From NCBI GenBank assembly GCA_021784555.1, contig JAJYHY010000033.1, positions 1 through 39,384 of the forward strand: a DNA stretch of 39,384 bases. The letters run 5' to 3'. Position 1 is the first letter of the stretch, and every line of letters begins with the position of its first letter. The notes beneath the pieces were generated by a model, which worked only from the letters and a program-made list of their open reading frames with translations, was not told where the DNA came from and did not search any database. The stretch comes from a bacterium (GTDB lineage: Bacteria > Verrucomicrobiota > Verrucomicrobiia > Limisphaerales > UBA8199). This document shows, one piece after another, positions 1 through 39,384 of this stretch. A program made the translations under genes and the position numbers.

Positions 1-1
1 C

Positions 2-742
2 GTTCCCATGGACGAAAGGCGCTACCTGCGGCTCTTTGACGGGGCGCTCCCTGGCCAGGTCGCGATTGGCGAGGCAAGCTCCTCCTACCTGGTCACAAGG
101 GAGGCGGCGGAGCGGATTCGCCGGCGGGCGCCCAGCGCAAAAATCCTCATCCTGCTCAGAGACCCGGTCGAGAGGGCCTTCTCCCACTACCTGATGGACG
201 TCCGGGATGGGCTGGAGTCGCGGCCCTTCCTGGAGGCCGTGCAACACGACCACCGCGCGCCGCGGAAAGGATGGGGCGTCTCACGGCTCTATGTCGAGGA
301 GGGCCTCTACTTCAGTTCTGTCAAGAGATACCTGGACTTATTCGGTCCGGACAACGTGGCAGTCTTTTTGTTTGAGACGCTGTCCCTGAATTCGGGCCTT
401 GTCCTTTCGCGGGCCCTGGAGTTTCTGGGGCTGGATCCGGCGCTTGTCGGTCCAAGGAGGGACACCAGGATATACAACGCCTACTCCGTCGCCCGCGCGG
501 GCTGGGCCGCCTGGATCCTGAGGAGCAAGGCCATCCGCCTCTACGCAAATCGGCTGATTCCTCCCGCGTTGAGAGGGCGGCTCGCGGCGGCGGCCTTGCT
601 CAAGCCCTCAACGAAGCCGCGGATCGATCCCCGGGCGCTCGAGTACCTCCGCCCCCTGTTTGCGCGGGACATCGCCCAGCTCGAGAAACTCTTCGGCTGC
701 GAAATGCCCTTCTTCACCACCAAGGGCAGGCAGGGCATCCCG
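2..742 (+). CDS. Sulfotransferase, 5'-partial, without its own stop
   Basis: The reading frame is open from the first base, so the true start lies outside the window and the first ATG at 8 is probably internal. The protein shows the PAPS 3'-phosphate-binding region of sulfotransferases (RDPVERAFSHY, about residues 51-61 from the ATG at 8), preceded by the hydrophobic strand KILILL. The 5'-phosphosulfate loop expected near the N-terminus is not in the window. Such enzymes transfer sulfate from PAPS to sugars or other acceptors. Family-like sequence ends near FFTTKG (about 728). The frame then runs on to 1471 through sequence that is a shadow of the next gene, so the natural end is lost by frameshift or a junction. 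The end given is approximate. Function is fairly secure, integrity is not. Confidence 0.7.
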
Positions 743-854
743 ATACGCCTGGGACGGCTGGGGCGGGTGGATGGGAAGGATGGCGCTGGCGGTCGTCGCG
801 GGCGCGTTTATGCTGGGCCTGGGTGGGTTCTGTTGACGGCTCTTGTTCTGAATC

Positions 855-1247
855 ATGAGCGCGAACGGAAGAGTGTGGAGCGTGGTCTTCTGGACCAAGG
901 TGCTGATGGCGCTGGTGGTCACGGCGGCGCTGTGGGCCCAGTTCAACCTTGGCCAGTTTCACAACGCCTTCGCCAGTTGGCCGCCGGGCGGCAACGCAAC
1001 GCTGGCCAGCCGGTTTTCGACATGGGACGTCGCCCATTACTTGAGGCTGAGCGAATCCGGCTACAAGGCGGGGTCGAAATCCCGCGCGTTCTATCCCCTC
1101 TGGCCGGCGGCAATCCGTGTCGCAACCGTCCTGGCCGGCGGCCGTCCGGTTCTGGCGGCGATGCTGTTGACCAACGCGCTCTCGCTGCTGGCGTTCCGGA
1201 TGCTCTATCGGCTGGTCGAGCGGCACTGCGGGCCCGAGGTGAGCCGA
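855..1247 (+). pseudogene. N-terminal fragment of PIG-V-like membrane mannosyltransferase
   Basis: From ATG 855 the frame begins with a hydrophobic segment (VLMALVVTAALWAQF). It then has WDVAHYLRLSESGY followed by AFYPLWP, the pattern of the first luminal loop of PIG-V/GT-C type mannosyltransferases (tryptophan-aspartate, then Y-L-x-x-x-x-x-G-Y, then F-x-P-L-x-P). A second hydrophobic segment (AAMLLTNALSLLAF) follows. These are multi-pass membrane enzymes that use lipid-linked sugars and are usually several hundred residues long. Only about 130 residues are present. The frame then continues without a break into an unrelated prepilin-like sequence at about 1248. The junction position is estimated from where similarity changes. 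There is no clear ribosome binding site. Confidence 0.6.
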
Positions 1248-1559
1248 GATTCGCTCATCGGCATCCTGGCGGCGTTGCTGCTGCCGGCGCTGGGCCGGGC
1301 CAGGGCGGCGGCGCAAGGGGCGCAATGCGCCAGCGACCTGCGCCAACTGCGCCAGGCCTGGACGATGTACAGCGACGACAGCAACGGCCAGTTGCCCTGC
1401 AACACCGACGGCCAGGACGGCATGGGCGTGTTTACCAACTGGGTGGCGGGCACCATGAGCCGCGCCAATGACGCCACCAACACCCACCTGCTCATCGACC
1501 CGTCCGAGTCCTCGCTCTCCCGCTACATCCCCAGCCCCGGGATTTATGCGCGCCACTGA
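1248..1559 (+). pseudogene. Prepilin-like (DUF1559/pseudopilin-type) fragment fused to the mannosyltransferase frame
   Basis: The segment LIGILAALLLPALGRARA is the hydrophobic N-terminal helix of type II pseudopilin-like proteins. It is followed by the usual C-x-x-(D/N)-L-R-Q-L and MYSDDSNGQLP regions, then NWVAGTMS and a GIY motif that in full copies is followed by KCPAD. Both ends are missing: the G-F-T-L-I-E cleavage region is replaced by the mannosyltransferase fragment, and the sequence stops (ARH, stop at 1557) where KCPAD should follow. Compare the copy on the minus strand at 9046-9726, which still has GVYKCPAD. Full-length members are secreted or surface proteins processed by prepilin peptidase, and they are multiplied in Verrucomicrobiota and Planctomycetota. 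Confidence 0.65.
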
Positions 1560-1683
1560 AGAATTTGGAGGAGCATCTCATCCCCAAGCAGGCCAGCCGC
1601 CCCACGTGGATGTCCGCCGCGCCCCTTGCCACCTTCGGCATGCAGGCGGCATCACGTCTCCGGACATGGCGGGTGCCAGGCGA

Positions 1684-2310
1684 TTATGCCACCTTGAGCA
1701 ACTCCAGCACTTCGGCATCGGTTGTCTGGGGAAAGATGTCGTAATACCGGCCCACGGCCTCGAAATCCGGGTCCACGCAGAGGACAATCGTTTCATCGGC
1801 CAGGTTCGTAAGCCGCTCGACGGCGTTCTGGGAAGCGACGGGGGCGCTGACAATCACCCGGCTTGCGCCTTGGTTTCGAACCGAGAGGGCGGCGGCTTGC
1901 GTGGTCGCGCCGGTCGCCAGACCGTCATCCACAAGCAGCACGCGCCGATTCGCGATTTGGGGGCTGCCCGTCTTATGAAATCGGGCCTCGTAGCTGTGCA
2001 GGCGCTGTGTTTCTTCCCGAACAACTTTTTCCAATTCAGCCCGCACAGCGGGATGGTCCTGCGCCATGCGTTCGTCGAGTACGACGACCCCTTTCTCGGC
2101 CAGGGCCCCCACAGCAAACTCACGGTGAAACGGGTGCCCGATCTTCCGCACGATCAGAACGTCCAGGGGGGTTCGCAGCACGCGCGCCACTTCCGCCGCC
2201 ACGACCAGCCCGCCCCTGGGCAGACCGAGTACTACGTCCGCTTCGACACCGAGCGATTTCAGATGACTTCCGAGCTTCTGTCCCGCATCCTCTCGCGATG
2301 CAAACATCAT
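1684..2310 (-). CDS. Phosphoribosyltransferase family protein
   Basis: A type I phosphoribosyltransferase of 208 residues. The PRPP-binding loop is VLLVDDGLATGATT (hydrophobic strand, two acidic residues, then T-G-A-T), and an N-terminal GLPRGG strand-turn is typical of stand-alone phosphoribosyltransferases of unknown substrate that begin M-F-x-x-R-E-D-A-G. For that reason I start at the tandem ATG at 2310 (MMFASREDAG) rather than the upstream ATG at 2352, which would add a short unconserved tail. No Shine-Dalgarno sequence is visible. Family members may act in purine or pyrimidine salvage, but the substrate cannot be read from sequence. It lies downstream of pyrH on the same strand with a gap of about 160 bases. 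Confidence 0.88.
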   Translation of the reverse strand: MMFASREDAGQKLGSHLKSLGVEADVVLGLPRGGLVVAAEVARVLRTPLDVLIVRKIGHPFHREFAVGALAEKGVVVLDERMAQDHPAVRAELEKVVREETQRLHSYEARFHKTGSPQIANRRVLLVDDGLATGATTQAAALSVRNQGASRVIVSAPVASQNAVERLTNLADETIVLCVDPDFEAVGRYYDIFPQTTDAEVLELLKVA

Positions 2311-2473
2311 ATTGATTGGATCGACCCGTCCCGGGCAAAAATCAATGGCCAAACGAACTGGTTAGGTACCACCAAATACTCGAAATACGCGAAAGAAGGC
2401 GTTTGCTGAGGCGGACTGAGAAGTGAAGTGCATTTCGTGGTCACTCTGGCCTACAAAGAACTCGACTTCAGCC

Positions 2474-3238
<765 letters not shown>

Positions 3239-3351
3239 CTAACATGTCCCACACCGGGCGTCAATCCAACCCTCGGCTCATGTCTTCTTGAATCAGCCCT
3301 GCCGACTTGCCCAGTCCACAGCCGGCGATTAGACTTGTACCGATAGCCGAT

Positions 3352-3603
3352 ATGGAACCTCAAGGCCTTGGCCGGGATGAATGGCTGCGCAGAATGGTCC
3401 TCGTTGATCAGGGCTTGCGGCGGCAAGGGACACGCGCCCGACTAACCATCGTGGGCAGCGGGGCGGCGATTCTTGCCGGGCAGCCGGGGCGAACCTCCAT
3501 TGACCTGGATGTGTGGAGCGCGATGGGGCGCGAGGCCCGCCAGAAAGCGACCGAAAACCTCGGCTACCTGACAGCGATGAGCGCAAAGGGAGGGGGCATC
3601 TGA
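3352..3603 (+). pseudogene. Truncated nucleotidyltransferase-like protein (DUF6036-like)
   Basis: The first half (MEPQGLGRDEWLRRM, then LTIVGSGAAILAG and RTSIDLDVW) resembles the N-terminus of DUF6036-type nucleotidyltransferase-fold proteins, where a G-S/G motif is followed by R-T-x-D-x-D carrying the metal-binding aspartates. Such proteins are usually about 150-200 residues. Here the frame changes character after SIDLDVW and ends at residue 83, so an internal deletion joining the N-terminus to another C-terminal tail (ENLGYLTAMSAKGGG) is likely. The start at 3352 is chosen because the residues before it, back to 3307, look unconserved. The TGA overlaps the next ATG by TGATG (3601-3605), a translational-coupling arrangement typical of antitoxin/toxin-like pairs. 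Function is not established. Confidence 0.45.
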
Positions 3604-3921
3604 TGCTTACGGCTCGACAAAGAGAATTGATTGCTCGTCACCTCTTGGCTCATCCCGAGCATACCGGTGCGGCTCAGGCAGCGCCGGTGGGGAGAACTGG
3701 CCGTCTTGGCGCAATTCGCCCGGGATGACGCCCCGTCCTCCCTGGTGCATACCGATCCCGCCCTCTATCGAATGCTGCGTCAACAAATCACCGAGTTCCG
3801 CCTGCGCGGCTGGTCGTGTCTCGACGTTGAGGCGCTGCAGCGGCTGGACGCAGGCGCGCGGGAGACGAATACAGCGGCTGGAGATCGACGAGGCGCCGCT
3901 CGGAAGCCGCGCGCTTCATGA
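3603..3921 (+). pseudogene. Frameshifted small protein coupled to the preceding nucleotidyltransferase-like gene
   Basis: The ATG at 3603 overlaps the upstream stop. It opens a frame reading MLTARQRELIARHLLAHPEH that soon turns to low-complexity sequence and stops at 3728. In another forward frame, from about 3670, a better sequence continues (LRQRRWGELAVLAQFARDD, then LYRMLRQQITEFRLRGW and VEALQRLDAG), ending at 3921. The two parts read as one alpha-helical protein of about 100 residues broken by a frameshift between roughly 3660 and 3690. I do not recognise the family. The coupling suggests it worked with the upstream gene, possibly as a toxin-antitoxin-like pair. The downstream region 3922-4048 is AT-richer and contains TTGTTA and CTAGTT 17 bases apart (3965-3993), a poor promoter match. 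Confidence 0.35.
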
Positions 3922-4048
3922 GCGGGGTGAAGGCATTAAATTTCAGAGCATGCCTGAAAACATGTTGTTAACAGGTCAAGTTTTGTGCTAGTTTCTTTGT
4001 TGAATTCGCGCCCCTTTGTTGGTTAGGGTAGAGTCGAACTGTGCGTGT

Positions 4049-4921
4049 ATGAAACCCGCAAGCGCCACCGACTCCGGCAGAGCCCTCCCTGAGAAACGGA
4101 GGGTGGCGCTCCTGAAGTTGCTCGGAGACGAAGACCCGGCGGTCTATCGCACGATTCGCGAGAAGATCCTCGCCGGCGGTTCACAAGCAACCGAGTGGCT
4201 CCGCCCGCACGCCCTGAGCCGTGACCCCGTCGTGCGCCGCCACGTCCGGGCCATCCTCCTGCACTTTGACGGCCAGGCCGCTGACGACCAGTTCCTGGCG
4301 TTCTGCCTCAAACAGGGCCAAGAGCTCAACCTGGAGCAGGGCGCATTTCTCCTGGCCCGCACGCGCTATCCCGGCATCAACACCGAGGCCTACGGCGCGC
4401 TGCTCGACAGCTTTGCCGGCGAGCTTGGGCATCGGCTGGAGCGCCGGGCCAAGGCCTCAAAGACATTGTCCGAAGTCAATCGCTATCTCTTCGATGAATT
4501 GGGGTTCGCCGGCAACCAGCGCGATTATTACAACCCGGACAACAGCTACTTGAACCGTGTCATTGATCGGCGCACCGGCAGCCCGATCAGTCTCTGCCTG
4601 GTGTACTTGTTAGTGGCGCGGCGCTTGAGCCTGCCGGTCGCGGGCATCGGGCTGCCCGGACATTTTATCTGCCGCTACCAGTCCAGTTCGGCCGAGATGT
4701 ACGTTGATGCCTTCAATAGGGGCCAGTTCCTGACCAAGGCTGACTGCATCCAGTATCTTGCCAGGGGCAACTTCAGCCCGCGCGAAGATTATCTTTCTCC
4801 GTTGTCGGCCCGGCGCCTGCTGCTGCGCTTATGCGCCAACCTGCACCAGGTTTACCAGGAGCTGGAGAAACAGGATGAGGCTCTTCGGCTGCAACGTTAC
4901 ATGGTGGCCCTGGCGCGGTGA
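4049..4921 (+). CDS. SirB1-like transglutaminase-fold protein (Transglut_core2)
   Basis: This 290-residue protein has the SirB1/Transglut_core2 pattern. An N-terminal all-helical region (residues about 10-125) is followed by VNRYLFDELGFAGN, YYNPDNSYLNRVIDRRTG, SPISLCLVYLLVARRL and IGLPGHFICRY, then an AFNRG strand. The R-x-G-x-P-I-S-L and G-x-P-G-H-F motifs are the most conserved of the family; the cysteine in SLCLVY and histidine in PGHF are the likely active-site remnants. The biochemical role of SirB1 proteins is poorly defined; some are linked to peptidase-like or TPR-coupled functions. I start at ATG 4049 because the TTG at 4016 would add an unconserved tail. The stop is 15 bases before the inverted heptad repeat of the next element. 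Confidence 0.85.
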   Translation: MKPASATDSGRALPEKRRVALLKLLGDEDPAVYRTIREKILAGGSQATEWLRPHALSRDPVVRRHVRAILLHFDGQAADDQFLAFCLKQGQELNLEQGAFLLARTRYPGINTEAYGALLDSFAGELGHRLERRAKASKTLSEVNRYLFDELGFAGNQRDYYNPDNSYLNRVIDRRTGSPISLCLVYLLVARRLSLPVAGIGLPGHFICRYQSSSAEMYVDAFNRGQFLTKADCIQYLARGNFSPREDYLSPLSARRLLLRLCANLHQVYQELEKQDEALRLQRYMVALAR

Positions 4922-4935
4922 GTCATCAAAGGGGG

Positions 4936-4961
4936 AAGGCTAAAGGCTGAAGGCTAAAAGG
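4936..4961. repeat. Left inverted arm of heptad-repeat element (AAGGCTA words)
   Basis: Three consecutive 7-base words of consensus AAGGCTA/G (4936-4956) are followed by AAAGG. The reverse complement is found at 5361-5386 with one substitution (GGTTAA for GGCTAA) and one base of length difference. The arms flank the four-helix-bundle gene, and the left arm lies directly before its start codon, so it may also form the 5' side of an RNA hairpin over the whole gene. Confidence 0.85.
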
Positions 4962-4964
4962 AAA

Positions 4965-5327
4965 ATGAACCCACGACCGCAAGATTTGAAAGCACGCACC
5001 AAGGCGTATGCGCTGCGCGTCATCAAAATGTATTCCGAGCTGCCGAAGAACAACACCGTCGCCCAGGTTCTCGGCAAGCAGGTTCTTCGCTCCGGCACTT
5101 CCGTCGGCGCGAACTATCGCGAAGCCGCGCGCGGATGTTCCAAAGCGGAATTCATTTCCAAAATCGGCGACAGCCTCAAAGAGGTTGAAGAATCGGAGTA
5201 TTGGCTGGAATTGCTTGTGGAGAGCGGGCACGTGCCTGCCGCGAGAATGGCCAATCTGCTCGGTGAGACGCGTCAACTTATCGCCATCCTCACAACAATT
5301 GACAAGCGCGCGAAGGAAAAATGCTAA
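4965..5327 (+). CDS. Four-helix-bundle protein (23S rRNA IVP / bAvd-like family)
   Basis: A 120-residue protein with the family pattern: an N-terminal LKARTKAYALRVIKMYSELP helix, the central VLGKQVLRSGTSVGANYREA motif, then SKAEFISKIGDSLKEVEE and an ESEYWLELL helix, ending in LLGETRQLIAILTTIDKR. In spirochaetes and others this family is encoded by intervening sequences within 23S rRNA genes, and a homologue (bAvd) serves diversity-generating retroelements. Members probably bind RNA as oligomers; the cellular role of free-standing copies is unknown. Here the gene stands alone between two protein genes and is bracketed by heptad inverted repeats (4936-4961 and 5361-5395), 3 and 33 bases from the ORF ends. 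No reverse transcriptase or rRNA is adjacent. The start at 4965 directly follows the repeat. Confidence 0.95.
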   Translation: MNPRPQDLKARTKAYALRVIKMYSELPKNNTVAQVLGKQVLRSGTSVGANYREAARGCSKAEFISKIGDSLKEVEESEYWLELLVESGHVPAARMANLLGETRQLIAILTTIDKRAKEKC

Positions 5328-5360
5328 AGGCGAAATGCTAAGAATCTGCATCTGATTCCG

Positions 5361-5395
5361 CCTTTAACCTTCAGCCTTTAGCCTTTAGCCTTTGA
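5361..5395. repeat. Right inverted arm of heptad-repeat element (CCTTTAG words)
   Basis: Five consecutive 7-base words of consensus CCTTTAG run from 5361 to 5395. The first three and a half pair with the left arm at 4936-4961. Read on the minus strand, the array encodes the last residues of the EF-hand protein (QRLKAKG) and its TGA stop (5371-5373). It therefore overlaps a coding sequence. Confidence 0.85.
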
Positions 5396-7500
5396 AAGAG
5401 CGCCAGCCCCGCTGCCAGCAGGAGCAGGAGGAGGAGCAGGTAGAGCCACCAGCGCGGACGCCTTTCGGCGTACGGATCCGCCAGGTCGCGCCGGGCGCCG
5501 GGAGGGAGGACGGCGACGCGCGTGAGGGACACGCCGAAGGGGACGTTAATCCTGGCCCTGGCGTTAACAGCCCACCCGCTGGCGTCAAGAATGGGTCCCA
5601 GGTTGCGCCGCCGCAGCTTAAGCCAGGCCAGGACCATGGAAGGGCCGGAGATGACGCCGATGATGGCCAGCACGCCCAGGGGCATCATCCATCTCAAGGC
5701 GAGAAAGCCGGTCACAATGCCCCCGATCATGCCGCCCAGCCCGGCAACGCCGACACTCAGAGCGGCAATCATGCCGGGGTCGATCCGCTTGGAAATCTGC
5801 CCTGCCGAGGTGGCGCCTGGTTTTTGAGGCGCGGTTGCCATCCGCGCCAGGGTTGAGACAGCGAGGTCGTCCGCCGAGGTCGCACGCTTAGCGAACTGCT
5901 CCTGAATGGCGCGGGCGGCTTTCTTGTAAGGGGCCCAGAAGGCCTGGCGGATGCTGATGGGATTATCCTGAATCCGGATGATGGTCGCGTCCCAGTCGCG
6001 CCCTTGGCGGTCGTAGAAAAGACCGTTGCGTCCCACCAGCAAGTTGTCGGAGTCGCCGTTGGTGAAGGCGGCCACAATCTGCATTTTCTCGCCGGTAGCC
6101 TTGCGCACGCAATCACAATAGGCGAGGTAAGCGCCGGCCAGGCCGGCCATAGCGGCGTGTTTGGCGGCGTCTTCAACGCGCAAGCAGAGATCGCAACTCC
6201 GCTGGTCCAGGAAAAGTGTGCCCGCCTGAAAGATGGCCTTGGCCTTGCCGCTGTAGAAATCGCGGAATGAAACGAAGTTGTTGAGGAGGCGGAAGAGGTC
6301 GCGGTGCAAACGCAACAACTTTTCCACGGTCGCGATGTCGTTGACCTGCGCCTGGAATGTCAGATCGGTGGCAATCAGCGTTGAGACGGCCTCTTTGCCC
6401 GGCCCCGTCAATATGGCGCGGATGCGCTCGATGCCGAGCTTCTCAACCGGGGCGCCTGTCTTTGCGGCTATCCAGGTCTCATAATGGGCGAAGCAACCCT
6501 TGATGGCCGTCCAATTGTCCTCAAGCATCGCCTCTCCGGCGCCGAGCAGCGGCTTGACCACCTGCGCCTCGAATCGCGCCATGGCGTCCACCCACGCCGG
6601 ATTGACCCCCTCCCGCAACGGCAATGGCCGTCCGGCCCGGATGCGCGAGAGCGGCAGAGCGGCGATTTCAGCCGAAGAGAGCGTCAGCTCTTTGGCGCTA
6701 AACGATAAGTAATCGTTTTCGTCACGATTCAAGGCATCTTCAGAGCGCGGGTCGAATGCGGCCAACCGGCAGCGGGCGAAATAGTCCTCCACCTTGGGTT
6801 TGACGGCCTGGAATACGGCGTAAGCGCCGGCGGTCGCATCACCAAGTGGCAACGTCTCGGGATGGGCCACGGCCTCTTGCCGCCAGTCCATATAGGCCTG
6901 AGCTTGCGTAAAGAACAAATCCACCTTGGCCTGACTCACACCCGGTTTGCCGCTGTGGTCAGTCTCGGCGCCAAGACAGGCAATAATGTCCTCAACGAGC
7001 GCCTGGGTCTCGGGCTCCTGGGTCGAATCGGAGGGGATGATGCCATCGCCATTGTAGGGGGTCTGGGCGAGAGCGCCGGCGGTGTTCGCGGTGTCCTCGA
7101 GGGTAACTGTCTGGGCTTGGCTCTTACCCAGGCCGGCAAGGATCTGCCTTGCGGAGGACAGGATCTGCGCGCCTTCGGGGTCGCTGTCGTTGATGGCGGA
7201 GAGAGAGATTTCCGCGGCGCCCTGGAGCAAGTCATCAGGGTTCTTGAGCATGGAACAAACCCAGTTCGTCGCGGCGATGATTTCCGGCGCCCGGATACGT
7301 CCATCCTTATCCGCATCGATCAGCGCCAGGGTCTTTGAATCGAACTCCAGGCCGGTCGTGGGACAGGCCAAGGCGACCCAGAGCTTCTGATCAAGCTGCT
7401 CCAAAGCAGCCAGGTCGGCGCCTGAGGCCAGTTCCACTTGATCAAAACCGCCAATTCGGGAGAATCTCCAGATATGCTTCGAGTTCAGCGCAACGCCCAT
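5371..7500 (-). CDS. EF-hand-containing membrane protein
   Basis: A 709-residue protein. A canonical EF-hand loop, DADKDGRIRAPE, is at residues 62-73, and a second loop-like NGDGIIPSD lies near 150. A long, mainly helical region follows, with a CDLCLRVEDAAKH segment and GDSDNLLVGRNGLFYDRQGRDW, then a hydrophobic stretch at about 576-626 (probably two membrane helices) and a final one at about 684-701 (WWLYLLLLLLLLAAGLALF). I believe this is a conserved uncharacterised family that binds calcium and sits in the inner membrane with most of the protein soluble. The extreme C-terminus (QRLKAKG) is encoded by the heptad repeat at 5361-5395, so the original end was probably replaced or extended when the repeat arrived. 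The start at 7500 is the only good option, without a clear ribosome binding site. Confidence 0.8.
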   Translation of the reverse strand: MGVALNSKHIWRFSRIGGFDQVELASGADLAALEQLDQKLWVALACPTTGLEFDSKTLALIDADKDGRIRAPEIIAATNWVCSMLKNPDDLLQGAAEISLSAINDSDPEGAQILSSARQILAGLGKSQAQTVTLEDTANTAGALAQTPYNGDGIIPSDSTQEPETQALVEDIIACLGAETDHSGKPGVSQAKVDLFFTQAQAYMDWRQEAVAHPETLPLGDATAGAYAVFQAVKPKVEDYFARCRLAAFDPRSEDALNRDENDYLSFSAKELTLSSAEIAALPLSRIRAGRPLPLREGVNPAWVDAMARFEAQVVKPLLGAGEAMLEDNWTAIKGCFAHYETWIAAKTGAPVEKLGIERIRAILTGPGKEAVSTLIATDLTFQAQVNDIATVEKLLRLHRDLFRLLNNFVSFRDFYSGKAKAIFQAGTLFLDQRSCDLCLRVEDAAKHAAMAGLAGAYLAYCDCVRKATGEKMQIVAAFTNGDSDNLLVGRNGLFYDRQGRDWDATIIRIQDNPISIRQAFWAPYKKAARAIQEQFAKRATSADDLAVSTLARMATAPQKPGATSAGQISKRIDPGMIAALSVGVAGLGGMIGGIVTGFLALRWMMPLGVLAIIGVISGPSMVLAWLKLRRRNLGPILDASGWAVNARARINVPFGVSLTRVAVLPPGARRDLADPYAERRPRWWLYLLLLLLLLAAGLALFQRLKAKG

Positions 7501-7543
7501 AGGGTTTAAACATTCCGGGCGTTAACATGCCATAACGTGCGCG

Positions 7544-7578
7544 GATTTGCGATTTTGGAATTGCGATTTGCGAATGGG
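7544..7578. repeat. Heptad-repeat array (GATTTGC words)
   Basis: Five 7-base words of consensus GATTTGC lie between the lipoprotein's 3' end and the EF-hand gene's 5' end. The last word is degenerate. The same consensus appears at 15653-15674. The rest of the 165-base gap (7501-7665) holds no gene I can support. Confidence 0.75.
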
Positions 7579-7665
7579 GGACCGCCGTTGAGAGCCTGCT
7601 CGCAAATGCGCCGAACACTCCTGCGGTTGCTGACGCGGACTTTGTCACTGGCCGCACGTTCACTC

Positions 7666-8283
7666 TCATCGTTTCTCCGGGATGTCGGTTGAGGTGTAGC
7701 TGATGAATCCGAGAAATTTGTAGTATTTGATGTGAGCCCTGCCAACCATCGACCCGGTAGAGAAATAGTGTTCCCGGTCATGTGTCGAGTAGGCCAGCAA
7801 GGCGAATTTGGCGGTGGAAAACTGTTTGTCAGATTTGAACAGAGCGATCTCCGGAATCGGGAGCGTGCCGGTGAAGGGTATAGGCAGGCCGGTCTTGGGG
7901 ATTCCAATCAATGAGCTAGTGCTGTCAATCGAGAGCGATCCACTCCGAGCCTCAATGACAATATCGGCGTTTGTCTCGCTATCGACCAGCAGGGCGCCGG
8001 CGCTGCTCAGCGCGTCTCGGATGGCGCCCAGTGCGTATTGAGGATCGTAGCTGGCGAAATAGTTGGTCTCGACAAATACGCGTTCCTGGTCGAAACTGGA
8101 CAGACTCACTGTCCGCACGGCCCGATCAGCCGCCGTGCTTAACAGGAGCTGTTCCACGGCAGAGCGCGGAGGCTGGGTCAGGTTGGTCTGAAGACAACCT
8201 GTGCATAGGCAGGCCAGAACAAAAGACATGCCGGCGAGCCATGTCTGTCTCGAGGCGGATCTCGATCCTTCGAGTAGTAGCAT
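7666..8283 (-). CDS. Putative lipoprotein, DUF6655-like
   Basis: A 205-residue exported protein. The N-terminal hydrophobic segment MSFVLACLCTGC (from about residue 19) ends in a cysteine preceded by T-G. This resembles a lipoprotein signal peptidase site, although cysteine at -3 is unusual. The mature part opens with NLTQPPRSAVEQLLLSTAADRAV, which I associate with the uncharacterised DUF6655 lipoproteins, and continues with FVETNYFASYDPQYALGAIRDAL, ADIVIEARSGSLSID, and a C-terminal beta-rich part. Function is unknown; an outer-membrane-anchored periplasmic protein is likely. The start could instead be the internal ATG at 8229, which places the hydrophobic core nearer the N-terminus. It is transcribed away from folK and the two genes are divergent. 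Confidence 0.75.
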   Translation of the reverse strand: MLLLEGSRSASRQTWLAGMSFVLACLCTGCLQTNLTQPPRSAVEQLLLSTAADRAVRTVSLSSFDQERVFVETNYFASYDPQYALGAIRDALSSAGALLVDSETNADIVIEARSGSLSIDSTSSLIGIPKTGLPIPFTGTLPIPEIALFKSDKQFSTAKFALLAYSTHDREHYFSTGSMVGRAHIKYYKFLGFISYTSTDIPEKR

Positions 8284-8369
8284 CGCACATGCTATACTTT
8301 GACGTGCGAGCCGTCAACCGGGTGAAGACCCCAACGAGGGGCGATAGAGCCTGGAAAGGCACAAGCCGA

Positions 8370-8425
8370 CATCGAACAACCAACATCCGACATCGAACAT
8401 CGAAGATCCAACGCCCAATACCCGA
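8370..8425. repeat. Heptad-repeat array (CATCGAA words)
   Basis: Eight 7-base words in strict phase with consensus CATCGAA (several degenerate, such as CAACCAA and TACCCGA) lie 46 bases before the folK start, between two divergent genes. No ORF or inverted partner is associated with it here. Confidence 0.8.
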
Positions 8426-8471
8426 TCCATGTATCCGCACCTGCCCATCACTCCACCGCTCCATTGGCTCC

Positions 8472-8966
8472 ATGCATGACCTGGTTATTGTCGCCCTGGG
8501 CTCCAACCTGGGAGAGCCGCGCTCCCAAGTGCGCTGCGCCATCGAACGGCTCCGCGGCTTATCCGATTATCCCCTGATCGAGTCTGATCTCTGGCAGACC
8601 ACCCCGGTGGATTGTCCGCCCGGATCGCCCCGGTTCGTCAATGCCGTGGTTGGCCTCAGACCGCGCCTAGGCCAGACGCCCGAGTCGCTACTCGCCAAGC
8701 TTCAGGAAATCGAGAGGGAGTTTGGACGCGAGCCTAAGCGCGTGATCAACGAGGCTCGTCCACTGGACCTGGATCTCATCGCCTTTGGCAAAGAAACCCG
8801 CGGGTTGCAAAATCTCGTCCTTCCTCATCCGCGCGCCCACGTCCGGCGCTTTGTCCTCCAGCCGCTCAGCGAGATCGCGCCCCGTCTGGTTCTGCCCGGC
8901 CAGATACACACGGTGGAGGAATTGCTCCAAAGCCTGAGTCAGGACACCGTGATGAGACGGCTCTGA
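8472..8966 (+). CDS. folK: 6-hydroxymethyl-7,8-dihydropterin pyrophosphokinase (HPPK)
   Basis: FolK transfers pyrophosphate from ATP to 6-hydroxymethyl-7,8-dihydropterin, the step before dihydropteroate synthase in folate synthesis. The 164-residue length is typical. Visible motifs are VALGSNLG at the N-terminus, WQTTPVDCPPGSPRFVNAV (pterin-binding region), LLAKLQEIEREFGRE, and ARPLDLDLIAFG, which carries the two magnesium-binding aspartates (D-L-D), followed by LVLPHPRAHVRRFVLQPL. The start is ATG 8472 (MHDLVIVALGSN); the frame is open well upstream but that part is not conserved. No Shine-Dalgarno sequence is seen. A heptad array lies just upstream. No other folate gene is adjacent. Confidence 0.96.
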   Translation: MHDLVIVALGSNLGEPRSQVRCAIERLRGLSDYPLIESDLWQTTPVDCPPGSPRFVNAVVGLRPRLGQTPESLLAKLQEIEREFGREPKRVINEARPLDLDLIAFGKETRGLQNLVLPHPRAHVRRFVLQPLSEIAPRLVLPGQIHTVEELLQSLSQDTVMRRL

Positions 8967-9045
8967 ATGCCGCGGCAGGGTAGCAGGCCGCCCGAGAGTA
9001 ACACCTCCGCGAACCTGGCTCACGCGTCTATTGCCGCCGCGCCGG

Positions 9046-9726
9046 TCAGCGAGCAGACCGCGCTGGCGCCGTTTTACTTGGGCACCGCTGTGTGTAGTAC
9101 TGGGCTGGCCGCGGCACCTGGGAAAGCTTGAGCCATTGAATATAGCCGGTGAAGAAGTTGTTCACGCCGCGAGACCTAGTGTCGCGCAGGTTCTCATTAT
9201 AGGCGCCGAAAAAGGCGTTCATGGACAAACTCCTGGCGCGCGCCCGAAAACCCGCCGCCCGCTGCTGCGAGCTCAAGTAAACGTCGGCGGGACATTTATA
9301 GACGCCAAGATTCCCCGCCAGATACTTCGCCAGGATTCCGTTGCGGACATAATTGGGGTTGAAGTTTCCCCACTGGTCACTGGCCGTCCAGTCCATCACG
9401 TTGTTAACCCAATTCACAAACGTTCCACGCGTGATCGTCGTTTGTGTCTCGGTAACGCCGAAGTTGTTGGGCACCTTATCGGCGTTGTCGTCCGAATAAA
9501 GCCGCCAGGCAATCATGAGCTGGCGCGTGTTGTTCAGACACTGAATTCCCTGCGCCTTGGCCTTGGCCCAGGCCAGGGTCGGCAGCAGCATCGCCGCCAG
9601 GATGGCGATGATGGCAATGACGACCAGCAGCTCGATCAACGAGAAACCCGCGCACCGATCACCTGTGGCAAGGAGAACCTGAACTTCTTAGTTCCGTGAA
9701 TGGCGCCTTCCAGGGAGATGTTTCAT
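9046..9726 (-). pseudogene. Prepilin-like secreted protein with early stop and lost C-terminus
   Basis: Reading from ATG 9726 on the minus strand gives MKHLPGRRHSRN, then an in-frame TAA at 9688-9690, then [14 protein letters not shown] and the prepilin signature [20 protein letters not shown]. The rest matches the family: [60 protein letters not shown] and a [10 protein letters not shown] motif. After that motif the sequence turns to an unrelated tail (YYTQRCPSK). So the gene has a nonsense codon in the leader and a truncated C-terminus. A TTG at 9637 inside the signature could restart translation but would remove the cleavage site. Intact relatives are probably processed by prepilin peptidase and exported. 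Confidence 0.75.
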
Positions 9727-10060
9727 AAAACTTGCTTCATTTGTCCCATGGTAACAGCTACGGCCAGGTTTGGGAAGTGTACGTCTGATATGTGGACTCA
9801 CCTTTGCAAATTCCGCCGCTGCCGCAAGGATTCCCTCGCCGCCAAACCCAAAGCGCCTGGCACGAAATGGCTTCCGCCCATGTGCCCGCCAATCGAGCGC
9901 TGTGGGCGTGGCCTTGGTAAAGGCCGAAACCAAACCAATCCCCCGCCTCGTCGCGGCGGCATGTTCCGATGGTGTCGCTCCTGAAGAAACCTCAATTCCT
10001 CGCTGGGGCATGTGCAGCCGTCCCTTGCCGGAGGTTGGAACATGGCCTAGATTGCTCATC
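9727..10060. other. Intergenic region without a supportable gene
   Basis: About 330 bases between the prepilin pseudogene and the oxygenase-like gene. Open frames exist on both strands: the forward one is the upstream extension of the oxygenase frame, and the reverse one leads into the prepilin leader. Neither shows a recognisable motif or a ribosome binding site. The two genes diverge from here, so their promoters probably lie in this stretch, but I cannot point to them. Confidence 0.5.
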
Positions 10061-12511
10061 ATGGCCAGCGATGACATTGAGGTTCCATACAACAAGGATC
10101 TCGGGCCTCTGGAGGATTTGCTTGCGGGCGTGAAGCGGCCCGGGGATTTCTTCGTAGAAGGCTCGTTGGAAGCGCCGATGCCGCGCGTTGAGGTGGAAGC
10201 GGCAGGCGTGCTATCCTTCCCGGTGCCGGACGCCCAGATTCAGTCGATCATTCGGCAGGCGGTGCGCGCTCCTTATGGGCGCGGTGAAGAAACGATCCTT
10301 GATGAATCGGTGCGCAAGGTTTGGCAATTAGCGCCGGACAAGGTGAGCATCGGGGGAAAGTCCTGGGCGAGCACATTCGAGCAGATTCTTGCGAAGGTCA
10401 AGGAGGGCTTGGGCTGCGGGGGCGCAAGAGTGTCGGCGGAGTTTTACAAGTTGCTTGTGTACGACGAGGGCGGGTTCTTCAAGCCGCACCGCGACACGGA
10501 GAAGGTCGAGGGCATGTTCGGCACGTTGGTAATCGTGCTGCCCTCGGCACATCGCGGAGGCGAGCTTGTGCTCCGGCATGCGGGGCGGGAGGCCCATATC
10601 GACCTGAGCACGGAGGAGATCTCAGAACTGAGGTTTGCCGCCTTTTATGCCGACTGCGAACACGAGGTGCGCCCGATCACGCAAGGGAACCGGGTTTGCT
10701 TGATCTACAACCTCTTGCAGAAAGCAGTCGGCGCGAAAGCAAAGCCGCTCACCGCGCCGCTTTACGCTTCCGAGCTCACCGCCGCCGCGAAGATGTTGCA
10801 GGAGGGTTTTGGCCAGAAGGGTGGGCCGGCGAAACTGGCCTGGCTCCTCGAGCACCAATACAGTCCCGCGGGTCTATGCTTCGCCGGGCTGAAGGGAGCG
10901 GATAAGGCGCTGGGACAGGTATTACGCCAGGCGGCGGAACGGGCGGGATGCGCGGCTCATCTTGGCATTGTTCATATCACGGAAAGCGGCGCCGCCGAGC
11001 CAGGATACTCCGATTACCGTCCCCGGCGGCGCTGGGGCCACTATTACGAGGAGGAATCTGAAGAAGAAGACATCAGCGAGGATTTTGAAGTGGTTGAGGT
11101 ATTCGAGAACTCCCGCCACATCGATAATTGGGTCAACGCGCAGGACCAGCCGGTGGATTTCGGCCAGGTGCCGCTCGAGGAGGGGGAGGTGCTGCCCGCG
11201 GGCGCGTTGGACGGAGAGGCGCCGGACGAGCAGCGGTTGACCGAGGCCTCGGGAAACGAGGGAGCGACTTTCGACCGGGCCTATCATCGCGCGGCGCTGG
11301 TGATTTGGCCGCGTGAACGGTTCATGGATGTGCTCTTGCAGGCGGGCGTAGGCGCGACCCTGCCATATTTGAGGGAGCGAATTGTGGCCTCCACCGCCGG
11401 GACGGGAACGAAGCAGGCCCGGCCTGTGGTGGACCTGGTGCGGCGAGTCATCGAGGCCTGGGGGCAACCTTCGGAGGCACGGCTCCCTCTCGGTGCGCCA
11501 AAGGAAGCCAACCGGGGCGAAATGATCGCCCTGCTGAGCCAACTCGGGGAGGCGGCGTTGCTCGAACGATTTGTAACGAGCGTCGTCGTATCGCGATACG
11601 ACGGCACGGAAAACGAGGCGCTGGCGGCGAGTATCCGTTTGCTTGGCCCGGAGAAGGCGGGCAAGACGCTCGTGGAATTGGCGCAGAAGAACATGCGGGT
11701 TTTCCACTGGGCCTGCGTGAACCTGCTCAGCCTCCTTATCAAAGAATCCGGTCCGAAGCTGAAAGAACCGAGGTTGGGGGCACTGCGCCAATTCGCATCC
11801 GCGATTGTGACCGCGCTGCCGGAGTTGGAAACGGCACCCGCTCCGTATCGGAGCGGCGATTGGACCCGCGCGCAAAAGGCCAAACCCGTCGATGCGGCCA
11901 TGGTGGCTGACCTGATGGGGGCGCTTGAGAAGCTGCATGCGACCCAGCTCCGCGCTGAAGCAGCCAAGGCTCTGGCGGCGAATCCCGCAGTGTTCGACCC
12001 CGGAACGATCCTCGTTCCCGCCCTGAACACGCTTCACTCGCGCGCAGGCCGAAACTTCACTTCAGATGCCGAAGCTCTGAGCTTGTGGGCTCATTCCGCC
12101 CAATTCCTGCTGAACCGAAGCGAGTTCCCGCCTAAACCTCCCACCGATTGGCGCCAGGAGGCAAAGCTCTCCTGCAAATGCGAGGATTGCCGCGAGCTTC
12201 AGGCCTTCGCGCTGGACCCGCACGCAAAAGCCCACCGGTTCCGTGTCCGAAAAGACCGCCGCCAGCACTTGCACCGGCAGATCGAGGCTCACGGGCTGGA
12301 TATGACGCACGTGACGGAACGCACAGGGTCGCCGCAGACGTTGGTTTGCACCAAGACCCGCCGGACTTATGAGGGCCAATGCGAGCAACACAAGAAGGAC
12401 CGCGGTTCAATGGGCATCCTCTTAAATGCGATGCCCGCTGCCGGGGCCGAAGTCACCGTCCTGATGACGCGTATGAACGCCGCAAAGGAACGAGAACCCG
12501 AACCGGCTTGA
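10061..12511 (+). CDS. Large 2OG-Fe(II) oxygenase-like protein
   Basis: An 816-residue protein from ATG 10061. The N-terminal part holds a prolyl-4-hydroxylase-like double-stranded beta-helix: the H-x-D iron ligands lie in FKPHRDTEK (H143, D145), followed by GTLVIVLPSAHRGGELVL, the distal histidine in ADCEHEV (H201), and an arginine in GNRVCLIYNL (R211) suited to bind 2-oxoglutarate. The facial triad therefore appears intact. An acidic stretch (about 329-345) and about 450 residues of helix-rich sequence follow, with a CKCEDC cluster and a further cysteine-containing region near the C-terminus. Such enzymes couple 2OG decarboxylation to hydroxylation, here of an unknown substrate. The frame is open for 290 bases upstream but that part looks unconserved. 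No operon partner is evident. Confidence 0.8.
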   Translation: MASDDIEVPYNKDLGPLEDLLAGVKRPGDFFVEGSLEAPMPRVEVEAAGVLSFPVPDAQIQSIIRQAVRAPYGRGEETILDESVRKVWQLAPDKVSIGGKSWASTFEQILAKVKEGLGCGGARVSAEFYKLLVYDEGGFFKPHRDTEKVEGMFGTLVIVLPSAHRGGELVLRHAGREAHIDLSTEEISELRFAAFYADCEHEVRPITQGNRVCLIYNLLQKAVGAKAKPLTAPLYASELTAAAKMLQEGFGQKGGPAKLAWLLEHQYSPAGLCFAGLKGADKALGQVLRQAAERAGCAAHLGIVHITESGAAEPGYSDYRPRRRWGHYYEEESEEEDISEDFEVVEVFENSRHIDNWVNAQDQPVDFGQVPLEEGEVLPAGALDGEAPDEQRLTEASGNEGATFDRAYHRAALVIWPRERFMDVLLQAGVGATLPYLRERIVASTAGTGTKQARPVVDLVRRVIEAWGQPSEARLPLGAPKEANRGEMIALLSQLGEAALLERFVTSVVVSRYDGTENEALAASIRLLGPEKAGKTLVELAQKNMRVFHWACVNLLSLLIKESGPKLKEPRLGALRQFASAIVTALPELETAPAPYRSGDWTRAQKAKPVDAAMVADLMGALEKLHATQLRAEAAKALAANPAVFDPGTILVPALNTLHSRAGRNFTSDAEALSLWAHSAQFLLNRSEFPPKPPTDWRQEAKLSCKCEDCRELQAFALDPHAKAHRFRVRKDRRQHLHRQIEAHGLDMTHVTERTGSPQTLVCTKTRRTYEGQCEQHKKDRGSMGILLNAMPAAGAEVTVLMTRMNAAKEREPEPA

Positions 12512-12734
12512 CAACTTGCGACCCCCTCCAGGATGCCCTGAATTAGCGATCGGGATCACGCCAGGCGCACCTGTAGAGCCAAACCCAAACGACCTCAGCG
12601 TGTGCGTCTCCGGTCACGGCGGTCAGGGCTAGCACCCTGAAGGAAGCGGAAGGAGGCAAAACCGTCGCCGCAACCTGGTCACAGCAAAAGTATTGCCCAT
12701 TGGACCTCATTTTCGCAATCTTCGTCCGTCATAT

Positions 12735-13919
12735 ATGGATAAGGCCGAACAGTCTCTAGCGTCCGCGGAGTCCCATCAAGAGGGCGCGTCCGTGTCTCCA
12801 ACGGAGCGCGAAGAAAGACCGGCGGGCGGACGCGAGTTCCTTCAAAGGCGTCAGGGCGGGGATACTGGCCAGATTGGACTCGCCCCGAAGGAAGCCGCCG
12901 CGGCATTGGACGAACTTCGGCGGCTCTGCGCGAGTCCGACCGCGGAGGCGCAGGCGTTGGACGGTTTGGTGGGCTTGCTGCGGGAGGCGGGTTACCGGGA
13001 AGAGATGACGCGAGTGCTGGTCGAGGCCCTCTCCCGGCCTGAGGTCAACCCGCACGTCGGGGCTTTATGGATGCACCGGTTTGTCACCAGTCACAGTTGG
13101 AACCGCTCATACCCAAAGGCGATGGATGACCTCTGCCAACGGGGTGAGGCTGGGCGCCAAGCGGTCATCACCTTCCTGGAGCACACCGGAAGAAAGGGGA
13201 GATCAAAACTGGTTCGCCAAGCGGTACGTAAACACGGCGAGTGGCTGCGGGAGCATCCGCAGGGCCGGAGCGTTGCAGCGCGGGCGTTGCTCGATGCCGG
13301 CTGCTATGGAAAGGTCCTCCACTGGACGAGGAATTGGCGGCGAACACTGGAGCCAGACCTCCAGGGTCTCCACTGCCGCGCCTCTGCGCTCCGGGCCAGG
13401 GGCAAATGCAGGCAGGCACGGGAGGTGGCTCAATTTGCGCTCTCCAGGCCCGGCGCGTCCGAGCAGTTTCCTGTGCTGAACCTGTGGTGCGCGGTGGAGG
13501 AGGCGCTGGCGGGCGACACGGAGGCGGCCTGGTCGCATTTCAAGCGAATCAAGCCGGCGGGCTGGGATGAAGATGCCCTGAGCCTTTACTATCTGACACG
13601 CGGCGTCATTCGAGTTCAACAGGCCGAGCGGGCCTCGCGCAAAGAGGCCTTTCGGTCCGCGTCCCGGCGAATCGAGGATTGGTTCCACGGCGGGCGAATT
13701 TACCGGCGCGGTTTCCTGGTCCGCCGCTATTACCGCCGGTGTCTTTGGCGCATGGCCATGGACTCCGGCAGATGGACGCGCGGGTTTTGGGCGGCGTGGC
13801 GCAGCGCCGACGCTTGGTTGGTCCTGGCCGCGCTCTTGGTCATCCCGCCGTTGCAACTGCTGATGCCCACTTACCTCTTTCGGTTCTTTCGCCGCCGTCA
13901 CGCGCGCTCGGCGCGATGA
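12735..13919 (+). CDS. Uncharacterised membrane protein with TPR-like helices
   Basis: A 394-residue protein starting at ATG 12735 (MDKAEQSLASAESHQ). The central part is a run of helical hairpins resembling tetratricopeptide repeats (EAQALDGLVGLLREAGYREE, ARALLDAGCYGKVLHWTRNW, ASALRARGKCRQAREVAQFA, AVEEALAGDTEAAWSHFKRI). The C-terminus has a single strong membrane segment (AWLVLAALLVIPPLQLLMPTYLF) and an arginine-rich tail. This suggests a scaffold protein with a soluble helical domain anchored at its C-terminus. I do not recognise a named family, and the frame also opens at 12693 in sequence without conservation. The preceding 223 bases (12512-12734) contain no gene I can support. Confidence 0.6.
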   Translation: MDKAEQSLASAESHQEGASVSPTEREERPAGGREFLQRRQGGDTGQIGLAPKEAAAALDELRRLCASPTAEAQALDGLVGLLREAGYREEMTRVLVEALSRPEVNPHVGALWMHRFVTSHSWNRSYPKAMDDLCQRGEAGRQAVITFLEHTGRKGRSKLVRQAVRKHGEWLREHPQGRSVAARALLDAGCYGKVLHWTRNWRRTLEPDLQGLHCRASALRARGKCRQAREVAQFALSRPGASEQFPVLNLWCAVEEALAGDTEAAWSHFKRIKPAGWDEDALSLYYLTRGVIRVQQAERASRKEAFRSASRRIEDWFHGGRIYRRGFLVRRYYRRCLWRMAMDSGRWTRGFWAAWRSADAWLVLAALLVIPPLQLLMPTYLFRFFRRRHARSAR

Positions 13920-14057
13920 AACCAAAAGGGCGCATGGGCGCGGACCAGAGGTTTTCGACCCTGCGACCTGGTCGCGGGCCGCGAGTCGGCGAGTGAGCGA
14001 GTAACTGTCCGGTGAAAAGAGGCTTGATACTGTCGAGTGGAGACGCAGAATCATCGT

Positions 14058-15650
14058 ATGAATGCTGAAAAGATTTCCCGTAAGGACGCTCTGAAAAGAC
14101 TCAGCGGCCTGGCCATTGGCTCGACCTTGTTTCCCTCCTCCATTCTCAACGCCCAGCAGAAGGCTCAGGGCTTTCCCAACATTGTGAAGCGGCGCAGCAG
14201 AGGCGGCAAACCGAACATCCTCTGGATCACGTTGGAAGGGGTTCCGCTCAGCGTGTTGAGCTGCTATGGCAGCCGTCTCATTCAGACCCCGAACATCGAT
14301 CGCCTGGCCAAGGAGGGAATGCGCTTTGAGAATGCGTTTACGACGAACGGGCTGTGCGCCCCAAGCCGGGCAACCCTGCTCACGGGAAAATACGATCATC
14401 TAAATGGGATGATAACCAATCCTGGGGGCACGACGGCGGGCCAGACCAGGAGCTTCTTCGACCCTTCGCAGCAGACCTTCGCCCAGGTCCTGCGGCGGCA
14501 CGGCTACCAGACTGGCATGGTTGGCAAATGGCATTTGGTATCCGCCCCCGGCACACCTTCCAATCCTGGGATTGCCGGCTTTGATTATTTTGTGTTCAAG
14601 CAGGGCGCAGGCGGGCCCTATTACAGCCCCCGAGGCTATCTTCAGAATCCGAGCCTGGGAAGCACGGTTATCGAACACCGGGAGTATCCAGGTTACATCA
14701 CCGATAATTTTACCGGCTTGGCCATCAAAGGCATCGAGCAGTTCAAAGAGCCTTTCCTGATGATGGTGCAGTATTTCAACGACCATCGTCCATTCAATCC
14801 ACCCCACAAATATGAACATCTCTATGATGAGGTCCGGATACCGGAACCGAGCACGTTCTGGGACGATTATTCTATGCGCGCCTCTCCGGCGCGTGAGGCG
14901 CGGATGCGGATAGGCTTCATGCCGGATTTCAATCCGCCCAAAGAACTGACGGACCGGCAGCGTCAGCAATGGAATTACCAGAGGTTCATGAGGCATTTTC
15001 TGGGAACGCTCAAGGCGCTGGATGACAACGTGGGGCGGCTGCTGGATTACCTGAACAGGACCGGCTTGAGCGAGACGACGATTGTGGCCATGACCAGCGA
15101 TCACGGCTTTTTCATGGGCGAACACGGGTGGTTCGACAAACGCTTCATGTATGAACCGGCAATTCGGGTGCCCTGGATGATTCGCTATCCCGGTGTGACC
15201 AAGCCGGGGAGCACCAGCCCGGTGATGGCGGTCAACATCGATAACGCTCCCACCGTTTTGGACCTCGCCGGCCTGGAAATCCCTTCCGATATGCAGGGGG
15301 TGAGTCTGCTCCCTCATATCCAGGGCAATCCACCGCCATCGTGGCGCGATTCCTTTTATTATCATTATTACGAATTTGCGCCGCCGCATTGGGCCGAGCC
15401 GCATTACGGAGTGCGCACCGACAGATACAAGCTGATCAGTTACTACACGATCAACGAATGGGAACTGTTTGACTTGGAGAAGGACCCCGATGAGATGGAG
15501 AGCCTCATTGAGTGGGGCGGGTACAAGGTACATCCCGGTTATGAGACTGTTGTGAAGGACCTCCTGGGCAGACTAAAGCAGTTCCGCAAGCAATACAACG
15601 ACACCACGGGCAGACCCGTCCGGTTCTGGCCGGCCAGGAGCTACGATTGA
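14058..15650 (+). CDS. Sulfatase (arylsulfatase family, Tat-type signal)
   Basis: A 530-residue family S1 sulfatase, which hydrolyses sulfate esters from glycans or small molecules. The C-A-P-S-R motif (NGLCAPSRATLLTGK, Cys100) is the site converted to formylglycine, and TSDHGFFMGEHGWFDKR carries the distal metal ligands. The N-terminus (ISRKDALKRLSGLAIG) is a twin-arginine-like signal with R-K in place of R-R, so export to the periplasm is likely. The first metal site is altered: the usual D-D or E-D after the opening strand reads L-E-G (ILWITLEG), so one ligand is missing. ATG 14058 is preceded by GGAGA at 14039-14043; the GTG at 14037 is less likely. The stop lies just before a heptad array. 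Glycoside hydrolases lie downstream. Confidence 0.92.
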   Translation: MNAEKISRKDALKRLSGLAIGSTLFPSSILNAQQKAQGFPNIVKRRSRGGKPNILWITLEGVPLSVLSCYGSRLIQTPNIDRLAKEGMRFENAFTTNGLCAPSRATLLTGKYDHLNGMITNPGGTTAGQTRSFFDPSQQTFAQVLRRHGYQTGMVGKWHLVSAPGTPSNPGIAGFDYFVFKQGAGGPYYSPRGYLQNPSLGSTVIEHREYPGYITDNFTGLAIKGIEQFKEPFLMMVQYFNDHRPFNPPHKYEHLYDEVRIPEPSTFWDDYSMRASPAREARMRIGFMPDFNPPKELTDRQRQQWNYQRFMRHFLGTLKALDDNVGRLLDYLNRTGLSETTIVAMTSDHGFFMGEHGWFDKRFMYEPAIRVPWMIRYPGVTKPGSTSPVMAVNIDNAPTVLDLAGLEIPSDMQGVSLLPHIQGNPPPSWRDSFYYHYYEFAPPHWAEPHYGVRTDRYKLISYYTINEWELFDLEKDPDEMESLIEWGGYKVHPGYETVVKDLLGRLKQFRKQYNDTTGRPVRFWPARSYD

Positions 15651-15958
15651 CGGAATTTGCGATTTGCGATTTTGGGACCCCGTATTCGCGCCGGTGGCAA
15701 CTATGGTGCGGATGGTTGACAGGTTTTGCGCAGGGCTGCGCAAAGATTGCGCGCGAGGCGGCGGCAGGAAGGGCGTTATTCAGGATTTCAGGGCTAAATC
15801 ACGGGCAGGGCAGGCTGGCACGGTTCATGCCTTGGAAGTTGGCGAACGTCGCCACAACCCGGCGAAGAACAGCATAGGGCTTGGTAAGCCGGATAGGTGG
15901 AGAAGCCGGGAGGCTCTGGAATGGAGCGCGGCGGCGTTCAGGAAAGAGAAGGATCGAT
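15651..15958. other. Gap between sulfatase and DUF4160 gene, with heptad array
   Basis: A heptad array of the GATTTGC type covers about 15653-15674, right after the sulfatase stop, with three words and the same consensus as 7544-7578. The remaining bases carry short open frames on both strands without recognisable similarity. Nothing else is supported. Confidence 0.6.
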
Positions 15959-16234
15959 ATGCCAGTGCTCGTGAAATCCTGTGGAATTGTCATTCGGATG
16001 CTGATTGACCGGACTTTCGGCATGCGGCTCCACGCCCTTTATGGCAACTCCGAACTGATCATCGGTTTAAAACCGCTCCGGGTCATCCAGGGCGAAGCGC
16101 CGGGGTGGGTTCGGGACTGGGCGGTGGATTGGGCGAGGCGTCATCAGAGGGAATTGCTTGCGGAATGGGCGATCGATCTGAATTTGGGCGTGCCCATTTC
16201 CCGGCAGGCGGCGGGCCATTTGAGCTTTGCGTGA
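15959..16234 (+). CDS. DUF4160-like small protein
   Basis: A 91-residue protein starting at ATG 15959 and preceded by a purine-rich GAGAAGGA. The sequence MPVLVKSCGIVIRMLIDRTF, then MRLHALYGNSELIIGL and WVRDWAVDWARRHQRELLAEWAID, follows the DUF4160 layout: an N-terminal strand pair, a histidine strand, then a helix ending in L-x-x-x-W. DUF4160 genes often sit next to DUF2442 genes in toxin-antitoxin-like pairs. No DUF2442 gene is present here, so the copy is solitary. Function is unknown. The longer upstream frame back to 15881 is not conserved. Confidence 0.7.
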   Translation: MPVLVKSCGIVIRMLIDRTFGMRLHALYGNSELIIGLKPLRVIQGEAPGWVRDWAVDWARRHQRELLAEWAIDLNLGVPISRQAAGHLSFA

Positions 16235-16296
16235 GGATAGGCGCTACGGAGAATTCTGTCGTGCGCCCGACTGGTGTAATTCCGGCCCCATCGATC

Positions 16297-17676
16297 TTAA
16301 AGTGAAGGCCTGGCGATCGTCACATGCAAATCGACTGGCCGAGGGCCGAGCCTCGGGTTTGTGGCCTGGGAATCCTGCACCTGGATAAGCCCGGAAACGG
16401 CCCGCAGCCCGAGCCGGCCGGTCTTGTCCTCAAAGCGAATCGGCGCGCCCGGAATGGAATCATGCACGAAACAGTCGATGAATTGAATCCCGCCCGGCTT
16501 CGAACAAATCGCGGCGTCGCGGGATTCGATCAGGATGGGGACGCGCGGACCGTGGTATTCGCGGTGACGCGCGACCCAGGCGTTGGACCAGACGCAATCC
16601 TGGAAACGCAATCGCACGCCCTCCGCGGACTTGTCATAGACGCGCAGCCCTTCCCGTCCGGTGTTCTCGGTGGCGCAATGGACAAACTCGATCAAACCTT
16701 GCGGGCCATCGTCGCGCACCCGTCCAATCGCGATGCCGGACCAGCCTTTAGGATGGCGCGCCGCGACCTCGTCACGGGTCATGCCGGCTGGTCCCAGGCG
16801 CGCGAGGCAATTCTCGAACCGGATCGAGACTGGCTCGCTTTCGTGGCTCAACTGTTTCAAGTAGATCAGGATGGCGTTGCCGGCGTTGTCTTCGAACCGG
16901 CAGTTCCGGACCACGCAATCGACCAAGCGGTCCTGCGCGGTGTCCGGCTCCAGATCGATGCCGGCTTCGGGAGGCGTGCCCGCGGTCCGGCAGAGACGGC
17001 AATTCTCGATGAGCAAATGGACCGCGCTGATGACACTGATGCCTTGGCGATAATTGGCGGCGCAGACGCAGTCCCGAATCACCACGTCCCAACAAGCGGG
17101 ATGGCGCGCGCTGGAGCCGATATAGATGCCGTCGCCGCCCGTCTTTTCAATGCGCAAGCCTTCGACCCTGACGTGGCGGCAGCCGGTGAAAGTCAGCCCC
17201 ATGCGCCATTCCGCTTTGGTATAAGGCGGGTGTTCGTAATCGTGTTTGCGCATGCGCAGCGTCGCGCCATAACCGCGCACGACCACGTTGGTGCAGTCCA
17301 CCGCGCCGAACAACGAATCGCCCGGCCCGCGAAACTCGCCTTTCTTGGCCCACACCAGCACGCCTGGTTCGAAGACCACCTCGAGGTCGCTTCGCAACCT
17401 CACCGGCCCAATGATCCAAGGCCGGCCCATGAACGGAACAATGACCTTTTTCGCCCTCGAGTTAATGGCGGCCTGCAACGCGGCGGTGGCATCCGCCGGA
17501 TTGAAGCCCCACCAGGCGGCGCTGGCCGCGGTGCTCTGACCGGACTCGACCCGCTGAACGGCCGGCGCGTTGCGCAGGTTCCACGGGGCATCCCCAGCGC
17601 CGGAAGCCAACAACGGCGCAGGACGGATCAGGAGCCAAGCGAGAATGACCGCGGAGCTTATCGAGTTGAATTGCAT
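16297..17676 (-). CDS. Secreted right-handed beta-helix protein
   Basis: A 459-residue protein with a signal peptide (MQFNSISSAVILAWLLIRPA, cleavage near LLASGA). It has the repeat pattern of parallel beta-helix enzymes: ATAALQAAINSRAKKVIVPF (the usual cap before the helix in pectate-lyase-like and GH28-like folds), VVVRGYGATLRM, VRVEGLRIEKTGGDGIYIGS, VVIRDCVCAANYRQGISV, LLIENCRLCRTAG, and VVRNCRFEDNAGNAILIYL. Proteins of this fold cleave or bind polysaccharides; the catalytic type cannot be set because no D-D or D-H motif typical of GH28 is clear. It is on the opposite strand to the sulfatase and DUF4160 genes. The surrounding genes suggest glycan degradation. Confidence 0.85.
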   Translation of the reverse strand: MQFNSISSAVILAWLLIRPAPLLASGAGDAPWNLRNAPAVQRVESGQSTAASAAWWGFNPADATAALQAAINSRAKKVIVPFMGRPWIIGPVRLRSDLEVVFEPGVLVWAKKGEFRGPGDSLFGAVDCTNVVVRGYGATLRMRKHDYEHPPYTKAEWRMGLTFTGCRHVRVEGLRIEKTGGDGIYIGSSARHPACWDVVIRDCVCAANYRQGISVISAVHLLIENCRLCRTAGTPPEAGIDLEPDTAQDRLVDCVVRNCRFEDNAGNAILIYLKQLSHESEPVSIRFENCLARLGPAGMTRDEVAARHPKGWSGIAIGRVRDDGPQGLIEFVHCATENTGREGLRVYDKSAEGVRLRFQDCVWSNAWVARHREYHGPRVPILIESRDAAICSKPGGIQFIDCFVHDSIPGAPIRFEDKTGRLGLRAVSGLIQVQDSQATNPRLGPRPVDLHVTIARPSL

Positions 17677-17868
17677 AGCATCTGTTGACCGTGTTCCGGA
17701 CGGCGACCGGCGCCGTAACCGCCAAAAAGAATCTTGAAGGACTGGCCAACCCGCCTGAGTTGAACTACCAGTCCCCCGCGTATTCGTTCAGATTGAAATC
17801 GACACTCAACAAAGTCCAGCCGAACGCCATTGCAGACGGTGTGAGAGATGATTGTCGCCCCGCCCTCA

Positions 17869-18244
17869 TCGCCGCTGGAGCGTCGCCTTCACAAGGTTAA
17901 ACCGGTCGTGAGCATGAATCCCTTCCTTGGCGCCTGACCCGTAAGCGCTAAAGACGCACCAGAGGGTCAGCCTGTCTGCGCTCATCCATTTCTGCGGAAA
18001 GCTGGAAGTCAGCCCCTCGCCCTCCGAACCCGCCGCCATCGCCCCACGCCGCGCAGAGGGAGCCATCCGCCGCCCAAGTCACCGGCCAGAGATTACCTCC
18101 CGAGGCGGCTTGGCGCAACGTGTCCCAATGCCACATGATGCCAGACAACACCGCGCTGGGAGGATAGGGCGACCCAGCGTGTGAGTCTGAGGAGAATCCA
18201 AAACAGAGGGCAAGAAACACGATAGCGGGAATAGGCCTTGTCAT
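17869..18244 (-). pseudogene. Secreted protein remnant with internal deletion
   Basis: From ATG 18244 on the minus strand the frame reads MTRPIPAIVFLALCFGFSSD (signal peptide), then SPYPPSAVLSGIMWHWDTLR and LWPVTWAADGSLCAAWGDGG. I associate this with secreted proteins that open with a strand pattern W-G-D-G-G-G-F-G-G. Right after that motif the frame turns to unrelated sequence (RGADFQLSAEMDERR) and stops at 17948. In another minus-strand frame, ending at 17869, a typical C-terminus appears: SSFPQKWMSADRLTLWCVFS, then AHDRFNLVKATL. Beginning and end are thus about 30 bases apart at the DNA level, with the middle missing and the frame shifted. The enzyme class is unsure; DUF4185-like beta-propeller proteins are one possibility. 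Confidence 0.5.
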
Positions 18245-18297
18245 GGTATTTGCTTTCCGGCGCAGGTGGTACATAACTTTTGAACTCCGTTGTCGGC

Positions 18298-19485
18298 TCA
18301 ATCCGAAGGCAGGAGAGCCAGCGCCGCAAAAGCCGTCGCGCCATCGGACATGAACATCCCCTCCCAGGAACGGCCCTGTTCTTGAGCATGATTGAGCGAA
18401 TACGCCCGCCAGCACTTCCAGCGGTAGTGACTGATTTGCCATTCGCGTTGGTTGGCCTTCAGCCAATCAATGGCCCTCTTCAGCACGGGATGGCTGGTTG
18501 GCAAGCCAGCCTGCCGGAGCGAATAAACCACGAGCCCCGTGGCGTAACCATCGGACTGAGAGAGCGGCGACACGTCGGGCCTGCCGGGCGGCACAGATGG
18601 AACGGTTGATTTGGACCACGTCCATGGCCCAAGCCGATAAAGGGACCAGCCGCCATCGGCGTTTTGCTGCCGCCGCAATTCCGCTATCAGTGCCTGCTTT
18701 TGCCCGTGCGCCAGCAGGCCGCTCAACCGGCAGGAGGCCAGGAGCATCCACGTCTTGTTGTAAAGGTTTTGAGCGGGGTACTCCCGCTTGAGATAGGCGC
18801 GCAGCCTTGCAATGTGGTCCGACGCGCCTTGGTCCGCGCTTCCCGCGTAGCTGTGGATGTTCCCTATCGCCCAGGCAGCCAATGCCGCCCCGTAATAAAC
18901 ACTGTCCGCCGCCTCGTACGGCTCAAGCCCGAAGTCCAGCCAGGCCCAAGCCCCGTCCGGGCGCTGCTCCTTCCATAGCGCGTCTAATGCCTCACGAGTC
19001 GGCTCATCGGGCTCGAGGCGCTTCTGCCGGGCGTCCTCCCGCGCCAGGATGAGCAGGTCCAAGACCGCCTCAGTGCCCCGTGATTGCCTGCTCTCGTTCT
19101 CGTAGAGCGGTTCCCGCCTGCCATACGCTTTCACCCGGCGAACGATTTCGTCGAGCACCTTGCTCTCCTGTGGCGTTGGCGTGGCCTGGCCGGCCGCTTT
19201 GCGCAGCGCCGGGCGCGCCAGGCAATACGGAAGCACGGTGTGGCAGGAAACACAGGCGACTTCGGTTTGGCCAGTGCGCAGCTTCTTTGCCCTGGCGAAC
19301 CACAAATCCATCCGTTGGTCCAGGTATCGGGCGGCTGCTTCTTGGTCCCAGCCAACTTGTGCGACCGCCAAGCCTTGTGCTCGCGGGGGCGGCCCAGACA
19401 AAGGCCTCGGCGGTGAAGCCGCTACGCCAGAGCATGCCCAAGCGGTGAGAAATGCCCAAATCAGCAGCGATCCAGTCGGTTTCAT
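18298..19485 (-). CDS. Squalene-cyclase-fold protein with haem-c motif
   Basis: A 395-residue exported protein (MKPTGSLLIWAFLTAWACSG). It combines a C-x-x-C-H haem-binding motif (CVSCH, residues 78-82, in EVACVSCHTVLPY) with a C-terminal alpha-alpha toroid of the prenyltransferase/squalene-oxidase repeat type, marked by QRPDGAWAWLDFG and QNADGGWSLY (Q-x-x-D-G-x-W). No D-x-D-D motif of true cyclases is seen, so synthesis of hopanoids is unlikely. Similar multi-heme-like or single CXXCH proteins with this toroid occur in Planctomycetota and Verrucomicrobiota, with unknown function. A periplasmic electron-transfer or binding role is possible. I start at ATG 19485; the frame is open to 19536, but that adds a tail without signal-peptide logic. 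Confidence 0.75.
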   Translation of the reverse strand: MKPTGSLLIWAFLTAWACSGVAASPPRPLSGPPPRAQGLAVAQVGWDQEAAARYLDQRMDLWFARAKKLRTGQTEVACVSCHTVLPYCLARPALRKAAGQATPTPQESKVLDEIVRRVKAYGRREPLYENESRQSRGTEAVLDLLILAREDARQKRLEPDEPTREALDALWKEQRPDGAWAWLDFGLEPYEAADSVYYGAALAAWAIGNIHSYAGSADQGASDHIARLRAYLKREYPAQNLYNKTWMLLASCRLSGLLAHGQKQALIAELRRQQNADGGWSLYRLGPWTWSKSTVPSVPPGRPDVSPLSQSDGYATGLVVYSLRQAGLPTSHPVLKRAIDWLKANQREWQISHYRWKCWRAYSLNHAQEQGRSWEGMFMSDGATAFAALALLPSD

Positions 19486-19635
19486 AAGCACTTCAGCATA
19501 AGATAATCGCCTCGGTCTGACAATCAAGAGAAGCACCCTTCACAAAGGCCAAAGGCCGCCTGAACACCAAGCAGGCTGCCGAGCACGAACACGCCCGCAA
19601 GCGCGCCGCCTGCAACCTCCGGGTTGCAGGCATGT

Positions 19636-20766
19636 TCAAGGGCCTCGTGCAGATGGCGTAGAAGTGCGCGGTCGCAAGGGAAATCGAAAGCCAAACACAG
19701 GTTTGATGTGCCGGACTTTCGCGGCCAGTTCCGGGGGCAATTCTGTTGTGAACTCACCGACCACGAACCCGCGTCGAACTCGACCAAAGCCCAGTTCAAT
19801 CGAGGTCTTGGCGCCGCCATTCTGAGGGGCATGGAACACCAGGCGCATCCCGGCATCGGCCGTCAGGTCGGTGGCTTTCTGTGCAGTTCTGAACGTCACC
19901 GTGCAATAGCGCCCCAAGAGGCCATTGTCGAAGAGGAGTGTCTCCATCCCGAACCTCGCCGCGATTTCGACCTGCGATGGGATGTCCGGGCCAAACCTGT
20001 TCGGCCCCTTGGCTCGCACATGGACTCGAATCTCGGGAAAATCGCTCGTCTGGTCGCCTTTCAAAACCAGATCGTTCCCCTGGATCCACGCCCGGCGGAC
20101 GGAGAAATCCTGCCCCAAAACCCTGCTCTGCGCTGGCCGCGCGGGGATCTTCGCGTTCTGAAGATCGATTGTCGAATAGTCACGCCCGTCAACCGTGGTC
20201 ACGCTGTTGCTCATCCCCCCGTTTAAGGCACCTTGGTCCAAAGCTTGTCCCCCGGTCTGGTGACTGGCGTTTGCGATTGGGCCATGGTCGGTTCTCGTGC
20301 CGCGAGCTTGCATTGATAATTGGGGTGACTGCACCTCCCGGTGCAGGATGCTCACGCCCATCGTAAAGAGCGCAAGCACGCCAGCGGTCAGCAGCACGGT
20401 TACCGAATAACCGATCAGGAGGCCGGCCTTGGCGAAACCGGCGCCGCCAAGTGCCGGATTCCGGCGCAGAGCACGCCTGGCCAAGTGCCCACAGATCACC
20501 CCTGGGACGCATCCAAGGGGTCCCAAGAGCAGACCGGCCAGGGATAGCCCCAAGGATGAGATCGCCAATCTCGAAGTTCGTCTGCTTCCGATGGGTGTCG
20601 GCCGAGGAGTCGCTGGAGGCGGCGAGACTCCCTTGGAAGACGCCAAAGCCAACACGGCGTGCGGCACGACAAAAGCCTGCCCGCAGGCCGGGCAATTGAT
20701 CGATTGGCCAGCATAGGAGCTTTCAGCCTCCAAATGCTGCGAGCAGGAAGGACATTCGAATTTCAT
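19636..20766 (-). CDS. Zinc-ribbon and DUF4190-like membrane protein
   Basis: A 376-residue protein starting at ATG 20766 (MKFECPSCSQHLEAE). Two C-x-x-C pairs (CPSC and CPAC) form an N-terminal zinc ribbon of the kind used by many planctomycetal and verrucomicrobial membrane proteins. Two hydrophobic segments follow at about residues 75-140 (LAISSLGLSLAGLLLGPLG and GLLIGYSVTVLLTAGVLALF), which match the DUF4190 layout. The C-terminal half is soluble, with a Tyr/Asp-rich segment and a beta-rich domain (VRAKGPNRFGPDIPSQVEIA, LLGRYCTVTFRTAQKATDL). The function is unknown. The upstream frame to 20868 reads through unconserved sequence. The gene is divergent from the unknown ORF at 21280, with a response-regulator scrap between them. 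Confidence 0.75.
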   Translation of the reverse strand: MKFECPSCSQHLEAESSYAGQSINCPACGQAFVVPHAVLALASSKGVSPPPATPRPTPIGSRRTSRLAISSLGLSLAGLLLGPLGCVPGVICGHLARRALRRNPALGGAGFAKAGLLIGYSVTVLLTAGVLALFTMGVSILHREVQSPQLSMQARGTRTDHGPIANASHQTGGQALDQGALNGGMSNSVTTVDGRDYSTIDLQNAKIPARPAQSRVLGQDFSVRRAWIQGNDLVLKGDQTSDFPEIRVHVRAKGPNRFGPDIPSQVEIAARFGMETLLFDNGLLGRYCTVTFRTAQKATDLTADAGMRLVFHAPQNGGAKTSIELGFGRVRRGFVVGEFTTELPPELAAKVRHIKPVFGFRFPLRPRTSTPSARGP

Positions 20767-20911
20767 AGCCGGGTGTGGACTTGCTTCAGACAAACGGGTA
20801 CGAGCTAATGCAAAACGGGGTCCGGCCAGCCATTCGTGTTGCGGCTGGCCTTTTCTCGGCCTCACCATCTACATCGAGACGTTTCATACCGGAGGTTCTA
20901 TACACTACACT

Positions 20912-21159
20912 ATCGACCGGCGTCAGCTCCAAAGGTTGAGCGTCTAAAATCACCACTCGAATGTTGGGGTTGATGCGCAACCGGCCTACAACCACGTCTG
21001 GCTCAGGGGCCGAACTATCTTTGGCAGGCGAACGCTGCGTCCGTCTCGTCACTGCCCGCAGGCGCGCCAGCAGCTCTCGTGGCGAAAAGGTCTTCGGCAG
21101 ATAATCGTCCGCCCCGATTTCCAATCCCACGATTCGGTCGGATTCGTCGCCGCGGGCGG
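20912..21159 (-). pseudogene. Response-regulator fragment (OmpR/CpxR type)
   Basis: About 82 residues of a two-component response regulator: ARGDESDRIVGLEIGADDYL, then PKTFSPRELLARLRAVTRRT, matches the beta4-alpha4-beta5-alpha5 end of the receiver domain (the lysine is that of the K-P/T motif). VVVGRLRINPNIRVVILDAQ and PLELTP then match the linker and opening strands of a winged-helix output domain. The phospho-acceptor aspartate region and the DNA-recognition helix are missing at either end. Unrelated sequence continues on both sides, and the surrounding ORF runs from 20786 to 21229. A full gene would be about 230 residues. This is a truncated remnant. Confidence 0.65.
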
Positions 21160-21279
21160 CGGCTTGTGGCGGAGCACAACGGCTTTCAAAGGAAAGCCGG
21201 CCAGTGCCGTAAGACGAAGCAAACTCCATCCATCAATGACGTTGACAGCCCCGAACTACATGGCGATATTCCGCTATCC

Positions 21280-21882
21280 ATGATCTATCTGTTTTCCACC
21301 GAAATCGGCCACGACGCGAATTCCATAGGTTTCCCATCGGTCGAGACGTGCTTTGCCATTGTGTTGCAGACCGACGTTATGCTCATCGGCTGGCACAGCT
21401 TCAACACGCTGCTCCCGCAAACCACGGCGAATGCGGGGGTCTTCGCCAACTATATCACTTCTGTGCCGGCGCACGGCACGGCCGTGCATCTGTATGGAGC
21501 CACCAACCGCAAAGGCCATGGGGGCGATTGGAAGGCCGAGCTTCGCGCTATCGCCGGCCAAATCGGGTACACCGGCCCCGCCACGCTGGTGGACCTCAAG
21601 CAGAGTGAGGGAACCTATGTGCAGTTCGACCGCGACGCACACGCGCGCACCTGCCTGGTGACATACAAGCGCAACGCGAAGATGCTCTATACCAAGACAG
21701 ATTCTGACATCAACGCTATCCCGCATCGGCGCATCCATGCGGGCGCAGTGGCCCCGTTGTACGGAGGCGACGATGGCCTCGCCCCAGTGTACACCGCGGC
21801 TCACGTGCATCCGCTCACCTCCAGTTCCCGGCGGCTACACACCGCCGGCTGGGGCAACACGACCAATTTCACAATCACCTGA
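21280..21882 (+). CDS. Uncharacterised 200-residue protein
   Basis: From ATG 21280 (MIYLFSTEIGHDANSIGFPS) the frame codes a 200-residue protein with regular composition, no signal peptide and no membrane segment. It reads like a soluble beta-rich protein: CFAIVLQTDVMLIGWHSF, AHGTAVHLYGATNRKGHGG, ELRAIAGQIGYTGPATLVDL, YVQFDRDAHARTCLVTYKRN, KMLYTKTDSDINAI, and a C-terminus rich in threonine and serine. I do not recognise the family. The ORF continues upstream to 21079, through the region opposite the response-regulator fragment, which is probably not coding. No Shine-Dalgarno sequence is visible. Neighbours are a response-regulator scrap and a GH89 remnant. Confidence 0.6.
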   Translation: MIYLFSTEIGHDANSIGFPSVETCFAIVLQTDVMLIGWHSFNTLLPQTTANAGVFANYITSVPAHGTAVHLYGATNRKGHGGDWKAELRAIAGQIGYTGPATLVDLKQSEGTYVQFDRDAHARTCLVTYKRNAKMLYTKTDSDINAIPHRRIHAGAVAPLYGGDDGLAPVYTAAHVHPLTSSSRRLHTAGWGNTTNFTIT

Positions 21883-21956
21883 TCGCCGGCTCATCGGAAA
21901 CGCGGCCGAACGCGCTGGATGTGGCGCTGACAGAACAAGGACGCTCCGACTTCCCT

Positions 21957-23751
21957 TTACCGACTTGATGTCAAGGATTGGCCATATTTCTGCCAAAGGC
22001 TTCGCGCCACGGCCACACTGTCACCTCGCACTTCGGCCGAATAGCTCTCTGGCTGGTCTGCCCATCGCAGGCTCCAGTCAAGGACTTGCTGGTTAGTTTT
22101 CTTTTCGTCGAAGGGCTGGCCGCGGCGCAACGAATCGTTCGCGGCGTCGAGAAAGCGTTTCCAACGGGGGGCGTAATAGCCGTTGAGCAGGCCGGACCAC
22201 TGTTTGCGGGCGTAGTCGTTGAGCGCGGCCGTTTGCCCCCAAACCGTGAGCACCCGGCGCGCATTCCATTCACACTTTGCGCGTTGGGACGGGTCAGCGC
22301 CCCACCGCCTGGCATCCTCAAGCCAGCGGCCAAGCGAGAATTCTGGTCGTGTAGCGAGCAATTCGTCCATCTCACGGATTAGTCCCAAGAACCTCGCGTT
22401 TGCCTCCTCAAACGCTACGGGGTCCTTCGCGTTCCAGGCATCAACGAGGTTATTGTGAACCACGCCGGCGTAATCGGCCAGCACCTGTCGCGCGACATTC
22501 ACCAAATCGAAACGGAACGCGCCGGCCTGGCCCAGCTCATCCGCCGCCTCAAGCAGGTCGCGCCACGCTCCGGCCAGTCGGGCCAGTTCCTGATGCGGCG
22601 GGACAGCGGAGCGAGCTAAATTCGGCGCGCTGGTGATGGCCGACACGCTTTGGGGCGGTGTGTTCAGGGCGGTGGCCAGCAGCGTTAGCCAGGCGCGCTG
22701 GGCGTCGGCGTTTTGCCGCCCATAACGGTCGCGGGCATAGGCGGCAATCCAGCCCTTCAAATTCACCGGCTTGTCACGCCAGGCACTCTCGAACATCAGA
22801 TCGAAGGCGACGGGGTTGTAGCCGAGCCCTTCGTTGACAAAGCCCAAGCCGCTCAGCCGTCCGCTCTTGGGGTCGCGCCGGGCCGCCTGCAGGCCGTCGT
22901 TGTTCCGGCTGAGGGAGGCACCCAGGCCCACCGTATTTCCGAAATTCTGCACGTTGCACCACAGCCAAGGCTTGCCACAGAAGGCCTCGGTCTTATTCCA
23001 CATTGGCGTCGTCTCGCAAAACAGGTCCAGCACAACCATCTGGTCGTCCGGGACTGCGTCCAGAAACGCCCGGATGCGCGGCTGGGTCCAGAACCGGCCC
23101 TGATTCATAAAGGACCAGCCCTGCAATACCCACACCGCTTGCGGGTCGCTGGAGGCCATGCCGTCATAGATCGCGTGCCCAAGGGCCGTGAGATATTTCG
23201 CGTCCCCGCTGGGCGGAACCATCTCAATGAAGGGGTCGGCGGCGTAAAAGTGATCGGTGCCAAATCGGCGTGTTTGTTCGTCCATAAACATGCGGGCGAT
23301 CTTCGGGAAGAGCGGATCGAGCGGGTTGAGCAGACACGTGTGCCATTCAATCCAGTTGATAGATTGCAGCGACGCGCCGGGAAAACGCACCGCGATGGCG
23401 CCCGGCACGTGCCCGGTGAAGCCCTGCAGCACCGGCGTCATGCCGAATTCGCGCTCGCGGGCAAGGATTCTCTCTTCAAGCGCCTCATGGCGCGCGATCC
23501 AGTCTTTGGGCAGCGGCCCGCCGTAACTGTCAAGGCAGCCCATCCATTTCTCTCTCAAGTTCGAACACGTCTCGCCCACGGTCGGGAGGAATCTTCTCGA
23601 AACGGAACTGGCCGGCATGGCCTGGGAGCACTCTGTTCAAGAGCGCCCTGGCCGCCGCCTGCGGGTCGGGCGCCGCAGTGGCCCGCGCTGTTGGCAAGAA
23701 ACTGGTCAAGGCCAGCGAGAACAAGATGACACGGCAGGTGGATGAGATCAT
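21957..23751 (-). pseudogene. Alpha-N-acetylglucosaminidase (GH89) with internal deletion
   Basis: The 5' part (ATG 23751) encodes a signal peptide, then ALLNRVLPGHAGQFRFEKIP and a RDVFELE motif typical of the GH89 N-terminal domain. About 20 bases further, in another frame, the sequence resumes at MGCLDSYGGPLPKDWIARHE, a later GH89 block. The region between, normally about 150-200 residues and including the W-E-R-E-I-D-W-M-A strand, is gone and the frame is shifted. The remaining part (553 codons) is long and conserved: ILAREREFGMTPVLQGFTGH, FIEMVPPSGDAKYLTAL (acid/base glutamate), WVLQGWSF, and GFVNEGLGYNPVAFDLM (nucleophile glutamate). GH89 cleaves terminal alpha-linked GlcNAc, as in heparan sulfate. 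The gene is presumably inactive in this form. Confidence 0.85.
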
Positions 23752-23791
23752 GAGATGGCCGTAATCGCAACCATGCTTTTTGATTCGGCGG

Positions 23792-25363
23792 CTAATCGTG
23801 AACGACGCCCGGGGCGTTGGCGGCCAAGCAGTAACTGCTGAGCACGGTCAAGCTCATCGGCGGAAGCGTCAGCTCGAAAGTGGCGTTTTCGCTGGGTGTT
23901 CTGAACGTTTCGCGCGGCCGGATTTGCAGCTCCGGCCGATCACGCTCGGCGGAAGTGACCTGATATTTGAAGAGCTTCGACACGCCCAGGTCCGTGCCCG
24001 AAAGACTCGCTTGCCAGGAGCACGGGGCGTCGTTGAGCACGGCCACAGTGAGGTTGCCTCCAGGGCTGCGGAGCGCTGCGGCAAACACGCGCGGAAACCC
24101 CTCGATCAGCCCTCCGCCGACCCCCGTCTTGAGAACGCGGGAATGCTTGGCCGTAAAGCGGCTCAGCAGGCCATAGACAAAGTAGCTGTTTGGCGCGGGC
24201 GCGAACTTCTTCAGCAAGCCGTGCGTCTTTGGATTCCAGGTCTCGATCATTTGCCACTGGCCATCCAAATCCCCGCGGTTGACGAAGCTCCACCGGTTGA
24301 ACCCATCCACGCCCAGGTTCAAGCCCCGCAAGACCAATTCGGCGTCTTTCATCGCCGCTGGGAAGGTGCTTGGCCCGGCGTTGGTACCGCCCCAGCCAAA
24401 GACCATCGAACCCAGCTCGGAGAGAAACAGCGGCTTGGCCCTCGCCTCCGACCACCGCCGCCAGGCGCGCAGGCGCCGCTCCGCGTCCCGCAGCGGATAG
24501 CCCGGAGCCTTCATCCAATCAAATCGCGCGTTATAGCAATGAAGGTCGTAGGCGCCGACGAACGGGTCGAAATCAATCCTGGCCGGGTCAAGCGCCGGCA
24601 GGCCGGTCCAGTCCGGCCCGCTCAAGGCAAGATGGATGCCGCGGCGGTCGAGGGCGGCGCGCACGGCGGCCAATCCGTCGCGCAAGGACATCGGCCGATT
24701 GGGAGGGCGCTGCCACCAAGACCAATCGTAACCGGGCTCATTGTTGATGCAAAGCCACTTGATGCAGGTGTAATGTTTGGCTTTCAGCAGATGTTCCACC
24801 AAGCTGGCCAGGCCCTCGGCGAAGTCTTTCATCGAGCGCGGGCCGCTATGAACCCGTTTGACCGGGTCGCCTTGAAACTCCGGGAACGCGTTCCAGTCCA
24901 CATTGGCCCACATCTGCTGCAAGAACACGTCGGCCTGACGGCGTTGGCACCAGTCCAGAATCCGGTAAAGAATCCGCATTTCCTGGGAATCCCAGGTGAA
25001 GTGGTGGCGCTGCGGCTCGTAGATGCGCTGTTCGACTTCGACGCGGCAGAAGTCCAGGCCAAGCCAGTCCGCGAAGTGGTCGATCTGGCGCCAGGAGGCA
25101 TCGTCCCGGGCCGGCGGGTAGCCGCCCCAGCCGCTGCCGCCATGGGAACGGCCGCCGACCACCGGAATCGGGGCCTCAATGGCATGCCAGGAGGCGCCAA
25201 TGCCGCCCGCCATTTTGTGAAGGACGCGAGCGCCATCGACCTGGATGGAGACCGGGCCTGGCAAAACGTCCGCCGCCAGGAGGCTTGCGCTTGCTTGGAC
25301 GAAGAGCATGAGTGCCAAGCCTGCTGCGCTGGCCCTCCGGTGAACGAGAAGAGGCAGTGTCAT
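23792..25363 (-). CDS. Clan GH-A glycoside hydrolase (GH39/GH30-like)
   Basis: A 523-residue secreted enzyme (signal ASAAGLALMLFVQASASLLA). The (beta/alpha)8 features are visible: GGIGASWHAIE near the N-terminus, a W-G-G-Y-P stretch, LDFCRVEVEQRIYEP, VDWNAFPEFQGDP, the acid/base glutamate in INNEPGYDWSW (E209), a histidine-tyrosine strand YDLHCYN, and the nucleophile in FLSELGSM (E316). A C-terminal beta-sandwich follows (FKYQVTSAERDRPELQIRP, ending in LTLPPMSLTVLSSY). The pair of glutamates places it in clan GH-A, but the exact family is not certain. It follows the GH89 remnant on the same strand with 40 bases between the GH89 start and this stop, so both may belong to one transcript upstream of which lies the isomerase-like remnant. 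Confidence 0.83.
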   Translation of the reverse strand: MTLPLLVHRRASAAGLALMLFVQASASLLAADVLPGPVSIQVDGARVLHKMAGGIGASWHAIEAPIPVVGGRSHGGSGWGGYPPARDDASWRQIDHFADWLGLDFCRVEVEQRIYEPQRHHFTWDSQEMRILYRILDWCQRRQADVFLQQMWANVDWNAFPEFQGDPVKRVHSGPRSMKDFAEGLASLVEHLLKAKHYTCIKWLCINNEPGYDWSWWQRPPNRPMSLRDGLAAVRAALDRRGIHLALSGPDWTGLPALDPARIDFDPFVGAYDLHCYNARFDWMKAPGYPLRDAERRLRAWRRWSEARAKPLFLSELGSMVFGWGGTNAGPSTFPAAMKDAELVLRGLNLGVDGFNRWSFVNRGDLDGQWQMIETWNPKTHGLLKKFAPAPNSYFVYGLLSRFTAKHSRVLKTGVGGGLIEGFPRVFAAALRSPGGNLTVAVLNDAPCSWQASLSGTDLGVSKLFKYQVTSAERDRPELQIRPRETFRTPSENATFELTLPPMSLTVLSSYCLAANAPGVVHD

Positions 25364-25425
25364 TTACGACCGAGGTTGGCATGGAACCGCGGCAGAGGGC
25401 CAGCAAAACCGGCGAGGGTTCAGCC

Positions 25426-26741
25426 CTAACTCTCTTTGAGCCGGATCATCACCACGGTGCATTGCGAGCCATCCGGGCTGATGAACTCGTAATCCCCGAA
25501 TCCGGCGGGAATCAGGCAGGCTTGGAGAAAATCCAGGGACGTTTGGAGGGTGGGATTGGCCTTGGAGCGAATTTGAAGCCCATCATGGTGCCCGCGTCCT
25601 TATAGGCCTCGACGATGTAATAGGTTTCATAACGGCCCAGCGGTTCATTGAAGTTCCGCTTGACGTAATCGGTGCCGGGATGGTTGTGAATGGGCATGCT
25701 GGCGCGCTCGTAGGGCACCCGCTCCTTGAGATAACCGTCGTCCAGCCAGACCTGCAGGGGCAACAGGTCCGGATACCTCCGGTGGACGTATTCGCCGACC
25801 AATTGCACCGGGCGCTGCATGATGTTCTGGCAGGGGATATTCAGCACCGCCTCCCCGTTCACCTCAACCAAAATGCTCAATTCAATTCCGGCCAACTCGT
25901 TCCATGCCATGTTCTCCAGTCCGGGAATCTCGTCGTAAATGTCCTTGAAGCGGTAGGAACCCCACGGGCCGGGTTGCGCAATTTTGACCTGTTTGATCGG
26001 CCCCTTGACCAGTTCGTCCACGACGGTGTTGTAGTCCGCGGCGGGAAGCAATTTCAGGTTCTGCGGCTCAACCGCCTCGAGATAGTAATCCATCTGCGCG
26101 AAGGCGCGCTTTTTCTGCCGCAACAACAGATAAAAATCGCAGTAATAGTACTTCTTCCAATTGTAATCGGCGGCGGGTGTTTCACTGCCGAAGGGGACCA
26201 GCTTGCCCTCCCACATTTGCCACAGGAGCGGTTGCATGGTGAAATCGGCGTAAAAGCGCACCCCATAGAGTGGCGCCAGGCAAGGAACGGCCGCGCCCGG
26301 TCCCAGCACGATGAGCACACCTTCGCTGCCGGCGGCGCGGGCCTCTAATACCGATCTCAACTCGGAAATCTTCTCCGGGTCAAGCAAGTCCTCCACTCCG
26401 CCGGTGCTGTTCACCCGCCCGAACGAGGGGTCGTCCGTCACGAACGGTCGCTGATACGCGTCGATGTCCGCCCGGGGACGAAATAAACCCGCGGTGGAAA
26501 CGGTTTCCAGCCGCAGCCCTTCGGCTTGAGTCGCCTGCCGCAGGCCGCTCTCCAGGGCCCCCCAGTCCACGCCATACCAGCCGTCAATGGCGGCGGCGAG
26601 GAGGCCGGGCTTCTGCCGTTCCCGCACCAGCGCCAGAATGCGGTTCAGGACCTCGGGTGTGCCGCAGACCAGTCCCCGCCGCACTCGGTCCGGCACGCGG
26701 ACTTGGTTTACAGCGTTCTTGCGATATTCGTAAAGCGCCAT
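25426..26741 (-). pseudogene. Class I mannose-6-phosphate-isomerase-like protein, internally deleted
   Basis: From ATG 26741 (preceded by TTGAGG about 10 bases upstream) the frame encodes MALYEYRKNAVNQVRVPDRV and continues through a region typical of the large isomerase-like proteins of this phylum: PGPWGSYRFKDIYDEIPGLE, MAWNELAGIELSILVEV, a YVHRRYPDLLPLQVWLDDGY strand, HNHPGTDYVKRNFNEPLGRY (histidine metal site) and ETYYIVEAYKDAGTMMGFK. The family C-terminus should follow. Instead the frame ends at 25512 after a short unrelated tail. In another frame, ending at a TAG at 25426, a plausible C-terminal cupin tail appears: LDFLQACLIPAGFGDYEFIS, then SQCTVVMIRLKES. The central part is therefore deleted. 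Whether the active site survives is unclear. Confidence 0.6.
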
Positions 26742-26834
26742 GGCAGTCCTCAAAAGATTAGCCCGGCCCGACCGGCCAAAAGCGGAATCAAGCCCAGGCG
26801 CCTGGTTGTCAACTTCATAGCAGGCATTGGTTTT

Positions 26835-28895
26835 TCAAAACTTTGTTCCAGACTGGCGCTGGTAGATAACCACCGCCGCGCCCGGTTTGTCTTCGATCCG
26901 CACCGTCAAGCCATGTTCCATAAGCGCCCTGCCTGACATCAGAATTGCGCCCTTCTTATCGGACTTGGCGACTCTATAGTCGGCGCCCGGGTCGAGGCCA
27001 CGGAGACGAAACGTCTTAGCCACCGGGTTGCAATCCCTTCGCCGGAAGGCTTGCACCACTCCCTCGCGCTCCTTTGGCCAGTCGAACTGCCACGCGAGCC
27101 ACACGGCCTTGGACCGGCTATACCGGGTTAAAGGGTAGTAATCGCCATTGAGCATGATCGGCGCGATCTCTTTCCATTCCGCGTAGGCTTGTTGCTGGGC
27201 CGCCCTGTTGGCCTTATCCAGTCCCCCCATGCCGAACTCGGCCACAAAGGCGCTGCGGAACGAATACGGGTCCCAAAACCCGTGGCAGCTCGTTCCCTGA
27301 AACGGGAGCCAGGAGCAAAGCGCGTAAGTGAAGCACTGATTCGCCGCCGGCAAACTTGACTGATTCCCTTGTTCAGCGAAATCCGTGCGCCACAATGGCA
27401 CCGCCCGGCGCATGGCCTCCACGTCGTTGCGCCGGCCGCCCGATCCACAGCAGTCTATCCTCAAACCAGGATTCATCGCCAGCAGCGCATCCCAGTAGGC
27501 TAAATGGCCCTGGACATAGAAGTTCTCCGTGATGCCTTGGCGATCCCGGGTGTCCTGGTTCCGCCACGCCGGAAGGGGACCGCCCCCATTCATGTCTTCC
27601 CGATACCAGTCAATTCCGTTGGACCTAATCAACCTCTCAAAATGGTTCGTCAACCACTGAAAGGCCGCGGGGTTTCCTTCGTTGAGAATGTCACCGGCCG
27701 TCGAAGGCGTGCCCGGCAAAAGCCAATTGAAATGATGCAGTTCCAGCCCTGAATGGGGATTGTCCACACGCTCTGGTTCAAACCACAGGAGGAATTTCAT
27801 TCCCAGACCGTGAAGCGCGGTGCTCAAGCCAATAAATCCTTGCGGATAAGAATTGGTATCTACCACCCAATTCCCTGTATAAACCCAATTGGCCGTCTTG
27901 TCCGGGTATGGGGCCACTGGATACCAAGTATAAGGCTCGGTATCAGCGTCTCGCCACAAAACGTCGGGCTTGATACCGGCCCGCCAATACGCCCCCACCA
28001 CGTTGGTGTTGTCCCCCACGACCGCTACGAACGGTGACGGGGGGCGCCCATTAACCCGCGGAATAATATGGGCCATGTAGAAATGCCGCCAAATATTCTG
28101 AGCACGCACCACGCTTGTTCCTCTCCAAAACAACACCAGAATCAGAGGTGTGCGAATCTCTTCGCCGGGCTCCAGAACCAGGTGGGTGAGCTGTTGGCCG
28201 GCTTGAACCCGCAAACCATCGCCGGCATCGCGCGTGAACGAACCGGCCCATTGCCCCGGCCAGCCGATCGCCAGAATGATTCCGCCCCCCGGCATCTGCA
28301 AATTGTAATACGGCCAGCCATCCGGACCATCACAAGACTTCCCTGATTCCGGCGGTCCGAAGGTGTGTTTTGATCCCGGCCCGAGCGTCAACTGGTAAGG
28401 CTCATAACTGTCCGCCGTGTCCCAATCCCCCTTGAGCGTGTGCAGAAGAAACTCCGGCCCGCTCGTGCGCGACAGCTTGGTGTCAAGCCCCTGAACGTCT
28501 TGCAAAATCGGACTATTGTTCGTGCCGGTGTTCTTAAAATAGATCGTCCACTTCACCACGGGGTAATCGTTGTACTCGACCGCCACGCATTTGACCTGCA
28601 GACCCTCGGTCGTCCAAGTCAAAACATGCCGGGTGCGATGGGTGTCCAGCACCGTATCCGTTTCCGCGCGCACCCAAGAAGGCGGGAGATTAGACGACGA
28701 GTGCCCATCATAGGTAAAGGAGAAGGGCGGCAAGTTGCTGGCGGTCAGCAGCCTCTGTTGCACCCATTGGTCCTTTTGCTCCATTTCCTCCCGTGTGACC
28801 GTAACCAAGGCGTGCGCCGTTACCGCGCACATCGCTGCCAAAAATACGCCGGCCTTTCGAACCCTAAAGAGTGTCCTCGTGCATGAATTCCACAT
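26835..28895 (-). CDS. Alpha-galactosidase (GH36-like)
   Basis: A 686-residue secreted enzyme (signal RKAGVFLAAMCAVTAHAL). The start at 28895 is set by a strong AGGAGG Shine-Dalgarno sequence 4 bases before the ATG, rare in this window; the frame is open for 90 bases more. An N-terminal beta-sandwich (VTVTREEMEQKDQWVQQRLL, VKWTIYFKNTGTNNSPILQD) precedes the TIM barrel with KFLLWFEPERVDN, the nucleophile in WYREDMNGGG (D434), IDCCGSGGRRNDVEAM (cysteine and glycine-rich motif typical of GH36), and the acid/base in LWRTDFAEQ (D505). The enzyme releases alpha-galactose from oligosaccharides or glycans. The downstream gene is the isomerase-like remnant, on the same strand about 90 bases away. Confidence 0.93.
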   Translation of the reverse strand: MWNSCTRTLFRVRKAGVFLAAMCAVTAHALVTVTREEMEQKDQWVQQRLLTASNLPPFSFTYDGHSSSNLPPSWVRAETDTVLDTHRTRHVLTWTTEGLQVKCVAVEYNDYPVVKWTIYFKNTGTNNSPILQDVQGLDTKLSRTSGPEFLLHTLKGDWDTADSYEPYQLTLGPGSKHTFGPPESGKSCDGPDGWPYYNLQMPGGGIILAIGWPGQWAGSFTRDAGDGLRVQAGQQLTHLVLEPGEEIRTPLILVLFWRGTSVVRAQNIWRHFYMAHIIPRVNGRPPSPFVAVVGDNTNVVGAYWRAGIKPDVLWRDADTEPYTWYPVAPYPDKTANWVYTGNWVVDTNSYPQGFIGLSTALHGLGMKFLLWFEPERVDNPHSGLELHHFNWLLPGTPSTAGDILNEGNPAAFQWLTNHFERLIRSNGIDWYREDMNGGGPLPAWRNQDTRDRQGITENFYVQGHLAYWDALLAMNPGLRIDCCGSGGRRNDVEAMRRAVPLWRTDFAEQGNQSSLPAANQCFTYALCSWLPFQGTSCHGFWDPYSFRSAFVAEFGMGGLDKANRAAQQQAYAEWKEIAPIMLNGDYYPLTRYSRSKAVWLAWQFDWPKEREGVVQAFRRRDCNPVAKTFRLRGLDPGADYRVAKSDKKGAILMSGRALMEHGLTVRIEDKPGAAVVIYQRQSGTKF

Positions 28896-28994
28896 ATTGC
28901 CTCCTGGAACGGATCGTGCCCCCGTGCCTTGCTCCGCGCCGTGCGCAAAAAACCTGCTTTGCAATTGTTTCCTTCCCAAATGCATTGTTACGAT

Positions 28995-29261
28995 TTAGAA
29001 GATTAGCGGCAACAGGCCTTCTCCCTCATTCCGGAACTTGCGGCGGGAGCGCCGGGGTAAAGCCTTGGCCCGTTCTAAAGCAAGCGGATTCAGGCTCATT
29101 TCCAACTCTTTGAAATGACGCGGACAGATACCGTGTGAAACAAGCGCCGCATCCAGTCCTCGCCGGCCGTCGGGCTCGCACCAAGCGCAGATCGCCACTC
29201 CCAGCGGTAATTCGATCTGCTTGTCCGCTGCTTTGGAACAGGATGTACGACCTGGCCTCAT
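28995..29261 (-). CDS. Small cysteine-containing protein
   Basis: An 88-residue frame whose middle (AICAWCEPDGRRGLDAALVS, HGICPRHFKELE) carries two C-x-x-C / C-P-x-H groups, compatible with a zinc-binding fold of the kind found in small regulatory proteins that share the words CAWC and SHGICP. The N-terminal residues before ELPLGVAICAWC look unconserved and the true start may be further in. Only weak evidence supports it, mainly the cysteine pattern. It is upstream of the alpha-galactosidase on the same strand, 99 bases away. Confidence 0.4.
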   Translation of the reverse strand: MRPGRTSCSKAADKQIELPLGVAICAWCEPDGRRGLDAALVSHGICPRHFKELEMSLNPLALERAKALPRRSRRKFRNEGEGLLPLIF

Positions 29262-29520
29262 CGTGTAAAACAGGCGCTCAAGCTCTCAGTAAACAGAGAG
29301 AATTGTGGTTCGACGTATTGGGATGTCAACTCCGTTTCCGCTGCGTCCGCGTAACGACTGATTCAGTCAAGGCGGCGGAGATGGATTCTGGCAGAGATGG
29401 TGTTGCGTCGGCAAAGGTGAGGAGGATTCGCACCTCAAGTTGCCGATGGCGCTTGCCACCCGGAGCACGGTTGTTCTATCCATCCTGAGTGGGCGCCGAG
29501 ACAAGCCCGAGAAGAACCGC

Positions 29521-29682
29521 ATGAAGAAGCAGCCAGAACGCGACGCCTGGATTCGTGAGAGGCTGGCGGAGGGGATTTCCCTGGAACGAATTGCCGCGGC
29601 GTGTCGGATTTCGCAAGAAGCGGTGCGGTGCATCGTCCAAAAGCTCAAAGCCGAGGAGGCGGCGGCCGAACTATTCATTTGA
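29521..29682 (+). CDS. Small helix-turn-helix-like protein
   Basis: A 53-residue frame (MKKQPERDAWIRERLAEGIS, then LERIAAACRISQEAVRCIVQ). It has a helix-turn-helix look: an L-E-R-I-A-A-A-C-R-I-S turn followed by E-A-V-R-C-I-V-Q. Such short HTH proteins may regulate nearby genes. The ATG follows a purine-rich AGAAGAACCGC. Position just upstream (33 bases) of the large two-module protein on the same strand suggests it could share a transcript or regulate it, but evidence is limited. The stretch 29262-29520 holds nothing else I can support. Confidence 0.4.
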   Translation: MKKQPERDAWIRERLAEGISLERIAAACRISQEAVRCIVQKLKAEEAAAELFI

Positions 29683-29714
29683 CTTCTAATCTGGTGGCCG
29701 AAAACTGAGGTTCG

Positions 29715-32700
29715 ATGTTGCGCGTAAAACCATTCAACAGATTCTGCGGGCCCATTCTAGCCGGATGCTTGTTTGCGGGGACTTTAGCCTTTTCTGCCGG
29801 AACAGACACTGCCTCCTCGCCCGGGGGTTATCAATTCGACGGAACCATCTCCCGGCGGGTGTTGGATGATTATTTATCCAGAGCCATCACGATGCAAGAT
29901 CTGCTCACCGGCCAGGGCAATCTCCGCGACAACATTCGAATGATTAAACACATCGGCGCCAAGTTCATCGGGCGCGCCCTCTGCTTGTGGAACGCGGAAA
30001 ACAATTTCTCGAACAACGTCGAACGTGCCCGGGAGATTGCTCCGCAAGTGCTGGCGGCCGACCCGGACATCATTTTGGAGGCTTGTGTTTTTGAAACGGT
30101 GAGTCCAAGGGTGAATGAGCTTGCCATTCCCGCCCAGGTCTTTACCGCCTTTGGTTTGCCGGCGGAGAAACGGCATTTCCGCTACCGCGACATGATTTAT
30201 CCCGTCGGCCAGCGCCGGCCCATGGGTCGAAACGCCCAGGTGCCTGACGAAAGCCGGCTGGAAACCCAGCTTTGGTTTTATTATCAGGCAATCACCTATA
30301 TTGACCTTGGCTGTGAGGCCATTCACTTCGGACAGGTCGAAATCATGAATAGGAACGATCCCGACAATACTCACTGGGCGCGCCTGCTGGCCTTGGTCCG
30401 GGCATACGCGGCCAAGCATGCCCGCCGCCATACGGTTCTGTGCAACGGTCACACGCCCACCGGGGGTCTGATGCATGACGGCAACCCGCTTTTGGACTTC
30501 AACGAGTTTCCGTTGCGCATTGAGGAGGTTTCCGACAAACCGGAAGAAGCGATCTTGCGATTGGGGTTTTCCGACGGCATTTACAACCGGAGCAAGGGCG
30601 GCATGACCGTCAACGGCTGGCGGTGCGGGCATTTGCCGTACCTGGTGGAATATGACAATTACGGTGTGAGCCGGCATCCGGGCCAGCCCAACGCAAAAGG
30701 CCAGTTCAATTGGGTCTGGGGTTATGACGAAATCACTTGGTTCGCGCACCAAGGCAAAGCGTATCGGGCCAAGTGGCTGCGCTATGCCTGGAATTGGGTG
30801 CGCACCACGGACACCAACGGTTACCTCGAAATGCCCGGCGGGCGGGTGACAACGTCACGCGACATTCACTGGTACTACGCCAACAATCCCAGCCCGGCAG
30901 TACCGACCGGCATGGGGGACGAAGATACCATTCGCGCTGGCTTTGCCGCTGGATTAGCCTTGGCCCCGCTGCTCAGCCCGGCGGCTCCGCCGCCTGACCC
31001 AGCCACTGTCTCGCTGCTGGAACGTTCCTACTTCTATGGCCGGGCCTACTTTGTCCTGCGGAGCGGGCGGGCGCAACTCATCCTCCAGGCCGACCGTGCC
31101 GACCTTGGTCCGGCGGTGCTCTACCTGTTGTTCGACGCCCAAAACAGCCGGCAAAGCGCGCGCAAGGACCGTGCCTTCAACTTCGGCGCAGGCGCCGGCT
31201 TCCTGCGAAGCAGCTTGCAAGTCGTGCTTGGCGGTTTCCCTTTCACCGCGTTGGGCCACGAGACTCGCACGAGCTGGGTGATGGTCAGCGGCGTGCCGGC
31301 GGCGCAAGCAACGTGGTGGGCCGGTGGCCTGCGTGTTACCGAGCAGTTTCTGGCCTTAAGCGGCCGAGGGGTGTTCCTGCGGCGTATCAAGCTGGCTTCA
31401 GTGAACTTGGCGGGCCCGGAATCGTTCCGGCTGAGGCTCCGCCTGCCCGCCGAAGGCGCGGCGCTCCGCGGCGGCTGGTTGGAAGAGGACCAAGGCGGGG
31501 CACGGATTGGACTGGCGCTGGCGAGCGCTGAACCCAATACGGCCTCGCCCGAGCGCGGGCAGTTGGAGATCGGCCCGCTCCGCTTGGCGCCAGGCCAAAC
31601 GGCGAGTGTGGATACGCTCCTGTCAGTGGAAATTCCGGCGAGAGGGGATTCGACACCGGACTTGCCGGCCGCTGCTGGGGCACAGCCCGGAGAGACGCTG
31701 CCCGCCCACTCGCTGAGGATGACGCTGGGCCAGACCCGCTCCGCGTGGGCGCTCACCTCCTCCATCGCCACCAAAGACCAGTTGGTGGAGGATATTTATG
31801 ACAAGGCACGCTTCGGGCTGCCGGCCATGGTGGCGGACAACGGCGTGATGGACGCCGGCATCTTCGAGTATGGCGCACAATGGGTTCGTGACACCTCCAA
31901 TACGCTCCTTGGCCTTGTCTATGCCGGCCAGTTCGCGCTGGCTCGCGCTGGATTCGAGCATTTGCTGCGCGACATGGTCAGGGAAGACGGGGCGACCATG
32001 ATAGCGGGCAGCTTTGTCAGCCCCGACCTGGAACAGTTCGACCAGATGGGCGAATTGATGCATGCGCTCAAGGCTTACCGGGATTGGACCGGGGATGATT
32101 CAATCATCCGGGAGCATTGGGCAAAGCTGGTGGCCATGGTGGAACGTCCGTTGCGGCCAGAGTCCCGCGACGCCACCGGCATGGTCCATGACCGCCGCGA
32201 GTTCTGGGAACGCGCCTTCGGCGATGCCTACGAGCTGGCTTACCAAACTTATCTTGTGCTGGGGCTTCGCGACGCGGCCGCCCTTGCCGGCCCGCTCGGC
32301 GCCACGAACCGCGCCAGAGCCTGGCGGGCCGAGGCGGACCGCACCCTGGCTGCCATGCTCCATGACCCCAAGCGCGCCCTGGTGGCCGAGGGCCGGCTCA
32401 TCAAACGGCGTGCCGTCGATGGACGGTGGGTGCGGCGGATCGATTTCCCCGCCGCCGCTCCGGACGTGCCGCTCAAGACCGAAACCACACACTTGGCCGA
32501 ACCGGATGCCAGCATGGCGCTGCCGATCGCCCTTGGCATCGTTGACCCTCATTCGGCTCTGGCCCAGCGGACTCTCGACGCCTTGGAGCCGTTGTGGAAC
32601 GGGCGCTGGTTTGGAGGCGGTTACGAGCGGTATCATTCCAGCGGCCAGTGCGACCAACCGGGCCCTTGGACCTTCGCCACCTGTTTCATTCTGCGCGCCC

Positions 32701-33119
32701 AGCATGAAGCCGGGGATTTCGCCCAAAGCCGGCGCTCCCTGGCTTGGCTGGACAGCCATGCCGGCGGGCAATCGGGCGCGTGGCTGGAAGAGATTCCACT
32801 GGTGCGCTCCCAGGAAGCGACGGCCGGAATCCTTCCCTGGACCTCGGCCGAATTGACGACCTTTGTCGTGCGCCATTGGCTGGGAGTCCGCTTCGAGGGA
32901 GAACACTTGGTCATCCAGCCCGCCTTGTATCCGAACAGTCCGCCGGTCCGCGCCAACCTGCGCTTTCGCCAGCGCCGCTTGCGCCTGGAGATTCCGCGGG
33001 CCGGACGGTTCCGGTGGGCGCTCGTCAATGGCCGGCGCTTGGCTTGCGATCGCAATGGCGCCCTGCGTCTGCCGCGGGACTTTGCCGGCGGCGTGGCCCG
33101 GTTCGGCGGCGCTCAATAG
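29715..33119 (+). CDS. Two-module protein: TIM-barrel-like N-terminus plus six-hairpin glycosidase-like C-terminus
   Basis: A 1134-residue secreted protein (signal FCGPILAGCLFAGTLAFSAG), preceded by GAGG 5 bases before the ATG. The N-terminal module (about 40-400) has ITMQDLLTGQGNLRDNIRMI, a FYYQAITYIDLGCEAIHFGQ strand, FDEI-like YDEITWF and RYAWNWVRTTDTNGYLEMPG, consistent with a TIM-barrel carbohydrate-active protein of unknown family. The C-terminal module (about 430-1134) begins with beta-sandwich repeats and then reads as a six-hairpin (alpha/alpha)6 toroid: KDQLVEDIYDKARFGLPAMV, YGAQWVRDTSNTLLGLVYAG, HDRREFWERAFGDAYELAYQ, THLAEPDASMALPIALGIVD, SGQCDQPGPWTFATCFILR. Family assignment is not certain. 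The in-frame join between modules could be natural or a deletion product. Confidence 0.75.
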   Translation: MLRVKPFNRFCGPILAGCLFAGTLAFSAGTDTASSPGGYQFDGTISRRVLDDYLSRAITMQDLLTGQGNLRDNIRMIKHIGAKFIGRALCLWNAENNFSNNVERAREIAPQVLAADPDIILEACVFETVSPRVNELAIPAQVFTAFGLPAEKRHFRYRDMIYPVGQRRPMGRNAQVPDESRLETQLWFYYQAITYIDLGCEAIHFGQVEIMNRNDPDNTHWARLLALVRAYAAKHARRHTVLCNGHTPTGGLMHDGNPLLDFNEFPLRIEEVSDKPEEAILRLGFSDGIYNRSKGGMTVNGWRCGHLPYLVEYDNYGVSRHPGQPNAKGQFNWVWGYDEITWFAHQGKAYRAKWLRYAWNWVRTTDTNGYLEMPGGRVTTSRDIHWYYANNPSPAVPTGMGDEDTIRAGFAAGLALAPLLSPAAPPPDPATVSLLERSYFYGRAYFVLRSGRAQLILQADRADLGPAVLYLLFDAQNSRQSARKDRAFNFGAGAGFLRSSLQVVLGGFPFTALGHETRTSWVMVSGVPAAQATWWAGGLRVTEQFLALSGRGVFLRRIKLASVNLAGPESFRLRLRLPAEGAALRGGWLEEDQGGARIGLALASAEPNTASPERGQLEIGPLRLAPGQTASVDTLLSVEIPARGDSTPDLPAAAGAQPGETLPAHSLRMTLGQTRSAWALTSSIATKDQLVEDIYDKARFGLPAMVADNGVMDAGIFEYGAQWVRDTSNTLLGLVYAGQFALARAGFEHLLRDMVREDGATMIAGSFVSPDLEQFDQMGELMHALKAYRDWTGDDSIIREHWAKLVAMVERPLRPESRDATGMVHDRREFWERAFGDAYELAYQTYLVLGLRDAAALAGPLGATNRARAWRAEADRTLAAMLHDPKRALVAEGRLIKRRAVDGRWVRRIDFPAAAPDVPLKTETTHLAEPDASMALPIALGIVDPHSALAQRTLDALEPLWNGRWFGGGYERYHSSGQCDQPGPWTFATCFILRAQHEAGDFAQSRRSLAWLDSHAGGQSGAWLEEIPLVRSQEATAGILPWTSAELTTFVVRHWLGVRFEGEHLVIQPALYPNSPPVRANLRFRQRRLRLEIPRAGRFRWALVNGRRLACDRNGALRLPRDFAGGVARFGGAQ

Positions 33120-33400
33120 CGAGGCTATCGATTTACAAAAGGCCGCAGGTGGCAGACCTGCGCAATAGCAACCCTGGTGAGTGACAGTCCCGCCAACTGG
33201 CGACTTGAACGCAAGCAATGGCAACAAGGGCGCGGGACCGGCCCAAGGTTTTCGAGCGTTGGCCGGGCCGTTATAGGTGCTCAACCTCAGTGGGAGTCCG
33301 TCCCACCAAGGAAGCGGCGCCGAGGTCATGTTCCAAGCCAGGGTGGAGGGGAGGTTCTTGCATTGACGATCGGACGGGATGTCATACTGTTGATGATGCT
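33120..33400. other. Gap with two short hairpins
   Basis: A perfect 7-base stem with a 5-base loop lies at 33144-33162 (CGCAGGT / ACCTGCG), just after the two-module gene. It may be a terminator-like or REP-type hairpin, though no T-run follows. A second short stem is at 33290-33306 (GTGGGA / TCCCAC). The frame of the nucleoside hydrolase is open through part of this gap but is not conserved there. No gene is supported. Confidence 0.45.
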
Positions 33401-34450
33401 ATGAGTTTCGACGGTAAATCGCGCGCGCGTTGGTTACTGGTGTTCTTGTCCGTGGTCTTCTTGTTCGCGAGCCGTGCCGCGGTCGGAGTGGGTTTGCCAC
33501 AATCAACACCACCGACAAAGATCATTTTTGATACGGACATCGGCAATGATGTGGATGACGTGCTGGCCCTGTCGGTGCTGCACGCGCTGGAGACGCGCCA
33601 CGAGTGCCGGTTGCTGGCGGTCACTATTACCAAACCCGACGCTTTAGCCGGCCCGTTCGTCAATGCGATGAACACCTTTTATGGGCGCCCGCAAATCCCC
33701 ATCGGCTTCACCCACTCTCACTTGCCGAACACTCCGAGCAAATTCCTGCTTTTGGCCGACGTTAGAGATCATGGCGTCCTGCGTTTTCCGCACCACCTGC
33801 GGCGCAGTTCCGATGCCCCAGAGGCGGTTCATCTGCTTCGCAAGATTCTGGCCACCCAGTCAGATAAGAGTGTGGTCATCGTTCAGGTCGGCTATTTCTC
33901 AAATCTGGCGGGGCTGCTCTCCAGCCGCGGAGACGAGTTTTCTCCGCTCGGCGGGCGGGAACTGGCGGCCCGGAAGGTGAAGCTGCTCTCGGTCATGGCC
34001 GGCGCGTTCAGGATGCCGGGACACTTCCTTGAATACAATGTGATGCAGGACCTGCCGGCCTCCAAAAAGGTGGCCCGGGACTGGCCCACCCCCATCGTCT
34101 GGAGCGGGTACGAGATCGGCAATGCCGTTCGGTTTCCGGCTATGAGCATCGAGCGCGACTTCTCCTACGTGCCGCATCATCCAGCGGCCGAAGCGTATTG
34201 CCTCTACGACCCGCCTCCCCATGAGCGGCCATGCTGGGACCTTACCAGCGCCCTTTACGCGGTCTGTCCCGGCCGCGGGTATTTCGGACTTTCCGCTCCC
34301 GGGCGTGTGACCATCGAAACGGACGGCCTGACCCGCTTCACGACGGAACCAGGAGGACGAGACCGTTACCTGATACTCAGCAAGGCCCAGATTCCGCGCG
34401 TGAGGGAGGCGCTGGTGCAACTTGCCAGCGAACCTCCCTGCCGGCCATGA
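33401..34450 (+). CDS. Nucleoside hydrolase, exported
   Basis: A 349-residue protein. The N-terminal signal (WLLVFLSVVFLFASRAAVGV) is followed by the calcium-binding motif of inosine/uridine-preferring nucleoside hydrolases, IIFDTDIGNDVDDVLALSVL (D44, D46, D52, D53). LLAVTITKPDALAGPFVNAM, VVIVQVGYFSNLAGLL, VKLLSVMAGAF and PHERPCWDLTSALYAV complete the core. These enzymes split the N-glycosidic bond of ribonucleosides; exported bacterial forms probably scavenge nucleosides. I start at ATG 33401, since the frame back to 33218 is unconserved. TTGACG at 33363 and CATACT at 33383 are only 14 bases apart, too close for a good sigma-70 promoter. The stop lies inside the left flank of the MITE-like element at 34454. 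Confidence 0.9.
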   Translation: MSFDGKSRARWLLVFLSVVFLFASRAAVGVGLPQSTPPTKIIFDTDIGNDVDDVLALSVLHALETRHECRLLAVTITKPDALAGPFVNAMNTFYGRPQIPIGFTHSHLPNTPSKFLLLADVRDHGVLRFPHHLRRSSDAPEAVHLLRKILATQSDKSVVIVQVGYFSNLAGLLSSRGDEFSPLGGRELAARKVKLLSVMAGAFRMPGHFLEYNVMQDLPASKKVARDWPTPIVWSGYEIGNAVRFPAMSIERDFSYVPHHPAAEAYCLYDPPPHERPCWDLTSALYAVCPGRGYFGLSAPGRVTIETDGLTRFTTEPGGRDRYLILSKAQIPRVREALVQLASEPPCRP

Positions 34451-34596
34451 GCGGGGGTGCGATTAAATCTTGTCGGGCACGCAAGGCGCCGCGGTCAGTC
34501 CTGCGCCTTTTTCCGCCACTTCCCGTCCTTCACCGCGGAAAAAGTGAGGACTGACCCCGCGCCTGACCGGCACATTTAATCACACCCCATGAGCGG
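34447..34596. mobile_element. MITE-like element with terminal inverted repeats and 7-8-base duplication
   Basis: A short non-coding element. Outer inverted repeats are 34454-34468 and 34574-34588 (14 of 15 bases match). Both ends are flanked by the direct repeat ATGAGCGG (34447-34454 and 34589-34596; seven bases if the last G belongs to the inverted repeat). This looks like a target-site duplication. A second, inner inverted repeat pairs about 34490-34516 with about 34534-34560 and carries GTCAGTCCT / AGGACTGAC. The element overlaps the end of the nucleoside hydrolase and supplies the start of a doubtful ORF at 34589. Confidence 0.65.
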
Positions 34597-34972
34597 CCGG
34601 CGCTTGACTTTATCGGCCCCTGTCGGACAAACACCGATGAGAAAATCAGACAGGCTCCAGATAGCCTCTGAGCCGCTCTCAGGCAAAGCTGGAGGGGTGA
34701 GAACAACCAGACAATATGCGCCCCTTCCTATTGGCCGAACGGCGAGGATAGCCTTCGAGCTGGACCTCTTACGCGCCGGGTGCAGCCGGGCCGCGCAAAC
34801 GATAGTGAGCCGCAAGACCCTGGACGAAACGGAGTTGGAAGAATGCGCTCGTCTGGATGACGCCCTGGCCCGGGCTCAACGACTGCTCAAGACCACCGTC
34901 AGGAGCATCATGCTCTCGCGCATCCGCCGGAAAGGCCGAAGCCCGAACTCCCGTCGGCGAACGAATCCCTGA
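34589..34972 (+). CDS. Doubtful ORF, no recognised family
   Basis: A 127-residue frame starting within the right flank of the MITE-like element. The second half (RTARIAFELDLLRAGCSRAA, then LDETELEECARLDDALARAQ and RLLKTTVRSIMLSRIRRKGR) is alpha-helical and charged and could be a small real protein, but no domain, ribosome binding site or partner is visible. It may start further in. Confidence 0.25.
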   Translation: MSGRRLTLSAPVGQTPMRKSDRLQIASEPLSGKAGGVRTTRQYAPLPIGRTARIAFELDLLRAGCSRAAQTIVSRKTLDETELEECARLDDALARAQRLLKTTVRSIMLSRIRRKGRSPNSRRRTNP

Positions 34973-35055
34973 GCGCCCGACACGTGGGACGCGAAGCTCG
35001 CTAACCCGGAGATTTCATGCCACGAACAAAACGCCAACAGCTTGTAGGTAGGGCG

Positions 35056-35072
35056 CGCCGCGGTCCGCGGCG
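35056..35072. repeat. Palindrome, REP-like
   Basis: Perfect inverted repeat with eight bases in each arm (CGCCGCGG / CCGCGGCG) around one central T. It lies in the repeat island between the doubtful ORF and the aldo/keto reductase. Confidence 0.7.
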
Positions 35073-35082
35073 TGGCCAGTGG

Positions 35083-35160
35083 CATTTTTCGCTGAGGATT
35101 GGGCATTTGTCATTCATTGGCAATGCCAAATGCCAAATGTCTAATGCCCAATGCTCAATG
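35083..35160. repeat. Two-sided heptad array forming a hairpin (CATTNNN then NNNAATG words)
   Basis: Seven-base words in phase. The first half has CATT-initial words (35083-35121, one shortened to CATT), the second half six AATG-final words (35119-35160). The halves are reverse complements of one another, so the array folds on itself. It has the same shape as the inverted heptad arms around the four-helix-bundle gene, but with no gene inside, as if it were a solo form. Confidence 0.8.
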
Positions 35161-35185
35161 AGGCCACAGCTTCCTACGCCAAAAA

Positions 35186-35202
35186 CAGGGCCTGAGGCCC
35201 TG
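35186..35202. repeat. Palindrome, REP-like
   Basis: Perfect inverted repeat CAGGGCCT / AGGCCCTG around one central G, 26 bases after the two-sided heptad array. Confidence 0.65.
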
Positions 35203-35236
35203 CCCTGTTGGGCGCACCTTTGCCTCACCTGATCTT

Positions 35237-35305
35237 ACCCCGTCCTTCCTTCGCCTTCATTGGGAGCCTGTCTCCTTCACGTTCCCGGAAGGACGGGGTT
35301 CTTTT
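35237..35305. terminator. Inverted repeat followed by a T-rich run
   Basis: A 13-base arm (ACCCCGTCCTTCC, 35237-35249) pairs with 35287-35299, then TTCTTTT follows. The loop of about 37 bases is long for an intrinsic terminator, so it may instead be another repeat. On the forward strand it would end transcripts coming from the left. Confidence 0.4.
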
Positions 35306-35328
35306 AGCGTGACTCCTCGGGCGACGAC

Positions 35329-35396
35329 AGGAGCGCGGACACCCTCGTCCGCGACTGCGGCTCTATCGAGACGCGGACGAGGGCATCCGCGCTCCT
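35329..35396. repeat. Long inverted repeat, REP-like
   Basis: Two 25-base arms (35329-35353 and 35372-35396) pair with two mismatches, leaving an 18-base loop. The arm begins AGGAGCGCGGACACCCTCG. It lies 40 bases from the 3' end of the aldo/keto reductase, opposite in direction to the terminator-like repeat. Confidence 0.75.
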
Positions 35397-35435
35397 ATGG
35401 CATGCGTCGGGCGGACGGACCTGAGCAGTTACCTT

Positions 35436-36347
35436 TTAGCTCTCTGCCAGGGCGCGGTCGATGCGCTCAATGGCCTCGTCCACCTCGGCGGGGGTGGCGA
35501 AGCCGATGGCAACCGCATCGAGCAATCCGCTCTGCATCCCGAAGCGGATCGATTTCTCTCGATCTCCGGGCGCCTTGAAATCGCCGTTGCCAAGGAGCTT
35601 CATACCGATGATGCCACGGCCCTTGGCGCGCATGGCCTTAACCTGCGTGATGACCTCAGGCATAGTTGTCTCGTAGCCATGCGCATTCCATTCGTAAGTC
35701 GGCCCGTCCACATGACGCCCTTGCGGGTTGAAGCGGACCAAGTGGACATCGACCCAATCGACCTGGGTGGCGCGAGTCAGCGCGGGCAGGCCGTGGCAGG
35801 ATACGCCCTTGGCCCGAATAATCTTCTTTTCCTTGGCTTCCGCCAAGGCGTCCATCACGCGGCGGCGTTCTTCCGGCCAGTTGTGGGTGGTGGCATAATG
35901 CGAAAGCACACTGTCGATGTAATCCACACCCAACTCCAGGCGGTAGCGGTCCAGGACCTGCATGGGGTCCTTGGGCACGCCCGGCATCTTGGTCTGGATG
36001 AAGAGCTTCTCCCGCGGCAATCCCTTGATGGCCTGGCGAATGAGCGGGTGCGTCCGGTAGGTTTGGGCCGTGTCAATGTAGCGGATGCCCCGGTCATATG
36101 CGTGGCGGATCAGCCGAGTGAATGCCTCCTGACCGAGGGCGCGCTGGACCTCGCCGCTGTTGGTGCCGGTGCCAATGCCCAAGCGGCTGAGCTTCAATCC
36201 GGTTTTGCCTAGCGTGACCTCATCGACGGCGGTGCGCCTGGATGCGCTCTGCTCGGCTCCGAGCGCCAGAGGCGCCAACAGCGCCCCACCCGCCGCGGTG
36301 GTGGTCTTTTCGAGAAACTCACGTCGAGAGAGATCATAGTGTTTCAT
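35436..36347 (-). CDS. Aldo/keto reductase, Tat-type signal
   Basis: A 303-residue NAD(P)H-dependent oxidoreductase. The N-terminus (MKHYDLSRREFLEKTTTAAG) carries a canonical twin-arginine signal, S-R-R-E-F-L, followed by a hydrophobic stretch, so the enzyme is exported folded. Catalytic residues are visible in order: aspartate and tyrosine in IDTAQTYR, lysine in IQTKMPG, and histidine in VLSHYAT, as in the AKR tetrad. The start at 36347 is chosen for the Tat motif; the frame is open to 36476 without conservation. Some exported relatives carry a C-terminal iron-sulfur motif, absent here. The substrate is unknown, possibly a sugar derivative given neighbouring enzymes. Confidence 0.92.
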   Translation of the reverse strand: MKHYDLSRREFLEKTTTAAGGALLAPLALGAEQSASRRTAVDEVTLGKTGLKLSRLGIGTGTNSGEVQRALGQEAFTRLIRHAYDRGIRYIDTAQTYRTHPLIRQAIKGLPREKLFIQTKMPGVPKDPMQVLDRYRLELGVDYIDSVLSHYATTHNWPEERRRVMDALAEAKEKKIIRAKGVSCHGLPALTRATQVDWVDVHLVRFNPQGRHVDGPTYEWNAHGYETTMPEVITQVKAMRAKGRGIIGMKLLGNGDFKAPGDREKSIRFGMQSGLLDAVAIGFATPAEVDEAIERIDRALAES

Positions 36348-36483
36348 AACGGCTGCGATTCGGTTGAGATCGAGAGGAACATAGCCTGCAGGGGCGCGGC
36401 TGTAAATCGGAGTTTGTGAGCTGTCATCACGGCTTACGTACGCGCGCTGGGCGCGAGCATGGGAGCGGGGCAACAATTTATCG

Positions 36484-36700
36484 GGCCGATGGAGCCTTTC
36501 TGGGCCTCATCCGCAAATGGGCGCGGGCGGGGATACTGGAGGAGGATGGCAAAGTCATCCATCCCCAGACGGGCACACCGCAGGGGGGGCATCATCTCCC
36601 CCGTGCTGGCCAACATCTATCTGCACTGCGCGCTGGACCGATGGTTTGAGCAAGAGGTGCAAGTGCAATGCCAAGGACGCTGCGCTTTGGGCGCAACGGC
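36484..36700 (+). pseudogene. Group II intron reverse transcriptase (LtrA-type) fragment with frameshift
   Basis: A remnant of a group II intron maturase/reverse transcriptase. In one frame it reads FLGLIRKWARAGILEEDGKV, then TGTPQGG. Directly after the run of seven G at 36583-36589 the matching continuation is in the next frame: IISPVLANIYLHCALDRWFE. An intact gene would have six G there, so one extra base breaks the frame. The catalytic Y-A-D-D block that should follow is not seen; the sequence diverges after CQGRC (about 36690). Both ends are missing, so it is a dead fragment. Boundaries are approximate. It lies opposite the 3' end of nfi. Confidence 0.75.
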
Positions 36701-36758
36701 GGGCCATACGACAGCAAGATGGCTAAGTCACCTAAACTTAATGGCGGTGCTGCGCGCC

Positions 36759-37466
36759 CTACCCACAGGCCGCTGCGGCGCCTCGTTTGGCCTGGGCCAC
36801 CAACCGGTCCGCCAGCCGGGTCGGCTCGGGCAATCGGTAACGGACCGCGCAACGGAGAACAACCTCCTCCGCCGTGGCCAAGTCGAGGCGATGACCCACA
36901 CTTACGTACAATGGCCTGACACCGGTCTGGGTGCGGAGCACTGTGCCAATCCGCTGCTCTTTGTCGTAGAGGGGGACTCGCGCCCCTCTCTTTTTGCGAG
37001 GGTCAGTGTGCGTGCCCACCAACCGGCTCTTGGCGCAACCGATGGTTGGCAGGCCGCAGAGCACCCCAATATGCGAGGCAATGCCGAACCGGCGCGGATG
37101 AGCCAGTCCCTGCCCGTCGCACATCAGGAGATCCGGCACTCGCTCAAGTTTGCGGAACGCCGCCAGCCAGGCCGGCAACTCGCGGAATGAGAGCAGACCG
37201 GGAATGTAGGGGAACCGCAGCCTGCGCAAGGCGATGTGTTGCTCGACCACCGATTGATTGCGCAAGTCCCACAACACCACCCCGGCGATGCACTGCTGGC
37301 CATCGATGGTGAAGGCGCCGTCCAGGCCGGCGATAAACCGCGCCTCTCCCGTGAACGCCTCTTGGGAAACCAGGCCGCACAAGCGTCTCTGAAGCGCGAT
37401 GGCCCGGCGGGGAGTCAGGCGCCAGGAATGGGGAGGAGGCGGGATCTTCAAAGACTCCAGTCTCAT
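36759..37466 (-). CDS. nfi: Endonuclease V
   Basis: Endonuclease V cuts the second phosphodiester 3' to deaminated bases (inosine, hypoxanthine) and so starts alternative excision repair. This 235-residue protein shows the family blocks: LVSQEAFTGEARFIAGLDGA (first metal aspartate), FPYIPGLLSFRELPAWLAAF, LLMCDGQGLAHPRRFGIASH (second aspartate and H-P-R), PTIGCAKSRLVG, and PLYVSVGHRLDLATAEEVVL, with YRLPEPTRLADRLV near the end. The last residues (AKRGAAAACG) are not family-like and run toward the reverse transcriptase scrap. The start at 37466 is preferred; the frame opens to 37496 inside a heptad array. It precedes no clear operon partner; purM lies upstream on the same strand. Confidence 0.95.
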   Translation of the reverse strand: MRLESLKIPPPPHSWRLTPRRAIALQRRLCGLVSQEAFTGEARFIAGLDGAFTIDGQQCIAGVVLWDLRNQSVVEQHIALRRLRFPYIPGLLSFRELPAWLAAFRKLERVPDLLMCDGQGLAHPRRFGIASHIGVLCGLPTIGCAKSRLVGTHTDPRKKRGARVPLYDKEQRIGTVLRTQTGVRPLYVSVGHRLDLATAEEVVLRCAVRYRLPEPTRLADRLVAQAKRGAAAACG

Positions 37467-37486
37467 AATGGCTTCCGTTCTACCAT

Positions 37487-37528
37487 CAATTAACAATTCT
37501 TAATTCTTAATTCTCAATTGTCAATTAA
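37487..37528. repeat. Heptad-repeat array (YAATTNW words) overlapping the purM stop
   Basis: Six perfect-phase 7-base words (such as CAATTAA, TAATTCT and CAATTGT) run without a gap. Read on the minus strand, the array encodes the last purM residues (ELIDN) and its TGA (37514-37516). The core AATT is self-complementary, so the array can fold back in either direction. Confidence 0.85.
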
Positions 37529-38632
37529 TTCAAATGCCTCATCCCTCCCCCGGATGCGCTGTTTCGTCAGCACGATGGCCTTGGCCCGGTCCTCGGTTGC
37601 TTCTCCAACGACGAACGGCTTTTCACCGGCATTCCGCAGCAACTGCAGGGCGCGGTCCACCTCAGTGGGGCTAACCACGATGCAAAAGCCGGTGCCCATG
37701 TTAAACACAGTGTACATCTCCGGGGCGGAAATGCCGCCCTTCAGTTGGATCAGGTCGAAAATCGGAGCGGGCTGCGGCACATGATCAAGACGGAATCCAA
37801 CCGGCGCGTCCACGCGGGCCAGGTTCAAAAAACCGTCGCTGGTAATGTGAATCAGAGCCTTGGGCTCCACGCCGTTATCCATCAATTGGAAAACCGCCTT
37901 CACATAGATCCTCGTCGGCTCCAGCAATTCCTCTCCCAGCGTTCGCCCCAGCGTGGGCACAAAATCACCCAGGCTCATGCCCCCCTTATCCAACAGGGCC
38001 TTGCGAGCCAGCGTGAATCCATTGCTATGGAGTCCGGAACTGGGCAACCCGACCACCACGTCACCCGGCTTGACGTTCCGTCCCGTGTTGATGCTCTCGG
38101 GGTGGACCAGCCCGATACAGGTTCCCACAAGATCCATTCCGCCCCCCTCTCTCACCCCTCGGATCATCTCCGGGACCTGGGCAATTTCGCCGCCCGGAAT
38201 GCTGATCCCCGCCTGCCGCGCCCCCTCTTGCAAGCCGGCCCCCACCTCCGCGAGAAACTCCGGGCGAAGTCTCTGAACGGCGATGTAATCCACCATGGAG
38301 ATGGGCCGGGCGCCGACGCACAGGATGTCGTTGGCGTTCATGGCGATGCAATCGATGCCGATGGTGTCGAAACGATTCAGTTGTTCGGCGACCAGAATCT
38401 TCGTGCCGACTCCGTCGGTGGAGATGGCAATGCCGATCTCGGGTGTAATTTGCAGCACATTGGCGAAGTAGCCAATCGGCAGCCTCACCGCCGCCGAGGC
38501 GCAATAGGAAAAGGTCTGGCTTGCCCACTCGACGACCTTCTGCATCCCACGCTCCTCTTTGGCCGTGTCAACCCCGGTGGCTTTGTAGGTTGATGTTCGG
38601 CTCTCCGGCTGATTTAGGTTGGGCGCGTCCAT
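37514..38632 (-). CDS. purM: Phosphoribosylformylglycinamidine cyclo-ligase (AIR synthetase)
   Basis: PurM closes the imidazole ring of AIR in purine synthesis, using ATP. The protein has 372 residues from ATG 38632 (MDAPNLNQPESRTSTYKATG); the upstream frame to 38668 is not conserved. Family blocks are visible: YKATGVDTAKEERG, AISTDGVGTKILVAEQLNRF, the aspartate-rich CIAMNANDILCVGARPISMV, PGGEIAQVPEMIRG, VVVGLPSSGLHSNGFTLARK (glycine-rich loop), LIHITSDGFLNLARV (normally H-I-T-G-G-G; here S-D-G, a small change) and VFNMGTGFCIVVSP. The final residues are encoded by the heptad array at 37487-37528. nfi follows on the same strand; co-transcription is possible. Confidence 0.96.
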   Translation of the reverse strand: MDAPNLNQPESRTSTYKATGVDTAKEERGMQKVVEWASQTFSYCASAAVRLPIGYFANVLQITPEIGIAISTDGVGTKILVAEQLNRFDTIGIDCIAMNANDILCVGARPISMVDYIAVQRLRPEFLAEVGAGLQEGARQAGISIPGGEIAQVPEMIRGVREGGGMDLVGTCIGLVHPESINTGRNVKPGDVVVGLPSSGLHSNGFTLARKALLDKGGMSLGDFVPTLGRTLGEELLEPTRIYVKAVFQLMDNGVEPKALIHITSDGFLNLARVDAPVGFRLDHVPQPAPIFDLIQLKGGISAPEMYTVFNMGTGFCIVVSPTEVDRALQLLRNAGEKPFVVGEATEDRAKAIVLTKQRIRGRDEAFELIDN

Positions 38633-38783
38633 TCCCGTGCATAATACGTGGTCTGCCGCGCTCCACAAGCAGAATCCTCCATCCCCCAGAGAACTGTGCG
38701 CATCTCACAATCTTTGGAGGGGGGAGGCGCTGGTTGAGGTTTTGACATTTGGGCTGGCGGGGGGGAATTGGTTTAGCGCGGCA

Positions 38784-39384
38784 TCAATTTAGGGTGTTGA
38801 GGGGCTTGGCGTGAGGGTAAAGTTCGTGCCAGCGGTCGTTGCGCCAGAAGCTTTCCAGGCACATCAGGGCTTCGTCTCCGGCGAGGGTCCAAAACTGGCC
38901 GGTGCGTTTGAAGCGGCACTGGTATTGGCGGCAGGTCGATTCGATGGCGCCCGAGCCAGGGTGTTGTGGCCGTAGAGGTCGTTGGCGACGGCCCAGAGGT
39001 GTTCATCGCCATGGTAGAGGTCCAGGCGTTGGCGGGCGTTGGGGAAGCGGTCTTTGGCGAGGTTCCAGATCCAGAGGGCGCCGTCGGCGATAACGAGCAC
39101 GTCGTGGGCATGGCCCAGGCCGCGCTGGAGGGCCTCGCGGTAGAGTTGGGTGGTGAGGGCCTCCAGGCCCAGGCGGGTGGCGATGTAGCCGCGCTGCCTA
39201 ATGTTTGGTGACCAGGAGTGCGCAGAGTTCCTGGATGTAGGGAGAGGCGGGGGCTTTGCCGCTCAGGCCCGGGGCGTGGTCGGCGGGGAACTGCCAGGTT
39301 TGGCATTTGGGGCAGAAGCCGTAGCGGCGCCAGACCTTCAGCGAGCCAAAGCGCGAGTGGATCTGGCGCAGGAGGAAGCGGGTG
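38784..39384 (-). pseudogene. Transposase fragment (ISKra4-like), partial at the window edge
   Basis: Reading the minus strand from the window end, three blocks in different frames belong to one transposase type. First: QIHSRFGSLKVWRRYGFCPK, ending at a stop soon after ELCALLVTKH. Second: YIATRLGLEALTTQLYREAL, then VLVIADGALWIWNLAKDRFP and LDLYHGDEHLWAVANDLYGH. Third: GSGAIESTCRQYQCRFKRTG, then FWTLAGDEALMCLESFWRND, ending in a TGA at 38784. Parts expected between the blocks are absent and frames do not match, so the gene has internal deletions. The GSGAIES motif and the DGALWIW motif are typical of ISKra4-type elements, an assignment from memory. The IS ends were not identified. Confidence 0.7.

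Follow-up and report, generated by a model that had tools for sequence, protein, structure and literature searches.

A probable transposase-free mobile cassette: an IVP/S23p-type gene between inverted heptad arrays in a Verrucomicrobiota genome

The 'four helix bundle' proteins of family PF05635 have, to our knowledge, no known function, and we know of no cause that has been given for the heptameric intergenic repeats described repeatedly in bacterial genomes. One described setting of such a gene is the intervening sequence (IVS) of Coxiella burnetii 23S rRNA, which is 444 nt long, has a 28-bp stem, carries three GACAGAT heptamers (in a copy number that varies by strain) before its S23p gene, and is cut by RNase III; the S23p protein of Xanthomonas is described as a homopentamer (PMC4990558). 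Intergenic tandem heptamers have been reported from Xanthomonas and Nostoc (GGGAATC, with 70-75 inverted pairs in Xanthomonas; PMC4692102) and from Beggiatoaceae (TAACTGA; PMC4679880), and a mobile carrier was suggested earlier for repeats of this kind (PMC4692102; PMC4679880). Among the open-access papers searched, none was found to have connected IVP genes with heptad repeats before, and a mention elsewhere is possible.

The window analysed here, a stretch of 39,384 nucleotides from a draft verrucomicrobial genome of 8.8 Mb, contains at positions 4926-5395 a unit in which an IVP-like gene is enclosed by inverted heptad arrays (Table 1). The unit lies between two protein genes and outside any rRNA gene, in support of the original prediction of an IVS-like package outside rRNA. 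The favoured reading, to which a probability of roughly 0.72 is assigned as a whole, is that it belongs, as a single copy, to a widespread family of small mobile cassettes that lack a transposase and whose arms are arrays of a lineage-specific repeat unit, or word. A cassette is about 430-480 bp long and holds one IVP/S23p gene, and its ends coincide exactly with inverted arrays, each made of about 4-5 copies of the word.

Table 1. Features of the window unit and its neighbours, with the loci of a second cassette family
Feature	Coordinates	Strand	Details
Upstream host gene, SirB1-like transglutaminase-like protein	4016..4921	+	301 aa; PF13369 9.5e-48
Left (upstream) arm	4926..4958	+	33-nt inverted repeat with 3.3 copies of AAGGCTA/G heptad
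Left-arm tandem array	4936-4958		3.3 x AAGGCTA
AAGGA Shine-Dalgarno-like stretch	4958-4962		directly 5' of IVP gene ATG
IVP/S23p-type four-helix-bundle gene	4965..5327	+	120 aa; PF05635 9.5e-18, TIGR02436 3e-22
Degenerate third heptad array, direct orientation	5313..5341	+	overlaps IVP gene 3' end
Right-arm tandem array	5360-5393		4.9 x GCCTTTA
Right (downstream) arm	5363..5395	+	33-nt inverted repeat, about 5 copies of CCTTTAG
Downstream host gene	5371..7500	-	709-aa protein; convergent with IVP gene
GxxExxY loci	L087-L092, L188-L216; L047:1977-2379		words such as CACGGATNN, CGCGAATNN

The heptad-arm enclosure proved real. The best inverted pair, built of the 7-nt unit AAGGCTR/YAGCCTT, is 88% complementary over 33 nt with the arms 404 nt apart; near-complementary arms had been proposed, and that part stands, while their length exceeds slightly the 25-26 bases first given. 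The arm score of 21 compares with a maximum of 14 in 1000 dinucleotide-preserving shuffles of the flanks, none of which reached it, and these shuffles, along with the control ORFs described below, rule out the arms as a chance product of base composition. Over its full length the IVP protein exceeds the curated cut-offs of PF05635 (64.8 bits; cut-off 33.8) and TIGR02436 (78.9 bits; cut-off 24); PF05635 is the sole Pfam match of the cassette protein, in which no catalytic motif is recognised, and no transposase is encoded. The left arm starts 4 nt past the stop codon of the SirB1-like gene, which is co-directional with the IVP gene, and the degenerate third array can pair with the right arm to give a short alternative hairpin. 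On the minus strand, the right arm forms the last ~8 codons and the stop codon (5371-5373) of the 709-aa gene, whose product ends in FQRLKAKG. Alignments with homologues of this protein, which is kept in 12 of the 13 genomes of the family, end at about residue 697-704; the 3' end of the gene has been rewritten by the right arm of the cassette. Elsewhere in the window, heptad arrays without an adjoining IVP gene occur at 7543-7575 (GATTTGC), 8369-8412 (ACATCCA), 15655-15672 (ATTTGCG), 35121-35160 (CAATGCC), and 37486-37526 (TCAATTC).

Armed IVP genes are by no means confined to this locus. The source genome holds about 15 IVP-family genes, and PF05635 proteins were found in 34 of 40 relatives searched, at up to about 21 copies each. 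In the source genome and its relatives, 42 of 60 IVP loci have inverted arms, as against 2 of 177 control ORFs (p = 9e-30); period-7 arrays lie on both sides of 30 of the 60 IVP loci and of none of the controls. The same holds for 80 named IVP loci, chosen by similarity to the window lineage and drawn from Verrucomicrobia, Bacteroidota, Chloroflexi, Cyanobacteria, Proteobacteria, Planctomycetes, and Acidobacteria, 51 of which are armed against 4 of 333 neighbouring ORFs (p = 2e-39), and for plasmids, where inverted flanking repeats were present at all 12 IVP loci read. The complementary heptad flanks foreseen for IVP homologues are thus a general property, with about a third of IVP loci showing no arms at the threshold used. 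These counts come mostly from draft MAGs, with arms scored ungapped within 300 nt, control ORFs called mechanically, and two weak TIGR02436 matches below the cut-off (L016 and L017) excluded. One of the 4 armed neighbours is another IVP gene, and the armed controls L047 and L133:3600 are GxxExxY genes or overlap them in antisense, by which a second cassette family was recognised. The dominant period at 111 armed loci is 7 in 92, 8 in 6, and 9 in 2, mostly with 4-5 copies per arm, and the median cassette length is 476 bp.

Sequence comparison of filled and empty sites strongly supports mobility, and a mobile cassette is very probably what these units are. At a joint between genes of a HlyD/MacB-type operon, 15 species are empty, and in 13 of these stop and start simply overlap as ATGA, 12 carry a cassette, and 2 are filled by another, ORF-less hairpin; both neighbour genes are intact in many of the cassette-less sister species, and cassettes persist at this one site across several families of the order. 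The filled and empty states require 4-5 changes on the flank tree, with gain and precise loss indistinguishable, and in one HlyD/MacB case only does CATGA, a candidate 5-bp target-site duplication, stand on both sides of the cassette. Empty counterparts with a native spacing of 9-15 bp exist for two window-type cassettes, L085 and L086, and the site filled in L086 holds, in L272 / L284 (G006:C55), an internally deleted remnant of ~150 bp in which the AAGGCTA arrays at either end survive along with the first codons, those for the N terminus, of the IVP gene. In Nostoc plasmids the insertions were not clean: the cassette stands in place of about 300 bp of a cytosine methyltransferase gene in three plasmids and of about 190 bp of another ORF in a fourth, no target duplication being evident in these two insertions. 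By these comparisons gene and arms are gained or lost together as one unit, and the empty sites in sister genomes, at the HlyD/MacB joint, the L085/L086 sites, and the Nostoc plasmids, lend support to the original prediction that the 460-base package is the unit that moves. An empty site of the window copy itself was not found among relatives, in which the 709-aa gene is single-copy and has no SirB1 gene beside it. Given that identity limited to the cassette recurs at unrelated places, both between L112 and L116 (93.6% over 423 bp; the alphaproteobacterial label of L116 could reflect a binning error) and between L127 and L128 within one MAG (86% over 389 bp), dispersal between and within genomes is evident. 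Movement as such was not observed in any of these comparisons.

Insertion is strongly oriented with respect to both neighbours (++ in 55 cases, -- in 7; p = 2e-10), and the median gaps are 2 nt from the upstream stop to the cassette and 8 nt from the cassette to the downstream start. Gaps this tight cannot accommodate a separate promoter, so the cassette would ride on host transcription. The neighbours are diverse, with 80 Pfam families in 98 proteins at the named loci, and this diversity contradicts the preference for defence genes that cyanobacterial plasmids (DISARM, CRISPR, hsdM) had suggested. Several cassettes (among L217-L219, L223, L224, L124, and L129) were seen in or between defence genes, for example between drmD and pglX (DISARM), csx2 and cas1, or a helicase and an N6-methylase gene, and one lies inside hsdM, part of which is missing. 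A window-type cassette in L099 stands directly 3' of a putative tRNA gene, as judged by eye.

The same sense orientation would suit an element acting at the RNA level, the arms of which pair in the operon mRNA so that RNase III excises or separates the IVP segment while the protein binds the RNA stem. The Coxiella IVS, with the same size, stem, and heptamers, and cut by RNase III, offers a precedent (PMC4990558); the window unit, when folded as RNA, as had been proposed, forms a terminal stem of 7+19 bp with z = -3.66 (a search of positions 4000-6400 gave no Rfam match to it), and stem formation would draw the upstream stop and the downstream start together. Sense orientation, however, is also expected from a cassette in need of host transcription, and the arms themselves behave in a manner that makes an RNA-level element unlikely. 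Orthologous cassettes at one operon joint carry the words GAATGAA, AAGGATG, or ATGATGA, and in every one of them the left and right arms match in word. L238 and L220, which are Nostoc copies of a single insertion, differ by one heptad in both arms; among Planktothrix copies, each arm of L219 exceeds its counterpart in L218 in length; and L222, from Nostoc UHCC 0870, has as its arms a 40-nt perfect inverted repeat in which non-heptad sequence has replaced heptads wholesale on both sides. The left and right arms also correlate in copy number (r = 0.46, n = 93), and variant heptads tend to stand in mirrored order in the two (42 of 52). The two arms, then, evolve in concert as inverted DNA copies. 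Where they mismatch, there is no bias towards G.U of the kind that selection for RNA pairing would predict (96 G.U-compatible against 116 A.C), and this lack of skew favours arms that are copied or kept identical as DNA over arms selected to form an RNA stem; the original supposition that pairing in the transcript is what matters is therefore not supported. For the cassette reading, the chances that a DNA rather than an RNA hairpin is the working form are judged to be even, and the IVP protein may bind the stem.

Less likely still is that generic, host-driven heptad hairpins, arising by slippage and quasipalindrome correction, spread alone and that IVP genes are tolerant passengers in them. 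Inverted heptad pairs without an IVP gene do exist, and most inverted heptad hairpins in the source genome are of this type, with about 3 ORF-less examples in 217 kb of it; heptad arrays are, furthermore, common intergenic repeats in several phyla (PMC4692102; PMC4679880). Gene-less hairpins in the source genome include L061:12-138, L065:2786-3008, and L050:6353-6540, two of which have the GATTTGC word of the L003 cassette. The original prediction would have been undone had arms been equally frequent away from the gene; arms without it were indeed found, but at unequal frequency, with 64-70% of IVP genes armed against 1% of others (about 150-200-fold odds). The joint gain and loss of gene and arms is also at odds with free-standing hairpins, as is the relation of word to protein, the same word accompanying the same protein lineage across phyla and different words occurring within one genome. 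The IVP genes of the source genome are mostly armed, each with its own word (AGACCAC, AGAGGTC, GATTTGC, AAGGCTA, GAATGCG, TGGATTGA, GCATTGA, and others), and ten copies compared within this genome have mostly different words (mean cosine 0.05). In other genomes, the proteins closest to the window IVP protein are accompanied by AAGGCTA. Arm similarity tracks protein identity (Mantel r = 0.48, reached in 0 of 2000), the mean arm 6-mer cosine being below 0.01 at less than 50% protein identity and 0.40 above 70%. The word follows protein lineage, not host, and this linkage could be mere co-inheritance. Window-word arrays also occur where the matching protein is: in a survey of 320 genomes of the order, three-copy arrays were found in 13 of 16 genomes with a window-type protein (at least 70% identity) and in 36 of 304 others (p = 2e-9), or in 11 of the 16 with cassette arms excluded (p = 6e-7), figures that shared ancestry inflates, although the 16 genomes span eight families. 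A genome with several window-type proteins (G008) contains 182 window-word array matches.

The presence of GxxExxY (TIGR04256) genes in similar hairpins speaks for the generic-hairpin reading. Inverted runs of short tandem words, 8-11 nt long, enclose these genes at 21 of 31 loci and make them a second cassette family of like architecture; the design is not unique to IVP, which counts against the favoured reading. A small gene within inverted short tandem repeats is common to both families; in the GxxExxY cassettes, however, the protein is unrelated and of a PD-(D/E)XK nuclease-like type, and the words have CACGGAT/CGCGAAT-like cores. The ORF-less hairpins at the HlyD/MacB joint, of ~135 bp and composed of CGCAAAGG words in two sister species (L257 and L267), are MITE-like relatives of GxxExxY cassettes, whose word type they share.

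Finally, it is highly improbable that IVP is a host regulatory gene with arms serving as an operator or attenuator for itself or its neighbours. In favour of this reading, the upstream array touches the ribosome-binding region, the coding strand of the heptads is rich in G+A and poor in C, and cassettes persist at one site across several families. Against it, different sites have unrelated neighbours, many sister species lack the unit although both flanking genes are intact, and copy number rises to about 20 per genome.

A mechanism for the favoured cassette reading can be outlined. The IVP protein, probably a pentamer like its solved relatives, would recognise the repeated word on the hairpin-forming ends, perhaps with one word per subunit; that the protein reads its own word is somewhat probable, and that each ring subunit takes one word is doubtful. 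A ring binding a run of words in this manner would account for lineage-specific words and for a copy number near five, and the solved relatives 2rld and 2gsc contain five chains each. Because the cassette protein has no catalytic domain, mobilisation must use host enzymes; the protein would aid those of replication and recombination to copy and insert both the cassette and its gene-less hairpin relatives. Arm-to-arm copying, through template switching in the hairpin, would keep the arms identical, while sense insertion between operon genes would supply transcription, there being no room for a promoter within the unit. Insertion at operon joints with occasional replacement of target DNA would agree with a process at replication forks, either strand annealing or template switching. 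The intervening sequences of 23S rRNA would be rRNA-resident members of the same kind.

An orphan protein family (PF05635) and an orphan class of DNA repeat would thereby share one testable explanation, which predicts that each lineage recognises its own 7-nt code, that arms are copied from one another, and that insertion takes place where a stop and a start codon meet. More tentatively, a new class of transposase-free elements may be envisaged in which a small protein reads a tandem word and mobilises, in trans, its own cassette as well as the numerous orphan hairpins of heptads or octamers found across bacterial genomes, with a word length set by protein family (7 nt, in some cases 8-9, for IVP; 8-11 nt for GxxExxY) and with the 23S IVS as the corner that was seen first. 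On the favoured reading, intervening sequences of rRNA would become special instances of a more general mobile element, and the matched pairs of protein and word would form a natural set in which to study how a small ring protein recognises sequence.

The 23S IVS is among the closest known systems. As in an IVS, terminal complementary arms surround a PF05635/S23p ORF in the window unit, which is nevertheless not an IVS in the strict sense, as it is not inserted in an rRNA (23S/16S) helix; by analogy, the window copy may be built and work like one. The Coxiella IVS shares with the cassettes its S23p/IVP-family ORF, its size (444 nt against the 476-bp median), inverted arms some 28-33 nt long, and a run of tandem heptamers just 5' of the ORF, while the cassettes differ in residing in protein operons, in having heptad arrays as both arms, in numbering many copies with different words per genome, and in the occurrence, across the genome, of word arrays and of related hairpins that carry no gene. 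With DNA transposons such as IS elements and MITEs the cassettes share inverted repeats at their ends and precise empty sites (the latter at relatives of the window copy); unlike these, the cassettes encode no transposase, and their terminal repeats vary between copies and are conserved only within a protein lineage. Avd of diversity-generating retroelements is a homologous four-helix pentamer that works with nucleic acid, although its partners are a reverse transcriptase and template repeats. A hairpin-ended gene that matches dispersed gene-less hairpins of its genome, with a lineage-specific hairpin sequence, is likewise characteristic of RAYT/REPIN systems, but RAYTs are catalytic tyrosine transposases, whereas the IVP protein has no known catalytic motif, and REP hairpins are not inverted tandem heptad arrays. 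RAYT/REPIN and REP elements are counted among the closest known systems (REPINs: PMC3116915). Lastly, cyanobacterial STRR are further heptameric intergenic repeats that can be likened to the cassette words; earlier reports on heptamers linked no gene family to them (PMC4692102; PMC4679880), whereas here the word is tied to the IVP lineage.
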